Under the pieces are notes generated by a model. The model saw only the letters and a list, made by a program, of their open reading frames with translations. It was not told where the DNA came from and ran no database searches. 64,000 nucleotides of DNA from a bacterium (GTDB lineage: Bacteria; Sumerlaeota; Sumerlaeia; SLMS01; JAHLLQ01). The stretch lies in contig JAHLLQ010000001.1 in the NCBI GenBank assembly GCA_020444065.1, positions 868,001 to 932,000 of the forward strand, given 5' to 3'. A program made the translations under genes and the position numbers. Of this stretch, positions 1 through 64,000 are shown piece after piece (within the stretch, counting starts at the first letter, position 1; each line of letters opens with the position of its first letter).

Positions 1-734
1 GCGGCCAGAATGCGCAGTCCGTACTGATCGGCGGCCAGATCGCTGCCAATTGCGGCGGCGTGTTTGACCGTGCGCACCTTCTTCATGCCAGCAACGGTGC
101 TCGGCATTTCAATAAGTTCGACCTTTGGAAGGTGCTCGCGCAGCCAAGTGCCGCACTGTGCGAATGTCTGCGGATGCGAGTAAATCTTCTTCACGTCTTC
201 CAGCGCTGTGTTGGAGAGCAGGCAGTGTCTGATCGGCAGCAAGACTTCGTGGCAGATTCGGCAATCGAAGTCCATGAACCCGTCAAGCGTGTCGTGAACC
301 ATGCCACCGGTGCTGTTCTCGACAGGAACGACTCCGTAGTCGACCCAGCCCTGGTGCACGGCCTGGAAGATGTCGCGGATCTTGTCATTCGCTTCGAAAT
401 CGACAGCACTGCCGAACTCGCGAATGGCAGCCTGGTGGGCAAACGTCGCGGCCGGCCCCAGGTAAGCAACGCGCAGGGGCTTCTGCAGATTCAGACAGGC
501 GCTGAGGACTTCGCGCATGACTGTCGAAAGCCCAACGCGCGGGAAGCCTCCGTCGCTGCGATCGAGGGCGCGCTCGAGAACTTCGCGCTGGCGCCCCGGG
601 TCAAATGTCTGGCGGCCGGCGCCGGCCTTGGCCTGACCCACTTCGCGCGCAATCGCTGCGCGTCGATCGAGCAGGCGAACGAGTTCGCGATCGATCTCGT
701 CGATTTCTTTGCGATAGTCCGACAACGGGTTCAT
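1..734 (-). CDS. pheA: Chorismate mutase / prephenate dehydratase (P-protein), 3' end cut off
   Basis: Bifunctional enzyme converting chorismate to prephenate and then to phenylpyruvate for phenylalanine synthesis in the cytoplasm. The reverse strand reads from an ATG at 734 to the window edge without a stop, giving 244 visible residues. Residues 1-90 are a chorismate-mutase helix bundle ([20 protein letters not shown], then [14 protein letters not shown]). Residue 94 onward starts the prephenate dehydratase domain ([16 protein letters not shown], then VPVENSTGG). The remaining dehydratase part and the ACT domain lie outside the window. It follows purH on the same strand after 119 bases. Fused mutase-dehydratase architecture is the usual form in Gram-negative bacteria. 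Confidence 0.93.
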
Positions 735-831
735 GCAGCCGTTCTCCTCGGCGTGAATTCACAACGCAGGCTCGGGGGTGTGGGGCTCTTTGGGCAACGG
801 GAAAAACGGGAGCCGGCTGTCCGGACTCAAA

Positions 832-852
832 GGCTCGGGGGGCAGCCGAGCC
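832..852 (-). terminator. Hairpin after purH
   Basis: A 7-bp perfect inverted repeat (GGCTCGG / CCGAGCC) with a 7-nt loop starts two bases past the purH stop. Read on the minus strand it is followed only by TTTGAG, so the U-tract is weak. It could be a leaky terminator between purH and pheA or a 3' processing hairpin. Confidence 0.35.
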
Positions 853-853
853 G

Positions 854-2416
854 TCAGTGTCGGAAGTGGCGCATCCCGGTAAAGACCATGGGAATGCCGT
901 GCTCGTTGCAGGCGGCGATGACTTCCTCGTCGCGAATGGAGCCGCCGGGCTGGATGATGGCCCGCACGCCCTGGGCGGCGGCGCTGTCGATGGAATCGCG
1001 GAAGGGGAAGAACGCGTCGGAGGCCAAATAGCTATCGTCCAACGGGGCGTGGGCCTTGAGAGCGGCGAATCGCGCCGAGTCGACACGAGACATCTGGCCG
1101 GCGCCGATTCCGATCGTCGCCGTGCGGGAGGCGAACACGATAGCGTTCGACTTGACCCACTTCACGCAGCGCCAGGCGAAGAGCAATCCGTCCAGGTCTT
1201 CATCGGTCGGGGTGGCATCGGTGACGACACGGAGGTCGCGGTGCTTCACCGTGCCCAGGTCGCGATCCATCAGCAATAGACCACCGACGATTCCGCGCGG
1301 GAGGAGTTTCTGGCGTTTTGGCGTGAACTTGCCGGTCGCAAGCAAGCGAAGGTTTTTCTTCTTGGTTAGGACCGCCAGCGCCTCATCGTCATAGGATGGC
1401 GCGATCACGACTTCGTTGAATGTCTCGGCGATGCGCTTCGCTAAATGAACGTCGACCTCAACGGACATCGCGATGATTCCGCCGAATGCGGATTCCGGGT
1501 CGGTTGCGCGGGCAGCGTCGTAGGCATCCAGGCCGGACTCGCCGACAGCGATGCCGCAAGGGTTCCCGTGCTTCACAACAACTGCCGCAGCCGATGCAAG
1601 ATCGGTGAAGTCCCGGACTGCCTCGAGCGCGCCTTCGGCATCGAGGATGTTGTTGTAGGACAGTTCCTTGCCGTGAAGCTGGCGGGCGGATGCGATGCTA
1701 GTTTCATCGTCTGCCGGATCGCGATAGAAGGCGGCACGCTGGTGCGGGTTTTCTCCATAGCGCAACACCTGAGAACGAGGAACGGAAATGGTCAGTTCGG
1801 AAGGCAGCTCTTCCAGCTCCTCATCATCGCAATCGTGCCCATTCAGGAAGTTCGCGATCGCTGCATCGTACGTCGAAGTGTGCTGGAAAACCTTGGCGGC
1901 CAGGCGCTTTCGCGTCTCGGGAGTCGTCTCGCCGTGGGCCTCGATTTCCTCGGCCACGATCGCGTAATCTGCCGGGTCGCAAATGGCCGTCACCGCTGCG
2001 AAGTTCTTTGCCGCCGCACGAAGCAGCGCCACGCCGCCGATGTCGATCTGCTCGATGGCATCGGTGAGGTTCACGCCGGAATGCTGGGTGACTTCGATGA
2101 AGGGGTAGAGGTTCACGACGACAAGATCGATCGGATCGATGTTGTGCTCGCGCAGGGAATTCATGTGCTCGGGCGAGCTGCGGCGCGCGAGGATTCCGCC
2201 ATGGACGGCGGGATGCAGTGTCTTGACGCGGCCGTGCAGCATTTCCGGCCAGCCGGTGACGGCCTGGATATCGTCGACGGGAACGCCCGCATCACGGATC
2301 ATCTTGGCGGTCCCGCCGGTTGAGACAATCTCGACGCCGGCGCCCTCAAGCCGCTTCACGAATTCCGTCAGATCCGACTTGTTACTGACCGACACGAGCG
2401 CGCGCTTGATCGCCAC
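854..2416 (-). CDS. purH: Bifunctional AICAR transformylase / IMP cyclohydrolase
   Basis: Catalyses the last two steps of de novo IMP synthesis: formylation of AICAR with 10-formyl-THF and ring closure to IMP. About 520 residues, the usual family length. The N-terminal MGS-like IMP cyclohydrolase domain begins [15 protein letters not shown] and continues with STGGTAK; the AICAR transformylase part carries [15 protein letters not shown] and a C-terminal [12 protein letters not shown] segment. I chose the GTG at 2416 because AAGGAGG lies seven bases upstream and the family N-terminus starts right there; an upstream in-frame ATG at 2455 would add 13 unlikely residues. It precedes pheA on the same strand. 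Confidence 0.96.
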
Positions 2417-2521
2417 GATGGACCCTCCTTGAATTGGACGGGTCCCAACGACCAAATCAGAGGCCGCGGCGTCAGCCGAAGAATGAGTTCATGACAGACT
2501 TTCTTGGGTGGTACGGTCCGG

Positions 2522-3145
2522 TTACTTGCGGATCGGGTCGGGGTTCTCGGTGACCTTGTCCTCTTCGCCTCGCAAGAGCTTGCGGATGTTGGACTGGTGG
2601 CGGATGATGACGGTCAGCCCAAGCAAGAGCGTAATCACGAAGATCAGGCTCCAGCCGTGCACGACGAATGTAACGATCGGGAGAACCGCGGCGGCCGAGA
2701 CGGAACCGAGGGAAACGTACCGGAAGATGGCCACCATGAGGAGGAACGTCCCCAAGGCTGCCAGCGTTGCGATGGGTGCCAGAGCGAGGAACACGCCGAG
2801 GCTGGCCGCCACGCCCTTGCCGCCTTTGAATCCAATGAACACGTTGACAAGATTGCCCAGCAGCGCGGCGACCCCGAGCGCGATGGCGAAGTGCGGGAAC
2901 GGCGGGTGCTCAACCATCAGGGGGAACCACGCGGGGGCGGCATAGGCCTTCAGCACGTCGATCACCAGCACGGGCACAGCCGCCCACCAGCCGAGGACGC
3001 GCGCGGCGTTTGTAAAACCAATATTCCCCGAACCGTGTTCCCGGATGTCGACGCCGGCGATCCAGCGACAGAGCAGCAGTCCCGTGGGAAGAGCCCCCAA
3101 CAGGTACGCGCCGATGAGGGCACAGATGGCGAATAAGGTGATCAT
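2522..3145 (-). CDS. plsY: Glycerol-3-phosphate acyltransferase PlsY
   Basis: Integral membrane acyltransferase that uses acyl-phosphate to acylate glycerol-3-phosphate, the first step of phospholipid synthesis in most bacteria. 207 residues with several hydrophobic helices. Family motifs are visible: GALPTGLLLCRW near residue 17, GSGNIGFTNAARVLGW near 38-53, and GFKGGKGVAASLG in the middle. The start codon overlaps the trpC stop by four bases (ATGA), so translation is probably coupled to the trpD-trpC pair although the functions are unrelated. Confidence 0.95.
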   Translation of the reverse strand: MITLFAICALIGAYLLGALPTGLLLCRWIAGVDIREHGSGNIGFTNAARVLGWWAAVPVLVIDVLKAYAAPAWFPLMVEHPPFPHFAIALGVAALLGNLVNVFIGFKGGKGVAASLGVFLALAPIATLAALGTFLLMVAIFRYVSLGSVSAAAVLPIVTFVVHGWSLIFVITLLLGLTVIIRHQSNIRKLLRGEEDKVTENPDPIRK

Positions 3146-3945
3146 TGTTCGGAGCCTTTCGGTGCCTGAAGAAGTTCACGCGCCGCGACGCCGGGGTCGG
3201 GCTGGCGCATCAGACTCTCCCCCACCAGGACAGCGCGAGCGCCTGCCTGGCGGACTCGCTCAACGTCCTCGGGAGTAAAAATCCCGCTTTCGCTGACGAG
3301 CAGATAGCGCTCGCGCAGGTCGCGGGCGAGTTCCTCGGTCACGGCGAGATCCGTGACGAATGTGCGGAGGTTGCGGTTATTGATCCCGACGATACGTGCG
3401 GGGCAGTTGCCGGCTTCGATCTTGGCGATATCGGCGGCATCATGCACTTCAAGGAGCACATCAAGGCCCCACTCGTTGGCGGAGCGATGAAGTGCGGCCA
3501 GGTCCTCGGGAGAAAGCGCCGCCGCAATAAGCAGAATGGCGCTGGCGCCGTTAGCGCGCGCCTCGGCAATCTGAATCTCGTCGATAATGAAGTCCTTGCG
3601 CAGCAGAGCCAATTCGACGGCTTCGCGAATGTGTCGGAGGAACGAGAGATCGCCTTGGAAGAACTGTCGGTCGGTCAGCACGGACAAAGCAGAAGCGCCG
3701 CCCTCGGCGTACTGGCGGGCAATCTGCACGGGGTTGAAGTCCTCGCGAATGATGCCCTTGCTCGGCGAGGCCTTCTTGACCTCGGCGATCAATCGCGGGG
3801 CGGGCTCTGCGGCGAGCGCATCGTAGAAACTGGGCGGATCGGAAACGGCCTCGGCGGCTTCGCGCAGAGCGTCCGCCGCGCCGGATTCCTTCAGCGCACG
3901 GACCTCGGCGCGTTTGACCTCGAGGATGCGATTCAGAATGTCCAT
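3142..3945 (-). CDS. trpC: Indole-3-glycerol-phosphate synthase
   Basis: Cytoplasmic TIM-barrel enzyme converting CdRP to indole-3-glycerol phosphate in tryptophan synthesis. 267 residues, normal for a monofunctional TrpC. Seen: LIAEVKKASPSKGIIREDF (catalytic Lys region), DRQFFQGDLSFL, LLRKDFIIDE, VGINNRNLRTF and a C-terminal AVLVGESLM phosphate-binding loop. It starts three bases after the trpD stop and overlaps plsY by four bases, giving the order trpD-trpC-plsY. No other trp gene is in the window. Confidence 0.96.
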   Translation of the reverse strand: MDILNRILEVKRAEVRALKESGAADALREAAEAVSDPPSFYDALAAEPAPRLIAEVKKASPSKGIIREDFNPVQIARQYAEGGASALSVLTDRQFFQGDLSFLRHIREAVELALLRKDFIIDEIQIAEARANGASAILLIAAALSPEDLAALHRSANEWGLDVLLEVHDAADIAKIEAGNCPARIVGINNRNLRTFVTDLAVTEELARDLRERYLLVSESGIFTPEDVERVRQAGARAVLVGESLMRQPDPGVAARELLQAPKGSEQ

Positions 3946-3948
3946 CGG

Positions 3949-4974
3949 CTATCCCTTGGTCGCGAGCTTATCGAGCAGCTTCGCACCGACGCCGGAGCGT
4001 TGCACGGCGCGCGCGTGGGCCAGTCCCTGATGGATGTCGAGTTCTTCGCCGATCAGCCAGAGCACCGCTGCCACGTTGAGGTTCACGACGTCCGCGTGCG
4101 GCCCCTCTGTGCCTTCGAGCACTTCGCGCATGATGGCGGCATTCTTTCGAGCATCGCCTCCGACGAGTTCAGAGACTTCGCAGGGCTTCAATCCGAGGTC
4201 GCTCGGAGAAACATGCCAGGGATGGAAGCGACCGTGGTGATCGAGATGAATGCCTTCCGTGACCTGCGAGAGGGAAATCTCATCCATCCCGTCCGCGCCG
4301 TGCACAACGAGAGCGGACTTGCACCCGAGGAGTTGGAGCGCCTCTGCAACAGGCTCAATCAGTTCACGCGCAGGCACGCCGACCAACTGGTGAGTGGGTT
4401 TCGCGGGATTCGCCAGTGGGCCGCACAGGTTGAACAGCGTTCGAATGCGGAGTTCCTTGCGCGCGGGTGCAGCGTGGCGCATCGCCGGGTGATACGAGCG
4501 TGCATAGAGGAAACAGAAGTTGTTCTCTTCGAGAGAGCGCACCGATTCCTCCGGCTCAACTTCGATCGGGATGCCGAGTTCTTCGAGAACGTCCGCGCTT
4601 CCGCACTTGGAGGAGGCTGAACGGTTGCCGTGCTTAGCCACGCGGATACCGGATGCTGCCAGAAGCAGAGCGGCCGTCGTTGAAATGTTGAACGTATTGT
4701 GGTGATCGCCACCGGTCCCACAGGTATCTACTATCGGCGTATCGCCCCCGATCGTCGGGAAGGGTTTCGCATTCTCAAGCATCACGCCAACGAAGGCTTC
4801 GATTTCTTTGCCTGTTTCGCCGGCCATGCGAAGAGCCGTCAGAAAACCGGCGATGGCACCAGTGCTGGCCTCGCCCTTCAGGATTTCCTCGGCCACATCG
4901 ATCAGGAACTGACGATTCAACCGGCGATTCGGGAAGGACGTCAGACTCTGCAGCGCTTGATGTATCTTGCTCAT
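3949..4974 (-). CDS. trpD: Anthranilate phosphoribosyltransferase
   Basis: Transfers phosphoribose from PRPP to anthranilate in tryptophan synthesis. 341 residues, the usual length. The PRPP-binding motif VDTCGTGGDHHNTFNIST and the anthranilate/Mg motif KHGNRSASSKCGSADVLEELG are both present, as is NLCGPLANPA. The ATG at 4974 is preceded by GAGAGGGG. First gene of the trpD-trpC-plsY run; the glutamine amidotransferase component (trpG) is neither fused nor adjacent. Confidence 0.96.
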   Translation of the reverse strand: MSKIHQALQSLTSFPNRRLNRQFLIDVAEEILKGEASTGAIAGFLTALRMAGETGKEIEAFVGVMLENAKPFPTIGGDTPIVDTCGTGGDHHNTFNISTTAALLLAASGIRVAKHGNRSASSKCGSADVLEELGIPIEVEPEESVRSLEENNFCFLYARSYHPAMRHAAPARKELRIRTLFNLCGPLANPAKPTHQLVGVPARELIEPVAEALQLLGCKSALVVHGADGMDEISLSQVTEGIHLDHHGRFHPWHVSPSDLGLKPCEVSELVGGDARKNAAIMREVLEGTEGPHADVVNLNVAAVLWLIGEELDIHQGLAHARAVQRSGVGAKLLDKLATKG

Positions 4975-5046
4975 GAGACAAACCCCTCTCTACAAGGGAA
5001 GGTGTTGAAGGCGATCGACTGATTTCTAAGCCCAATCTGCGACGAA

Positions 5047-5083
5047 CCGCCCCGGGCGTCCAGTCGATTTGAGCCCGGGGCGG
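5047..5083 (-). terminator. Long GC hairpin between the TlpA-like gene and trpD
   Basis: An 11-bp perfect inverted repeat (CCGCCCCGGGC / GCCCGGGGCGG) with a 15-nt loop lies 38 bases past the TlpA-like stop. The minus-strand run-off is only TTCGTC, so it is a weak intrinsic terminator or an mRNA-stabilising hairpin. Confidence 0.4.
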
Positions 5084-5120
5084 AGATTTGTCGGTACTAC
5101 GAATGCTGGTACGACGAGTG

Positions 5121-6254
5121 TTACTTCTCGGAGGGCTTTGCGTTCTCCGCGGCGTTCAAGGCCGCGTTGGCCATCAGGATGTACTTCATCGCACCGGCAC
5201 GAGCCTTCTCGGGAGCGCTATCGACGGCTTCCATGATCTTGCGAGCCTCTTTGACTTCGCCGATCGTAGCCTTGTAGAGCGCGAGGCGCGCGCCAAGGTC
5301 GGGAGCCTGCGTGAAGAGCGCCGCGCGAATCTCGTCCATCGACTTGTCCGGATTCGACTTCTGGGCGCGCTTCAGATAGGTGTTCAGACCATTGTCCTGA
5401 ATCTCGGCCGCCTGCTTGAACTCGCCCGCGAAATAACCGGCAAGAGCCGCCGTATCCAGGGCCATGAAGTCCTTGCCTTCGTCGATCGTCGGCTTCATCA
5501 GGCTGAAGGCGTACGCGGCGCCGTCGCGATCGATGTCTTCCTCGTCGACCAGAGGCCAGACAACAGCGTTGATCTCGGCCTGGAAGCGCGCGACCCACGG
5601 CTCGACGATCTTGGCAATCTTGGCGCGCTCGGCCGCGTCATCGGTCTTCATGTAGTTTTCGATCTCGGTGGCGAGGTCCGGTGGCAGTTCGCCGCCGGGA
5701 TCAACCCGTGTACCGACTTCGCGCCAGAGCTTTGCGCCGCGCGCATCCGTGGCAACGATGGTGCCGTCCTTGTCGAGAACGAAGGTCGCGGGGATTGCCT
5801 TCACGCCAAAACGATTGGCCAGTTCGGAGTCCCAGCCCTTGCCATCGTAGATGGATGGCCACGGTAAGGCTGTCTCTTTGTTTGCATAAAACTCCGGGAG
5901 CTTCCCGCCCTCTTTGACGTCCAGACTGATCGCGACGATATCGAAGCCCTTGTCGTGGTACTTCGCATAGACGTCGCGCACATTCGGGAGTTCCGCGCGG
6001 CAGGGAGCGCACCAGGTTGCCCAGAAGTCGATCAGGACGACCTTTCCACGGTAGTCTTTCAGGGAGACGAGATTCCCATCGTAGGTGTAGCCTTGGAACT
6101 GAGGAAACTGGGTGCCGATTTCGGGCGTTTCACCTTCGGACCAGCCAGCCGTTGCTTCGGCTGCGGCGGCGGCATTCGCTTCGTCCTGGGCCAGGGTCAT
6201 TGACGGAACCGCGAGAAGGGCCAGGGCGGCCATCCACGGGAGAATGCGTTTCAT
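5121..6254 (-). CDS. Secreted TlpA-type thiol-disulfide oxidoreductase with a helical C-terminal extension
   Basis: Probable periplasmic reductase of disulfides, of the TlpA/ResA type. 377 residues with a signal peptide (residues 1-22, MKRILPWMAALALLAVP then TLA-Q). The thioredoxin domain spans about 45-185, with the redox motif at 82-85 in FWATWCAPCRAELP and a cis-Pro region KAIPATFVLDKDG. After about residue 190 the protein runs another 180 residues rich in Glu, Asp and Ala, predicted helical, with no motif I recognise; TlpA/ResA proteins normally stop near 170-190. AAGGAA precedes the ATG. No cytochrome-maturation gene is nearby, so the partner is unknown. Confidence 0.88.
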   Translation of the reverse strand: MKRILPWMAALALLAVPSMTLAQDEANAAAAAEATAGWSEGETPEIGTQFPQFQGYTYDGNLVSLKDYRGKVVLIDFWATWCAPCRAELPNVRDVYAKYHDKGFDIVAISLDVKEGGKLPEFYANKETALPWPSIYDGKGWDSELANRFGVKAIPATFVLDKDGTIVATDARGAKLWREVGTRVDPGGELPPDLATEIENYMKTDDAAERAKIAKIVEPWVARFQAEINAVVWPLVDEEDIDRDGAAYAFSLMKPTIDEGKDFMALDTAALAGYFAGEFKQAAEIQDNGLNTYLKRAQKSNPDKSMDEIRAALFTQAPDLGARLALYKATIGEVKEARKIMEAVDSAPEKARAGAMKYILMANAALNAAENAKPSEK

Positions 6255-6566
6255 GGGGTTGTTCCTTTCCTATGAGAACATACTGCAATTCGATGGAAGA
6301 CTGGGGGGCGGAAGCACCCGATGGCAAGTGCCAATTGCTGGCAGGGATGTCGGTTTCGCGATCCAGCATCGAGTCGGGCGCGACGCAAAGACAGGTGTTC
6401 ATATCAAGAGGTCGAGATTCCCTCAAAGCGCTGCAAAAAAAGAGCATCGAAAGGCGAACTCCCCCAATGCTTGGGATTGACGTGCGGGTCGCCTCGCTCC
6501 CAGTATCGGCGATCATTCTCGCGGCCAGACGCCTTTGGCGCCGTGGCTGCATGGAAGGATTTTGCC
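6255..6566. other. Divergent intergenic region
   Basis: 312 bases between the outward-facing TlpA-like and DegT-family genes. It should hold both promoters, but I find no convincing -35/-10 pair. The upstream in-frame extension of the DegT reading frame through this stretch has no family resemblance and was not counted as coding. Confidence 0.4.
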
Positions 6567-7679
6567 ATGGCCGTACCCTTCATGGACTTGTCATCCAGCA
6601 ACGACGCTGTGATGGATGACTTCCTTCAAGATCTGAAGGAACTGTTTACTACCGGTCAATTCGTCCTCGGACCCGCGGTCCAGAAATTCGAGGACACGTT
6701 TGCGAAGTTTATTGGAGTTCGACACATGATCGGCGTCGGCTCGGGCACCGACGCATTGGTTCTCGCCCTCCGCTCTCTGAACGTGGGAGCCGGGGACGAG
6801 GTGATTTGCCCCGCTTTTGGATTCTCCTCCCCCGCCGAGGCCGTCGCCCGCGTGGGAGCGACCCCTGTTTTTGTGGATGTCCGCCCGGACTCCTTCACGC
6901 TGGATCCCGACAAGACCCTTGCAACGATCACTCAGCGGACGAAGGCCATCATCCCCGTCCACCTGTTTGGCCAGGCTGCAGAGATCGAGCGCATCGTGAC
7001 GATCGCTCGCACCTACAGCGTCTCGGTCGTCGAAGATGTCCGCCAGGCCACCGGCGCCCGCCTGGGCAACCGCCGGATTGGAACCTACGGCGCGGCTTCG
7101 GTGTACTCCTTCCATCCGAATGCTCCGCTGAGCGGGGCAGGCGATGGCGGCGCGATCGCGATGAACGACGATGATCGCGCGACGCTGCTGCGCAAGCTGC
7201 GCGACCACGGTCGTTTGCCCGGTGGCGAGCACGAGTTCATCGGCTACAACACGCGGCTGGATTCGATCCAGGCGGCGCTGCTGCAGCAAAAGCTCCTCGA
7301 TCTGGACGAGAACAACATGGAGTGCATCGAGAATGCACGCCTCTACAATCGCAAGTTCATGGGCAGCCCGGTCCAGGTGCCGTACTTCACGGATAATGGG
7401 GACCACGTGTACAACGCGTACACGATCCTCGTTCCGGACCGCGACAAACTGGTCGAGAATCTGAAAGAGAAGGGCATTGGATGCAGCGTGCTCTGCCCCG
7501 AGCCGGTTCATCGCCAGCCCGCTTTCCAATACCTCGGCTACCAGGAAGGCGCGTTCCCGATCGCGGAGGACCTGTGCCGCCGCGCCGTGGCGCTGCCCAT
7601 CACGCCGGGCTTGAAGAAGCACCACATCGAAGAGGTCGCCGACGCGATCCTGAGCTTCTACGGTGTAGCGACTGCCTAA
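6567..7679 (+). CDS. DegT/DnrJ/EryC1/StrS-family PLP protein lacking the catalytic lysine
   Basis: Belongs to the fold-type I aminotransferase family that aminates keto-sugars or dehydrates nucleotide sugars. 370 residues. Family landmarks: FVLGPAVQKFEDTFAKFIG, the PLP-phosphate loop GVGSGTDALVLAL at 56-68, the pyridine-binding Asp157 in VVEDVRQATGARLG, and GDGGAIAMND at 192-201. The segment that normally reads SF-x-P-x-K-x-L is SFHPNAPLSG here, so position 186 is Ala instead of the Schiff-base Lys. Family AQAHG is also altered to RQATG. Either a non-catalytic PLP or sugar-binding homologue, or an altered reaction. GAAGGA sits seven bases before the ATG. Followed by a strong terminator, so probably monocistronic. 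Confidence 0.85.
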   Translation: MAVPFMDLSSSNDAVMDDFLQDLKELFTTGQFVLGPAVQKFEDTFAKFIGVRHMIGVGSGTDALVLALRSLNVGAGDEVICPAFGFSSPAEAVARVGATPVFVDVRPDSFTLDPDKTLATITQRTKAIIPVHLFGQAAEIERIVTIARTYSVSVVEDVRQATGARLGNRRIGTYGAASVYSFHPNAPLSGAGDGGAIAMNDDDRATLLRKLRDHGRLPGGEHEFIGYNTRLDSIQAALLQQKLLDLDENNMECIENARLYNRKFMGSPVQVPYFTDNGDHVYNAYTILVPDRDKLVENLKEKGIGCSVLCPEPVHRQPAFQYLGYQEGAFPIAEDLCRRAVALPITPGLKKHHIEEVADAILSFYGVATA

Positions 7680-7704
7680 CGTCCCCTTCCGAACTGAATG
7701 ATCC

Positions 7705-7739
7705 GGCCGCCGAAGCGCTCTGCTCTCGGCGGCCTTTTT
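7705..7739 (+). terminator. Rho-independent terminator after the DegT-family gene
   Basis: Nine-bp stem (GGCCGCCGA / TCGGCGGCC) with a 12-nt loop followed directly by TTTTTC, 25 bases after the stop codon. Confidence 0.85.
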
Positions 7740-7768
7740 CTTGCAAAGCATCAGTGCTGGAGAGACCG

Positions 7769-8692
7769 ATGCCATTTCGCTTGATCAAGACATTGCTCGG
7801 CGGGCGACGCCTGGCCGATCCCGAGAAGGTCGCCGATCTGGATCAGTTGATCCGCCACGGCGCAGACCGATTCGCGGAGTGGGCTGCCGACCAGACGGGC
7901 CAAGAGGTCGCTCTCGCTCCCCGGGCCGTGGAGGTGGTGGAGAAGGCCATTGAGATCGCGCGCCGCAGCAGTGACGACATTCCGAACCAACTGGTCTCTG
8001 ACTGTGCAGCATTCATTGGCGAGGCCATTCGCGCGCGCCATGGCGGAGAGTGGGAAGAGGATCCCCTACTCGGCCTCGTTCTGCGCCGGCCAGAGAAGAT
8101 CGATGGCGTCGCCGCTGTGCCCTTGGCCATCGCGGAGAAGAAGTGGGAACTGGGCGAACAACTGAGCATCGCGCGCTTCTTCGAAACGCTCCCCCAGCGC
8201 ATCGAGAAGGAACGGTCCTTTGAAGCGTATCGATCGGGCCCGGCGAGGACGACCGAGCGAATTGCAGAAGAGCTTCTCTCCGAGACCCCAATAACCACTG
8301 CCACACAGACTGCAAGAGACTTCCGCGCATTCTGGAAGGAGCGATTTAGAATCGTTCTTCCGAACTCGCTGCAGGGGGTGCGCGAGGCCGAGCGGTTCTT
8401 GCGGTCGCAATTCTTCCTGTTCGGATTGCACGAGGAAACGCTCGTTCAGATGGGTTTTTTCGTCGGCGAAGTCGGCCGTGGGCTGTTCGAGGGTGAATGG
8501 AAATTCGATGAGCTTCAGGCGACAAACGATCCCACCCGTGCCGCGCTCGTGTGGCCGGAGTTGCCATACTATCCCGTCGGGAAAATCTACAAGTTGATCA
8601 CAGAACACCCCGAAGGCGAATCGCTGGACGAGTACCTGCGCCTGATCCCAAGCGCACGCCATGCATTGAAAAGCGATCCGGAATCGCTGTGA
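7769..8692 (+). CDS. Uncharacterised protein with two copies of one domain
   Basis: 307 residues, no signal peptide or membrane segment; function not recognised. Two regions of about 115 residues (27-142 and 183-297) share the order: charged helix, a GE-x2-R-x4-GEW-x2-D core (FIGEAIRARHGGEWEEDP and FVGEVGRGLFEGEWKFDE), a hydrophobic strand (LGLVLRRPE / RAALVWPEL), then a helix ending in Leu-Pro or Ile-Pro. This indicates an internal duplication. ATG at 7769 has GGAGAG nine bases upstream. The stop abuts the convergent stop of the neighbouring membrane protein with no spacer. Confidence 0.7.
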   Translation: MPFRLIKTLLGGRRLADPEKVADLDQLIRHGADRFAEWAADQTGQEVALAPRAVEVVEKAIEIARRSSDDIPNQLVSDCAAFIGEAIRARHGGEWEEDPLLGLVLRRPEKIDGVAAVPLAIAEKKWELGEQLSIARFFETLPQRIEKERSFEAYRSGPARTTERIAEELLSETPITTATQTARDFRAFWKERFRIVLPNSLQGVREAERFLRSQFFLFGLHEETLVQMGFFVGEVGRGLFEGEWKFDELQATNDPTRAALVWPELPYYPVGKIYKLITEHPEGESLDEYLRLIPSARHALKSDPESL

Positions 8693-10273
8693 TTACTGGG
8701 CGGGGACTCTCTGGGGAGAGGAAGCGCCCTCAACAGCACGCAACGGAATCCAGAAACTCAGAATTCTCGCTTCGGAAGGGTCGAGAGGCATCTTCGCGTA
8801 GGATTGCGACAGCGCATCGAAGATCGCCTGGGGGTAGACGGGGATTCGATGGTATGTCCCACGGACGACGGGGCCAGTGATCACCACGTCGTATTCGCCG
8901 GCCTTGATTTTGTCCAGGACGGGATCGAGCGCATGCGAGCCGTCTTCCAGAAGTAATGACGCATGATAGTTGTCCGCCCACGGGATCGGCGCATCGCGCG
9001 TAATGCCGTAAACCGATTCTGCCACGAGCACTCTATCATCGCCGAATCGTTCGCGATAGATGTCGGCGCGTCGGTATTCCTCTTCGGTCGCGGGTGTCAG
9101 TTCACGAGACACGCGTGGGGCTGCGGGGAGATTCAACGCCACCAGAGCAAGGCCACATATGCTGACGGCGACTTCGATACGACGCAGCCCCTTGGGCTCC
9201 CGATTCGCAAGATCGACGACGGCCGCGATGCTCCACGCGACGATCGCCCCCAGCAAGTAGTTCATGTTCGCACCCTGCTTGGCCATGAAGGCGACATTCA
9301 CCAGGAACAACGCCAGCGGCACGGCATAGAGTGGCTGGCGCCGCACACCCAATCCAGCCCAAAACATCATCGCCAGAAAGACGGCTGCGCCTCCGAGCAA
9401 GGGAGTTGCGCCTCTGCCAAACAATTCGGGAGGCCCAAAGGCGAGAAGACTGGTGAGAGCGAAACGCAAGTTGAAGGCGCAGCCCTTCACCGAATCGATC
9501 ACGTGGAGCTTCCACATTCCGTCGGTCAGTGCGTTCGCCGCCACCGCCGAAAGGACAACGCCCAACACTACGGCGGCTCCGGCAGCGGCAAGCGGAACGA
9601 GTGAGCGCACGGATCGCCGACGAGCAGCGACGATGCTCTCGACCGCGAATCCAATCGGGCCGATGAGAACGATCATCTTCAGATGAGCGACGGCGATCCA
9701 AAGGATGATCGCTCCCACGAGACGCAGATAGAATGCACGGTCCTCGTCACGGTCCGGAGGACCGACCAGAGCCCACCCGCCAAGACTCGCAGCTAGCGCG
9801 AAGCTGTCCGGTGTGAACTTCACGAGCCACTCCGCCGCGTAGGGGAACGTGTACAGCGGAACCGCCACCCAAAGGGCGAACTTCCATGGAACCTTGCGCT
9901 GATGCGCCAGGAGGACCGCAAATCCCAAGGCGCAGAGTCCCGCCAGGAAAGTCAGCCAGCGGCCCACGAGCAGAACGCCCTGCGGATTGGTGATACCGAC
10001 AATGCGCGAGACGTAGCCGGGCAGAAGGTACGTCAGAGCACCGTATGTCAACGGAATCACCGGCGGACCGGCCGTGTAGTCCCAGTACAGAACCTCGCCC
10101 CTGGCCACGCGAAGAGCCCCAACCACGGGTTGTGGCTCGACCGTGCTGATCGGCACGGGGTCTCCCAGCCGGGCCGGCAATGTGGAGAGGAATCCGAGAA
10201 TGAAGAGCCCCGCCACCGCCAGGGCAACAAACAGAATCAGACGTCCTGGGGATTGCGGAGATGACTCAGGCAT
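8693..10273 (-). CDS. Polytopic membrane protein, probable GT-C-type glycosyltransferase
   Basis: 526 residues with about ten hydrophobic segments, a short cytoplasmic N-terminus (MPESSPQSPGRL) and a soluble C-terminal domain of about 130 residues. The first large loop reads VEPQPVVGALRVARGEVLYW followed by DYTAGPPVIPLTYGALTYLL, the pattern of PMT/ArnT-like enzymes in which acidic residues after TM1 bind a polyprenyl-phosphate sugar donor. That family assignment is an inference; the acceptor is unknown. The ATG at 10273 is preferred over an upstream in-frame ATG at 10429 because the extra 52 residues are Arg/Ser-rich and lack a hydrophobic segment, though no strong Shine-Dalgarno is seen. Confidence 0.65.
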   Translation of the reverse strand: MPESSPQSPGRLILFVALAVAGLFILGFLSTLPARLGDPVPISTVEPQPVVGALRVARGEVLYWDYTAGPPVIPLTYGALTYLLPGYVSRIVGITNPQGVLLVGRWLTFLAGLCALGFAVLLAHQRKVPWKFALWVAVPLYTFPYAAEWLVKFTPDSFALAASLGGWALVGPPDRDEDRAFYLRLVGAIILWIAVAHLKMIVLIGPIGFAVESIVAARRRSVRSLVPLAAAGAAVVLGVVLSAVAANALTDGMWKLHVIDSVKGCAFNLRFALTSLLAFGPPELFGRGATPLLGGAAVFLAMMFWAGLGVRRQPLYAVPLALFLVNVAFMAKQGANMNYLLGAIVAWSIAAVVDLANREPKGLRRIEVAVSICGLALVALNLPAAPRVSRELTPATEEEYRRADIYRERFGDDRVLVAESVYGITRDAPIPWADNYHASLLLEDGSHALDPVLDKIKAGEYDVVITGPVVRGTYHRIPVYPQAIFDALSQSYAKMPLDPSEARILSFWIPLRAVEGASSPQRVPAQ

Positions 10274-10442
10274 AGGAGAAGAGGAGGGGCTCCGAGCAGT
10301 TGAGACTGAATCGAGTCTCCCGGCGCCCAGACAATGGCGGCAACTCCTAATCCAGTCTGGCGAGGTGCGAGGAAATGCAGAAACCGCTCGCCTTCCAGTT
10401 GACTCGGGCCACCCGCGCGCCCTATACAACCCCCCGCTTTGA

Positions 10443-10519
10443 GCGAGAGTAGCTCAGTTGGCTAGAGCGTCAGCCTTCCAAGCTGAGGGTCGCGGGTTCG
10501 AATCCCGTCTCTCGCTCCA
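10443..10519 (+). tRNA. tRNA-Gly(UCC)
   Basis: 77 nt with the CCA end encoded. Acceptor stem GCGAGAG/CTCTCGC, D-arm AGCTCAGTTGGCTAGAGC, anticodon stem TCAGC/GCTGA enclosing loop CTTCCAA (anticodon TCC), and T-arm GCGGGTTCGAATCCCGT. The T-loop TTCGAAT is canonical. Confidence 0.97.
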
Positions 10520-10645
10520 CCAAATTCCCTCAAATCAATGAGTTGGAAAGAACCGCCGGCATGGTCAATTCGGCGGCTCTTTCCTGTCCGTAATGCGATC
10601 TGATCGGGTACACGAGACTTCTGTCTATTCCCACCTGACCGGCTG

Positions 10646-13600
10646 TCAGGCATCCTTGGGGGAGCCGATTCCTTGCAAGACCGGAACAAGAATCAGCGTT
10701 GCAAGCGTAGCTGAGAGGAGCCCGCCGACCACGGTGATTGCGAACGGTTGGAAGATTCGGGAACCGATCGATGGGTTCACGGCGACAGGCAGAAGTGCGA
10801 AGATCGTTGTCAGAGCGGTGATCAGGATCGGCCGAAGTCGCACGGATGCTGCGGTGCGGAGGGACTCTCTGACCGGTGTTCCATTCGCGACGAGTTGATT
10901 GGAATAGTCCAGCAGTACGATGGCATTGTTCACGGCAATCCCAACGAGCGTCAGGGCTCCCATCCCAGCAGAGATATCGAGGGCCGCACTCGTCGCGGCG
11001 AGGAGAATGATGGCGCCGACGAGTGCGAAGGGAATCGTGACCAGAATAATGAAGGGCTGAATCCAGGATCGGAACTGCAGCGCCATGATCAGGAAGATCA
11101 AGGTAACTGCAGCGAGACCGATCAACGCGAAGTCCCGGATGGTCTGCAGAAGCACCTGATACTGTCCCGTGAACGCGATGCTGTATCCAGGCGGCAAAGA
11201 AAGGTCTGCGAATTTGCTCCGCAAGCGATCGACGGCGCTCGGGATGCTTCCATTGATTTCGGCCAGGATCGTAATTTCGCGCTGACCATTCAGGTGGGCG
11301 ATCGCAGCGGGCAACCGATCGACTCGAATCTCGGCAACGTCCTGAAGAGGGACCAGGTCACCAGAAGGAGTGGGGATGCTCAGATTTTCCAGCCAATCGA
11401 GGGTTTCGCCTTCCGGTTTCTCGAATTGCAGGATGACCTCGGTCTGCTTGCGTTGATCTGTGATTGTCGTGGCCGAGACACCATGCCGGGCGGCGCGGAC
11501 GGTGTTGAATATGTCGCCGGGTTTCAGCCCATATCGGGCGATGCTTGCCTGCTTCGGCAGTATCGTGATTTGCGGGGTCTTGAACTTCGCATTGTTGATG
11601 ATGTTCGCAAGTTGCCCGTCCTCCGACATGATCTGCTCAACGCGCGTGCTCAATTGCGTCAGTTGATCCAGGTCTGTTCCGAAGATCGTCACTCCGAAGA
11701 CCGCGGGAAGTCCGCTGAGGCTTTCATCCATCTTCTCCTGGGTCGGCTGGTGGAAGAGAAAGGTGACGCCCGGGATCTTGCCGTACTTGCGGCGGAGGCT
11801 CTCCATCACATCGCTGAGCGTGCGGGAACGAACCGTCCGGGGCGCGAGTTTGATGGTCAACTCGCCTCGGTTGACGCCTTCGATCTGGAAACCTCGTTCA
11901 GGCGATCCGGTGCGGCGATAGACTGTGACCACGCCGGGTTCGGCCAAGGCCCCGCGCTCCAGGATGCCGCCTATGCGGTCGCTCTCTTCGAGGGAAACGC
12001 CCGGCGGCATGATATACTCGATCAGGATCGCTCCTTCATCGATGGGAGGAAGGACGTTCATCGGGCCAAGCCTCGCCGCCAGGCCTCCGAGTCCCAGCAG
12101 TGCAAGCGCAACGATGACTGTCAGCCATGGGACTCGCATGGCGATTCGCAGGATCGCCTGCAGCAATCCATCGATCTTCTTGAGTAACCAGCCGCCGGGC
12201 GTCCGCCTCGTCCCAAGTTTACCGAACCGCGCGAACATCGCCGGGACAATCGTCAGCGATGTCGCCAGCGATGCCAGCAAAGCGATACTGACGGCGAGCC
12301 CGAACGGACGGACGAACAGGCCGGCCAGACCTCCCAGGAAGAGCAGCGGAGCAAATGCCGCAACAGTCGTCAGGGTCCCCGAGGCGTCGGGTCCGGCGAT
12401 CTCTGCGGCTCCCTCCAGACTTGCAGTCCGGCTGTCAGTCCCAGCCTGCAGGTGACGAACAACGCTTTCGGCAACAACGATCGCATCATCGACTACCATT
12501 CCGACGGCCAGCGTCAGGGCCGACAGCGTGATCACGTTCAAGGTTTGCCCGAATGCGCGCATGAAGGCGAGGGTCGTCAGCAGTGCGATCGGGATCGTCA
12601 ACACGACAATCACCGTCGCTCGAAGCGTCCCCATGAAAAGGAGGAGGATCAGCGCGGCGAGCCATGCCCCAATCAGCAGGTCATGGAAGAGAGAATCGCG
12701 CGCCTCCGAGACGATGTCGGCCTGGTCGTAGAACTTCTGAATCGTGGCACCGGGAGGCAATACCGAGTGAAGCTGCTCCAGTTCTTTGTCGACTCCACGC
12801 ACCACCGCGATGGTGCTGGCGGAAGGGCTCTTGCTCACGATGAAGGCAACGGCAGGTACGGCATTTCCGTGGACACTGTAATGCCGTGGAACCGTGCTCG
12901 CCCTCACTGTCGCAATGTCGCGGAGGAGTACCGGATGAGGTCCGTCGCTGAGGATCGGGACAGTTTCGACATCCTCGACTGTCTGAAGACGGCTCTCGCC
13001 GCGAATGAAGTATTCCGTTGTGCCGCGGTCCAGGAAGTCCAGCGCCGATGATGTATTGAATTCCGCCAGCGCAGAGGCGACATCGCTGACCATCAAATGC
13101 TTCCTCGCCAAGTCGGGCAGACGAAGCGACACGACAAAGGCCGGATCGGCGCCGCCGATGACCTCGACCCGCGAGACTCCCGGGACGGCCGCCAGCCGAC
13201 TTGAGAGATCTGTGCGTGCCGCGATCCGCAGAGCGACCGGATCGTCTCCGTAGATCACACATCCGGCGATCTCTTCGAGGGTCGTACCGATGTTTTCCAG
13301 GCGGGGAGCGACACCGTCCGGCAGGGTCGATTGAACAGATGAAATCTCGGCCTGAACGAGTTGCCGTGCATCGACGAGATGGGTTCCCCACTCGAATTCG
13401 ACCGAAATCTGCGAGATGCCCTGAATTGAATTGGAAGAAACCCTGCGGACGCCCGGAACCGTTCGCAAGCGTTCCTCAATTGGCCGAGTCACCAGCATTT
13501 CCGTGCTCCCCGAGGAAGCACCGGGATCATGCGAAATGACGTTTACAACTGGTACATCCAGCCCGGGAAAGAGACCAACAGGCAGGTGAAGAAACGCAAA

Positions 13601-13681
13601 GCAGCCGGACCAGACCGCGACAACGGCAAGCAACAGCACCAACACTGGATTGTCGATGACCAGTCGCAGAAACGAGCGCAT
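10646..13681 (-). CDS. RND-family efflux pump, inner-membrane subunit
   Basis: Proton-driven exporter of the AcrB/CusA/CzcA superfamily, third gene of a tripartite efflux operon. 1,011 residues with the typical two-fold plan: TM1, a large periplasmic loop, a block of TMs, TM7, a second loop and a final TM block. N-terminal half shows LPVGLFPGLDVPVVNV, PGASSGSTEMLVTRPIEE and VEFEWGTHLVDARQ, closest in style to heavy-metal (CusA/CzcA) transporters; the TM4 proton-relay motif GMVVDDAIVV near residue 400 is the drug-exporter form. Substrate therefore unresolved. The ATG at 13681 follows the adaptor stop by four bases, with AAGGA upstream. Confidence 0.92.
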   Translation of the reverse strand: MRSFLRLVIDNPVLVLLLAVVAVWSGCFAFLHLPVGLFPGLDVPVVNVISHDPGASSGSTEMLVTRPIEERLRTVPGVRRVSSNSIQGISQISVEFEWGTHLVDARQLVQAEISSVQSTLPDGVAPRLENIGTTLEEIAGCVIYGDDPVALRIAARTDLSSRLAAVPGVSRVEVIGGADPAFVVSLRLPDLARKHLMVSDVASALAEFNTSSALDFLDRGTTEYFIRGESRLQTVEDVETVPILSDGPHPVLLRDIATVRASTVPRHYSVHGNAVPAVAFIVSKSPSASTIAVVRGVDKELEQLHSVLPPGATIQKFYDQADIVSEARDSLFHDLLIGAWLAALILLLFMGTLRATVIVVLTIPIALLTTLAFMRAFGQTLNVITLSALTLAVGMVVDDAIVVAESVVRHLQAGTDSRTASLEGAAEIAGPDASGTLTTVAAFAPLLFLGGLAGLFVRPFGLAVSIALLASLATSLTIVPAMFARFGKLGTRRTPGGWLLKKIDGLLQAILRIAMRVPWLTVIVALALLGLGGLAARLGPMNVLPPIDEGAILIEYIMPPGVSLEESDRIGGILERGALAEPGVVTVYRRTGSPERGFQIEGVNRGELTIKLAPRTVRSRTLSDVMESLRRKYGKIPGVTFLFHQPTQEKMDESLSGLPAVFGVTIFGTDLDQLTQLSTRVEQIMSEDGQLANIINNAKFKTPQITILPKQASIARYGLKPGDIFNTVRAARHGVSATTITDQRKQTEVILQFEKPEGETLDWLENLSIPTPSGDLVPLQDVAEIRVDRLPAAIAHLNGQREITILAEINGSIPSAVDRLRSKFADLSLPPGYSIAFTGQYQVLLQTIRDFALIGLAAVTLIFLIMALQFRSWIQPFIILVTIPFALVGAIILLAATSAALDISAGMGALTLVGIAVNNAIVLLDYSNQLVANGTPVRESLRTAASVRLRPILITALTTIFALLPVAVNPSIGSRIFQPFAITVVGGLLSATLATLILVPVLQGIGSPKDA

Positions 13682-13685
13682 CTCA

Positions 13686-14816
13686 TCAGTCCTTGGGCTT
13701 ATATTCTTCTGCGAAGCTCTTGTAATACAGCTCGAATGCACCTTTTGTGACGATCATGTCGTCCGCGGAAATTCCGGAGATCACTTCGATCCATCCGTCC
13801 TGCGTCAGGCCGGTCTTGATCGTCCGCTTCTCGTATCCGTCTGCCTTCGAAACGAAGCAGACAGGCTTTTCGTCTTCACCGTAGATCACTGCGGTTTCCG
13901 GAACGGCCAATTCGTCCTTCTTTGCTGCTTCAGCAATGACCCCGTTCACGCTTTGACCTGGCCGCAGTCGGGCATTCACTTCCGGGCCTGTGATCCAGAG
14001 GACCATCGCGCCACTGGGGGTCGTAGTGGGAGTGATCTGAAACTCCGCTGCGCGGAAGTCCTCCCTCGCATCGGCGATGCTAACGCTCGCACCTTCCAGC
14101 TCAAAACCGTCCGGTAGTGAGATTCTTGCCACGATTCTCAATCGGTGAGTATCTTGGATGTCGCCGATCGGATCACCCGCTCGGACAAGTTCGCCCTGAC
14201 TTGCCTGGCGATTCACAAAGACCCCCGAAGCGGGCGCATCAATCACCAACTGCTGTCGAAACGCGTCGAGGGAGGCATGCATCTTCTGAAGTTTCCCCTG
14301 GATCGCCTGCTTCGCCTCGCGGGCAGAGAGGAGTTGGTCATTCGTGGCGAGTTGTTCTTTGACGTTCTCTTCGATGCGCTGCACGGACTGTTCTGCCAGC
14401 TTCAGTTGTTCCTTCTGAGAATCGATGTCGACCTGCAGAAGCTTCTCATGCGACTCAATCATTGGCCCGCCAAGCATAGCGATCCGATCGCCTGTTTGGA
14501 CCTCCTGCTGGTCGGCAACGGCGAGCGTCGTGATCTGCCCGTCAACGGGGGCACGCAAGTGTGTGCTGTACGGAGCTTCCACCTGGCCAAACCAGGAGGC
14601 AGTCCGCTGAAACTCGCGTCTCTGAGGCTGATCGGTAGCGATCACACTGGGAACAGGAAGAGATTTCGCCGCCTCTCCCGAAGTTTCTGGGGACTTCTTC
14701 TGGAAGGAACCGGGGATGCCCCCTCCATAAACGAGATAATAGAAGATCAGCGCCGCGCCCGCCACGCACACGATCGCGAGAACCGGCAATCGCTCATTCC
14801 GTTGTCTCGTGCTCAC
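13686..14816 (-). CDS. RND periplasmic adaptor (membrane fusion protein)
   Basis: Links the inner-membrane pump to the outer-membrane channel. 376 residues: N-terminal membrane anchor (about 13-31), a barrel-sandwich hybrid start STHLRAPVDGQITTLAVADQ, a coiled-coil hairpin of about 100 residues (EKLLQVDIDSQKEQLKLAEQ and following) and a return lipoyl half IDAPASGVFVNRQASQGELV. Start overlaps the outer-membrane gene stop by four bases (ATGA), so the operon order is channel-adaptor-pump. Confidence 0.92.
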   Translation of the reverse strand: MSTRQRNERLPVLAIVCVAGAALIFYYLVYGGGIPGSFQKKSPETSGEAAKSLPVPSVIATDQPQRREFQRTASWFGQVEAPYSTHLRAPVDGQITTLAVADQQEVQTGDRIAMLGGPMIESHEKLLQVDIDSQKEQLKLAEQSVQRIEENVKEQLATNDQLLSAREAKQAIQGKLQKMHASLDAFRQQLVIDAPASGVFVNRQASQGELVRAGDPIGDIQDTHRLRIVARISLPDGFELEGASVSIADAREDFRAAEFQITPTTTPSGAMVLWITGPEVNARLRPGQSVNGVIAEAAKKDELAVPETAVIYGEDEKPVCFVSKADGYEKRTIKTGLTQDGWIEVISGISADDMIVTKGAFELYYKSFAEEYKPKD

Positions 14817-16228
14817 TTTTGAACGCTCGCTTTCTGGAGGAGAGTTTGCTCCCCTCTCGGGATTTCGTAGAAGCCAGTCGTGAGTTCCAGCGCGACGATT
14901 TCGTGAGCGATCTGCCCTTCCAGGATCGTCATTGCCTTGCGATGTCGGGCCAGCTCGGTTTGGGCATCATCGAGAGCTAGTGCGCTGGTTCGCTCCTCCT
15001 TGAGAGCTCGTTCCAGCCTTGCGATCCGCCGGTGCAAGAGCTCTTCAGTCGAATGCGCCACGTCAAGTTGACGCTTCAGGCTTTTGATGTGCGAAAGGAG
15101 GAGTTCGGTGTCGGAGCGCGCTTCAAAAACCCGGGACTGGTATGCGTCGAAGAGCTGCTGTCGAGTTGCCCGCTCGATCGCGATCTGTCCCTGGTTTCGA
15201 TCGAAGAAAGGCAGGGAAATCGAGAGGCCAATCCCAGCCGTGACCACGTTCCCAGTGTCGCGCGAAAACGTCGGACCAATGCTGATCTTCGGAAACTGAT
15301 TCAGCACCGCAGTGCGGACGGCCTCCTCCTGGCTATCGTATCCGCGGCGAAGGGCCACCAGATCCAGCCGCCGATCCTCCAGGCCCTCGAAGAGCTGATC
15401 GCTGTTAGCCAGGTCGATGGCCTTCGGCATTTCAGTGCTCTTTTTCAAGGCGATCGGTGAGTCGGCCAGCAGCCCCAGAGTGCTATTGAGCTTCAGGCGA
15501 GCTTCGTCCGCTTGTCCTTCGAGATCGGCAAGTTCGGCTTCAGCTTTCTGCATGGTATCCTGTCGGAAGGACAAATCCGATTGGGTGAGAACCCCTCGTT
15601 CTATTCCCTTCTGCACGAAGGACAGGTTTCGTTGAAGATCGCCCACAATGATCCGCTGCTGATCCACGACGGATTGCAGCGTTACGAGTTGATAGGCCAA
15701 CGACTTCGCGTGCTCGGCGACCTGCCATTCCTGCCATGCGATGTCGAACTCCACGGCGTCCCGATGTGCCGTGGCTCGATTGATCTTCGCCGATCGCGTA
15801 ATGAGGGAAGTCGCGTCCCAATCGAGGCCAAGCCCAAAAGCCGTCACGGATCCAGCGGTCACACCGGCGACGGGCTCCTCGACACTGACCGAGAGATTCG
15901 GATTTGGCAGGATCCCGGCCTGCAATAATTGCGCATCTGCCAGAGCCCTTCTGTCACGAATTGCCCGCAACTCTGGGTTCAGGAGGACGGCCAAAAGCGC
16001 GGCGCCATCCGGCGTGAGTCCCTGCTCGGGATTCAACTCGATCGGGTGGAGTATTGGGTGCTGAAGAGTTTTCGCCCCTTCTTGGACGCGATCCGGATCC
16101 ATTGATGATCCGAGCTCCGTGGATTGCTGCAATGGCTTTGGTTGGTACTTCGCGCAAGAAGTCAGCAGCGCCAAGAAGGCGATCGGAAAGAGGACTTGCA
16201 GGAGCCGTCGAGTAGAAAGTCGATCCAT
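14813..16228 (-). CDS. Outer-membrane efflux channel of the TolC/CusC type (lipoprotein)
   Basis: Exit duct of the RND system. 471 residues with a lipoprotein-type signal peptide (FPIAFLALLTSC, lipidated Cys at 25). Two long alpha-helical repeats follow, each with the OEP-family look: LLNPELRAIRDRRALADAQL then LPNPNLSVSVEEP in the first, and FPKISIGPTFSRD then LPFFDRNQGQIAIERA in the second. First gene of the three-gene operon; a promoter is expected in the 200 bases upstream but none stands out. Confidence 0.9.
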   Translation of the reverse strand: MDRLSTRRLLQVLFPIAFLALLTSCAKYQPKPLQQSTELGSSMDPDRVQEGAKTLQHPILHPIELNPEQGLTPDGAALLAVLLNPELRAIRDRRALADAQLLQAGILPNPNLSVSVEEPVAGVTAGSVTAFGLGLDWDATSLITRSAKINRATAHRDAVEFDIAWQEWQVAEHAKSLAYQLVTLQSVVDQQRIIVGDLQRNLSFVQKGIERGVLTQSDLSFRQDTMQKAEAELADLEGQADEARLKLNSTLGLLADSPIALKKSTEMPKAIDLANSDQLFEGLEDRRLDLVALRRGYDSQEEAVRTAVLNQFPKISIGPTFSRDTGNVVTAGIGLSISLPFFDRNQGQIAIERATRQQLFDAYQSRVFEARSDTELLLSHIKSLKRQLDVAHSTEELLHRRIARLERALKEERTSALALDDAQTELARHRKAMTILEGQIAHEIVALELTTGFYEIPRGEQTLLQKASVQK

Positions 16229-16430
16229 GATAGAATACTGCCTTGAAAGCGATTACCACGATGGAATCGCTTCGGCATAGCAGGACAGTCTCGCCAATGC
16301 TACTCATGCAATCTGCAAGGAGGGTGCCAGTGATGGAAATGTCGAGAGGTAGGCGCGAAGGCCAAAGGGGAAGTGTGCAGGAGTACGTTCAGCCCAATCA
16401 TGTTGAGAAGTGCTGGCAGGTGCCCGCTAT

Positions 16431-16664
16431 TCAGAATCCAAACAGCCCCAGATCGACGCTGTCTTCATCGTCACCTGCAGACCGGTTGCGACGGATCTCT
16501 GATTCCTGCTCATCGAGGCGCTTCATGCGCTCTTCATGGGAGAGCCCCCATGGCCCCTCTCCCATGGCAACAAGGACAGTCGGAGCCCCGGGAGCGCCGC
16601 CGGTCACTCGCTCCTGATGGTCTTTCATTAAATTCCGTTCGTGTTCAGTTGGGCGGCGTTCCAT
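16431..16664 (-). CDS. Small hypothetical protein, 77 residues
   Basis: Not recognised. Charged, apparently soluble; N-terminal MERRPTEHERN, a central Gly-rich stretch with VLVAMGEGPWGLSHEERMKR, an acidic tail and a hydrophobic end GLFGF. Supported as real by GAAGGAG placed seven bases before the ATG. It lies upstream of the RND operon on the same strand, 200 bases before the channel gene, and could be the first gene of that transcript or independent. Confidence 0.55.
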   Translation of the reverse strand: MERRPTEHERNLMKDHQERVTGGAPGAPTVLVAMGEGPWGLSHEERMKRLDEQESEIRRNRSAGDDEDSVDLGLFGF

Positions 16665-16844
16665 GATAAGACTCCTTCGAATGTCCTGGTATCTTCTACG
16701 TCTGAAGCCGAGAAGTATTCAATTCTCAGAACAGTTGTGCATACGCATTGGAGCGGAATCCGAGAAATCGAGTTGCGCCAGATGAGGGTCATCCGACACC
16801 TTTTTAGCGTTCGAACAATACAATTCACTGTGGAGGTCCGGACT

Positions 16845-17084
16845 ATGGCTGACCAGGAGAGCAAACGCATATTGTGCGGCGTCCTCGCGATCGTCCTGAA
16901 CGGTCTTGCGATTCATCGATTCCTCTTGGGCGACACCAAAGGCGGCATTATCAGAATCGCGATCGCGATCGTGACATGTGGACTCGGCGGCATCATCGGA
17001 ATCATCGAGGGTATCATCTACCTGACGAAAACCGACGAGCAATTCATCCAGGAATACCAGATCGGCCAGAAGGCCTGGTTCTGA
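16845..17084 (+). CDS. TM2-domain membrane protein
   Basis: 79 residues, two membrane helices joined by a tight turn. The TM2 pattern is clear: LNGLAIHRFLLGDTKGGIIR followed by TCGLGGIIGIIEGIIYL. Bacterial TM2 proteins are of unknown function and often sit beside signalling or secretion genes. GGAGG lies eight bases before ATG 16845; the longer upstream reading frame adds sequence with no family match. Followed by a hairpin and then the GNAT gene. Confidence 0.85.
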   Translation: MADQESKRILCGVLAIVLNGLAIHRFLLGDTKGGIIRIAIAIVTCGLGGIIGIIEGIIYLTKTDEQFIQEYQIGQKAWF

Positions 17085-17106
17085 TCCTCTGGACAAAGGA
17101 TCGCGA

Positions 17107-17138
17107 AGGCCCTTTCCGATGCAGGAGAGGGCCTTTGT
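17107..17138 (+). terminator. Probable terminator after the TM2 gene
   Basis: Stem AGGCCCT/AGGGCCT with a 14-nt interior that can pair further (TTCC with GGAG-like bases), followed by TTGTGTTT. It lies between the TM2 stop and the start of the GNAT gene. Confidence 0.55.
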
Positions 17139-17147
17139 GTTTCGAGA

Positions 17148-17648
17148 ATGAAGATTCGATACGCACGCATCGAAGACCTCCCCGCGATTGTAGAGATCTA
17201 CAATCAGGCAATCGCCTTGCGCTATGCGACGGGCGATCTGGATCCGTTGACGGTGGAGGAACGCCGCGCGTGGTTCGAGGAGCACACGCCGGATCGCTAT
17301 CCGATTTGGGTAGCTGAGGCCGAGGATGGGTGCGTGGCCGGCTGGTGCTCGCTCAGCGCGTGGCGAAACGGCCGCAAGGCGCTCCGGTATACAGTCGAGG
17401 TCAGCTACTACGTGCACGAGTCCCACCGCCGGCGCGGGATCGGTCGCGCGATGATGAAGACAGCACTGGATGAAGCAGGGGCGCTTGGGTACCGCACGGT
17501 GATCGCCCTGCTGCTCAGCATCAACCCGGCAACGATCGGTCTTCTGGAGCAATTCGGCTTCGAGTGCTGGGGAACGCTGCCCGGCGCCGCGGAAATCGAC
17601 GGTCGCGAGTGCGATCACGTCTTCTATGGGCGGAGAATTGCCACGTAG
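17148..17648 (+). CDS. GNAT-family N-acetyltransferase, phosphinothricin-acetyltransferase-like
   Basis: 166 residues. N-terminal IRYARIEDLPAIVEIYNQAI is typical of PAT/YwnH-like acetyltransferases, and the acetyl-CoA pyrophosphate loop is present as ESHRRRGIGRAMM. C-terminal LLEQFGFECWGTLPGAAE and DHVFYGRRI fit the same group. Likely acetylates a small amine or amino-acid analogue; substrate not readable. Its last 128 bases overlap, in antisense, the 3' end of the convergent radical SAM gene. Confidence 0.88.
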   Translation: MKIRYARIEDLPAIVEIYNQAIALRYATGDLDPLTVEERRAWFEEHTPDRYPIWVAEAEDGCVAGWCSLSAWRNGRKALRYTVEVSYYVHESHRRRGIGRAMMKTALDEAGALGYRTVIALLLSINPATIGLLEQFGFECWGTLPGAAEIDGRECDHVFYGRRIAT

Positions 17649-19338
17649 CCGTGGCACGGCCGGATTTGCCCAACCACCTTGCCACAAGCCCCTTCAGTCT
17701 CCGTTTTGCTCTCCGCACCGAGGGAATGGAGAGAGGGGTTTCCTTCAGACCTGCCTGCAAGAACAGGATCCCAAGTTCGCGAGTATCGGCAACGCCATAC
17801 CTGACCCGCGGACGAAACGAACGCCGACATGTGACCTGGACAGCGACAACATGGCCACCATCCGACGGCACCGGGACTTCAATCGCGAAGTAACCCGCCT
17901 CCTTGAACTTGATCGGTGTCGCGGTTCCAGCTATCAAAATGGTGAGTGAATCCACATCGTCCGAATGGAAGTTCTCTTCGGGCAGTCTACCGGCCAACTG
18001 AAGAGATGCCGCCCCCTTGCCCGTGCGTGCAAAGAAGAGGTGGAATTCCTTCTTCGTCCAGCGGTAGCTGGAGTCCCCTGTAGGGTTTTCCATTCCCCAG
18101 AAGCCCTGGATGAAGTGCTGGTCGTGCATGTGTTCGGGCAGCAGCGGGTTTGGGAGATTCTCCGAGCGCGGCGCGGGAATCCACTTGTGCGATGCGCACC
18201 CGGGGCAAGGGCTCTCACCGGGAGTGTGCATTCCTCTCCGAAAATCCAGGAACTTGCCGCCATTCCAGATAACGGCAAAATCCTCCTCCCGAATGTTCCC
18301 CATGACGTTATAGCGCTGCCAGCAGGGGCGAACCTCGCCATCGGAGGTGATCATGATCTGGTAGTGGGAGGCCGTACAATCGAGGATCATGCCCTCATCG
18401 GCGGACTTCCAACTGAAGGCTTCCATCGATTCGCCGGCCGTATCGTCTTTCCTCGGGGTAAAATCGGGTTTCGTTGTCGCAACCTCACACTCATCCATAA
18501 ACGGAACCGAATTGACGAACTCGATTCCGAATCGGTCGCAATTCGCCCGGCATTCATCCATGAGGCGGCGAAGGCGATCAATGCGATCGGCCTCCATCAT
18601 ACAGATGTGCAGTTCATCGAGATCGAACATCGGCTGGAAGAAGATCGCGTCGGCCCCGAGTTCCGCCGCGAGTTCGGGCAGCATGGGCAGTTCCTCCGCG
18701 TTCGGCAGCATCGGCATGAACGCGAGATGAATCTTTAGCCAGCCGCCCTCCGGATGCTGGCGGTCGCGCTCGCCTGCGATGGCCCGGACGCGGTCCTTCA
18801 CGTGGTCGAAATTCCCGCCCTGGCGGATATTGTCGTAGGTCTGGCTAGTTGCCGCATCGATGCTGCAATACAACACATTCACGCATCGGGCGATTGTTTC
18901 AGCGTACGAAGGACGCCAGGCGCTGAGCGACGAGTAGAGCTCGATCTTGCAGCCGCAGTCGCAGATGTATTGAATGACCTCTTCGAAGTCCTTGTAGAGC
19001 AGAGGCTCGCCTGCGCCCGCGACTGTGATCTCGGTTGCATGGGGAATCATATCCTTGAGCTGTTGCCAGGATCGATCGTCCAGCTCAATCGTCGGCGAAT
19101 AGCCCGGCATGGACTGGTGGCACTGGATGCACTTGAGCGGGCACCGCGCCGTCAGGCCGATATTGAGCCGTTGAGGATATGGATTATCATCGCGCAGATA
19201 GAGAGCGCGATACTCAGGAACCGTGAGCAAATCGATCGATTGCTGGACGCGCTCCGACACGGTAGATTTCCCCTTCCCCGAATCTTCGCATTGCGAATTA
19301 AGAGGATCATCCACATGTGTACTGGGGTCAAGGAGCAT
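17521..19338 (-). CDS. Radical SAM protein with SPASM-like C-terminal cluster domain
   Basis: 605 residues from ATG 19338 (a GTG at 19260 with AAGGGGAA upstream is a good alternative start). The [4Fe-4S]/SAM motif C-x3-C-x2-C is at residues 66-73 (TARCPLKCIQCHQS), followed by AGAGEPLLYKDF, the GGE-like strand. Downstream, TSDGEVRPCWQRYNVMGNI and PGESPCPGCASHKW give a SPASM-type auxiliary cluster. Residues after about 430 form a separate region with FHLFFARTGKGAASLQLAG, possibly beta-rich. The last 40 residues are Arg-rich and lie antisense to the GNAT gene, so the original stop may have been lost. Substrate unknown. Confidence 0.82.
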   Translation of the reverse strand: MLLDPSTHVDDPLNSQCEDSGKGKSTVSERVQQSIDLLTVPEYRALYLRDDNPYPQRLNIGLTARCPLKCIQCHQSMPGYSPTIELDDRSWQQLKDMIPHATEITVAGAGEPLLYKDFEEVIQYICDCGCKIELYSSLSAWRPSYAETIARCVNVLYCSIDAATSQTYDNIRQGGNFDHVKDRVRAIAGERDRQHPEGGWLKIHLAFMPMLPNAEELPMLPELAAELGADAIFFQPMFDLDELHICMMEADRIDRLRRLMDECRANCDRFGIEFVNSVPFMDECEVATTKPDFTPRKDDTAGESMEAFSWKSADEGMILDCTASHYQIMITSDGEVRPCWQRYNVMGNIREEDFAVIWNGGKFLDFRRGMHTPGESPCPGCASHKWIPAPRSENLPNPLLPEHMHDQHFIQGFWGMENPTGDSSYRWTKKEFHLFFARTGKGAASLQLAGRLPEENFHSDDVDSLTILIAGTATPIKFKEAGYFAIEVPVPSDGGHVVAVQVTCRRSFRPRVRYGVADTRELGILFLQAGLKETPLSIPSVRRAKRRLKGLVARWLGKSGRATATWQFSAHRRRDRTRDRRFPRRRAAFPSTRSRIAPEDRSLPG

Positions 19339-19518
19339 GGCGATACATCGGATGAAGAGTCGCCCATCAGTTGGCTGGCAACTCGCGATAATCAGTAACC
19401 TGAGTGCTGATCGTTTGCACTGTTGGACTTGACCGCCTTGCGGGGATGTCCCCAACCTCGCTGGAGGGAAACACGGCCAGGCAGTTCTGATCGGCCGGCC
19501 CGGGAGATTTTTGCGCTT

Positions 19519-21174
19519 ATGCGTTGTCCGTACTGCGACACGATCAATCGCGACGATCGCGAGAAATGCTATCACTGCAGCAAGGACTTGTCCATGCTGC
19601 GGCTGATCGTCAATCGCGCCAAGAATCACTACAATCAGGCCCTGGAGCACGCCGAGCGCGGTCGTTTGATCGAGGCGATCTCGGAGTTGGACAGCGCCCT
19701 GCAATTGGACAACACCTTCACCGAGGCCCGTCTGCTGCTGGGAACGCTGTATGCCCGGCTCGAGCGCCCCGAGGAAGCGCGCACACAGTGGGATGAGGTC
19801 CTGGCGTCTGACATTTCATTACGTCGAGCGCACGAGTACCTCGGCGCGATTGGTGCCCTGAAGCGCACCTTGCCCCTGGCGCGCCGGGTACGCGCAGCAC
19901 TAGTCGCGGCGGGGATGATCATGGCGTTTGCGGTCGCGATCGTAGCGATCTCGCTCTGGCCGTCGCGCGAAGAACGACTCCTGGATGAAGCCTGGCGCCA
20001 GTTTGCCGACCGCAACTTCGTCGAAAGCGATCGATTGATTTCGATCATGGCCCGTCCGCTGTCGAATGACGATCTGGAGAGTTCGGCACTGCTACTGGAG
20101 TCGTCGATTCAGCAGGCGATCGACGAACGCTTGCAACTGGTGACGCACAACCTGGCGCAAGGGCATTACGATGGGGCGATGGATGTGATTGCGGAGATCG
20201 AGAGTCTCTCTCCCCCGCCAAGCGTCATGCACACAATTTCGAACTACCGAAGTCTGATTCGCGCTGCCCTCGAGGAGCAGGTCGCAAGCGCTGCAGAAGC
20301 GGATTTCAGCGCCGAAAACCTGGATCAGCTCGAACAGTATGCGGACGAGTTGAAGGTGATGTTCCCGGCGTCTGAGGTTGGTGAAAAGGCTCTGCGGAGT
20401 TTCACAGAAAAGGGTCGGCGGCGATTCAGGGCAATGCTGGAGAAGATCGATGAAGAGTTGGCCGCCCAAAGCGCCCCGTCAGTGATCCAATTGCTTCTGG
20501 AAGACACACGCGCTCTCGCGATGCTCTTGGATCAGGAGGGAGAGCTTCAGACCCGCCAGCAATTGATCTCGCGACTGGAGCAGCGCCTCTCCTACGAGTC
20601 CGCAGTGGAAGAAGCAGAAGCGGGGCGGGATGAGCAGGCCCTGGCCATGCTCTCGCAGTTTGATGCGGGTGCCGCGACAGAGGAAATTGCCAGGAAAGCC
20701 CTGCAATTGAAGGCACAACTGAAGGAGCAGGTGCGGAAACAGCGGATCGAGCGCCTCTGGGCCGCGATCGACTCCGAGGATTACTCGGAGGCCATGAAAT
20801 TGGCACAAAGCATCGATTTGGAAGGCCTGGATGAAGCGTCTCAAGCTGCTCTTGAGGAACGTATGGGAGAGGTAGAGCGACGATTCGCTTTGTCGGCGTA
20901 CTACGAATTGATGAAGCACGCGGATCAGTTCGAAGCAGGTACGATCGATGAAGCAACGGCGCGCGATGCACTGGAGAAAATCGATCAAATCGATGGCCAT
21001 CTGCCAGCGAGCGTAAAGGCCGCGGCGTGGGATGACTTGTACTTCTTCCGTGCAGTCGCACATCGTGTCTTGGGACAAACAAACGAATCGAACGATGCGA
21101 TCGAAAGCCTTCGCAGCGAGTATCCAAACTCACCTTACCTGCTTGTTTGGGAACGTGTTGTTGCCGCGAATTGA
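19519..21174 (+). CDS. Zinc-ribbon, TPR and single-TM protein
   Basis: 551 residues, not assignable to a named family. Residues 3-20 are a CxxC-x10-CxxC zinc ribbon (RCPYCDTINRDDREKCYHC); 34-112 contain TPR-like repeats (NQALEHAERGRLIEAISELD, then TEARLLLGTLYARLERPEEA). A membrane helix lies at about 125-147, and the remaining 400 residues are an acidic, all-helical region with TPR-like spacing, presumably outside the cytoplasmic membrane. The ATG at 19519 is chosen because the ribbon begins there; the Shine-Dalgarno (GGGAG) is distant. Confidence 0.72.
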   Translation: MRCPYCDTINRDDREKCYHCSKDLSMLRLIVNRAKNHYNQALEHAERGRLIEAISELDSALQLDNTFTEARLLLGTLYARLERPEEARTQWDEVLASDISLRRAHEYLGAIGALKRTLPLARRVRAALVAAGMIMAFAVAIVAISLWPSREERLLDEAWRQFADRNFVESDRLISIMARPLSNDDLESSALLLESSIQQAIDERLQLVTHNLAQGHYDGAMDVIAEIESLSPPPSVMHTISNYRSLIRAALEEQVASAAEADFSAENLDQLEQYADELKVMFPASEVGEKALRSFTEKGRRRFRAMLEKIDEELAAQSAPSVIQLLLEDTRALAMLLDQEGELQTRQQLISRLEQRLSYESAVEEAEAGRDEQALAMLSQFDAGAATEEIARKALQLKAQLKEQVRKQRIERLWAAIDSEDYSEAMKLAQSIDLEGLDEASQAALEERMGEVERRFALSAYYELMKHADQFEAGTIDEATARDALEKIDQIDGHLPASVKAAAWDDLYFFRAVAHRVLGQTNESNDAIESLRSEYPNSPYLLVWERVVAAN

Positions 21175-21210
21175 ATCGCAAGCGCACACATTGTTCTCAA
21201 AGCCTGCGAT

Positions 21211-21241
21211 CCTGTGGAAAACTTGTCGTTTTTTCCACAGG
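21211..21241. repeat. Inverted repeat with paired DnaA-box-like ends
   Basis: Perfect 11-bp inverted repeat CCTGTGGAAAA / TTTTCCACAGG around a 9-nt loop, 37 bases past the TPR gene stop and 150 bases before the H1-like gene. Each arm contains TTTTCCACA, one base from the DnaA box TTATCCACA. It could be a terminator (a T-run precedes the right arm), or a protein-binding palindrome in the promoter region of the H1-like gene; a TTGACA at 21257-21262 follows it. Confidence 0.4.
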
Positions 21242-21394
21242 TTCGGTCGTTTGTTGTTGACACGTTTCAGCCGTCATCAAGACCATGGCATTCAATAGAA
21301 GCATTAATCGGAGAGCTTCCCGCGGGTGTGGAGAAAAACAGCATAGCCTGCTCCGCACAAAAACCCAAATTCCAGTAGTGAGGTGAAAGTTCCA

Positions 21395-22069
21395 ATGGCT
21401 AAGAAGGCATCCGCGAAGAAAGCCGCCAAAAAAACAGTCGCGAAAAAGGCGGCAAAGAAACCCACCGCCAAGAAGGCAACAAAACGCGTGAAGAAGGTCG
21501 CCGCTAAGAAGGGCGCCAAGCGCGTCAAGAAGGCCGCCGCCAAGAAGACCGCGAAGAAGGCTGCCAAGAAGACCGCAAAAAAGGCCGCTAAGAAAACTGC
21601 GAAGAAAGCTGCCAAGCGCGTGAAGAAGGCCGCCGCCAAGAAGACAGCGAAGAAGCGCGTGAAGAAGGCTGCCAAGAAGACCGCGAAGAAGCGCACCATC
21701 AAGAAGTCGGCGAAGAAGCCGGCCGCCAAGAAGGCCACCGCTAAGAAGGCCGCTAAGAAGACTGCGAAAAAAGCTGCCAAGCGCGTGAAGAAGGCCGCCA
21801 AGAAGACCGCAAAGAAGGCTACAAAGCGCGTCAAGAAGGCAGCCCCAAAGAAAACCGCCAAGAAAGCCGCCAAGCGCGTGAAGAAGGCCGCAAAGAAGGC
21901 CACCAAGCGCGTGAAGAAGGCCGCAAAGAAGACCGCGAAGAAGGCCACAAAGCGAGTCAAGAAGGCCGCAGCAAAGAAGACCGCTAAGAAGGCCACGAAG
22001 CGCGTCAAGAAGGCTGCACCGAAGAGAGCAGCCAAGAAGACCGCCAGAAAACGTACAGCCAAGAAGTAA
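21395..22069 (+). CDS. Lys/Ala-rich histone H1-like DNA-binding protein
   Basis: 224 residues composed almost only of Lys, Ala, Thr, Arg and Val, with no acidic or aromatic residue. The unit KKAAKKTAKK alternates with about ten copies of KRVKKAA, as in the C-terminal tail of eukaryotic H1 and in bacterial AlgP/Hc1-type proteins. Expected to bind and condense DNA or RNA non-specifically in the nucleoid. Start at ATG 21395 (MAKKASAKK) has AGGTGA nine bases upstream; an in-frame ATG at 21383 is the alternative. A strong hairpin follows. The antisense reading frames are low-complexity shadows. Confidence 0.85.
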   Translation: MAKKASAKKAAKKTVAKKAAKKPTAKKATKRVKKVAAKKGAKRVKKAAAKKTAKKAAKKTAKKAAKKTAKKAAKRVKKAAAKKTAKKRVKKAAKKTAKKRTIKKSAKKPAAKKATAKKAAKKTAKKAAKRVKKAAKKTAKKATKRVKKAAPKKTAKKAAKRVKKAAKKATKRVKKAAKKTAKKATKRVKKAAAKKTAKKATKRVKKAAPKRAAKKTARKRTAKK

Positions 22070-22115
22070 GCAGGACCGGGAAGCTGGCTGTAAGCTTGCA
22101 AGTGCAGTAGAAAAA

Positions 22116-22147
22116 GGAAGCGCGGAGATCTGATCTCCGCGCCTTTT
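22116..22147. terminator. Strong bidirectional terminator
   Basis: Palindrome GCGCGGAGATC-T-GATCTCCGCGC flanked by AAAAAGG on the left and CCTTTTTC on the right, so it works in both directions. It separates the convergent H1-like and ftsA genes. Confidence 0.9.
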
Positions 22148-22184
22148 TCTTTTCACGATGTTCAGCCGCGCGACGGCGGTGTCC

Positions 22185-23534
22185 TCAGTACCAGTCGATC
22201 GCCTTCTTGAAGAATCGGATCAATCGGTGGAACATGTTGTCCTCCGAGACGAAGGACGTGTCGTGCTCGTGCTGGAGGCCATAGAAGATCAGGCCGACGC
22301 CGGTCGAATAGATGGGCGAGTTCGCCAGACTCGACAGCCCGGAGAGACCACACGGGCGTCCGATCTTGCAGGGGCGCTCGAAGATCTTCTCTGCAAGGAC
22401 ATCGGTGCCCTCCTGGAGCGACGCGCCACCGGTCAGAACGATTCCGCCGAAGGCCTTCTCGTAGTAAGGCGACTTCTCGCACTCCTCGCGCACCTGCATG
22501 AGGATCTCCTGCACGCGGCTCTCGATGATCTCTGCGAGGAACTGGCGGTTGATCTCCTGTTTCTTGCCGGTCAGTGCGACGGGGACCTCGATTTTCTCCT
22601 CGGGGTTCACGGTGTGGCGCAGGCAGGTGCCGTAGCGCTTCTTCAGATTCTCTGCGTCGTAGCAACTGACCTTCAGCCCGCGCCGGATGTCTTCCGTCAC
22701 CGCGTCGCCGCCGTAAGAGACCACGCTCGTGTAGCGCACGGCTCCGTTTGCCCAGATCGCAATGTCGGCCGTGCCACCGCCGATATCGACAAGCACGACG
22801 CCCAGATCGCGCTCCTCGGGGGTGAGAACGGCCAGAGAGGAGGCGAGTGGCTCGAGGTAGATGCCGCCGACGCGATAGCGAGCCTGCTTTACGGCGCGCA
22901 CGATGTTCTGCGCGCTGGTCACGGCGGCCGTCACAGTCAGCACTTCGGCCTTCAGCTTGCGCGAGGCGAATCCTTCGGGGTTCGCGACGGGGCCGTCGTC
23001 CATGATGAAGCGTTGCGGGATAATGTGGATGATTTCGCGCTCGAGGGGAACGATGTTGGCAATTGCCTTGTCGACGGCTCGACGGATGTCGGCGCGATTC
23101 ACGCCACGCTCCGGATTCGCAACAGTCACGACGGCGCTCGTCTGATGTGACTGGATGTGTCCGCCGGCGATACCGACGAGGACGTCGCGCACCGCAACCT
23201 GGGCGATTTCTTCGGCCTTGCGGATCGCGGTTCGGATCGAATTGACGGTTTCGTCGAGATCAACGACCACGCCGCGGCGAAGACCTTGGCTCGGTGTACT
23301 TGCAAGGCCGCGGATCGTGGTCTTCCCCTTCGGATCGATCTCGCCGATGATCGCGCAGATTTTTGTGGTGCCGATATCAAGACCCATGAACGTGCGGGTC
23401 TTGGTCGGAGGACGAAAAGCAAACTGGCCGGATGTGGTTGCGTCGGTCGCGAGCGGTTCGATCGGAAGTGAGACGACAGTGGGAGCCGTCGTGGTGGCTT
23501 TCTTCTTCTCGCGCGTCGTGGTGGAAGGCGCCAT
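22185..23534 (-). CDS. ftsA: Cell-division protein FtsA
   Basis: Actin-like ATPase that tethers FtsZ to the membrane at the division site. 449 residues. Phosphate loops TFMGLDIGTTKICAIIGE and VVLVDIGGGTADIAIW are intact, as are GGHIQSHQ and TGGASLQEG. The C-terminus ends in an amphipathic membrane-targeting helix (MFHRLIRFFKKAIDWY). The N-terminus carries about 48 extra residues, Thr/Pro-rich, before the usual start. AGGAG precedes the ATG by ten bases. Neither ftsQ nor ftsZ flanks it: the neighbours are the H1-like gene and, divergently, the BMC gene. Confidence 0.93.
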   Translation of the reverse strand: MAPSTTTREKKKATTTAPTVVSLPIEPLATDATTSGQFAFRPPTKTRTFMGLDIGTTKICAIIGEIDPKGKTTIRGLASTPSQGLRRGVVVDLDETVNSIRTAIRKAEEIAQVAVRDVLVGIAGGHIQSHQTSAVVTVANPERGVNRADIRRAVDKAIANIVPLEREIIHIIPQRFIMDDGPVANPEGFASRKLKAEVLTVTAAVTSAQNIVRAVKQARYRVGGIYLEPLASSLAVLTPEERDLGVVLVDIGGGTADIAIWANGAVRYTSVVSYGGDAVTEDIRRGLKVSCYDAENLKKRYGTCLRHTVNPEEKIEVPVALTGKKQEINRQFLAEIIESRVQEILMQVREECEKSPYYEKAFGGIVLTGGASLQEGTDVLAEKIFERPCKIGRPCGLSGLSSLANSPIYSTGVGLIFYGLQHEHDTSFVSEDNMFHRLIRFFKKAIDWY

Positions 23535-24005
23535 GAACGTGGAACTCCTGAAAGGTGCTGGGAACGGGTAATGTCTGCGGGCGCAGGCCGATCAACCCAT
23601 TGGTTCAGACGCGAAGGTCAACAGAGGCAAGTTTAATCCGCGCCGTTTCGAGCAGTGAAACGCGTTGAGTCTTCGAATTGTTCTCCTGACTTCCGACCAT
23701 CCCATGGAAATCGGCTCTTCCTCCTGTTTCACTTCATTTCCTGTTCCGCAGCAGATCTGTGAAGAACTTCTTGTCGTCTCGGGGCGGAAACGTCTTGGCA
23801 TCCCAGCAACCGGTCGTGCTATACATGCAGATTCCGACGGCCGACGGCCTGTCGGAGCGCGGCGTGGAACTCACAAAATGGTTGATGCCACCGCCGCCGA
23901 TCAGGTTATTCGACAAGGTTATCTTCCTATTCTGGGGTGGCGTACCCCGGCAGGTGGATGACCCGTCAGGAAACCGGAAGAACGCCCCACAAGGAATAGT
24001 GACCC
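23535..24005. other. Divergent intergenic region between ftsA and the BMC gene
   Basis: 471 bases with no supported gene; the short frames inside have no start signal or recognisable sequence. It must hold both promoters. One weak candidate for the BMC gene is TTGATG (23882-23887) and GTTATT (23905-23910) with 17-bp spacing, matching the -10 consensus at only three positions. Confidence 0.45.
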
Positions 24006-24887
24006 ATGCCCCGCGCCTATGGATTCGTTGAAACAAAAGGATTTACCGGCTGCGTCGAAGCAACCGACGCCATGAACAAGGCCGCGTCGGTGGATTATGT
24101 CCGCCGCGTCGACATCGGAGGCGGCTTCGTGACAACGCTGGTAACCGGCGATGTCGGTGCCGTGAAGGCCTCGGTCGATGCCGGGACCGCTGCCGCCCGT
24201 CGCGTCGGCGAGCTGTTGACCAGCAACGTGATTCCGAACCTGCACGAGTTCGCCACCAAGTTTATCATCGGCGCGGACAAGTTGAAAGAACTCGACCCCG
24301 GAATGCGCGCACTTGGCATGATCGAAATGATCGGCTACACGGCGCTGACCGAAGCGGCCGACGCGGCGGTCAAGGCTGCCAACTCGGTGATCTCCGATCG
24401 CCTCTGGATCGGCAGCGGCTACGCGATCGTTCTACTGCGCGGCGATGTGGCTGCGGTCCGTGCCTCCGTTGACGCTGGTGCGGCAGCTGCCAGCCGTCTG
24501 TCGAAGCTCGTTGCCGCTCACGTCATTCCGTCGCCCCACATGATGCTGAACAACGTTCTGCCGATCGGCCCGGCCGAGAAGAATGCTCCGAAGCAGGGCC
24601 CTGCGGGCTCCGGCGATGGCGATGCGCTTGGCTTCGTCGAAACGAAGGGTTTTGCCGCGATGGTCGCCGCCAGCGATGCCGGCGTGAAAGCCGCTCGCGT
24701 GACTCCGCTCGGATGGCAGAAGGTCGGCGCAGCTCTGGTCACGACGATCTTCCAGGGCGATGTCGCTGCGGTGAAGGCCTCTGTGGACGCCGGCGCCGCC
24801 GAGGCGCGCCGCGTGGGCGATCTGGTTTCCGTCAACGTCATCCCGCGCCCGCACGAGGCTGTGCACTCCTACAACTTCCCGAAGTAA
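24006..24887 (+). CDS. Bacterial-microcompartment shell protein with three tandem BMC domains
   Basis: 293 residues made of three PF00936-type BMC domains: 4-82, 102-180 and 207-288, joined by Lys/Pro/Gly-rich linkers of about 20 and 27 residues. Each domain has the non-permuted CcmK/PduA order: start G(F/M)(V/I)E-x2-G(F/Y), edge Lys in the DA-x2-KAA motif (Lys25, 123, 228), pore segment (DIGGGF, WIGSGY, KVGAAL), then GDV-x-AV(K/R)ASVDAG and VIP-x2-H. Only domain 3 keeps the full RPHE tail. Standard shell proteins have one (BMC-H) or two (BMC-T) such domains. No other shell protein, EutN/CcmL pentamer or encapsulated enzyme is in the window. Followed by a hairpin, so probably monocistronic. 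Confidence 0.93.
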   Translation: MPRAYGFVETKGFTGCVEATDAMNKAASVDYVRRVDIGGGFVTTLVTGDVGAVKASVDAGTAAARRVGELLTSNVIPNLHEFATKFIIGADKLKELDPGMRALGMIEMIGYTALTEAADAAVKAANSVISDRLWIGSGYAIVLLRGDVAAVRASVDAGAAAASRLSKLVAAHVIPSPHMMLNNVLPIGPAEKNAPKQGPAGSGDGDALGFVETKGFAAMVAASDAGVKAARVTPLGWQKVGAALVTTIFQGDVAAVKASVDAGAAEARRVGDLVSVNVIPRPHEAVHSYNFPK

Positions 24888-24922
24888 CCGGAACGCGAGA
24901 ACAACCCCTTGCACCTACCGGC

Positions 24923-24946
24923 CGCCGCCCAGTTATCTGGGCGGCG
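24923..24946 (+). terminator. Hairpin after the three-domain BMC gene
   Basis: Ten-bp stem CGCCGCCCAG/CTGGGCGGCG with a TTAT loop, followed by CCGTTCGTTT. It lies 36 bases after the BMC stop and before the acyltransferase gene; probably a partial terminator. Confidence 0.55.
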
Positions 24947-24971
24947 CCGTTCGTTTGGGAGCATTCGATCG

Positions 24972-25688
24972 ATGGGTAAGAAGAAGAACAGACGCTGGCG
25001 GGCTACCAAGTTCTGGCTCCTGCAGCATGTAGTCCTGCCGATCGCCGTACTGCCGGTCAAAGCATGGATGTGGACGTGGCGGATCGAATGGGAGACGCCC
25101 GACTTCATCGAGGAAATTCGGCCCAAGCATCCCAGCCGCGTGATCGCGGTCCTGCATGGTCATCAACTGCAGTTCCTCGGCACGCACCTGAAGATGGGGA
25201 AGCGGCGCATTCCATCAGCGACGATGGTCAGTCCAAGCCGCGATGGCCAGTTGCTCGGAGATGTCATCTCGCGTTTTGGCGCCACGACGGTCTCGGGAAG
25301 CTCGAAATCTCGCGGTGCTGCGGGTTTGATTGAACTAATCAAAGTCGTTCGCGAAGGCCTGGTCGGGCTGATCGCCGTGGATGGCCCGCGCGGCCCGCGC
25401 GCCGTTCCTCGGCCCGGCATCCTGACGCTTGCCAAGCAGTCAGAGGCGCGCCTCTACACTGTCGTGATGCTTAGCGCGCCGGCCGTTCGCTTCAAGAGCT
25501 GGGACCGAACGGAACTTCCAATGCCTTTCGCCAAGGTGCGCGCGCGGGCGAAGCTCTTTCACGACTACTCCGCTGGCGAAGAACCGCCGAATGCTCTGTG
25601 GGCGTTGCAGAATCAGATTCTCGAGGAACTCGAGAAGTCCGGGGAAGAGACACAGGATATCAAGCGGTTGGAGAAGGAGTCGTGCTGA
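24972..25688 (+). CDS. Lysophospholipid acyltransferase-like protein, DUF374 type
   Basis: 238 residues. One N-terminal hydrophobic helix, then the LPLAT signature in DUF374 form: VIAVLHGHQLQFLG (catalytic His region), TMVSPSRDGQLLGDVISRFG, SGSSKSRGAAGLIELIKVVR, and AVDGPRGPRAVPRPG. Proteins of this type acylate lipids at the inner membrane, often linked with lipid A. Start ATG 24972 has GGGAG eleven bases upstream. It ends inside the rsmD start (7-nt overlap), so the pair is translationally coupled. Confidence 0.85.
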   Translation: MGKKKNRRWRATKFWLLQHVVLPIAVLPVKAWMWTWRIEWETPDFIEEIRPKHPSRVIAVLHGHQLQFLGTHLKMGKRRIPSATMVSPSRDGQLLGDVISRFGATTVSGSSKSRGAAGLIELIKVVREGLVGLIAVDGPRGPRAVPRPGILTLAKQSEARLYTVVMLSAPAVRFKSWDRTELPMPFAKVRARAKLFHDYSAGEEPPNALWALQNQILEELEKSGEETQDIKRLEKESC

Positions 25689-26233
25689 GAATCATCGGCG
25701 GCGAACGCCGCGGCACGAAGCTGTTCACGCTGGAGGGCGATGCGACGCGCCCTCTGCGTGGCCGCGTCCGAGAGTCGCTCTTCAGCATCATCCAGTGGGA
25801 TTTGCGGGGCGCGCGAGTGCTCGATCTGTTTGCAGGCTCGGGCGCGATGGGGCTCGAGGCCCTGAGCCGCGGGGCCTCTTCCGTCTCATTCGTTGAGGCC
25901 TCCCCAAAGGCCGCTGATATTGTCCGCCGCAACATCCAGAAGCTGCGCTATGAGGACTGCACAACGGTAATCGCACGTCGCCTGCCCGGTGCGATCCAGG
26001 CTGTTCCAGGCGTTGCAGAGGGATTTTCGCTCGTCTTCATCATGCCACCTTATCATTCCGGGGCTGGATGGAGAGCACTTGAGGCTCTGGGGCAAAGCAA
26101 TCTACTCGCGCCCGATGCGCTCGTTGTTCACGAAGTCGAGCGCAGCGAGGAATTCACCCTTCCCGACGGATGGGCAATTGATGACGATCGCACGTACGGT
26201 GTGACCAGGCTGCTCTTCCTGAAGCTAGCGTGA
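25682..26233 (+). CDS. rsmD: RsmD-like 16S rRNA (guanine966-N2) methyltransferase with altered catalytic motif
   Basis: 183 residues. RsmD features: LRIIGGERRGTKL at the N-terminus, TRPLRGRVRESLFSII, and the SAM-binding loop VLDLFAGSGAMGLEALSRGA. The catalytic (D/N)PPY motif, which contacts the target amino group, reads FIMPPYHSG here: Met121 replaces the usual Asp. Start is a GTG at 25682 within the acyltransferase stop region, with GGAGAAGGAG upstream, and the family N-terminus begins at that codon. Activity is uncertain because of the Met. Its stop lies one base from the convergent DUF1501 stop. Confidence 0.85.
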   Translation: MLRIIGGERRGTKLFTLEGDATRPLRGRVRESLFSIIQWDLRGARVLDLFAGSGAMGLEALSRGASSVSFVEASPKAADIVRRNIQKLRYEDCTTVIARRLPGAIQAVPGVAEGFSLVFIMPPYHSGAGWRALEALGQSNLLAPDALVVHEVERSEEFTLPDGWAIDDDRTYGVTRLLFLKLA

Positions 26234-26234
26234 A

Positions 26235-27488
26235 TCACGTCGCAACCTTCTGCAAAACGCCAAGCTGATTGAATTCTCTGCCAAGCACTAGCTTCGAATC
26301 CGTGCGGAGCCAGCCTTCGAGGATGGTGGCGTAGACATCTCGGAAATCGACGGTGTGCTTCAGATCGCCTTCATCGAGATCGGTCAGGCTTGGGTATATT
26401 CCGTGCAGACCGGGTTGAATGCGCGAACCCGCGATGAACATCGGCCCGGCCGTGCCGTGGTCCGTGCCCCCGCTGGCGTTTTCCTCAACTCGGCGCCCGA
26501 ATTCAGAGAAGCACATCGTGACAACCCGCTCATCCAGGCCACCTGCGCGCAGATCGGCCTGGAAGGCGTTCAGCGCTTCGGCGAACTGACCCAGAAGGCG
26601 CTCATGTTGCCCGGCCTGATTCGCGTGCGTATCAAACCCGGTGTGCGAAACGCAGTAGATTCGCGTGCCAAGACCACCATGGATCAGGCTCGACACAGTG
26701 CGAAGTGCGTTCCCAATGCGGCTCTGCGGGTAGGTCGCGCGACTCTCGGATCGGCCAAGCGCACGCTGAATGCTGTCCGATCCGAGCACGGCGTTCGCGG
26801 TCGTGTGGCGCAGGAAATCGAGCGTTGAATCGCCATCATTACTCTCCCCCACCTTGTTGAGATGACGGAACGTCTGGTCGTCAGCGTGCAGGCTTTCCTG
26901 CCACTCGAAGCGCTCGGGATCGGTGAATGAGACGCCCACACCCATCTTTCCGCCGAACGCCTGGGGACGTTCCGGACCAACGTGAATCGCCGATTCGGGG
27001 CGAGCCGTGCCGTTGCAGCAATTGTCGAAGTAGCGCCCGATCCAACCCGAGTTCAAGAAGCGATCCGAATCTGAAGCCGTCTGCCAGATCTCCATGGAGC
27101 GGAAGTGCGATCGGTTCGGATTCGGATAGCCAACGCCATTCACGACGGCGAGTTCGCCGCCATCGTAGAGTTCCTTCAAAGGCGCGAGCGACGGATGAAG
27201 ACCCAACTCATCGTTCAGCTGCAGGATCTTGCTCGTCTCCACACCAATTCGGCGGCGCGCCTTGCGATAGGCATCGTCGCCAAACGGAACGACGGTGTTC
27301 AGGCCATCGTTTCCACCGCCGAGTTGAAGCACCACAAGGATGGTGTCGTCCTTTGCCGGGGCAAATGCGGGCGATGCCGTCTGGGCGGAGAGAGCGGAAC
27401 GTGCGAGAAACGAAGGAATCGCCATGCCCATGGCAGCGATAGCGCTGGAACGAAGGAATTCGCGGCGGGTGAATACGAAATTGGACAT
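26235..27488 (-). CDS. DUF1501 protein with Tat signal
   Basis: 417 residues. The N-terminus has a twin-arginine signal (TRREFLRSSAIAAMGMAIPS), so it is probably exported folded. The body matches the DUF1501 family, which has the alkaline-phosphatase/sulfatase-like fold: LVVLQLGGGNDGLNTVVPFG, RSHFRSMEIWQT, HTGFDTHANQAGQHERLLG, and SEFGRRVEENASGGTDHGTA. Substrate unknown. It follows the DUF1800 gene after 17 bases, the usual pairing of these families. GAGGAG lies seven bases before the ATG. Confidence 0.9.
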   Translation of the reverse strand: MSNFVFTRREFLRSSAIAAMGMAIPSFLARSALSAQTASPAFAPAKDDTILVVLQLGGGNDGLNTVVPFGDDAYRKARRRIGVETSKILQLNDELGLHPSLAPLKELYDGGELAVVNGVGYPNPNRSHFRSMEIWQTASDSDRFLNSGWIGRYFDNCCNGTARPESAIHVGPERPQAFGGKMGVGVSFTDPERFEWQESLHADDQTFRHLNKVGESNDGDSTLDFLRHTTANAVLGSDSIQRALGRSESRATYPQSRIGNALRTVSSLIHGGLGTRIYCVSHTGFDTHANQAGQHERLLGQFAEALNAFQADLRAGGLDERVVTMCFSEFGRRVEENASGGTDHGTAGPMFIAGSRIQPGLHGIYPSLTDLDEGDLKHTVDFRDVYATILEGWLRTDSKLVLGREFNQLGVLQKVAT

Positions 27489-27505
27489 TCTCGGACTCCT
27501 CGTGA

Positions 27506-29014
27506 TCAGCAGAGTTGGTATTCGGCCATGGACAACAGAAGGTGCACGGCAGCGCGCAGGTGGTCTTCGTCGGTGTATTTCGTGGACAGCAGCGTCGTTT
27601 CGTTGCCGCCGGATGAAATGACCTGGAGCAATTCCGCTCGCTGCTTCGCGTCGAGCGACCTACCGAGGAAGTAGTCTCCCAGGTCGTCCAGGACGACACC
27701 GATCGGTGCGCTCTTCCAGGATGCGAAGAAGTCCGCGACGTCGAAAGGCGCTCGTCGTGCAGCACGCTCGAAGAAGCGGCGGCGACGTTCGAATTGCTCG
27801 TTGGTCTCATCAAGTAATTGGCGCGGCGCGGCATCCGGGGCCTGGCCCGTCACGGCATATCCCGCTGCGTTGTAGCGCACGAGGATCGTGTTCGCATTGA
27901 TCCAATGGCGCCCGCCCGGCCATCCCTTCACATTCGGTGGATAGAAGAGATTCTGCTCCATCGCGGCCATCGCAAGGGTCAGCAATCGGCCACGGCGTGG
28001 CTGGATGTTGAGTTGCTCGACAAGCATCACGACGAACTGCGCGGGGCTCTTGATCTGGCTGCCGATTGCCTTGGCGGAGTAGAATTCCTGCGAACGGAAG
28101 ATCGTTCGCATCAGTGGCCGCAGTTCGTATTTTGATGCGCGGAATGCAATCGAGAGCTCTTCAATCAGTTTCTCATCAGGATTCTCGTAAACGAAGTACT
28201 CCCAAATCTTTCTGCAGATGAACGGCGCAAGCGCAGGCTGCTCGAACAGGATGTCGAGCACGTCGTCGGCGTTCAGTTTTCCGGTCTGACCCAGCACCGT
28301 CTTTACGCCATCGTCGTGCTGGCGTTCGTTGTAGACGAACTCGCCCTGCAGATGCGTGTAGCCGGTGAACGCTCGGGCGGCTTCCTTGATGTCTTCCTCG
28401 GTGTAGTGTCCTTCGCCGAGCGTGAAGAGCTCCATCAACTCACGCGCCCAATTCTCGTTCGCATGTCCCTTTCGGTTCTGGCGGTTGTCGAGAAACTCAA
28501 GCATTGCCGGCGTTTGCCCCACGGCGCTGACCAGGTGGCGGAAATTGCCGAGACCGCGTTGGCGAAAGACCTGGTTCAATTCATAGTTGAATCGTGACGA
28601 CTTGACCTTCTCCGCGCTCGTGGCGAAGTGCCCGTGCCAGAAGAGCGCCATCTTCTCGACGAGCGGCCGCTTCGAGTGCCGCATGCGCTCGAGCCACCAG
28701 ATCTTCAGGCGCTCCATCGCCTGGCGCTCGTCGCGCATACGTTCGCGGCGCGCATTGCGGCGTTCGTCTTCCGACATGCCGCGGTACATTCGAAATTCAT
28801 CGCGCGTCACTGGGTCGGGCAGATCGGTCGGCTCTTCGAACTCGTCCTCGAATTGCTCGAAACTGATGAATGCATCGATTGCCTCGTCAATCGATTGGTC
28901 GGCCAGTGAATCCACGACGCGAGGTGGAATGCCGAATCCGGCGCGATTGAGCAAATGACGGGCTTTGCGGCGATCCCATTGGGAAGGGGGCAACGGATCA
29001 AGATAGGCGCACAC
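27506..29014 (-). CDS. DUF1800 protein
   Basis: 502 residues; family of unknown function that nearly always precedes a DUF1501 gene. Seen: ARHLLNRAGFGIPPRVVDSL, MALFWHGHFATSAEKV, NRKGHANENWARELMELFTL, AARAFTGYTH, and FYPPNVKGWPGGRHWIN. The GTG at 29014 is preferred because AAGGAG stands seven bases upstream; an ATG at 29077 would add 21 residues with no family match. Neither start gives a clear signal peptide, although the partner has a Tat signal. Confidence 0.88.
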   Translation of the reverse strand: MCAYLDPLPPSQWDRRKARHLLNRAGFGIPPRVVDSLADQSIDEAIDAFISFEQFEDEFEEPTDLPDPVTRDEFRMYRGMSEDERRNARRERMRDERQAMERLKIWWLERMRHSKRPLVEKMALFWHGHFATSAEKVKSSRFNYELNQVFRQRGLGNFRHLVSAVGQTPAMLEFLDNRQNRKGHANENWARELMELFTLGEGHYTEEDIKEAARAFTGYTHLQGEFVYNERQHDDGVKTVLGQTGKLNADDVLDILFEQPALAPFICRKIWEYFVYENPDEKLIEELSIAFRASKYELRPLMRTIFRSQEFYSAKAIGSQIKSPAQFVVMLVEQLNIQPRRGRLLTLAMAAMEQNLFYPPNVKGWPGGRHWINANTILVRYNAAGYAVTGQAPDAAPRQLLDETNEQFERRRRFFERAARRAPFDVADFFASWKSAPIGVVLDDLGDYFLGRSLDAKQRAELLQVISSGGNETTLLSTKYTDEDHLRAAVHLLLSMAEYQLC

Positions 29015-29201
29015 GTCCGGGCTCCTTGGTTGAGCTTTGCTTGATGGGAATATCGTAGGCAAAGGGCTTGCCGACATTTCAGAGTCTACGAAGAAAACTG
29101 AACTTGCGGGACTTGAGTAGCTCGAGCTCGAGTACAGACAAACCGTCCGGATGCGTTCCGGTACGGAAGATTGCTCGCGAGTGTACGTTTTGCGTCGCTG
29201 G

Positions 29202-30209
29202 TCAGATCTGGAAGCCGGCGTCCGGCTCCAGGAAACAGGCGCCCCACTCTTCGATGTTGTGCTCTTCGATCAGGCGCCATCCGGTCTGGGCGAACCGCTC
29301 GTGGAGGATCTCCAGTTCGGAGAGCAGGTAGCCCGAGAGGATCATGGGGCGGCGCAGCTTGCGCAGGGAGAGCAGCAGCGGATCGAACGCGTCGCTGAGC
29401 ATGTTGCAGACGACGAGTTCCGGGATCGAGCGGCCGGCAAGCAGTGCGCCGCCGACGGCAGCCTGGACGGAATCGCCCAGGATGAAGTGTGTCTCTTCTT
29501 CGCAGTCGTTCAGCTTCGCGTTGCGCTGGAAGTTCTCTTTCGCCAGCGAATCGGAATCCAGGCCGATGGCGTATTCGTATCCGAGCTTAATGGCGGCGAA
29601 GCACAAGACGCCGGTTCCGGTCCCGATATCCAAAAGAGTCTGGAATCGATCGGCCTTCGCCTCGATGAGACGCAGGCACAGACGTGTGGTTTCATGCGTA
29701 CCGGTCCCAAAGACCTGGTCGTACTCGATCTGCACGCGAATGGCGTTGCTCGGCGCGTCCTCGGGAAGCTTCTCGTTGCGTGGCGGCCCGACGAAGATCC
29801 GGTCGCTGGCGCGCGTGGTTTTATAGAACTCGACCCAGGACTGGCCCCACTTCTGATCCGGCAGGGCTTCGGCATGCACGGATAGCCCTTCCTCCGGCAG
29901 CCACTTGCGCGCGATCTCACTGACGATCCGGCGCCAATGCGGAGAGACCTGCGCTTCGGCACAGAGAACCTTCTCGGCCAATTGCGCGCCTTCGATCTCC
30001 GCCTCGCCGGGCTCTTCGCCCTCGAACGGCATCTTGGTCTTGCGGCAGGGGAAGAATAGCACCATCGATTCCGGCAAACCATCGCCGTCGCTGTCGCGTT
30101 CCTCGAAACCGGTACAACCGGCTTCAAGGGCATCGGCGCAGAAGAGTTCCCACTGCTCGCGAGTGGCGGTGCTTGGGACGTGGACGATTACAAGTGGCCA
30201 GATCTTCAT
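29202..30209 (-). CDS. prmA: Ribosomal protein L11 methyltransferase-like protein
   Basis: 335 residues. The C-terminal two thirds is a class I SAM methyltransferase with PrmA landmarks: VFGTGTHETTRLCLRLIEA, LLDIGTGTGVLCFAAIKLG, GLDSDSLAKENFQRNAKLND and VVCNMLSD (the family usually reads N-x-L-A). The N-terminal part, from VIVHVPSTATREQWELFCAD, resembles the substrate-recruiting domain but is longer than in E. coli PrmA (about 293 aa overall). The start at ATG 30209 (MKIWPLVIVHV) is chosen on sequence sense; no good Shine-Dalgarno is seen. Divergent from the metallophosphoesterase gene. Confidence 0.8.
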   Translation of the reverse strand: MKIWPLVIVHVPSTATREQWELFCADALEAGCTGFEERDSDGDGLPESMVLFFPCRKTKMPFEGEEPGEAEIEGAQLAEKVLCAEAQVSPHWRRIVSEIARKWLPEEGLSVHAEALPDQKWGQSWVEFYKTTRASDRIFVGPPRNEKLPEDAPSNAIRVQIEYDQVFGTGTHETTRLCLRLIEAKADRFQTLLDIGTGTGVLCFAAIKLGYEYAIGLDSDSLAKENFQRNAKLNDCEEETHFILGDSVQAAVGGALLAGRSIPELVVCNMLSDAFDPLLLSLRKLRRPMILSGYLLSELEILHERFAQTGWRLIEEHNIEEWGACFLEPDAGFQI

Positions 30210-30359
30210 AGTGCTGCGATTATCGAAGTCATCGCGCCAGGGAGCAAGCAAGACCGACGGGGCGGCCGGGCTTTTTTCTGGCCCCGCTCGGCATGCTGTG
30301 TGCAGGGTGAGTATGTCGGTGTAGATTGCCGATCTTGAGCGGAATATACGGTCGTAAGA

Positions 30360-31589
30360 ATGCTTCAACTGTTCACATTTCTCCTTGTCGTTGCCGCTCT
30401 GGGTCACGTCTGGCTCCAGGGGTTCAATCGCTATCTGATCACGATCCGCGACACCCCGCGCAAAACACTCTGGTTCAAGGTCTGGGGCGTCGCGATTGTG
30501 GGGATCCCGACAGCGCTGCTGATCGCGTTCTGGAGGACCGAGACCGTCCAGAGTGCATTATCCTGGCACCCGACGGTGCCGGCCTCTCATTGGCTGTTTG
30601 GCGGGTTTGGAATCGTCTGGTTGTACGGCTTGTGGCGATTGGGGCGATGGACGACGGATCGAATCGCGCCGCCAGCTTCCCGTCATCACATCGAAGATCG
30701 CACGACGATGCCTTCCATCCCACACGCACCTACCAAGCTCCCCTTCTATCTACGTCCGATCGAGACGACGTTCGATCTGGAAGTCATCGATCGCGAGATT
30801 GAGGTGCCTTGCCTCGCACCGGCCTTCGATGGGCTGACGATCGTGCAAGTCAGCGACGTACACTACGAACCGCGCTTCGGTCGGGATGCCTACTTCGATG
30901 CGGTCGCGCAGCAGGCGAATCTCCTGCACGGCGATGTGGTGGTCTTCACAGGCGACTTCATCTCGATGCAGCGCTTCATCCCTGCCGCTGTGGAATTCCA
31001 CGCGCGAATTCGTGGGCAGTTGGCGACGCTCTGCGTGATGGGAAACCACGATTACTGGACGCGACCGGACCGCGTTAGAGAGCATTGCGCGCGCCACGCC
31101 ATTCGGTGGATGCACAATCGGCGATGGACACTGGAACGCAATGGCCGCCGACTGATCTTTGCAGGCACGGATGCGCCGTGGGGAAAGACGCGAAGCGACT
31201 GGCGTGAGCTGGTCCGCCGCGGAACAGGCGAGGCGGTCATTCTGCTCAGCCACACGCCGGACAACGCACCTGGGGCCGCCCGCAATGGCGCAAACCTCGT
31301 CCTGAGCGGTCACAACCATGGCGGGCAATTGGCGTTTCCACTGATCGGGCCGATCGTCGTGCCGAGTCGCTATGGGCTGAAGTACACCTGTGGCGTCTAC
31401 GACATTGGCGACGATTGCGTGTTGAATGTCTCTCGCGGAATCGGCGTCTCCGACGCGAATGGAGGAGGACGAACGATGGCGCCTCCGCAACTGATTCGCC
31501 TGACGCTGCGATCTCCGCACGCGGATGTGATGGCCGGCGTAACGGAACGCGCCGCCGTGGCAGCCGCGGTCCGCACGCTTCCCAGTTGA
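30360..31589 (+). CDS. Membrane-anchored metallophosphoesterase (YkuE/LpxG-like)
   Basis: 409 residues with three N-terminal hydrophobic segments (about 1-20, 38-60 and 77-95), then a calcineurin-like domain. Metal ligands are in order: VSDVHYEP, FTGDFIS, MGNHDYW, LSHTPD and LSGHNHGGQ. This subgroup includes UDP-2,3-diacylglucosamine hydrolases of lipid A synthesis and related membrane phosphoesterases; which substrate applies cannot be read. A short acid-poor tail follows the domain. Confidence 0.85.
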   Translation: MLQLFTFLLVVAALGHVWLQGFNRYLITIRDTPRKTLWFKVWGVAIVGIPTALLIAFWRTETVQSALSWHPTVPASHWLFGGFGIVWLYGLWRLGRWTTDRIAPPASRHHIEDRTTMPSIPHAPTKLPFYLRPIETTFDLEVIDREIEVPCLAPAFDGLTIVQVSDVHYEPRFGRDAYFDAVAQQANLLHGDVVVFTGDFISMQRFIPAAVEFHARIRGQLATLCVMGNHDYWTRPDRVREHCARHAIRWMHNRRWTLERNGRRLIFAGTDAPWGKTRSDWRELVRRGTGEAVILLSHTPDNAPGAARNGANLVLSGHNHGGQLAFPLIGPIVVPSRYGLKYTCGVYDIGDDCVLNVSRGIGVSDANGGGRTMAPPQLIRLTLRSPHADVMAGVTERAAVAAAVRTLPS

Positions 31590-31631
31590 AGGCATGGAAG
31601 CCGCTATTCTTCCCCCCAGAGGAGAAGAACC

Positions 31632-32156
31632 ATGTGGCGAATACCCGTTTTGATCTGCATTTCCATCATCCTGCTGGCTTGCGAGAGCCGAAGCAGTTCT
31701 GCATCCCGCCAGATTGAATCAGAGACAACCATCGCGAAGGAGGCTGTGATGAACGAAGACCAGAATCTACCCCAGACGGAAGCGGAATGGCGAGAACGCC
31801 TGACGCCGGAGGAGTACCGGGTGCTGCGCGAGAAGGGCACCGAGCGCGCCTTCCAGGGCAAGTACGTCCATGTCGATGGCGACGGAGCGTTCAGTTGTGC
31901 CGCGTGTGGCCAGCCGCTGTTCACGACAAACGCCAAGTACGATTCCGGCAGCGGATGGCCGTCGTTCTACGAACCGATCGGTGAGGAAAACGTCGAGGAG
32001 CGGGTGGACAATACGCTCGGCATGCACCGTACCGAGATCGTCTGCAGCCGATGCAAGTCGCACCTCGGTCACGTGTTCAACGACGGCCCGCAACCAACAG
32101 GGCTGCGCTATTGCGTGAATTCCATTTCGTTGGACTTCAAAGAGGGCGGTGAATGA
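31632..32156 (+). CDS. msrB: Peptide-methionine (R)-S-oxide reductase, lipoprotein
   Basis: Repairs oxidised methionine (R-sulfoxide) in proteins. 174 residues: lipoprotein signal LICISIILLACES (Cys17), a spacer of about 35 residues, then MsrB. Zinc ligands CAACG and CSRCKSHLGHVF, substrate pocket SGSGWPSFYEPI, and catalytic Cys in GLRYCVNSISLDF. The signal places it in the envelope, where it would serve exported proteins. GAGGAG precedes the ATG. An internal ATG (residue 40) could give a cytosolic form. Confidence 0.94.
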   Translation: MWRIPVLICISIILLACESRSSSASRQIESETTIAKEAVMNEDQNLPQTEAEWRERLTPEEYRVLREKGTERAFQGKYVHVDGDGAFSCAACGQPLFTTNAKYDSGSGWPSFYEPIGEENVEERVDNTLGMHRTEIVCSRCKSHLGHVFNDGPQPTGLRYCVNSISLDFKEGGE

Positions 32157-32160
32157 AAGG

Positions 32161-32182
32161 GGGGCCTTAAGGCATCGGCCCC
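32161..32182. terminator. Hairpin between convergent msrB and methyltransferase genes
   Basis: Six-bp stem GGGGCC/GGCCCC with a 10-nt loop that includes the stop codon of the minus-strand methyltransferase gene. No clear U-tract on either side. Confidence 0.3.
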
Positions 32183-32841
32183 TTGCGGAAGACCCACGTT
32201 GTCATGCATCGCTGATTCTGAACGTTGACCGTCTTGAGGGGCTCGATCAACTGGCCGTTTAAACGTCCCGTCTCAGCCAACAAACACTCCTCATCGACCA
32301 GGAAGGCCTCGCTGCGGTTGGGCAACTGGTATCGCAACCCATCGATGTGGCGGAGACTGTGCTCGATGCCGATCGTCGACATCAGACGGGCAAAGATGAT
32401 CCCACCGATCTTTGTAACGCGATCGATCTGGTCGAGCTTCTTGCGGAAGTGCTCTTCGTCCCGCGAAAAATGAAGAACCGCATTGCAGATCACGGCGTCG
32501 AAGGTGCCGCTGTCGAAGGACATTTCCTCGATCGGTTCGTTCCGGAAATTCTCCGGCGGGAGACTTGGTGCCAGGTCCGCGGCGAGCAGTCGGGCCTCGT
32601 CGATGGCCCCGGGGGATCCATCCACCCCATAGCAGTCGAACCCTGCGCGCATCAGATAGACAAGATTCCGTCCGGGCCCACATCCGGCATCCAGAACGCG
32701 CATGTCCGGGGTGAAACGGCCCTTCATGAACTGATCGAACAGGTAGATATCGACGTCGCCGAACCAGGCCCGAAGATCCGCCGGCATCGGGACATCGACC
32801 TTCAAACGGGCTGTTTTCAGCAATGTCTCGCGGGATGCCAT
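32167..32841 (-). CDS. Class I SAM-dependent methyltransferase
   Basis: 224 residues. Motif I is RVLDAGCGPGRNLVYLMRAG, motif II YGVDGSPGAIDEAR, and FDAVICNAVLHFSRDEEHF matches the UbiE/Tam-like (Methyltransf_11) pattern. The C-terminal part has GGIIFARLMSTIGIE, not diagnostic. Substrate is probably a small molecule. GGAGG lies eight bases before the ATG. Confidence 0.85.
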   Translation of the reverse strand: MASRETLLKTARLKVDVPMPADLRAWFGDVDIYLFDQFMKGRFTPDMRVLDAGCGPGRNLVYLMRAGFDCYGVDGSPGAIDEARLLAADLAPSLPPENFRNEPIEEMSFDSGTFDAVICNAVLHFSRDEEHFRKKLDQIDRVTKIGGIIFARLMSTIGIEHSLRHIDGLRYQLPNRSEAFLVDEECLLAETGRLNGQLIEPLKTVNVQNQRCMTTWVFRKGPMP

Positions 32842-32920
32842 TGTGCATTCCTCCAGAACCTCTCTTTGTAAGTCGAAGACTGGACGCTTGGCAAATGATT
32901 TTGCGGACGGGGATGCGCTT

Positions 32921-34003
32921 CTATCGACTGACGAGACTGACCTTCAAATGGGATCCAGGCTGATACTCAAGCGCTAGGAGCGCGCGCTTGCTGTCCTCCT
33001 CGAGGTATGCCTGTGCGTGGCGTTCTCTGGTCAGCCATGGGTAGAGATCGAAGGCCAGCAGCAGATCATCGCGAAGAGAAATCGCTTCAGGGGCAGTCAG
33101 CATGTCTTCAATTGGTTGCTCGCCGCCCGCGACGGCACGAAGTGGTGCCACTCTTGGCCACTCGATATTGAGTCCGGCCTCTTCCTCCGCACGAAGCTCG
33201 GCACGCCTCTTGGACTCTGTATTGAGGAAGATTCGGGATCCGGTCTTCATTCTGATCTTCGTTTTCCCCATTTCACATTCCTCCCACTTCCCGCGAGTTT
33301 GCCCTTCGTCCACATTCGACAACTCCAAATACAGGTGGGCGTTTCCAGGGCTAACTGTGGAGGCGGATAGGATCACGCTCCTCCACACAAGTGCAAGACG
33401 ATGCGTCTTCAGGGCAAACTCGCTCATTGTCGCTGGCTGAGGAGATTCAGGTTCCGGCTCCTGATGATCAAGTGGATGGAATGTATCGTACGCGTAGAGA
33501 AGGCACTCCAGAAATTCTCGGAACTCCACAGCGCGACCAGTCTGCCTCATAAACCAAGTCACTGCCAAGCCGTTTAGATTCGAGTCGCTAGGGGCCTGGA
33601 AGTACTTCGGGCGCTTGAACCACCGCTCGAATGGAGTCACGTACGGCTCATGCCACCACAATCGCATGCCGAGAAGTGCGTCTCCCAATCCTGGGACAGT
33701 CCCTTCGGCTGTCGGTGCCCTTGCCAGAATTCCCCGAAGTTGCGTCGTGGCCTCGGCTGCCTCCCTATGCATCCTCCTTCCCCGCAAAGCGAACGGTAGA
33801 CACAAGATTCCCCAAATGACTATTGGGATCAGGATGTCAAGAGCCCAATCGATCAGCCGCCGATTCATCCGACTCGATGAGACGATTACAAACACAACGA
33901 TGAATGTACCTACCGGAATCCCGAGTCGGAGGAGTTTCCGCCTCCAACGCTCGCGCCTAATCAGGCGTTGAAAGATGGGATCGGATTGAGGATCGAACGT
34001 CAC
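32921..34003 (-). CDS. Hypothetical membrane-anchored protein
   Basis: 360 residues from a GTG at 34003. A basic N-terminus (RRERWRRKLLRLG) leads into two hydrophobic helices (about 28-44 and 52-70), then a long soluble part containing LGDALLGMRLWWHEPYVTPF and a Glu/Pro-rich linker near 190. A beta-like region with HLYLELSNVDEGQTRGKWEE follows. No family recognised. Between it and argS lie 197 bases with no gene. Confidence 0.6.
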   Translation of the reverse strand: MTFDPQSDPIFQRLIRRERWRRKLLRLGIPVGTFIVVFVIVSSSRMNRRLIDWALDILIPIVIWGILCLPFALRGRRMHREAAEATTQLRGILARAPTAEGTVPGLGDALLGMRLWWHEPYVTPFERWFKRPKYFQAPSDSNLNGLAVTWFMRQTGRAVEFREFLECLLYAYDTFHPLDHQEPEPESPQPATMSEFALKTHRLALVWRSVILSASTVSPGNAHLYLELSNVDEGQTRGKWEECEMGKTKIRMKTGSRIFLNTESKRRAELRAEEEAGLNIEWPRVAPLRAVAGGEQPIEDMLTAPEAISLRDDLLLAFDLYPWLTRERHAQAYLEEDSKRALLALEYQPGSHLKVSLVSR

Positions 34004-34200
34004 AGGTGATTTTCCGGTATCCGGGCTGGATAAGGACAGCCTGAGTTCAGGACAGACTCGTGGGCAACTCAGAACTCTGCATAGTCAATACGGGACTCGA
34101 ATGGATATATTCAAGAAGCCCCGGGACTCGCCGCCCTTGACGCTTGGGGGCTGGGCTGGTCCACTTCCGCCGCGTTTTGATCGAAAGGAGTTTGCCGCCG

Positions 34201-35910
34201 ATGGCGATGACTGTTCTGGACCGCATCAATGAGTTTCTGTTTGAGATCGTAGACGGGCGCTGCAAGGGCGCCGGCGTGGACGCTCCGGCGCGAGAGAGCT
34301 ACGGCCTGTCGCTCCCCCGCCAGCCCGAGCACGGCGACCTGGCGACCAATGTGGCGCTGATGCTCAGCAAGCCGATGCGGCGAAACCCGATGCAGATCGC
34401 CGAGGAAATCGCTCACGACGTGGTCGAGCACGTGCTCGTGGCGTCCGCCGAGGTGGCAAAGCCTGGCTTCATCAATCTGCGCCTATCGGATGCGGCCTAC
34501 AACGAGCTGCTGAATCAGGTCCGGACCGATGCGGAGAACTACGGCGACAAAAACGTGGGCGGCGGAGAGCGCATCCTGATCGAGTTCGTCAGCGCCAACC
34601 CGACCGGCCCCATGCACATTGGTCACTTGCGCCACGCGGTGCTGGGCGAGGCGATCTCGCGCATCCTGCGCTCGGGCGGCTACGATGTGACGAAGGAATA
34701 CTACATCAACGACGGCGGGAACCAGATCGCGACGCTCGCCGCGACGTTCGATGTGCGTCTGCGCGAGGCGCTCGGCGAAGAGGCCGAGTTGGGCGAGAAC
34801 ATGTATCCGGGCGAGTATCTGCTGGAGTTCGCGCACGACCTGATCGAGGAAAAGGGCGCCGAGGGTGTGTGGGAGATGGAGCCCGCGGATCGCGCCGATT
34901 ACGCCAAGAATCGCTGTCTGGACATGATCAAGAACCACCTGGCCATCCTGGAGGTGTTCTTTGACGAGTATGTCAGCGAGAAGGCGCTGTACGAGGCCGG
35001 CAAGGTCGCCGAGGCGCTGGAGACGCTGAAGGAGCAGGGTGAGACGTACGAGGAGGACGGGGCGCTTTGGCTGCGCACGGAGCACCACGGCGACGATAAG
35101 GACCGCGTTCTGGTGAAGTCGGACGAGACCCTGACCTATCTGGTTCCCGACCTCGCCTACCATCACGAGAAGTTCAAACGCTCCTTCGATCACTACATTA
35201 ACGTGTTCGGCAGCGATCACGTCGGCTACGGCCCGCGCCTGAAGGCCGGCATCCAGTGCCTCGGGCACGATCCTGAGAAGCTGGAGATCATCCTTCTGCG
35301 ACTGGTGTTCCTGGTCCGCGCGGGCGAGCGCCTCGATATGGGCAAGCGCAGCGGAAACGTCATCAACGCGATCGATCTCGTCAATGACGTGGGCGCGGAC
35401 GTGGCGCGCTACTTCCTGCTGGAGCGCTCGGCGGGCTCGGAGATCAACTTCGACCTCGATCTGGCCAAGGAACACAGCGATCGCAATCCGGTCTTCAAGG
35501 TCCAGTATGCCCACGCGCGCATCTGCACGTTGCTGGGCAAGGCCGCAGAGGCGGGCTTCGCCCCGGCCGAGGCGGACGAGAATCTCTCTGCCTGCCTGGA
35601 TTCGGATTATGAGCGGGCGATCCTGCTGCACCTGCTGCAATTCCCCGAAGTCGTCGGCCGCTCCGCCCGGGATCGGGAACCCCATCACATCCCGGCGTAC
35701 CTGCTGGAAATGGCCGAGAAGTGGAATCGCTACTGGTCGGCAGCGCGCCAGGACGACCGATTCCGGATCATTGTGGCCGAAGAGCCGGAGAGAACCCGTG
35801 CGCGTCTGGCCCTTGCGGAAGCGGTTCGACAGGTTCTGCGTAACGGCCTGATGCTGCTGGCGATCTCAGCTCCGGATCGGATGGAGCGAGACGAAGAAGA
35901 GTCGACCTAA
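34201..35910 (+). CDS. argS: Arginyl-tRNA synthetase
   Basis: Class I synthetase charging tRNA-Arg. 569 residues. HIGH motif as SANPTGPMHIGHLRHAVLG, catalytic-core YYINDGGNQI, KMSKS-loop equivalent ERLDMGKRSGNVINAIDLVN, and the DALR anticodon domain beginning VQYAHARICTLLG. N-terminal additional domain with PRQPEHGDLATNVAL. Start ATG 34201 has AAAGGAG ten bases upstream. Highly GC-rich codon use; monocistronic judging by the following hairpin. Confidence 0.96.
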   Translation: MAMTVLDRINEFLFEIVDGRCKGAGVDAPARESYGLSLPRQPEHGDLATNVALMLSKPMRRNPMQIAEEIAHDVVEHVLVASAEVAKPGFINLRLSDAAYNELLNQVRTDAENYGDKNVGGGERILIEFVSANPTGPMHIGHLRHAVLGEAISRILRSGGYDVTKEYYINDGGNQIATLAATFDVRLREALGEEAELGENMYPGEYLLEFAHDLIEEKGAEGVWEMEPADRADYAKNRCLDMIKNHLAILEVFFDEYVSEKALYEAGKVAEALETLKEQGETYEEDGALWLRTEHHGDDKDRVLVKSDETLTYLVPDLAYHHEKFKRSFDHYINVFGSDHVGYGPRLKAGIQCLGHDPEKLEIILLRLVFLVRAGERLDMGKRSGNVINAIDLVNDVGADVARYFLLERSAGSEINFDLDLAKEHSDRNPVFKVQYAHARICTLLGKAAEAGFAPAEADENLSACLDSDYERAILLHLLQFPEVVGRSARDREPHHIPAYLLEMAEKWNRYWSAARQDDRFRIIVAEEPERTRARLALAEAVRQVLRNGLMLLAISAPDRMERDEEEST

Positions 35911-35955
35911 TCGCGCCCCAACTCCTTTATTCTCATACATAAACATGACGGAATA

Positions 35956-35989
35956 GGCACGGTCCAATGGGCCGTGTCGTTTCGTTTTG
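35956..35989 (+). terminator. Terminator after argS
   Basis: Ten-bp stem GGCACGGTCC/GGGCCGTGTC (two G-U pairs) with a 3-nt loop, followed by GTTTCGTTTT. Confidence 0.65.
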
Positions 35990-36118
35990 ACCCGCTTTGA
36001 GACTTGGACCGAAGGGGGCTAAATAGTTGGTTTTCCCACTTGCACCGCGGGGGGCTGTTCCCTAGCGTTGCGACAAAGAGGATAACTCTTGTCTTTTTTC
36101 TGAGAGGTCTCAAGCTAA

Positions 36119-39100
36119 ATGAAACGTGAAACAGCAATTCTCGATGGGAATCAGGCTGCGGCACACGTAGCCTACAAGGTGAGCGACGTGATTGCGATCT
36201 ATCCGATCACACCCTCGTCGCCGATGGGAGAATGGGCCGACCAATGGATGGCGGACGGCACCCCCAACGCATGGGGTACGGTGCCGATCGTCAGCGAACT
36301 GCAGAGCGAAGGCGGCGCATCCGGTGCGATCCACGGCGCGCTTCAGGCCGGGGCCCTGGCCACGACGTTTACGGCCAGCCAGGGTCTTCTGCTGATGATT
36401 CCGAACATGTACAAGATCGCCGGCGAATTGACGCCCGGGGTCTTCCACATCGCCGCCCGCGCGGTCGCAACCAACTCTCTGTCCATCTTCGGGGATCACA
36501 CCGACGTGATGGCGACCCGCTCGACGGGATGGGCCATGCTGTTCTCCAACAGCATCCAGGAAGTGATGGATCAGGCGCTGATCGCGCACTCAGCCACGCT
36601 GAAGTGCCGCCTCCCCTTCATTCATGCGTTCGACGGTTTCCGGACCAGCCATGAGCTTCAGAAAGTCGAAGCGCTGACCAATGAGGATTGCCTGTCAATG
36701 ATGGACGATGAGCTGATCAAGGCTCATCGCGAGCGCGCTCTGTGCCCGGATCATCCGGTGTTGCGCGGCACGGCCCAGAACCCCGATGTGTTCTTCCAGG
36801 GCCGCGAAACAGTAAACGCGTTCTACGATGCCTGCCCGGATCTCGTACAGGAAACAATGGACGAGTTCGCGAAACTGACAGGCCGCCAGTACAAGCTTTT
36901 TGATTATCACGGCGCTCCCGATGCGGAGCGCGTTATTGTTTTGATGGGCTCCGGCGCGGAAACCGCCGACGAGGCCGTCGATTACATGGTGGAGAAGGGC
37001 GAGAAGGTCGGCGTGCTGAAGGTTCGCCTGTACCGTCCATTCTCGATCAAGCACTTCCTCGGCGCGCTCCCGAAGACGGTGAAGGCCATCGCCGCCCTCG
37101 ATCGCACGAAGGAGCCCGGCGCCACAGGCGAGCCGCTGTACCAGGATATGGTGACGGCGTTCGCAGAGGACGCCGCGAGCGACAGCCCGATCTTCGCAAG
37201 TGTGCCGGCCATCGTCGGCGGGCGATACGGTCTGGGTTCGAAGGAATTCACGCCGGCTATGGTCGCGGGCGTCTTCGACACGCTGACCGCCAAGAAGCCG
37301 AAGAACCACTTCACGGTCGGCATCATCGACGACCTGACGAACACTTCGCTTCCTTGGGATCCGGAATTCCATACCGAACGTCCGGACGTGGTTCGCGCGC
37401 TGTTCTACGGCCTGGGTGCCGACGGCACGGTGGGCGCCAACAAGAACTCGATCAAGATTATCGGCGAAGAAACCGACAACAACATCCAGGGCTACTTCGT
37501 GTACGACTCGAAGAAGTCCGGTTCGATGACGGTGTCGCACCTTCGTTTCGGCCCGCGGAAGATCAAGTCGACGTACCTGATCAATTCCGCCAGCTTCGTC
37601 GCCTGCCACCAGTGGCCTTTCGTCGAGAAGATCGACATGCTGAAGGGCGCTGCAAAGGGCGCGACGTTCCTGCTGAACAGCATCCACAGTGCGGATGACG
37701 TTTGGAATCACCTGCCCCGCGAACTGCAAAAGCAGATCATCGACAAGCAACTGAAGTTCTACGTGATCGATGCCTACTCGGTTGCTCGCGATGCGGGCAT
37801 GGGCCAGCGCATCAACACGATCATGCAGACGTGCTTCTTCGCAATTTCGGGCATTCTGCCCCGCGAAGAGGCCATCGCCAAGATCAAGCAGGCGATCGAC
37901 AAGACCTACGGCCGCAAGAGCAAGCAGATCGTTGAGCTGAACTGGAAGGCCGTGGATATGACCCTCGCCAACCTGCACGAGGTGAAGGTCCCGAGCGAAG
38001 TCAGCAGCAGCTTTGGCCGCCCGCCGATGATCTCGGAGAAGGCACCGAAGTTCCTGCGCGAAGTGACCGCTGAGATCATGGCCGGCCGCGGCGACGATCT
38101 GAAGACCGGCGACCTGCCGAACGATGGCACGTGGCCGATTGGCTCGGCACGTTGGGAGAAGCGCAACATCGCCCTCGAGATTCCCGTCTGGGATCCGGAC
38201 GTCTGCATCCAGTGCGGCAAGTGCGCAATGGTCTGCCCGCATGCTGCGATCCAGACGAAGGCGTGCGACCCGAAGGCGCTCGAAGGCGCCCCCGAGAGCT
38301 TCAAGTCGACCTCGGGTAAGGGCAAAGAGTTCAAGGACATGGCCTTCACGATTCAGGTGGCTCCGGAAGATTGTACCGGTTGCGCCGCGTGCGTTTACGT
38401 CTGCCCCGCCTTCGATCGCAGCAACCCGAAGCACAAGGCGATCAACATGGCCGCGCAGGAACCGCTGCGCGAGCAGGAAGCAGCCAACTGGGAGTTCTTC
38501 ACAAACCTGCCCGAGCCGGATCGCACCGAGCTTCGTCTCGATACGGTCAAGGGCGCCCAGATGCTGGATCCGCTGTTCGAATTCTCCGGCGCCTGCCCGG
38601 GCTGCGGCGAGACGCCGTACGTCAAGCTCGTGTCACAGTTGTTCGGCGATCGCATGCTCGTCGCGAATGCGACCGGCTGCTCGTCGATCTACGGCGGCAA
38701 TCTGCCCACGACGCCGTGGGGAGCGAACAAGGACGGACGCGGCCCCGCCTGGTCGAACTCACTGTTCGAAGACAACGCCGAGTTCGGCTTCGGCTTCTCG
38801 CTGACTGTTGAGAAGCTGGCCGAGTACGCCCGCGAGCTGGTTCTGAAACTCTCGACCACGGTCGGCGATGAGCTGGCGAAGGAACTCGTCGGCGCAGACA
38901 TGAAGGACGAGAAGGGTATCCGCGAGCAGCGTGCCCGCGTTGAAATCCTGAAGAAGCAGTTGGAAGGCGACAAGTCGCCCGACGCACAGCGCCTGCTTAC
39001 CATCGCCGATTACCTGGTGCGCAAGAGCATCTGGATCATGGGCGGCGACGGCTGGGCATACGACATCGGCTTCGGCGGCCTGGATCACGTCCTGGCCAGC

Positions 39101-39715
39101 GGCCGGAACGTCAACGTGCTCGTGCTCGATACCGAAGTGTACTCGAACACCGGTGGCCAGGCCTCGAAGGCCACGCCGCGAGGCGCCGTCGCTAAGTTCG
39201 CGATGAGCGGCAAGCCGCAGGCCAAGAAGGACCTCGGCCTGATCGCGATGTCCTACGGCAACGTCTACGTGGCTCGCGTCGCTTACGGCGCCAGCGATGT
39301 CCAGACGGTTCGTGCGATCCTGGAGGCGGAGGCCTATGAGGGCCCGTCGCTGATCCTGGCCTACTCGCACTGTATCGCACACGGTATCAACATGCGGACG
39401 GCAACGGACCTGCACAAGGACGCCGTGAACGCCGGCCACTGGCCGCTGATGCGCTACAACCCGGACAACGTGCTGCAGGGGCAGAACCCTCTGAAGTTGG
39501 AGTCGAAGGCGCCGAAGATCTCCTATCGCGACTTCGCCGATAAGCAGACCCGCTTCAAGATGCTGATGAACGCTGCTCCGGAGCAGGCGGACAAGCTGAT
39601 GAAGCTGGCACAAGAAGACGCCCGCAGCCGTTGGGAGCTCTACGAGCAGATGGCCGGCCTGACCTATTCTGCCCCGGGATCGTCCGACAACGGCGGCAAT
39701 GGAAGCGACAACTAA
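36119..39715 (+). CDS. nifJ: Pyruvate:ferredoxin (flavodoxin) oxidoreductase, single-chain
   Basis: Oxidatively decarboxylates pyruvate to acetyl-CoA and CO2, passing electrons to ferredoxin or flavodoxin; oxygen-sensitive anaerobic enzyme. 1,198 residues, full family length, with fused domains: pyrimidine-binding domain from the start (LDGNQAAAHVAYKVSDVIAI), domain II, gamma domain (FVYDSKKSGSMTVSHLRFGP), two [4Fe-4S] clusters (CIQCGKCAMVCPHAA near 695, and CTGCAACVYVCP about 55 residues on), and the TPP domain with CPGCGETPY and GGDGWAYDIGFGGLDHVL near 975. GAGAGG lies upstream of ATG 36119. Next gene is the DHOD-like protein after 36 bases. Confidence 0.97.
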   Translation: MKRETAILDGNQAAAHVAYKVSDVIAIYPITPSSPMGEWADQWMADGTPNAWGTVPIVSELQSEGGASGAIHGALQAGALATTFTASQGLLLMIPNMYKIAGELTPGVFHIAARAVATNSLSIFGDHTDVMATRSTGWAMLFSNSIQEVMDQALIAHSATLKCRLPFIHAFDGFRTSHELQKVEALTNEDCLSMMDDELIKAHRERALCPDHPVLRGTAQNPDVFFQGRETVNAFYDACPDLVQETMDEFAKLTGRQYKLFDYHGAPDAERVIVLMGSGAETADEAVDYMVEKGEKVGVLKVRLYRPFSIKHFLGALPKTVKAIAALDRTKEPGATGEPLYQDMVTAFAEDAASDSPIFASVPAIVGGRYGLGSKEFTPAMVAGVFDTLTAKKPKNHFTVGIIDDLTNTSLPWDPEFHTERPDVVRALFYGLGADGTVGANKNSIKIIGEETDNNIQGYFVYDSKKSGSMTVSHLRFGPRKIKSTYLINSASFVACHQWPFVEKIDMLKGAAKGATFLLNSIHSADDVWNHLPRELQKQIIDKQLKFYVIDAYSVARDAGMGQRINTIMQTCFFAISGILPREEAIAKIKQAIDKTYGRKSKQIVELNWKAVDMTLANLHEVKVPSEVSSSFGRPPMISEKAPKFLREVTAEIMAGRGDDLKTGDLPNDGTWPIGSARWEKRNIALEIPVWDPDVCIQCGKCAMVCPHAAIQTKACDPKALEGAPESFKSTSGKGKEFKDMAFTIQVAPEDCTGCAACVYVCPAFDRSNPKHKAINMAAQEPLREQEAANWEFFTNLPEPDRTELRLDTVKGAQMLDPLFEFSGACPGCGETPYVKLVSQLFGDRMLVANATGCSSIYGGNLPTTPWGANKDGRGPAWSNSLFEDNAEFGFGFSLTVEKLAEYARELVLKLSTTVGDELAKELVGADMKDEKGIREQRARVEILKKQLEGDKSPDAQRLLTIADYLVRKSIWIMGGDGWAYDIGFGGLDHVLASGRNVNVLVLDTEVYSNTGGQASKATPRGAVAKFAMSGKPQAKKDLGLIAMSYGNVYVARVAYGASDVQTVRAILEAEAYEGPSLILAYSHCIAHGINMRTATDLHKDAVNAGHWPLMRYNPDNVLQGQNPLKLESKAPKISYRDFADKQTRFKMLMNAAPEQADKLMKLAQEDARSRWELYEQMAGLTYSAPGSSDNGGNGSDN

Positions 39716-39751
39716 GCCTCACAGTCATGACGTCAATGAAAGGGAAATGAA

Positions 39752-40741
39752 ATGGACCTGAGTACGAAATACATGGGGATCGAGCTGAAGAACCCGGTGG
39801 TTCTGGGAGCCTCGCCCCTTTCCGATCAGATCGACGTGCTGCGCGCTGTTGAGGACAACGGAGCCGCGGCCGTCGTCGCACACTCCATCTTCGAGGAGCA
39901 GATTCGCCACGAAGAGCTGGAGATGATCAAGCACATGGAACGCGGAGCAGACAGCTTCGCCGAGGCAATCACGTTCTTCCCGGAAGCCGACGACTACCTG
40001 GTGACCCCGGACGATTACCTCGAGAACCTGCGCCGCGCGAAGGATGCACTCGACATCCCCGTTTTCGGCAGCCTGAACGGCGTGTCCGTCGGCGGATGGA
40101 TCGAGTACGCAAAGAAGATCGAAGAGACCGGAGTCGATGGTCTGGAACTGAACATCTACCACCTTCCGACTGAGACGGATTTGACACCACAGACGGTCGA
40201 GAAGCGTTACCTCGATGTCCTCGATGAAGTGAAGCGGAACGTGAAGATCCCGGTGGCAATGAAGCTGGGACCGCAGTTCAGTTCCTTCGCGAACTTTGCC
40301 AAGCGCCTTGAAGACGAAGGCGTGGACGGCCTGGTGTTGTTCAACCGCTTCTACCAGCCGGACTTCGATCTGGAAACGATGTCGGTGATTCCGAACCTCG
40401 TTCTGAGCAACTCGCACGAGTTGCGCCTGCCGCTTCGCTGGATTGCCATTCTGTACACGCGCATCAAGGTCAGCATGGCGCTGACGACCGGCATTCATCA
40501 ATCGGAAGACGTCATCAAGGCGATGATGGCCGGCGCAGATTGCGCACAGGTCGTCTCCGCCGTCCTGAGGAACGGCCCGGCAGTGCTCGGCAAGCTCATC
40601 GCGGGCATGGAGGAATGGATGGAAGAGAACGAGTACGAATCGGTCGAGCAGATGAAGGGCGCTCTGAGCCAGCATTCGTGCCCGGACCCAACCGCCTATG
40701 AACGCGCCAATTACATGAAGACGCTGCAGTCCTGGAGCTGA
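39752..40741 (+). CDS. Dihydroorotate-dehydrogenase-like flavoprotein
   Basis: 329 residues, TIM-barrel of the PyrD family: YMGIELKNPVVLGASPLSD, PVFGSLNGVSVGGWIEY, GLELNIYHLP, PVAMKLGPQFSSF and DGLVLFNRFYQPD. It lacks the standard PyrD active-site loop and ends with a Trp/Glu-rich helix. Such proteins are found beside pyruvate:ferredoxin oxidoreductase genes in other bacteria, so a role in that electron-transfer module is more likely than pyrimidine synthesis; the reaction is unknown. AAAGGG precedes the ATG. Confidence 0.85.
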   Translation: MDLSTKYMGIELKNPVVLGASPLSDQIDVLRAVEDNGAAAVVAHSIFEEQIRHEELEMIKHMERGADSFAEAITFFPEADDYLVTPDDYLENLRRAKDALDIPVFGSLNGVSVGGWIEYAKKIEETGVDGLELNIYHLPTETDLTPQTVEKRYLDVLDEVKRNVKIPVAMKLGPQFSSFANFAKRLEDEGVDGLVLFNRFYQPDFDLETMSVIPNLVLSNSHELRLPLRWIAILYTRIKVSMALTTGIHQSEDVIKAMMAGADCAQVVSAVLRNGPAVLGKLIAGMEEWMEENEYESVEQMKGALSQHSCPDPTAYERANYMKTLQSWS

Positions 40742-40772
40742 TTCCCGGCTGCAACAATCGACAAGTCATCCT

Positions 40773-40806
40773 CCCCCGGGGCCGCAAGGTCCCGGGGGTT
40801 CTCTTT
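40773..40806 (+). terminator. Strong terminator after the nifJ-DHOD pair
   Basis: Eleven-bp stem CCCCCGGGGCC/GGTCCCGGGGG (one G-U) closed by a GCAA tetraloop, followed by TTCTCTTT. Confidence 0.8.
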
Positions 40807-40899
40807 GCCTCGGGCTGGGAGCCATCGCCCTTATTCGCCCTTTACGTCCATGCCGTTGTGAGCGAAGGTGGCGTCAAGCTCCCCCACCGGAGGCCAATG

Positions 40900-41418
40900 A
40901 TGGCTCTGCAGATCCCCTTCCTGTCGACCGGACCGAAGGTCACGGTCGAGAATAACGTGCTGGTCGCCCGGACCTCGACGATTTTCTCGATAATCTCCCT
41001 CGGCCTGTGCTTGAAGTCGCTGCGCGCCGATCCCCAACGCCGCGTCGTTACGTTTCGCCGCGTCTTTTTCTGGGTGTTCGCGAAGACACGCGAGATCCCC
41101 TTCGATCAAGTGAAAGAAGTCCACTATCGCTACGAGAATATGCACCCGTTCGCCAGCTTCACGGCGGCGGACTCGATTGACTGCTACACGGTGATTCTGG
41201 AATTCCACAATCGAGACGAAGTGACGCTGTTTCGCTGGATGGGGGAAGGTGAGTTCAGCAACGAATCGCTCTGGCCGGACTGGATGTACTGGGAGGAGAT
41301 TCTACTGGACGTCGAAGGAACACAGAAGAAGGAGTCGCTGGCGTTCTTCGAAGCCCTGCGCGGGATGATCATCCCGAAAGGCCTCGTTATGGGCCAGCGC
41401 TCGCCCTACGCGATGTGA
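40900..41418 (+). CDS. Hypothetical protein
   Basis: 172 residues from ATG 40900, where GGAGG lies six bases upstream (ATG 40897 and GTG 40858 are in frame). Mostly beta-rich, no signal peptide; one moderately hydrophobic segment at about 27-38 (IFSIISLGLCL). A PH-like pattern is suggested by QRRVVTFRRVFFWVFAKTRE followed by IPFDQVKEVHYRYE and IDCYTVILEFHN, but this is not a firm assignment. Ends eleven bases from the convergent pilin-like gene. Confidence 0.65.
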   Translation: MALQIPFLSTGPKVTVENNVLVARTSTIFSIISLGLCLKSLRADPQRRVVTFRRVFFWVFAKTREIPFDQVKEVHYRYENMHPFASFTAADSIDCYTVILEFHNRDEVTLFRWMGEGEFSNESLWPDWMYWEEILLDVEGTQKKESLAFFEALRGMIIPKGLVMGQRSPYAM

Positions 41419-41428
41419 TAGTGTTGTC

Positions 41429-41887
41429 TCAGTAGTTTCTCAGAATATGATCGTCGGCCGTGTCGGCCGTCGGTCCGCCGCCGATGGAGCAGGTCGGGAG
41501 TTGCTCCAGCGATCCGAGCCGATACTGGCCGCCTGAGGGGCATGACGGCATCCGCCCTCCAAGTTCTTTTCGCACCGCATCGATCGACACCTCGCCCGTG
41601 GCGAACATCCCTTGGGAAGCCAGAGCCCGCTTTGCCGATTCGATCCGGCGCAGGTTCGCCCGGCAGGCCTTTGCCTGCTGGACGGCGGAGCCGCTGGGGC
41701 CACTCGGCGTATCCAGGGACGCGCCGACCTGGTACTGGAGGTTGGCCGCCCCGGCGCGGATATTGGACTCCAGATTGCGCAGATCTTGCTCGCTGGCGCC
41801 CTGCAGGTAGAAAAAGTAGACGAACGCCCCAACTGAGGCCAGGACGACAAGGATGATCAGGCGCTTGACGATTTTCTTCTTTCGCAT
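41429..41887 (-). CDS. Pilin-like secreted protein with CPxGGxY motif
   Basis: 152 residues with one N-terminal membrane helix (about 8-28, KRLIILVVLASVGAFVYFFY). The C-terminal half has two motifs: CRANLRRIESAKRALASQG, then PSCPSGGQYRLGSLEQLPTC and SIGG. A Cys-x-x-NL-x-x-I-x-x-AK helix followed by CPxGGxY and a second Cys is a pattern I know from type II secretion/pilin-like proteins of Lentisphaerae and Verrucomicrobia. The prepilin-peptidase site is not evident. Divergent from the STAS operon by 126 bases. Confidence 0.6.
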   Translation of the reverse strand: MRKKKIVKRLIILVVLASVGAFVYFFYLQGASEQDLRNLESNIRAGAANLQYQVGASLDTPSGPSGSAVQQAKACRANLRRIESAKRALASQGMFATGEVSIDAVRKELGGRMPSCPSGGQYRLGSLEQLPTCSIGGGPTADTADDHILRNY

Positions 41888-42013
41888 GATGCTGATAGGT
41901 TGGCCGGAGGCAGTTGGCTTGTCAAAGCGAAGTCGTTGGGTGGGCTTCTGTTTTTCCTTGATGCTGTCATGCCCCCGCCATAGGAGTCGCCTGTTGAAAT
42001 CGGAGGCCCCGTC

Positions 42014-42331
42014 GTGGAAGACTTGATCGATGTTCGTGAACCGCTGGAGTCGTTTCTGGCGGAATTGATGTTTCAGGTGGGAACCTGGAAGGAATCCCAA
42101 CGCCGCCAGGTGCTGCTCGACTTCCGGCGTGTGGATTTCATCGACTCCATGGCCATCGGCCATCTGGTGCGGCTATACCTGGAATGCAAACGCCAAGGAA
42201 TTCAACTCCGAACGGTCAACGTGGCATCAATCCCCCGCCGCTCGCTGGTGCATGCCGGCGTGACGGAATTGCTCGGCCTGGGGCACCAGACGCCCCCCGA
42301 TATCGACGACTCGACGGAGACGGCATGGTGA
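42014..42331 (+). CDS. STAS-domain protein (anti-sigma-factor-antagonist-like)
   Basis: 105 residues, a single STAS domain: VLLDFRRVDFIDSMAIGHLV, LYLECKRQGIQLRTVNVAS, then VHAGVTELLGL. The Ser in FIDSMA occupies the position that is phosphorylated in SpoIIAA/RsbV proteins. It starts at a GTG with GGAGG seven bases upstream. Its stop overlaps the start of the beta-helix gene by seven bases. First gene of an eight-gene run; no anti-sigma factor kinase or sigma factor is nearby, so a regulatory role for the operon is a guess. Confidence 0.85.
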   Translation: MEDLIDVREPLESFLAELMFQVGTWKESQRRQVLLDFRRVDFIDSMAIGHLVRLYLECKRQGIQLRTVNVASIPRRSLVHAGVTELLGLGHQTPPDIDDSTETAW

Positions 42332-45300
42332 TGCGGTCGGCGCGTCGGCTGTCGATACTACTTCTCCCCCTTCTTCTCAGCACTGCCGGGGCCTCTGCAA
42401 AAGACTTGCAGGCCTCCCCCGAAACCCTCCCAGACCTTCTGGCTCAGATTCAGTCCGGCGACAACGTCCTGCTCGCCCCGGGCGAATACACGCCTCCGAC
42501 AGGGCAACTCCCGGCCGCCAGGTACAAGTCCACAGGTGGCGAGACGACCTGGCAGGTGCCTCCCGCCGGGTGGAAGATCTCGGGAGATGCGCAGTTCATC
42601 GGAATCGTCTTCTGGAGCAGCGAAGAAGATCGACAGGCTTCGGCGTTCCAGTTTGCTGCCGGCAGTGAGGCCGAATTTGACGGCTGCCGCTTCGCCGGCT
42701 TGGCGGGATCACCAGCAATCGCTGCCAAAGATTCGATCGTTCGCCTGGAGGGATGCACGTTCTTCCACACTCCGCAGGGAGTGACCGTGAGTGGAACGGA
42801 CGGCGCAGAACTCCTCGTTACCGATTCCGAGTTCATCGCCCTGCCGCAGGATGGAGTTTCGTTCCTGCACCTGAATGGCAACACGATTGGGCGCATCGAA
42901 GCACAATTCGTCGGCGGCGGAAGCGCCATCACGGCCGACGATCTGACGGCACCGCTAGCGATTGAAGATTGCTTCATCACCGATTCATTCGAATCCGCTC
43001 TGTCTGTCCAATCAGATTACGCTCCGGTGGAGTTGCATCGTACGGTAATCGGCGGATCGTTCCGCGCAAGTGCAGTTCAACTGGTCGGACAATCAACGAT
43101 CAAGATCGCAGATGTTTCCGCTGACGATATCTTCCTCCCTGAGGGTGAGAGTGCATTCGTCGAGACGGTGGACTTCGGTACATTAAATGCAAATCGTATC
43201 CAGATTTCAGGCCGCGGAAACGGCGCGGGTATGCGTCTGCTTGGTGACGATTCGGTGGTAAAACTCGCAAATGCCTCCATCGAGAAGTGGAATGTAGGAG
43301 TGGAACTTCGGGGGCCTTCGCTGGCGTCGTCCAATCTCCATATCGAGCAGTGCGACACAGGCCTGCTCGCCGAAGAATCGAAGGTGATTCTGAACGGTGG
43401 CAGCATTTCCGATAACCGCACCGGCGTTTCCGTGACAGACGGCGCCACTGCGAGAGTCAGCGCCACAGTTGCTTCAAATCGTGAAGTCGGCATCAGTGTT
43501 GGAAGCAGGGCCGAATTGGTTCTGCGCACCAGCAAGGTGCTGGATAATGCGCTCGGCATCCTGATCGCCAAGGAAGCGGATGGCGTCGACCTGGGAACAC
43601 AGGTGGAGAACGGGGCGAACGTGCTGCGCGTTCCGGCGCCGACGGCGTTCGCCATTCGCAACGAGGGTTCGAACTCCGTTACGGCGTTTGGGAATCGCTG
43701 GTTCCAGAATCGACTCGAGTATCTCGGACATGTTGCCATCGATGATCTGATCGATGACGGGGACGTGGACAATCCGATCGGAGAAGCGGGCAACGGCGAG
43801 GTTTATTTTGAGATTCGCAGAGACTTCAAAGGCTCAACGATTCATTGGGACTCAACGGCCGATCGCCGGACGTTGGGGTACGGAAGTTCCGTGTATCGTT
43901 CGCGCGAAGAAGTTGAAGCCCGCGCCGCCCGCGTTCGCACGGTCCTGCTCGGCCCTGGTGAGTATCCGCCGCTGGAGCGCATGCCGTCGAGGCTGACGAT
44001 TCGGGGCAAAGGCGCGGATCAGACCCGCCTCGTAGCCCGTGAAGGCGCAGACGCCACAATCGATTCCAACGCGGCACAACTCTCATTGGAAGGCGTCGCC
44101 ATTTCCTTCGCACCTGACGGGCCGGAGACGGCGATCAGTTGGCGTGGAGGCGAACTGAAGTTGCAGGATGTGGACATCGATGGCTTCCCCGCGGCCGGCG
44201 TTGTTGCGGCTCCGGGGAGAGGCTCGATCGAGATGCGCAATGTGCGAATGCGCCTGCTTGACCTGAATGCCCAACCGCTTGTCGCGAAGAATCGTGCGAT
44301 GTTCCTGCATAACGTATCCATTGGCTCGCAGACCAGCCAGACTGCAATCGAGTGGAGTGGCGATGAGGGCATTGCGCTTTCGGCAGAGGGGCTCTCCATC
44401 GAGACCGGCAGTACCGATGGCGCCGCTTTGCATATCGTCGGCAGTGCCACATTGCGGGACACCACGGTGCATCAACTCGCCGGCACTGGCCTGCTCGTGG
44501 AGTCGCCCTCCCCAGCCACAAACTTCGACGCAGCGGGGTTAGAGATTCATGGCTTCTCTGAGGCTGGAGTCCGTATTGCTGGGACCTTCGAGAGCGCAGC
44601 TCTCTCCAATGTCGAACTTCGGCCGAAGCTCAATCCTTCGATTCATGCCGAGGGAATCGATTTCAGTTCCACTGCCTTGGGTGCGATCGAAATCAGCGAT
44701 CTGTCAGCCGAGAACGTCCGCCCCGGGCTGGCAGTTCGAGGAACGTGGACGAGCGGTTCCGCGAAGGAGATTCGCCTGCGCCTCGGCAGCGCATACAATG
44801 CCATCGACCGTCAGGAAGATGGCATTCTGTTCGATTCCCGTGGCCATTCGCCGGAGACATTCTTAGTCACAGCGGCGAACATCGAAGGCTACGACTCGGG
44901 GATTCACCTGGCGCCGGACCACGACAATCCGACGTCGGTGACGCTGGGGAATTTCCTCGGCACGGGCGCGAGTCGCTTCCGGCAGAACAGCGTTGGGATC
45001 CGCCTCTCCTCCGCCAGCGGTGCGTTGGTCGTGAAGGAAGATCGTAATCGCGCGCTGATCTCCGGCAGCGGCGTGGGCGTTCTGGTCGAGGCGGGAAATC
45101 TGAAACTTGAAAACGAGCGTATCCTCCAAAACACGGCCGGCATCATCGTACGCGGAGGCACGGCCGATCTCGGTGGCGGTCCGTTTCAGAGCCGTGGTGC
45201 GAATCTTCTGTGGCCGCAGTCCGGTAGTTACGGGATCATCAACGAGACGCCGCAGACTGTCATGGCGCGCGGCAACTACTGGGGAGAGGCCGAGGAACTG

Positions 45301-45381
45301 ATGCCGACCGAGGCGCGTCCGATCCGCGACAGCCTGCAAGATCCGAGCGCCGGCCCGGTGATCACGTCAGACAGGCCATGA
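42325..45381 (+). CDS. Secreted right-handed beta-helix protein, two tandem modules
   Basis: 1,018 residues. Signal peptide at 1-26 (LSILLLPLLLSTAGASA-KD). The rest is parallel beta-helix repeat sequence of short strands with Asn/Gly turns. Two modules are apparent: about 35-460 and 535-990. Both begin with a TVLL-like strand plus PGEY (NVLLAPGEYTPP near 48, TVLLGPGEYPPL near 538). Both end with a GAN motif, a hydrophobic rung and a GN-x-W turn (GANVLRVPAP ... FGNRW, and GANLLWPQSG ... RGNYW). No catalytic residues of pectate lyases are recognised. Overlaps STAS at the start and the next membrane gene by four bases at the end. Confidence 0.85.
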   Translation: MVMRSARRLSILLLPLLLSTAGASAKDLQASPETLPDLLAQIQSGDNVLLAPGEYTPPTGQLPAARYKSTGGETTWQVPPAGWKISGDAQFIGIVFWSSEEDRQASAFQFAAGSEAEFDGCRFAGLAGSPAIAAKDSIVRLEGCTFFHTPQGVTVSGTDGAELLVTDSEFIALPQDGVSFLHLNGNTIGRIEAQFVGGGSAITADDLTAPLAIEDCFITDSFESALSVQSDYAPVELHRTVIGGSFRASAVQLVGQSTIKIADVSADDIFLPEGESAFVETVDFGTLNANRIQISGRGNGAGMRLLGDDSVVKLANASIEKWNVGVELRGPSLASSNLHIEQCDTGLLAEESKVILNGGSISDNRTGVSVTDGATARVSATVASNREVGISVGSRAELVLRTSKVLDNALGILIAKEADGVDLGTQVENGANVLRVPAPTAFAIRNEGSNSVTAFGNRWFQNRLEYLGHVAIDDLIDDGDVDNPIGEAGNGEVYFEIRRDFKGSTIHWDSTADRRTLGYGSSVYRSREEVEARAARVRTVLLGPGEYPPLERMPSRLTIRGKGADQTRLVAREGADATIDSNAAQLSLEGVAISFAPDGPETAISWRGGELKLQDVDIDGFPAAGVVAAPGRGSIEMRNVRMRLLDLNAQPLVAKNRAMFLHNVSIGSQTSQTAIEWSGDEGIALSAEGLSIETGSTDGAALHIVGSATLRDTTVHQLAGTGLLVESPSPATNFDAAGLEIHGFSEAGVRIAGTFESAALSNVELRPKLNPSIHAEGIDFSSTALGAIEISDLSAENVRPGLAVRGTWTSGSAKEIRLRLGSAYNAIDRQEDGILFDSRGHSPETFLVTAANIEGYDSGIHLAPDHDNPTSVTLGNFLGTGASRFRQNSVGIRLSSASGALVVKEDRNRALISGSGVGVLVEAGNLKLENERILQNTAGIIVRGGTADLGGGPFQSRGANLLWPQSGSYGIINETPQTVMARGNYWGEAEELMPTEARPIRDSLQDPSAGPVITSDRP

Positions 45382-46349
45382 GTCCCCTCCCGAAGCACCT
45401 CCGCTGGGGCAGCACTTACGTTTCAAAGCCACTCCGGTTTTCGTTTCTCTGGCCCGATCAGCCGGAGCAATCGGCCCTGGTGCAGGAGTCCATTCGTGCA
45501 TCTCGCTGGCATGGAGATCTGCTCCGCATCGCACCCTGGGTGATCATCACCATGGGAGACCTCTACGTGGCATATCGCGCCGGCATGGCATTGCGGCCGA
45601 ACCTGTATTTCGCTCTTCTCGCTGCTCAGGTTTTGATCTTTCCGGGATTGATGGGTCTGCTCGCGGCCGCCGCCACCGACAGCCAGTTCGAGACCTTTCG
45701 CCGCCGTATCGGTATCGACAACATGGCGCTGACAACAATGAAGCCCGACGAGTACGCTCACGGGATCTTGTTCCGCGCAAGTTCGCTGCATTCGCTCGGG
45801 AACTTCGTCGCAACCATCGCCTGGATGATCGGCGGCGCGATGATCTGCATCCTTCTCGCGATCGGGTTTCCAAACAGCCTGATCGGGATGCGGTTAACGA
45901 TCTTCTCATTCTGCTGCATCATCGGTGGATTGTTGCGATTCTTTCTTCTTCAGGCCTCCATCGCGGGCGGCGCTGCCGCGGGGATGCGTGCGTCTCTGAT
46001 GATTCGCAGGCCACAACGAACACTACGGTTGATCACGGATTGGCTTCTCACATGGGCATTTGTGCCGGCACTGCTCCTGATATCGCTTTCAACGCTTTAT
46101 CTGATATTCTTCTTCTTGCTCCCGATCTTGATTGTGCCTCCTACGGCAGTGGCGATCGTGATACTAATACTGCTGCCACGCATGATTGTGAATCATGCGG
46201 TGGAGGTCGGAATGTGGACGCTGAGGGAGTCCGACAAATGGTGGATCCGCAACCCTGAAGATCCGGATTGGGTTCCGTATCGACCTCCTCGCTGGTGGGA
46301 GCCCTTCACACTGCTCGTATCGGGTCTTCTGCACATTCGCCGGCGGTAG
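45378..46349 (+). CDS. ABC-2-permease-like membrane protein, unit 1
   Basis: 323 residues with about six membrane helices. N-terminal RWGSTYVSKPLRFSFLW leads to a helix pair; a loop near residue 105 reads RRRIGIDNMALTTMKPDEYAH, in the position where ABC-2 exporters have their LLLTPLS-x-x-EI coupling segment. A distinctive C-terminus WWIRNPEDPDWVPYRPPRWW replaces the WWGEGADV motif of its later paralogues. Coupled to the beta-helix gene by an ATGA overlap. No ATPase is nearby. Confidence 0.7.
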   Translation: MSPLPKHLRWGSTYVSKPLRFSFLWPDQPEQSALVQESIRASRWHGDLLRIAPWVIITMGDLYVAYRAGMALRPNLYFALLAAQVLIFPGLMGLLAAAATDSQFETFRRRIGIDNMALTTMKPDEYAHGILFRASSLHSLGNFVATIAWMIGGAMICILLAIGFPNSLIGMRLTIFSFCCIIGGLLRFFLLQASIAGGAAAGMRASLMIRRPQRTLRLITDWLLTWAFVPALLLISLSTLYLIFFFLLPILIVPPTAVAIVILILLPRMIVNHAVEVGMWTLRESDKWWIRNPEDPDWVPYRPPRWWEPFTLLVSGLLHIRRR

Positions 46350-46377
46350 CAATCTCACACGAACGGGGGAAGTAATC

Positions 46378-47010
46378 ATGGCAGGAAAGCTCTGTCCGAA
46401 GATCATCCTCGAAGGCACACGCCTGACATTCAAGACCGAAATCGCGTTCACGCTGAACGAGCATCCGCGAATCGTCGGTCCTCGCAAATACCGCTATCAC
46501 TCGCCTGTCATCAGTGGCGAGTGGTGCGCGTTTACCAACTTCCCGTGGGGGCGGGGGTTGATCAATTTCAATCCGGAAGAGGAAGAGCGCGCGATGGAGA
46601 CATACCGCACGTGGATGCGGTTGTTTGAACTCCAGTGCTACTACTCCTGGATCGTCGATCGCTTCCATCTGTCCACGCGGATGTTCCAGTTCAAGACGCG
46701 CGGGAAAGACTACGACTTCGGCTGGCTCGAAGACAGGCTCGCGGCTCTCGATTTCCGATTGGTATATTGCACGCGCACGCCTGAGTCCTTCGCGGCGGCA
46801 CGTGAGGAGCGCCTGAAGGTCAGCGGAAACCCTTCGCAGTACGACGACCTCGACCTTTTCGTTGAGGAGCAGGAGTTGATGCGCAAGATGGTTTCGGAGT
46901 CTAAGCTCCGCACGTTCGTCGTCGACATGTCCGACAACGATGTGCCCCGTGCATGCGACAAGATCGCCGACTGGATGGAAGAAACGGGCGGGTTGTACGC
47001 CGAATACTGA
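46378..47010 (+). CDS. Thymidylate-kinase-like P-loop protein with degenerate P-loop
   Basis: 210 residues. The nucleoside/thymidylate-kinase outline is visible: strand-P-loop-helix IILEGTRLTFKTEIAFTL at 9-26, then DRFHLSTRMFQ at 94-104 (the family DR-x2-S), and a lid/strand part FRLVYCTRTPESF. In the P-loop, Lys19 and Thr20 remain, but the two glycines before Lys (family GxxGxGK[ST]) are Leu and Phe. It may bind nucleotide weakly or not at all. Function unknown. It sits 28 bases after unit 1, with GGGGGAAG upstream. Confidence 0.62.
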   Translation: MAGKLCPKIILEGTRLTFKTEIAFTLNEHPRIVGPRKYRYHSPVISGEWCAFTNFPWGRGLINFNPEEEERAMETYRTWMRLFELQCYYSWIVDRFHLSTRMFQFKTRGKDYDFGWLEDRLAALDFRLVYCTRTPESFAAAREERLKVSGNPSQYDDLDLFVEEQELMRKMVSESKLRTFVVDMSDNDVPRACDKIADWMEETGGLYAEY

Positions 47011-47020
47011 GAGGGATGGG

Positions 47021-48988
47021 ATGCGGACCGACAGCGACAGCCGAGAGTACCGCATCCCGCCCGATATTCGCTTTGGCCTGTGGCTGCTCTCGCTCCGCCG
47101 GAAGGGTTGGAGTGATGAATTCGCCGCGATCCAAGAGAATCCGCTCGTCATTCATAACTATGGGCCGCGCCATGATCGCATTGCGGATCATGGAGCGGCG
47201 TGGCTGCCATGGATTGCCTTTCTGGTTGCGGAAGTCATTCTTTTTACGTTGTTGGCCAGGCTTGGTATCTTCAGCGAGTGTATGCGATTCGTCTTGGCCG
47301 ACGCGGTCTTGGCGCCGTTTGGTGCTGCCGTTCTGATGCAGATCATGGTTATGCGACAGTGGTTCCGACTGCGCTGGTCGGTGCCCGTCGATGAGATCGC
47401 CGTCACACGCATGACTCCGCGCGAAATGGTCCTCGGCATGATCGCCCGCCCGATGGCGCTGCAATTCGTGACCTATCTCCTCTACTCGCTTGGGCTATGC
47501 GGAGCGCTCGTATTCTATCTACTCCATTCCGGAGGGAGATCGGAGTTCATACTTGCTCTCCTGACAATCCCCCTGACTCTCTTCCTCAAGATTCCGATCG
47601 GTTTCTCCATGATGTTCGCCGGGGCAACGTACGCCATCCGTGCGCGACTGCTCACGCGCGGTTACTGGTGGGCGCGCATTCGGATGATGGCAGATATGGG
47701 GAGATGGGCGATTCTCCCCATTGCGCTCTCATCCCTTGTCGGGGTCTTTGATGCCATTTTCCTGGCGTATGTGTTCGCCTTCGGCATCGTCGTCGTGACA
47801 GCCATTCGGCTCCTCATTGCCGGGTCAACTGCATGTCGAAATCGAGCACTCGCCACGTTCAGACAGACTGTCCATCATTCTTCGAACTGGTGGTTCCTGG
47901 CTGGCATGGAGATGGAACCGGAAGCAAACCGCGCGCGGCTGTGGGATTGGATGCGGGGGATTGAATTCGCGCATCCCCGCACAGTGGAGCCCTATGGCTG
48001 GGACGAGGATGGGCTGACGAGCCGACGCCGAGCCACGGCATTCGCGCATTGTTCCCTTCCGATTAGGGTGGGTTTGCGACTGCTGGATGGGGCGGGGCAA
48101 CTAATTGTCCAAAGAACAATGGAGCCTTCAGCGAGCAAGCTCCTGACAGATCGACGCCTCCTCTTCCAGATCAAGAGGCGCGCTCCCGGCTTCATCTGGC
48201 TTGTGTGGTTCGGCATCCTTATGGGGTCTCTTGCCTGCGCCTCGCTCGCTTCATCGTTCCATGGGGGCCTAGCCAAAGAACACTTTCTTCCGGCGAGTCT
48301 CCTGCTTGGCCTTCTGATCGTTGGCACCTCCGTCATTGCTGTTCAGGCTGCTGTATTCCGGATCGCGAACCGGAGTTCTGACTTGTGGCCGCCACACATC
48401 CCAATCGATTGCACACTCGATGCTCAAGACAATGTCGTAGCAACGATCCTGTTGCCCACGGCTATCAATCTGATCGCGGCAATCCTGCTCCCTGGGGCAA
48501 TCATTCTCATCATGATCCTCGGGTGGCTTACAATCTGGGGGAGCAGCGCCCTGCTCGGTAGCCTGATCGCCCTTGTTCTGATCGTACCGTTTACCCTGCA
48601 GGGTGGCATGATTGCATTCCGCGCACGGGTCCTGACGCGATCAACGTCTCTCGCCCTGCTGCGAATGGGTTGGGATTCCCTGCTACTAGTGATTCCGCCT
48701 CTTCCAGTATTTGGTATATTGTGCGTATTTGTCTACGCGCTTCAACTGCCAACGCCTCTGATTGGGCTCCTGTTCCCAATTCCACTCGTTCTTCTCATCG
48801 TTCTTTATCCCATCACATGTGGAGATTGGTTTCAGGACCTCATCGACCTCGCCCCATTCTGGTGGGAGAGAGACGCGGAGGAAGACTGGAGAGAAATAAC
48901 CGGTAAGAAATGGGTGAGTGATTGGACTGGGCCGCTGCGGGAGAAGATTCTACGCGAGAACGCCAGTTCCCAGATTGGGGAAACATGA
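47021..48988 (+). CDS. Fused double ABC-2-permease-like membrane protein, units 2 and 3
   Basis: 655 residues, twice the length of its neighbours. The N-terminal half runs to about 330 and the C-terminal half from about 345. Each half starts with an IR-(F/V)-GL motif (DIRFGLWLL, PIRVGLRLL), carries a helix pair, a coupling-like loop (first half: VPVDEIAVTRMTPREMVLGM) and further helices. The second half ends with LAPFWWERDAEEDWREITGK, matching the tail of units 4-6. GAGAGGG precedes ATG 47021. Its stop overlaps the next start by ATGA. Confidence 0.7.
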   Translation: MRTDSDSREYRIPPDIRFGLWLLSLRRKGWSDEFAAIQENPLVIHNYGPRHDRIADHGAAWLPWIAFLVAEVILFTLLARLGIFSECMRFVLADAVLAPFGAAVLMQIMVMRQWFRLRWSVPVDEIAVTRMTPREMVLGMIARPMALQFVTYLLYSLGLCGALVFYLLHSGGRSEFILALLTIPLTLFLKIPIGFSMMFAGATYAIRARLLTRGYWWARIRMMADMGRWAILPIALSSLVGVFDAIFLAYVFAFGIVVVTAIRLLIAGSTACRNRALATFRQTVHHSSNWWFLAGMEMEPEANRARLWDWMRGIEFAHPRTVEPYGWDEDGLTSRRRATAFAHCSLPIRVGLRLLDGAGQLIVQRTMEPSASKLLTDRRLLFQIKRRAPGFIWLVWFGILMGSLACASLASSFHGGLAKEHFLPASLLLGLLIVGTSVIAVQAAVFRIANRSSDLWPPHIPIDCTLDAQDNVVATILLPTAINLIAAILLPGAIILIMILGWLTIWGSSALLGSLIALVLIVPFTLQGGMIAFRARVLTRSTSLALLRMGWDSLLLVIPPLPVFGILCVFVYALQLPTPLIGLLFPIPLVLLIVLYPITCGDWFQDLIDLAPFWWERDAEEDWREITGKKWVSDWTGPLREKILRENASSQIGET

Positions 48989-50016
48989 ACATGCGGCGAG
49001 AATCCGAAATCCAATCAGGCAGTATCGATCACTGCCCCTTCATTGTGCGGTATGGCTTGAAGCACCTGAGCGGGGGAAACAAAGGCCTGATTCCGGGGAC
49101 GCTCAGTCCGTGGTGCAATCCTCTCTTCATTGATCCCGCGCTGTCTCGTGTGTTTGTACGAGTTGTGTACTATCGCCAACTCTGGTTTGCTTGTCTTCTG
49201 GTTCTGCTCATTGGAATTGCAGTTCTGGAGATCTGCGGTCTGCCCGGCGGGTTCAACTTCGTGGCGATCACGGCTACATCGGGGCTCTTCCTTGCGAACC
49301 TGCTCTTCGCGATTATCGTGCAACGCATTGAGTGTCGGCTTCTTGCAACGACACAACCGCTAACATCCCCTGCCGCCATTGCCCAGACCGGGATCGCCGC
49401 TAAGGATTACGTCGAGGCCCACGTCCTTGTTTCTGCGGCGGTCGCGCGTGTCCTGGTCCTCGCACTGGCAACACCGCTATTCGTCGCGATGCTCGGAAAA
49501 CTCCTGGTCGATTTCTTCCTCACCGGAACTTGGCGTGGCGGAATCTCTTCAGATCTCGTTTACTTCCTCTATGTTTTCCTCGCAGGTGTGATGGCCCTGA
49601 TTGGCCACACAACAATGATCGCCACTGCCACTGCAATGAAAGCGCGAGTTCTGACGGCAGATCGAGATCTGGCCGAGAAACGGATGACCGCCGACTATCT
49701 CAAAGGGCACTTGCTGTGGATTCCCGCGTTTCTCGCCTCCGCATTTGCTCTCTTGGCAAATGGAGAACTGCGATTCGCATTCTTATTCTTCGTGGCTTTC
49801 GCCTGCATCATGTTCAGTGTCTACGTCCAGGAGCGGCGGATTCTGCGGGCGATTCGCGAACTCGAAAGCCTCGCCCCTTTGTGGTGGGGCGAGGGGGCTG
49901 ACGTGAATATGGATGAGTTGACGAAGGGGAAGTGGCTCGGCGATTGGGCGCGGCCGCTGCGAGCCGAAGCGGCGCGGCTTGTCGAACGGCAGGGAGCCTG
50001 GGAGGGCGAATCATGA
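48985..50016 (+). CDS. ABC-2-permease-like membrane protein, unit 4
   Basis: 343 residues, about six membrane helices. N-terminus HCPFIVRYGLKHL, then NPLFIDPALSRVFVRVVYY, a helix pair, a coupling-like loop TSPAAIAQTGIAAKDYVEAH, and a C-terminal cytoplasmic tail ELESLAPLWWGEGADVNMDE followed by LTKGKWLGDWARPLR. The tail is the strongest shared signature of the group. Starts and ends in ATGA overlaps with its neighbours. Confidence 0.72.
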   Translation: MNMRRESEIQSGSIDHCPFIVRYGLKHLSGGNKGLIPGTLSPWCNPLFIDPALSRVFVRVVYYRQLWFACLLVLLIGIAVLEICGLPGGFNFVAITATSGLFLANLLFAIIVQRIECRLLATTQPLTSPAAIAQTGIAAKDYVEAHVLVSAAVARVLVLALATPLFVAMLGKLLVDFFLTGTWRGGISSDLVYFLYVFLAGVMALIGHTTMIATATAMKARVLTADRDLAEKRMTADYLKGHLLWIPAFLASAFALLANGELRFAFLFFVAFACIMFSVYVQERRILRAIRELESLAPLWWGEGADVNMDELTKGKWLGDWARPLRAEAARLVERQGAWEGES

Positions 50017-51035
50017 TCTTGCCCTCGGAGCTGAAAGAGCTGAAGGCAAAGCTCCGGCATTGGCCACTTCGGTATCGATGGGGCATATCCTTCATCATCC
50101 AGTTCGAGGGGATGCCCCTGCCGCTCGACAATGCGCTGCTGACGGAACCTGCTATCAGCAGGCAGTTGGCCTCCCGTAGGGAGTATCTCATTCTCACGAT
50201 TGTCTATTCACTCATGCTGTTGGCTTCGGCCCTGCCCATTCAGGCAGGGCTATTCCGCGGGGCCCGGGGAATTGACTCCGTCGTTCCAATGGCGATGGGT
50301 GTCTTGATCGTGATGCTGAATGCTCTGGTAGTAATATGGGTTCAGGGAAGAGCTCTTCGATCTCGCTCGGCATTCCTTTCTCGCGCAAGCCTGTCGGGGT
50401 CAGCGATTTCTGCGAGCGAGTTCGTGGTTGTACATGTCCTGATCCCTGCTTCGCTGAGCCTCTTTGTCGCCTTCTCACTCCAAGCTCTGTATTTGATCGG
50501 GTACGTCATTTCTGCGCCCTACGAAATCATCTCCGGAACTACATCTTCCGGCATGCTCAGTTCCGATGCCCTGAGCGCAAGTCTTGGACTACTGTGCGCT
50601 CCTGTTCTCCTTGCCGGTCACTTCTCTCTTGTCGCTGGCGCAATTGCCTTCCGAGCACACGCTTTGACGGATGATATCGAGTTGGCGAATCGCAGAGCTG
50701 TTGCGGACATGATGAGCATCTGCCTCCCTCTGGTCATCCTGGCCATGCTTGCTGTCGTTCTCGGACTCCTCTTTCAAAGCGACTTGCTGGATCTCTTTTT
50801 CATTGTCCCCCTCTGCACTACAGGGGTTCTCGTCTTTCTGCGTCTGCGACGCATGATAAAGGAGCTGTTTCGGGAACTCGATAACCTCGCCCCGTTGTGG
50901 TGGAGCGAAGGCGCAGACGTAAATCTGGATGACCTGACGAAGAGGAAATGGCTCGGCGATTGGACACGGCCGCTGCATGGTAAAATGCTGCGCCTGAATG
51001 CCGAAGCGCGAGTTGAAAGTGGGAAAGGTCTATGA
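50013..51035 (+). CDS. ABC-2-permease-like membrane protein, unit 5
   Basis: 340 residues, about six membrane helices. N-terminus HWPLRYRWGISFI, then ALLTEPAISRQLASRREYL, and a coupling-like loop LSGSAISASEFVVVHVL. The tail is ELDNLAPLWWSEGADVNLDD then LTKRKWLGDWTRPLH. Clearly paralogous to units 4 and 6. ATGA overlap at both ends. Confidence 0.72.
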   Translation: MILPSELKELKAKLRHWPLRYRWGISFIIQFEGMPLPLDNALLTEPAISRQLASRREYLILTIVYSLMLLASALPIQAGLFRGARGIDSVVPMAMGVLIVMLNALVVIWVQGRALRSRSAFLSRASLSGSAISASEFVVVHVLIPASLSLFVAFSLQALYLIGYVISAPYEIISGTTSSGMLSSDALSASLGLLCAPVLLAGHFSLVAGAIAFRAHALTDDIELANRRAVADMMSICLPLVILAMLAVVLGLLFQSDLLDLFFIVPLCTTGVLVFLRLRRMIKELFRELDNLAPLWWSEGADVNLDDLTKRKWLGDWTRPLHGKMLRLNAEARVESGKGL

Positions 51036-52030
51036 AACCAGAAGAGTACAACGAACTACGTCAGGGTCTCGCCCACTGGCCGTGGACATATCGGGTTGGT
51101 TTCAATTACGTGGCCATCGTGTTGGGGAATTTGATCTCGCTCAAGAACCCACTCTTGATGGATCGCTCCCTAAGCAAAGCACTCTTCAACCAGAAAACTT
51201 ACCGCATCCTCTCGACCTTCGGATTTCTCTGTGTGCTTCTCCCTCTTGCATTCATGGCTGTGGGTCTCAGCCCAAAGGGGATACTGAGTCTTCTGACAAT
51301 AGGGTTCTCCGGCGGCATCATTGCGGTCTTCATCAATAGCATTCTGGTTCAGCGGTGCTTAGGCAAGATCTTGCACGAGCGCGCCTCGCTGTTTGCTCCC
51401 GCCAATCTGTCTGCATCGTCGATTAGCCCGCGACAGTATCTGGAAGCACAAGTCACCGTGCCGACTGCCTTGACCGGGTTTGTGGCAAACGCCGTTTGGA
51501 TCGCGCTGATGCTGATTCCGATGGTGAATTGGATCATCAAGTACTTACTGCGCCTCCCCCCGACTGTCAGGACCATACCGAACTTCCCCCTTATCGTGTA
51601 TGCTTTCGGCATGTTCGTCGCCTTCATAAGCGGTTCTGTTGCGCTCATGTCATCCGCGTTGGCATTTCGGGCTCATGCCTTGACAAATGCCCCCGAGTTG
51701 GCTCATCGCCGCGCAGTTCGCGACTTCCTCCGATTGGCATGGCCGTTGGTGCTCATTGCGCTTGTGACGATTCCGTTCTCAATCGCAGTTCCCCATCCTG
51801 CCATCTTGTTTGCATTGACCATTGCTTTACTTGGCCTCCTGCTTCGTACGCTTTCCAAGTTCCGACCAGAAATGGAATACATGATCGGTGAGATTGAAAA
51901 CCTCGCACCCTTGTGGTGGGGCGAAGGGGCCGATGTGAATCTGGACGAACTGACGCAACACAGGTGGAACGAGGATTGGGTCTACGCACTTCGAGAAGAA
52001 GTGGAGCGGATTCAGGAAGACGTGGTCTAG
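51032..52030 (+). CDS. ABC-2-permease-like membrane protein, unit 6
   Basis: 332 residues, about six membrane helices. N-terminus HWPWTYRVGFNYV, then LKNPLLMDRSLSKALFNQKT and a loop LSASSISPRQYLEAQVTV in the coupling position. The tail is EIENLAPLWWGEGADVNLDE then LTQHRWNEDWVYALREE. Last gene of the run; its stop overlaps that of the convergent tyrA gene by four bases. Confidence 0.72.
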   Translation: MKPEEYNELRQGLAHWPWTYRVGFNYVAIVLGNLISLKNPLLMDRSLSKALFNQKTYRILSTFGFLCVLLPLAFMAVGLSPKGILSLLTIGFSGGIIAVFINSILVQRCLGKILHERASLFAPANLSASSISPRQYLEAQVTVPTALTGFVANAVWIALMLIPMVNWIIKYLLRLPPTVRTIPNFPLIVYAFGMFVAFISGSVALMSSALAFRAHALTNAPELAHRRAVRDFLRLAWPLVLIALVTIPFSIAVPHPAILFALTIALLGLLLRTLSKFRPEMEYMIGEIENLAPLWWGEGADVNLDELTQHRWNEDWVYALREEVERIQEDVV

Positions 52031-52932
52031 CCCTTCGGTGGGGTGTCGCCAATTTGTTTGCGCAGGTCGCGCGTGCGATGCAGGCAATTGCGGAGGCCGA
52101 TGGTGTCGTGCTCGCGCAGGAGCCGTGCAAGGTCGTGCAATCGGCCGCCGACGCGATCGAGCATCTCGGCGATCGAGAGTGCATTCTGTGTGCAGATCTG
52201 CTCCCACATCTCGGGGTTGCCTTGCGCTATTCGAGTGGTGTCGCGCAGTCCCGTTCCGGCCAACAGGCGCAGGAGATTCGGGTCCTCTCCGCTGCGGTGC
52301 AGTTGATCGATAAGCGCAACGGCCACGAGGTGTGGAACGTGACTGATCAGCGCGACAATCTGGTCGTGGCGTTGGGGCGAGGCATAGACAACGCGCGAAC
52401 CGAGCGCTTCCCAGAATAGCCCCGTGCGGACCGCGGCGCGACGATGCGTCTTCTTTGTCAGCGTCACAAAGGACGTCGCGCCGTCGAACAGATCGGCGCG
52501 CGCATTCTCCCAACCGCTCTTGTCGGAACCAGCCATCGGATGACTGCCGACAAATTGCGCGTCGTGGTGGTGATGATGCGTTTCGGCGCGAGAGACGATC
52601 GATTCTTTTGTGCTGCCGGCGTCGGTGACGATTGCTCCGGGACGCGCGACGGACAGGACGTGTTCGACTTCGTCAACAATGAGCTCGACGGGTTTGCAGA
52701 GTACGATCCAGTGTGCCTGTGGTAAGGCGGTCGCTTCGTCGGTCGACCATTCATCGATGACGCCGGCGTCCTTGGCGGCGCGCAGCCGTTCTTCATTTCG
52801 ACCGACTGCAATGATGCGATCCGCAAACCCAACGCGTCGCGCCGCCAACGCGACCGATCCGCCGATCAATCCGAGTCCGGAGATCAGCAGAGCCCCGACG
52901 GGAGCGAATGGTGGCAGCTTCGGTGCAGTCAT
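52027..52932 (-). CDS. tyrA: Prephenate (or arogenate) dehydrogenase
   Basis: Oxidative decarboxylation of prephenate to 4-hydroxyphenylpyruvate in tyrosine synthesis. 301 residues. Rossmann start LISGLGLIGGSVALAARRVG, then VTDAGSTKE, catalytic SHPMAGSDKSGWENA, ISHVPHLVAVAL and GTGLRDTTRIAQGNPEMWEQ. A run of five His occurs near residue 120 in a loop. No fused chorismate mutase or ACT domain; cofactor specificity not read. GAGAGG precedes the ATG. On the same strand as DAHP synthase, one gene upstream. Confidence 0.93.
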   Translation of the reverse strand: MTAPKLPPFAPVGALLISGLGLIGGSVALAARRVGFADRIIAVGRNEERLRAAKDAGVIDEWSTDEATALPQAHWIVLCKPVELIVDEVEHVLSVARPGAIVTDAGSTKESIVSRAETHHHHHDAQFVGSHPMAGSDKSGWENARADLFDGATSFVTLTKKTHRRAAVRTGLFWEALGSRVVYASPQRHDQIVALISHVPHLVAVALIDQLHRSGEDPNLLRLLAGTGLRDTTRIAQGNPEMWEQICTQNALSIAEMLDRVGGRLHDLARLLREHDTIGLRNCLHRTRDLRKQIGDTPPKG

Positions 52933-53038
52933 GCGGTTGACCTCTCGGGCGATTGGCGGCGTCCCTGCATTGAAACGCGGAACGGCACCCTGTAAGCAAG
53001 CGGAGAAAGCCTGGCCTCTTGTTGCCCCCCTCTACTCG

Positions 53039-53848
53039 TCACGGTTCCCGAGGACCAAGGCCCTTGATCACGGTTCGGGCCATCAGAAGCGTAAGGATGA
53101 TCTTGAGTGCCGCGTAGGGCGGTCCAAACCACGGCGTTGCGTGGAGTTCCAGAAGAACGGCAAGGAAGTCGGGCCAAGAAATGAGATCGCTGAAGCTCGC
53201 GTTTGGCAGCGCTTTCAGGACCACAAAATAGGCGATCAGATCCAGGAACAGGTTGCTGGCGAAAGAGTCCCGGAGCGAATTGTGCCCCGCTCGGCCGTGG
53301 CGACGTTCCTGGATCCAGATTCCACCAATGACGCCAAAGAAGATCGCGGAAATGAAGTACAGCCAGGTGATGAGGAAGTGCAGGCGGGTCCAGGAGTCGT
53401 CCGTCAATGAGACTACGTCGCCTTCTTCGAAACGCAGCAGCCACCAGTTTTCCCAGGGTAGCATCGGGATGTAGAACAGCGCGATCAGTCCAAACAACAA
53501 ACCGCAGCGGGTCAAAACAAACGCCCAAAACAGATCTGCAGCCGAGGCCCCGGTCAGGTACATCTCCTCGAATCGAGTCGATCGACGCCAGCGCCTCCAC
53601 GCAAAGAAGATGAAGAAGGGTGGAGCGAAATAAACGATGGAATGGAAGAATGTGAACTGCAGATAGTACTGAGAGTACGCATCAAACCTCTCGGAGAAGC
53701 CGAGCAGCAGCAGCACGCTGAACCCGAGATGTCCGAAAGCCGCAAGTACCACGACCCAGAACATCGGCTGGCGCAGCAAGTCGTGCCACAGCAGGCGCGC
53801 TTCGCGTCGCAGGATCGGGTTCTTCGATGGTCGGAGCGGCTCGAGCAT
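53039..53848 (-). CDS. ABC-2-like membrane protein between aroF and tyrA
   Basis: 269 residues, about six membrane helices. The N-terminus NPILRREARLLWHDLLRQPM has the NP-(V/I)-L-x-RE pattern of ABC-2 exporter subunits, and FEEMYLTGASAADLFWAFVL stands at the coupling-loop position. It lacks the WWGEGADV tail of the 45-52 kb family and is not obviously their paralogue. It starts 20 bases after the DAHP synthase stop, so is probably cotranscribed. No ATPase nearby. Confidence 0.65.
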   Translation of the reverse strand: MLEPLRPSKNPILRREARLLWHDLLRQPMFWVVVLAAFGHLGFSVLLLLGFSERFDAYSQYYLQFTFFHSIVYFAPPFFIFFAWRRWRRSTRFEEMYLTGASAADLFWAFVLTRCGLLFGLIALFYIPMLPWENWWLLRFEEGDVVSLTDDSWTRLHFLITWLYFISAIFFGVIGGIWIQERRHGRAGHNSLRDSFASNLFLDLIAYFVVLKALPNASFSDLISWPDFLAVLLELHATPWFGPPYAALKIILTLLMARTVIKGLGPREP

Positions 53849-53868
53849 TTGCCTGCCGACTTGGAGGA

Positions 53869-54885
53869 TCAGAAGCTTCGTCCGATAGCTTGCGCGAGGG
53901 GCTTCAGGTTCTTGGCCACGTCCGCCAGTTTCTCCAGCCGCAGGCTCTGGGCGCCATCGGAAAGAGCGCGCTCGGGGTTGGGATGCGATTCGATGATCAA
54001 TCCATCGGCGCCGATCGCAACCGCGGCCCGAGAGATGGGCTCAACCCACTGCCATGTGCCGGCGGCGTGGCTGGGATCGACGATCACCGGCAGGTGGGTC
54101 TCTGCCTTTGCAATCGCCACGGCGGTCGCGTCGAATAGATTGCGCGTCGAGGGATCGTAGCTGCGAATACCGCGCTCGCACAGAATCACGCGCTCGTTGC
54201 CCTGGGCAAGGATGTACTCCGCGCACATAAACCACTCTTTGATCGTGGCGGCGATACCGCGTTTCAGCACGACGGGCTTGTCCGTCTTCCCGACTTCCTT
54301 GAGCAGGTTGAAGTTCTGCATGTTACGCGCACCGATCTGGAAGATGTCGGCGTATCGATACACGAGTTCGACGTCGCGGGTGTCCATCACTTCCGTGATG
54401 ATGGCGAGGCCGGTTTCCTTGCGTGCTTCCGCCAGCAGCTTCAGTCCCTCCTCGCCGAGCCCTTGGAAATCGTAGGGCGAGGTGCGAGGCTTGAACGCAC
54501 CTCCGCGGAGGACCTTTGCGCCGGCGGCCTTGACCCCGATGGCGGACTTCAACATCACGTCGCCGGGCTCGACGCTGCACGGGCCGGCCATCAAGACGAG
54601 TTCATCGCCGCCAATCTGTACCCCCGGAGCCAATTCGAATGCCGAGGTCTTTGGATGCAACTCACGGCCGGCGAGTTTGTATGGCTTGACGATGGGAGTG
54701 GCCGACTCGACGCCGGGGAACGCCTCGAACGGGATGCTCGAGATCTGCGCCTCGTTGCCGATGGCGCCGATAATCGTGCGCTCGACACCCTGCGAGATGT
54801 GGACTTTCAGTCCCGCGTTTTCGATAGCTTCGACAACGTGACTGATCTCTGCCTGGTCCGAGCCATGGCGCATTACGATAATCAT
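53869..54885 (-). CDS. aroF: 3-deoxy-7-phosphoheptulonate (DAHP) synthase, type I beta
   Basis: First step of the shikimate pathway: PEP plus erythrose-4-phosphate to DAHP. 338 residues, with an N-terminal ferredoxin-like regulatory domain of about 70 residues (MIIVMRHGSDQAEISHVVEA) as in Thermotoga enzymes, which are feedback-inhibited by Tyr/Phe. Core: MAGPCSVEPGDVML, LRGGAFKPRTSPYDFQGLGE, VLKRGIAATIKEWFMCAEYI, ILCERGIRSYD and VIVDPSHAAGTW. Start ATG 54885 has GGGAG nine bases upstream. With tyrA nearby this forms a tyrosine-branch group. Confidence 0.95.
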   Translation of the reverse strand: MIIVMRHGSDQAEISHVVEAIENAGLKVHISQGVERTIIGAIGNEAQISSIPFEAFPGVESATPIVKPYKLAGRELHPKTSAFELAPGVQIGGDELVLMAGPCSVEPGDVMLKSAIGVKAAGAKVLRGGAFKPRTSPYDFQGLGEEGLKLLAEARKETGLAIITEVMDTRDVELVYRYADIFQIGARNMQNFNLLKEVGKTDKPVVLKRGIAATIKEWFMCAEYILAQGNERVILCERGIRSYDPSTRNLFDATAVAIAKAETHLPVIVDPSHAAGTWQWVEPISRAAVAIGADGLIIESHPNPERALSDGAQSLRLEKLADVAKNLKPLAQAIGRSF

Positions 54886-55013
54886 ACAAGGGTACTCCCG
54901 TTCAGAATTGCGGCTGCGCTGCTGCGAGCGGACCATCAGGGTGTCGATGCCCCCGCCACCCGTCAATAGCATAGGCGGGATGACGCAGAACTGGTGCCCC
55001 TCCGCGCGGGGTC

Positions 55014-55044
55014 AAAAAACGCCGGGCGCACGAGGCGCCCGGCG
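55014..55044 (-). terminator. Strong terminator after clpC
   Basis: Ten-bp perfect stem CGCCGGGCGC/GCGCCCGGCG with a 5-nt loop; on the minus strand it is followed by TTTTTTGACC. It ends the mcsA-mcsB-clpC transcript. Confidence 0.9.
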
Positions 55045-55070
55045 GGTTATCGTCAGTCTGTGGCAAGGAA

Positions 55071-57587
55071 TCAGGTCGTGCCGCTCAGGGCCGGTTCTTC
55101 TTCCTTCGATTCGTCGGGCTTCGTGATCTCAAAGCGCAGGGACTCGCTGTCCTCCGCCAAGTGGCCAACGATCTCGGCACCCTCGCCGATCTCCGCAGAG
55201 ATCATCATGGTGGAGAGCGGATCCTCGACCATGTTCTGGATTACGCGGCGCAGCGGACGGGCACCGTACTCGGGATCGTGTCCCTTCTCGACCAGCAGAG
55301 CGCGGGCATCATCAGCCAACGTCAGGGTGATCTTCTTCTCGGTCAGGCGCTTGTTCAGTCGCTCCATCATGATGTCCACGATGTGATCGATGTCGTCGCG
55401 CGTCAGGGAATGGAAGACGACCATCTCGTCGAGCCGGTTCAGGAACTCGGGATTAAAGACCTTCTTCACTTCCTGCATCACGCGTTCGCGCATGGCCTTG
55501 TAATCGATCTCGTCCGACTGTGCCTGGAATCCGACCGTTCCGCCCTGGCGGATGCGGCGCGTTCCGACGTTCGAGGTCAGGATGATGATCGTGTTGCGGA
55601 AGTCCACCACGTGACCCCAGCTATCCGTCAGGCGCCCGTCGTCGAACACCTGCAGCAACAGCGAGAACACGTCCGGGTGGGCCTTCTCGATTTCATCGAG
55701 CAACACGACGGAGTACGGGCGCTGGCGAACCTTCTCGGTCAACTGCCCGCCCTCCTCGTAGCCGACGTAGCCTGGAGGCGCACCGAGCAGGCGGGAGACA
55801 CTGTACTTCTCCATGTACTCGCTCATATCGATGCGAATCAGGGCGTCCTGGCTGCCGAAGAGGAACTCGGCCAGGGTCTTTGCCAACTCGGTCTTGCCGA
55901 CGCCGGTCGGGCCGAGGAACAGGAACGAGCCGGTGGGGCGCGCCGGATCCTTGAGGCCGGAACGCGAACGGCGGATCGCCTTGCTGATCGTTTCGATCGC
56001 TTCGCGCTGCGAGACAACGCGACGGGCCAGATGATCCTCCATGCGCAGCAGCTTCTCGGTCTCCTCTTCCTTGAGGCTGACGAGCGGCACGCCGGTCCAC
56101 TTCGAGATAATGTAGGCAACGTCCTCGCCGGAAATCGTGTGCAACGATTCCGTGTCGGTCTTGCGCTTGTGCCAGGCTTCGATCTGCTCTTCCTTCTGCG
56201 CCATCAGTTCGTCGCGCTTCGTCTTGATCTCGGCGCACTTCTCGAACTCCTGGCGATTCTTTGCTTCGCGCAGAGCTTCTTCCTGGTCGGAGATTTCCTT
56301 TTCAAGTTCCTTGATCTCGGTCGGCTTCGTGTTCGCCATGAGGCGGGCACGGGATCCGGCCTCGTCGATCACGTCGATGGCCTTATCGGGCAGATGGCGA
56401 TCGGTGACGTAACGCTCGGACAGCGTCACGGCCGCGTCGACCGCTTGATCGCTGATGATCACGTTGTGGTGGCTCTCATACCGCGGACGCAGACCCTTGA
56501 GAATATCCACCGCCTGGTCCGTGCTCGGCGGATTGATGACGATGCTCTGGAAGCGACGCTCCAGCGCGCCGTCCTTCTCGATGTACTTGCGGTACTCTTC
56601 GAGCGTCGTGGCGCCGATGCACTGGATCTCGCCGCGGCTCAGGGCCGGCTTCAGCATGTTGCTGGCATCGATCGCGCCTTCAGCGGCGCCGGCGCCGACC
56701 AACGTATGCAATTCGTCGATGAAGATCAGCACGTCCTGGCTGCGCTGGATCTCCTGCATGATCGCCTTCAGGCGCTCCTCGAACTGGCCACGGTACTTGG
56801 TACCGGCCACGATCGCCGCAAGGTCCAACGAAAGCAGGCGCTTGTTCACAAGGAGGTCCGGAATGTCGCCGGCTACGATGCGCTGTGCCAGGCCTTCGAC
56901 GATGGCTGTCTTGCCAACGCCGGGCTCGCCGAGCAGGATCGGGTTATTCTTCGTCCGGCGGCACAGCACCTGAAGAATGCGCTCGATCTCATCTTCGCGG
57001 CCAATCACCGGGTCCAGTTTGCCTTCACGGCCCAACTGGGTCAGATCGCGACCGAACGTGTCGAGAGCCGGCGTCTTGGACTTCTCGGTGCCCTCGCCGC
57101 CTGCGGCCTTGCCGGAAGACGGAGCGGTGCCGGTCGATGGCGCGTTGCCCTCGATCAGGTTCAGCACCTCGCGCTTGACCTTGTTGAAGTCCACATTGAA
57201 TTGGCGCAGGCATCGCGCCGCCAACGTGTTCTCTTCCTTGATCAAGGCAAGGAGCAGATGCTCCGTTCCGATCCAGTTATGCTTCAACTGCTTCGCAATG
57301 TTACGCGCAGATTCGATGACCTTCTTGGCCTCAACGTTCTGCGGGAAGATGCCGACGGTTGGGCCCTTGCCCACTTCGAGCATGCGCTCGAGTTCCATCT
57401 TCACGTCTTCCAGATCGACGTTCAGGTTATGCAGCGTCTGCACCGCCAATCCCTCGGCTTTGCGGATGATGCCAAGGAGGAAGTGCTCCGGGCCGATGTA
57501 ATCATGACCCAGGCGACCCGCTTCGTTGCGGGACTGGCGCATGACTTCTTTCCAGCCTGGGGTGAATGGGGTGTCATTGATCGGCAT
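55071..57587 (-). CDS. clpC: ATP-dependent unfoldase ClpC
   Basis: AAA+ unfoldase that feeds substrates to ClpP. 838 residues: Clp-N repeat domain (1-150), AAA-1 with Walker [15 protein letters not shown] near 220, a middle coiled coil carrying a UVR-like segment [23 protein letters not shown]-2 with [16 protein letters not shown] near 560, then a ClpB-D2-small domain. Clp-family R/K fingers and [19 protein letters not shown] are intact. AGGAGG precedes the ATG. Last gene of the mcsA-mcsB-clpC run, with clpP elsewhere. In Bacilli this machine degrades arginine-phosphorylated proteins. Confidence 0.96.
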
Positions 57588-57756
57588 TAGTACTGTCCTC
57601 CTGAGAAATCCGCTGTGTCGGGGTGTGTGGCGATGCGGCTTCTGCGGACTCCTCGTTCTTTTCTGAGATTATCCTGGGGCAGATGAAGCCGCCTGTCAAT
57701 GTATCGGGGACAACAACTCTCGTGCCACAACAGGCTGGTTCCCCAGATTTCTTCGT

Positions 57757-58818
57757 TCAGTTCTTCTCTACGGCGCTGCGAATTCGCTCGCGCAACAGGT
57801 TTGCACGCGCTTCATCGCGAGACGTTGTCGCTCCCCATCCATCCTTCTGTCGCTCCAGATGAGCCGGCTGCACATCCATCACGAGACGGTTCAACTCGTG
57901 ATGTGACAACGATGGGAAGTAACCTTGCTCGATGCCCAACCGCAAGCGGCTGAGCAGCCGCATTGCCTCCTGGGAATCGATCCTGCGAGCATACGACAGC
58001 AAGGCATAACTTCTCCAGATACTGTCGTTCGCAACTGTCGAGTGGTTCTTGAAGAGGTTGATACGTGCCTCTTCTTCGCGATCCATGATGCGTTCAATGA
58101 CGCCATTCAAGACATCGATAATTTGTTCCGGAGTTTTGCCCAACGTCACCTCGTTGGAAATCTGATAGAAATCCCCTGTAAAGTCGGTGTTCTCTCCGTG
58201 GAATCCGCGTGTCGTCAGTCCATAGTGTGCGATTCCTTGCAGACTAGACTCGATCTCGCGGAGCATTGTTAGTCCGGGCAAGTGCATCATCGCCGAGGCA
58301 CGCAGCCCCGTACCCACGTTTGACGGGCATGCAGTCAGGTATCCAAATCGATCCGAATACGCGAAAGCGAGCACATCGCCCAACGCGTCGTCCAGGTTTT
58401 GCAGACGTTGGATGGCTTTCTCCATCTGCAGGCCTGGCTCCAGAACTTGAATGCGCAGATGGTCCTCTTCGTTCACCAGAATCGAAGCCATTGCATCCGG
58501 CGCCATGTAAACGGTCAGGAAGTCGCTGCCGCTTTCCATTTCTTTGCTGATCAGTCGGCTTTCCTTCAGGAAGCTACGATCTGTGGCACTGAGCGTCTTC
58601 AGTTCGATGCGCTCAAAATCCTTCAAGGCCTCAGAACTCCGGATCGCCTTCTCGATGAACTGATCGATGCGCTCCAGAACATCTTTGCGAGCGTGAGGCA
58701 CAAACGGAAAGCCCGTCAGATTTCGGGCAAAACGGGCGCGACTGGTCACGGCCATGTTGCTCATGGGTGACTCGTCATCCAGCCATCGATCCGTTGCAGA
58801 GAACACGTGATAGTCCAC
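57757..58818 (-). CDS. mcsB: Protein-arginine kinase McsB
   Basis: Phosphorylates arginines on proteins, marking them for ClpCP. 353 residues, the phosphagen-kinase-like catalytic domain with SRARFARNLTGFPF, the catalytic Cys in GYLTACPSNVGTGLRASAMM, NEVTLG, and a C-terminal helical domain of about 70 residues with arginine-containing surface. Starts at a GTG five bases after the mcsA stop, with GAAGGA upstream. A gap of 169 bases separates it from clpC. CtsR, the usual first gene in Firmicutes, is absent. Confidence 0.93.
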   Translation of the reverse strand: MDYHVFSATDRWLDDESPMSNMAVTSRARFARNLTGFPFVPHARKDVLERIDQFIEKAIRSSEALKDFERIELKTLSATDRSFLKESRLISKEMESGSDFLTVYMAPDAMASILVNEEDHLRIQVLEPGLQMEKAIQRLQNLDDALGDVLAFAYSDRFGYLTACPSNVGTGLRASAMMHLPGLTMLREIESSLQGIAHYGLTTRGFHGENTDFTGDFYQISNEVTLGKTPEQIIDVLNGVIERIMDREEEARINLFKNHSTVANDSIWRSYALLSYARRIDSQEAMRLLSRLRLGIEQGYFPSLSHHELNRLVMDVQPAHLERQKDGWGATTSRDEARANLLRERIRSAVEKN

Positions 58819-58823
58819 TTCGG

Positions 58824-59420
58824 CTATTCCTTCGGGGAGGAGGATTCGGAATCCTCATCCGACTCACTGGACTCGTCCGTCTTTTCGCTGACAGGCTGAT
58901 TTTCCAACTTCGCGATCTCGTCGCGCAGGAAAGCGGCCCGCTCGAAGTCTTCGTATTCGATCGCGTCGTGCAATTCGTCACGCATTTCTTCTAAGCGACG
59001 CTGAATATCCACCAGTTCGGCATCCGGGCTTGGTCCGTCGCCGACGTGACGTGTGGCGCGGTGGATCTTGCGCAGATCCTCTTCGAGTTCGTCCGCAAAC
59101 GTATCGTAGCAATCCGGACAACCGAGCATGAACGTGGTCCGGTAAGTCGAATACTCCAGGCCGCAAGATGGGCATGGACCGACGTCAACGCGTGCGGCTT
59201 CCTCGCCTTCGACGGCGTTGCCGGCAATCTTCACCTTCTGGCTCTTCAGAAGCTCCTGCAGCAGCAAATCGATGCTGGCCTGCTTCTGGAGGATCTTTTT
59301 CTGATACGGACTGGCCTCGGCAGCACACGATTGACACAAGTGGATTTGGAACACCTGACCGTTTTCGATCCGGGTCAATTTGATGTGCGCTTCATCCTTT
59401 CCGCAGCGTTCACACTTCAT
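58824..59420 (-). CDS. mcsA: McsA-like zinc protein, activator of McsB
   Basis: 198 residues. Four CxxC pairs bind zinc (CERCGK, CQSC, CPSCG, CPDCY), followed by a UVR motif helix pair MRDELHDAIEYEDFERAAFL and a Ser/Glu/Asp tail. In Firmicutes McsA activates McsB and couples it to ClpC. The start is ATG 59420 (MKCERCGKDEAH), as zinc ligands begin there and AAGGTGAG lies upstream. First gene of the operon, divergent from hisD. Confidence 0.9.
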   Translation of the reverse strand: MKCERCGKDEAHIKLTRIENGQVFQIHLCQSCAAEASPYQKKILQKQASIDLLLQELLKSQKVKIAGNAVEGEEAARVDVGPCPSCGLEYSTYRTTFMLGCPDCYDTFADELEEDLRKIHRATRHVGDGPSPDAELVDIQRRLEEMRDELHDAIEYEDFERAAFLRDEIAKLENQPVSEKTDESSESDEDSESSSPKE

Positions 59421-59758
59421 CTGTCTCACCTTGCGAGGGAGAATGCTCGACTTGCCGCCAGAACCTCGCCGAAGCGGCATTGCGAACGGCCCGATTGAAG
59501 AAACGAGACCACTCGGGCCGAAATTGGGTCAAGGTCAGATTCCGAGCCTATTTCCGGCCTTTCCGGCCCTCTTCAAGGTGTATCTATGCCAGATGAGTGC
59601 CATGCCCACAAGGCCCTTTCGTTATGAATCCCACCCAAGCCTCCGGCCAGTCGATGTCTCCTGGGCAGATGACATCAATTGCGGTTGCCGAGGGGGCCGT
59701 TCCAGGGACATAAGTCCCGCGCCCCCAACGCCGGGCGAATTCGTTTATCGAGGCTGCC
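59421..59758. other. Divergent intergenic region between mcsA and hisD
   Basis: 338 bases expected to hold the promoters of the mcsA operon and hisD. I find no CtsR-like direct repeat or CIRCE element and no convincing core promoter. Confidence 0.4.
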
Positions 59759-61051
59759 GTGATTCCCGTTTATCGCTTTCCCAAGGACAAAACCGCCATC
59801 CGTGAGCGCCTGACGCATGCGCCGACGGAGGACGCGGCGACGCACCGGACGGTGGAAGCGCTGATTGCCGATGTTCGCACCCGCGGCGATAAGGCCCTCC
59901 TGGAAGCCACGGAGAAGTTTGACGGCGTTCGGCTCAGCCCCCGCCAGTTGCGCCTGCCGGCAAAGAAACTGAAACAGGCGTGGGACGCGCTCGCCCCCGA
60001 TCTGCGCGAGGCAATGGAGTTGGCCGCCGAGCGGATCCGCGAGTTTCACTCCCGTCAGTTGCGGGAGTCGTGGGAATTCACGGACGAAGCCGGGTTCCGG
60101 CTTGGTCAACGGTGGATGCCTCTGGCAAGCGCCGGCCTGTACGTTCCAGGTGGAGCGGCAGCTTACCCGAGCACCGTGCTGATGAACGCCATCCCGGCAC
60201 GCGTCGCGGGCGTCGAGCACCTTGTCGCCGTCACTCCCCCACCGCGAAAGGATTTCGACTCCACGGCCACGCTGGCGGCCCTTCACCTGGCTGGCGTGGA
60301 TGAAGTTTACCAGATCGGGGGCGCGCAGGCCGTGGCAGCGTTGGCGTACGGAACGAAATCAATCCCGCGCGTGGACATGGTAGTCGGCCCTGGCAATCGG
60401 TTCGTCGCCGAAGCCAAGCGCCTGCTTTACGGCACGATCCGAATCGATATGGTTGCCGGACCGAGCGAGGTGCTCATCCTTGCCGACGATTCGGCGCGCC
60501 TTGAGTGGATCGCGGCGGACATGTTGGCTCAGGCGGAACACGATCCCGATGCGCAGTCAGTCGCGATCCTCATTGGTCGCAAGGATGGGAAGGCACTGGC
60601 CGAAGAAGTTCGCTGCCAGGTCGAGCCAGCCAAGCGCCGCACGATCCTGGAAAAGTCGCTGCGAGACCATGGCGTCGTGATCGAGGTAAAGACCCTGGAC
60701 GAAGCGATTGCGCTCGCGGAAGAGAAGGCTCCAGAGCACCTTGAGATTCTCACGCGCGGAGCACGATCGGTTGCGAAGCGACTGCGCAATGCGGGCTCGA
60801 TCTTCATCGGCAGCCATAGCGTCGAAGCCATCGGCGACTACATTGCCGGGCCAAATCACGTACTGCCGACGGGCGGAACCGCGCGATTCTTCTCACCGCT
60901 CTCTGTCCAGGATTTCCTCAAGATGACCCAGATGATCGAGTGCCCGCCGAAGGCGCTCAAAACTGTGGGCCCAGCCGCCGCACGATTCGCCGACTCTGAA
61001 GGGCTGGAAGCGCACGCCCTCTCCATCCGGAAGCGGCTGAAGAAGCAGTGA
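59759..61051 (+). CDS. hisD: Histidinol dehydrogenase
   Basis: Zinc enzyme that oxidises histidinol to histidine in two steps, using NAD. 430 residues, family length. Seen: GLYVPGGAAAYPSTVLMNAI, GGAQAVAALAYGTKSI, VGPGNRFVAEAKR, GPSEVLILADDSA, AQAEHDPDAQS and GPNHVLPTGGTARFFSPLSV. Starts at GTG 59759 with GAGG five bases upstream, and the family N-terminus begins there. Followed 79 bases later by hisC. Confidence 0.96.
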   Translation: MIPVYRFPKDKTAIRERLTHAPTEDAATHRTVEALIADVRTRGDKALLEATEKFDGVRLSPRQLRLPAKKLKQAWDALAPDLREAMELAAERIREFHSRQLRESWEFTDEAGFRLGQRWMPLASAGLYVPGGAAAYPSTVLMNAIPARVAGVEHLVAVTPPPRKDFDSTATLAALHLAGVDEVYQIGGAQAVAALAYGTKSIPRVDMVVGPGNRFVAEAKRLLYGTIRIDMVAGPSEVLILADDSARLEWIAADMLAQAEHDPDAQSVAILIGRKDGKALAEEVRCQVEPAKRRTILEKSLRDHGVVIEVKTLDEAIALAEEKAPEHLEILTRGARSVAKRLRNAGSIFIGSHSVEAIGDYIAGPNHVLPTGGTARFFSPLSVQDFLKMTQMIECPPKALKTVGPAAARFADSEGLEAHALSIRKRLKKQ

Positions 61052-61130
61052 CGCGGGAAGACAAGTTCGTCCTTGTATCACTTCAGGCGAGACACAAGAA
61101 TGCCCCATCAAAGAAAGACGGAAGACTGAG

Positions 61131-62243
61131 ATGACCGGTCCCATTCCGAGAGCCAGCGTCGCCGCGATGACGGGCTACACGCCCGGAGAGCAGCCCAAGA
61201 CGGCCGATCTGATCAAATTGAACACGAATGAGAACCCCTATCCGCCTTCGCCCGCGGTGATGGAAGCGCTCGCGAATCTGGATCCGAACGCCGCACGCAA
61301 GTATCCGCCGCCAATGGCGGATGCGCTGCGCGAAGCGATCGCACGCGATTTGACGATCAGACCGGAGCAGATTCTGATCACGAATGGCTCCGACGAGATC
61401 CTGCGCCTGGCAGTTGAGGCGTACGTTGAGCCAGGCGAGCGCGTCGGCTATTTGTGGCCGACATATTCGCTATACCCGGTGTTTGTCGCAAAGGCTGGAG
61501 CGGAAGAGGTTCGCCTCGGCTGGAACGTCGGTGGACGCACGCAGGAAGAAGCACTATTGAATGCACCGAAAGATTTGAAGGTGCTGTTCATCACGAATCC
61601 GAATCCGCCAGTCGGTCTGGAGGTCTCCGTCGAGATCATCCGCCGCGTGGCCGAGCAGCTCCCCCAGACATTGATCGTCGTGGATGAAGCCTACATCGCG
61701 TACGGGGGCGAGTCGTCGGTTCCGCTGCTTCACGAAGAACTGGCGAACATCCTCGTCACTCGCTCCTTCTCCAAGAGCCATAGTCTCGCCGGGCTTCGCG
61801 TCGGGTTAGGAGCCGGATCTCCGGGCGTTATGGATGTGCTGTTCCGCATCAAGGATTCTTACAACGTCAGTGCCGCAGGCCTGGCGGCGGGTCTGGCCGC
61901 GTGGAACGATGTAGAATACACGGAGCAGATTATCGGCCGCATTCGCTCGACGCGCGCGAAGCTGACTTCCGAATTGCACGATCTTGGTTTCTCGGTGCCT
62001 GCCAGCTCAGGCAATTTCGTCTTCGCGCGCGGTGGCGATGCGCCGGCGCTCTTCAAAGAACTCCGCAATAACCGTATCCTCGTTCGCTACTTCGACACCC
62101 CAGAGTTGCGCGACGGAATGCGCATCACAGTTGGGACGCTGGCCGAAGTGACGGCATTGATCGAATTGCTGCGCGGACCCATTGTGGGATTGCCGGATCC
62201 ACCCACTCAACCCGACGCACAACCTGTCGAGCAGACGCTGTAA
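61131..62243 (+). CDS. hisC: Histidinol-phosphate aminotransferase
   Basis: PLP enzyme transaminating imidazole-acetol phosphate. 370 residues. N-terminal LIKLNTNENPYPPSPAVMEA, PLP-phosphate loop ITNGSDEILRLAVEAYVEPG, the Schiff-base Lys in TRSFSKSHSLAGLRVGLG, and the C-terminal Arg region VRYFDTPELRDGMRITVGT. The NPNNPTG loop reads NPNPPVGL here, a mild variation. Paired with hisD; the remaining his genes are not in the window. Confidence 0.95.
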   Translation: MTGPIPRASVAAMTGYTPGEQPKTADLIKLNTNENPYPPSPAVMEALANLDPNAARKYPPPMADALREAIARDLTIRPEQILITNGSDEILRLAVEAYVEPGERVGYLWPTYSLYPVFVAKAGAEEVRLGWNVGGRTQEEALLNAPKDLKVLFITNPNPPVGLEVSVEIIRRVAEQLPQTLIVVDEAYIAYGGESSVPLLHEELANILVTRSFSKSHSLAGLRVGLGAGSPGVMDVLFRIKDSYNVSAAGLAAGLAAWNDVEYTEQIIGRIRSTRAKLTSELHDLGFSVPASSGNFVFARGGDAPALFKELRNNRILVRYFDTPELRDGMRITVGTLAEVTALIELLRGPIVGLPDPPTQPDAQPVEQTL

Positions 62244-62250
62244 GAAACTG

Positions 62251-62287
62251 CGGCCCCTCTTCACAAAGAAGAGGGGCCGATTCGTTT
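62251..62287 (+). terminator. Terminator after hisC
   Basis: Twelve-bp perfect stem CGGCCCCTCTTC/GAAGAGGGGCCG with a 5-nt loop, followed by ATTCGTTT. Positioned between convergent hisC and the secreted-protein gene. Confidence 0.7.
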
Positions 62288-62305
62288 CATGCGGTCGGGT
62301 TGAGC

Positions 62306-64000
62306 CTAACGACCCATCATGTCTCCGACATCAATTGCTCCATCGCCGTTAATATCGGTAGGTTCGTTGCCGTCATCGATTGCCAGCACATCGGAGAGGA
62401 CCTCGCTCCATAGCGCAGGAATATCACCGATGGCATTGCCGACTTCGTTCGTCACGATCGGGTCTTCCAGATCGAAGATGATCGTGGCAATGTTGCGGAT
62501 CGTGACGGAAAGATCCGTCGCCGTCGTGTCCTTGGGCTTCACGGAGAAGACGATGTAGCCCTCGCCGCGGTGCGTTTCGTCATTCGGAGGCAGGAAGCCT
62601 GCCAACGTATCCAGCGGCAGTTCCTCCGTTTCCGGATCGAGCGTGCGGAACGTGAAGTCAACGCGACCGGACGTATCGTCGACGCTGCCGCGAATGTTGA
62701 CAAGCCACTCCGCCCCAACGTCCGCACGGTAGTCGGCGATACTGACGTACTCGTTTATTGCAGCCGGACGTTCGGGGAAGCTCATTTGCTGATCTCCCCA
62801 TCCCAGTTCCTGAACACGGAACGTGGTCCAATCGATATCGGCAGCCAAGTCGTCGGTGATGAACACTTCCTGTGCGGGCGCCGTCGCTTCGGGCTTGTTC
62901 TCAAACAGGATCGTGTAGACCAGCTCGTCATCTCGTTCGACGATGTGGTAAACGCCCCAGCCAAGCGGCGCCTGCTTCTCGTTGGGATCGGTAGGTTGGA
63001 TTTCATTCATGCGCGTGCGATCAACTTCGTCGCGCGGCTCGGGCGGTTTGCGCGGACGCGGCTTCTTGTAGGTCGGCTTACAGGAATCGCCGCAGCATAC
63101 ATCGTCCGGCCGCGGAATAGCGCGCTCAACGCGTGCGATGTCAGCGCGAGTGAGAACCTTCGCGGTCGTCGTGTTGGAAACCTCAGAGGTGAGTGTAGCC
63201 GGGATGTAAGAAACACCTGCCCAGGTTCCACTTCCGGTCGTTGCGTAACGAAGCCGCGTGTCGGCCGGTGTATCGAGATCGCCGTCCTCATCCTCGGACC
63301 AAACCAACAGCGCCATCGTGTCCACCGCGGCCATCGTCGGCCCGTCGCACCAGGCAGACGTGCTGACGACAGTTGGGGTACTCCAGAAGCTTCCAGTCCA
63401 TGTCGACGAAACGATGTTCGACTGCGTGTCGGAAACAACCTGCACCCAGACCGCGAAGATCTTCGATCCAATGCGGAGAATAGCGGGCTGTTCGTTGCGT
63501 CCCGGCAGCGTATCGATCGCGATCGGCGTCGACCAGACATCGGCAATTCGGCGCGAGAACACGATGTGGGACTGCTGAGCAGTTGCATCGACAGTTGCAA
63601 TTGGCGAGTTGGAATCGAGCCCAGTAGCCGAGGCCTGCGACCAGACGGCGAAGAGATTGCCGCTCGCATCGAAGATCATCTGCGGATCGCGATTGAATTG
63701 TCGCTCCGTCTGGATCGGCGACGGTGCCGACCAGCCGGTTCCGTCATCGACGGAGAACACAACCTGGTTGCCGAGGCCGTTCGCGTAGTCGCCAACGTCC
63801 TTGGTCCAGATCATGAGCGATTCACCTGCGGTGCCATTGCGCAGCGCTGAAGGCTGACCGTCGTCGTACAGATCGGAGGCGATCGTACTCAGCACAGGTG
63901 TGCCTTCGTACGTGCCACCCGTTCCCGTCAGAGGCTCGGCAACTGTCTCGAGCGATTCAGTTACAACAAGATCGCCATCGATATACGTGCGCGAGTAGTG
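62306..64000 (-). CDS. Large secreted protein with dockerin-like C-terminus, 5' end cut off
   Basis: The frame is open to the window edge, so the N-terminus lies beyond 64000; 564 residues are visible. The upstream part has beta-propeller-like repeats with Trp-rich blades (IWTKDVGDYANGLGNQVVFS, LFAVWSQASATGLDS, IFAVWVQVVSDTQSN). A central domain contains DPNEKQAPLGWGVYHIVE, FENKPEATAPAQEVFITDDL and FLPPNDETHRGEGYIVFSV, seen in other large bacterial surface proteins. The last 25 residues hold an EF-hand/dockerin-like loop TDINGDGAIDVGDMMG. A Cys-rich segment (PDDVCCGDSCKP) follows the propeller. Function unknown. Confidence 0.75.
   Translation of the reverse strand, partial: HYSRTYIDGDLVVTESLETVAEPLTGTGGTYEGTPVLSTIASDLYDDGQPSALRNGTAGESLMIWTKDVGDYANGLGNQVVFSVDDGTGWSAPSPIQTERQFNRDPQMIFDASGNLFAVWSQASATGLDSNSPIATVDATAQQSHIVFSRRIADVWSTPIAIDTLPGRNEQPAILRIGSKIFAVWVQVVSDTQSNIVSSTWTGSFWSTPTVVSTSAWCDGPTMAAVDTMALLVWSEDEDGDLDTPADTRLRYATTGSGTWAGVSYIPATLTSEVSNTTTAKVLTRADIARVERAIPRPDDVCCGDSCKPTYKKPRPRKPPEPRDEVDRTRMNEIQPTDPNEKQAPLGWGVYHIVERDDELVYTILFENKPEATAPAQEVFITDDLAADIDWTTFRVQELGWGDQQMSFPERPAAINEYVSIADYRADVGAEWLVNIRGSVDDTSGRVDFTFRTLDPETEELPLDTLAGFLPPNDETHRGEGYIVFSVKPKDTTATDLSVTIRNIATIIFDLEDPIVTNEVGNAIGDIPALWSEVLSDVLAIDDGNEPTDINGDGAIDVGDMMGR

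Follow-up and report, generated by a model that had tools for sequence, protein, structure and literature searches.

Two described envelope systems are closest to the locus analyzed here. In NosDFY, the secreted beta-helix protein NosD sits on the ABC-2 permease NosY, and NosF is the ATPase. In MlaFEDB, the STAS protein MlaB binds the ATPase MlaF, which sets a precedent for a STAS protein acting as modulator (PMC7367683). The present cluster occupies positions 42014-52030 of the window, i.e. the 64,000 nucleotide stretch of DNA that was analyzed, and consists of eight genes packed into 10 kb, all in the same direction (Table 1). The genome that harbors it is 5.2 Mb in size and has Candidatus Sumerlaeota metagenome-assembled genomes as its nearest named relatives. 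As in NosDFY, a secreted beta-helix gene directly precedes permeases of NosY shape; the cluster differs in that it has six permease units where NosDFY has one, and neither NosF nor a NosZ or NosL context. A NosD-type beta-helix is present, whereas orthologues of NosY and NosF were not found by sequence. With MlaFEDB it shares a STAS protein encoded together with envelope permease-like proteins, but it has no MCE protein or MlaF, and its permeases are NosY-like and not MlaE-like in fold. None of the eight genes matched the MCE, MlaE or MlaF families in Pfam or NCBIfam.

Table 1. Genes of the cluster, with coordinates in the window; u1 to u6 denote the six 6-TM units.
Feature	Position	Strand	Evidence
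STAS-domain protein, 105 aa, short N-terminus	42014..42331	+	Pfam STAS 8.7e-12, over cut-off
Secreted protein, signal peptide and two tandem right-handed beta-helix lobes, ~1016 aa	42325..45381	+	Beta_helix 2.8e-16, NosD 8.4e-9
u1, 6-TM ABC-2/NosY-like membrane protein, family A	45378..46349	+	alignments, tree
P-loop kinase-like protein, 210 aa, atypical loop GTRLTFKT	46378..47010	+	orthologues; weak profile matches
Two-unit fusion: u2 (47021-47989, family A) and u3 (47990-48985, family B)	47021..48988	+	alignments, tree, u2 model
u4, family B, LAPLWW tail	48985..50016	+	alignment, tree
u5, family B, LAPLWW tail	50013..51035	+	alignment, tree
u6, family B, LAPLWW tail	51032..52030	+	alignment, tree, u6 model

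An earlier, sequence-only reading of this DNA had described the eight genes as one coupled run, and the overlaps at 42325-42331, 45378-45381, 48985-48988, 50013-50016 and 51032-51035 could be read directly. ATGA overlaps occur at four joins (45378, 48985, 50013 and 51032), and the non-overlapping joins leave gaps of 28 nt between u1 and the kinase-like gene and of 10 nt between the latter and the gene of the two-unit protein. The STAS gene starts with a GTG at 42014 that has GGAGG seven bases 5' of it, and the beta-helix gene starts either at ATG 42325, with a longer overlap with the STAS gene, or at ATG 42331, in a TGATG coupling. Judging from the preceding AGAGGG, the two-unit protein probably begins at ATG 47021, the listed ORF start at 46940 being too early. 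The 3' end of u6 overlaps the stop of the convergent tyrA gene by 4 bp. Divergent from the operon, 41429-42163 (-) encodes a small predicted membrane-anchored protein with a likely start MRKKK near 41889 and no family match. Between the tyrA-like and a DAHP-synthase-like gene, 53039-53848 (-) encodes a 269-aa membrane protein that begins NPILRREARLLW and has a RRSTRFEEMYLTGASAADLF stretch; no model of Pfam or NCBIfam matched it over cut-off, and it is possibly another ATPase-less ABC-2-like protein.

The STAS domain and the secreted beta-helix, both recognized in the sequence-only reading, were borne out by profile matches over cut-off. The DS-x-(A/G)-(I/L)-G loop of the STAS protein reads FIDSMAIG, with the Ser retained, and relatives of this protein in the other searched genomes are weak. 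For the beta-helix protein the NosD profile scored 35.6 bits against a cut-off of 23.6, and the generic Beta_helix model scored higher; the other beta-helix protein of this genome (L032, contig C10) is a weak paralogue. Orthologues with 30-32% identity were found in two genomes of the same family (G001 and G003), where they sit directly 3' of a different, phylum-wide gene, which here lies on another contig (C5). This gene encodes an uncharacterized 355-aa protein (L030:2916-3986, L031:3177-4235; here G000:C5:152718-153710) that occurs in 37 of the 46 genomes searched, nearly the whole phylum.

Since none of the beta-helix orthologues adjoins the 6-TM permease family, the NosD-NosY-like pairing is unique to this genome, and the beta-helix protein as phylum-wide partner of these permeases was ruled out by synteny.

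Homology among the six membrane units is above chance, as seen for u6/u5 (E 2e-46) and u5/u3 (E 4e-21); u1/u2 gave E 9e-7 in one single comparison, and u2 and u3, the two halves of 47021-48988, gave E 6e-4 pairwise and are linked also via the family tree and profiles. An alignment of all six units reproduced the motifs that had been pointed out, with an invariant R-x-G in every unit (RVG, RWG, RYG, RVG, RFG and RWG, hence R-(W/Y/V/F)-G) and LAPLWW or LAPFWW at the C-terminal end of four. In the tree, u1 and u2 cluster with solo genes of relatives and u3-u6 form a separate, fully supported clade, which fits duplication in place. On this sequence evidence, the six units arose by duplication, mostly in place.

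Apart from one further paralogue in the same genome (G000:C7:192887, flanked by mtnA and an FHA gene), a profile of the six units detected homologues as solo genes, one to three per genome, in most genomes of this order. Across 45 other genomes, about 39 of them Sumerlaeota, it gave no convincing match outside the order. A GTDB-wide scan with the 47021-48988 protein returned no relatives, and matches of a scan with the solo-family alignment were limited to Sumerlaeota. The solo homologues, e.g. L053:9746-10951, belong to the same family and carry the same motifs, with 20-28% identity to u1/u2, but are single genes outside any permease cluster. Their neighbors are unrelated genes, such as mtnA (which adjoins L053:9746-10951), glutamate dehydrogenase and ATP synthase genes. 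At L054:90-4010, an M1-peptidase/HEAT secreted protein precedes a 6-TM protein that has an ABC-2-like loop, and a second M1-peptidase-like gene adjoins the solo unit L054:9393-10721.

The description of these units as ABC-2-like held for the predicted fold and not for family models. Profile searches against the ABC-2 families had been proposed as a check; no ABC-2 model of Pfam or NCBIfam matched any unit or homologue, even at E 1-10. Pfam and NCBIfam profiles run on all eight genes, and PHROGs on five, returned nothing for the membrane units, and sequence searches of the PDB gave no match for the units (including to NosY), the beta-helix or the kinase-like protein. AlphaFold models were obtained for u6 (pLDDT 77) and u2 (pLDDT 80), which are 16% identical. 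Both show 6 TM with amphipathic helices at the N-terminus and a short helix that separates TM2 from TM3, as in ABC-2 type permeases (PF01061, PF12679 and PF12698), from which the units differ by the missing family model match, the missing adjoining ATPase and a conserved (E)WW C-terminal tail. When the models were compared with the PDB by Foldseek, NosY was the top high-probability neighbor of both (probability 0.97-0.98, TM 0.41-0.50), with best E-values of 0.21 and 0.44, which are not significant. All matches above a probability of about 0.5 were ABC-2 permeases, with CcmB and PmtD following NosY for u2.

At the coupling-helix-like stretch between TM2 and TM3, hhalign matched the solo-type family with the ABC-2 permeases of the phylum. 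This match scored 26.1 over 46 aligned columns, at the coupling-helix stretch only, and placed SVPVDEIAVTRMTPREMVLGMIA opposite the canonical GTLExLLxTPxS-x-x-E-I-x-x-GK; controls reached a mean of 14.5 and a maximum of 20.1 (60 column shuffles), 21.6 (reversed alignment) and 18.9 (unrelated BPD permease set). Within the 13-member family, 20 of the 23 columns conserved at ≥80% fall in cytoplasmic segments, among them the coupling loop, and periplasmic loops contain none, a pattern in line with binding of a cytoplasmic partner. With no family-model match on the one side and the fold and coupling-helix match on the other, membership of ABC-2 by sequence is not supported whereas an ABC-2-like shape is, and the predicted models indicate that the six units probably have the ABC-2 fold.

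As the sequence-only reading had stated, the cluster encodes no ABC ATPase, and annotation of the window from 30 to 61 kb brought up none. Neither was an ABC ATPase found adjoining any of the solo homologues examined. Genome-wide, about 55 ABC ATPase domains (PF00005) pass the family cut-off, and all of them lie outside the window. Neighbors were checked region by region, using a codon-usage gene finder, for the 50 strongest of these matches, several of which have no adjoining membrane gene. Among these best 50, at least two ATPases of the DrrA/GldA type, the class serving ABC-2 permeases, have no adjoining permease (G000:C2:427385-428314 and G000:C1:1227573-1228529) and are candidates for a motor acting in trans.

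The kinase-like protein has a P-loop-type motif, and this call stays at the level of the motif, as matches to Thymidylate_kin / Kinase-PPPase were sub-threshold (E 0.05-0.15). Its loop GTRLT(F/H)KT is invariant among orthologues and lacks the second Gly of the canonical GxxxxGK(S/T). Five other Sumerlaeota genomes, none of which has the cluster, carry orthologues with 71-73% identity in unrelated contexts; sequences so alike, yet patchily distributed across Sumerlaeota families, suggest transfer or frequent loss. No match was found in viral contigs, and the plasmid comparison gave one partial 33% match, to PPDK regulatory protein. A role as substitute for the ATPase was rejected because of the atypical P-loop and because no orthologue lies near these permeases. 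The operon probably carries the gene as a passenger.

A dedicated envelope system conserved as an eight-gene unit, as had been envisaged, was not recovered: the eight genes were nowhere found together in the survey of 45 other genomes, in which the species is the sole member of its genus, so that younger conservation lies outside its reach. The beta-helix and kinase-like orthologues lie elsewhere, on their own, and only the 6-TM family is conserved across the order, as solo genes. The absence of the set in relatives and the scattered orthologues point to an assembly specific to this lineage, in which permease genes were duplicated in place, and not to a conserved system.

Our tentative interpretation, narrowly ahead of its closest rival, is that the operon encodes a lineage-specific NosDFY-like envelope complex, with a beta-helix on ABC-2-type permeases and an ATPase in trans. 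Several diverged NosY-like 6-TM subunits would form hetero-oligomers in the inner membrane, the beta-helix protein with its two lobes would dock on the outer side of these in the manner of NosD on NosY, the STAS protein would modulate the cytoplasmic side as MlaB does on MlaF, and an ABC-2-class ATPase encoded elsewhere would power the complex. Subunit co-assembly, beta-helix binding, trans action of the ATPase and any substrate are inferences; the interpretation as a whole draws on the u6 and u2 models with their fold neighbors NosY, CcmB and PmtD, the coupling-helix match above controls, the conserved cytoplasmic columns, the two orphan ATPases, the beta-helix score over the NosD cut-off and the MlaB-MlaF precedent. 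This interpretation is weakened by the lack of an ABC-2 model match, by the Foldseek values (E 0.21-0.44, TM ~0.4-0.5) and by solo relatives that are never beside an ATPase and beta-helix orthologues that are never beside these permeases. The first two points would also suit another 6-TM fold with ABC-2 likeness only at low resolution, which we consider very improbable, given that the two models agree, that NosY and other ABC-2 permeases are their only high-probability neighbors and that the profile match aligns the coupling helix in the correct register.

A close rival, almost as likely as the NosDFY-like complex, is that the units derive from ABC-2 permeases that have ceased to pump, and serve without an ATPase as anchors in the membrane or as platforms on which secreted proteins assemble. 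The absence of an ABC ATPase beside any solo member examined in the order, the unrelated neighbors of these members, the loss of every recognizable Pfam ABC-2 sequence signature from the family, and the family gene next to M1-peptidase-like secreted proteins in one relative are in line with such a scaffold; the best conserved columns, however, are cytoplasmic and include the coupling-helix stretch where an ATPase would dock, and the genome has spare ABC-2-class ATPases. Not far behind, though unlikely in itself, is a lineage-specific assortment in which genes of separate histories were joined in one transcription unit with a tandem-duplicated solo membrane gene, and the STAS, beta-helix and kinase-like proteins act independently. 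The orthologues of the latter two in unrelated contexts, and the phylum-wide gene 5' of the beta-helix gene in G001/G003 that is on C5 here, argue for this assortment; the overlapping starts, the retention and divergence of six permease units, the NosD-NosY-like pairing and a survey with one species of the genus, in which recent conservation is not visible, argue against it.

The 6-TM family, which matched none of the Pfam and NCBIfam models applied, looks like a distant branch of the ABC-2 permeases that lacks ATPases and is restricted to a single candidate phylum. That this Sumerlaeota-specific branch mixes ATPase-less permease subunits with trans motors and beta-helix partners as a multi-subunit envelope machine is a further and rather unlikely proposition. 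If no ATPase is borrowed, the ABC-2 fold would have been reused as a scaffold. If the subunits do rely on ATPases from other loci, they would represent a modular arrangement that is uncommon among ABC exporters, and orphan ABC-2-class ATPases would gain a function.
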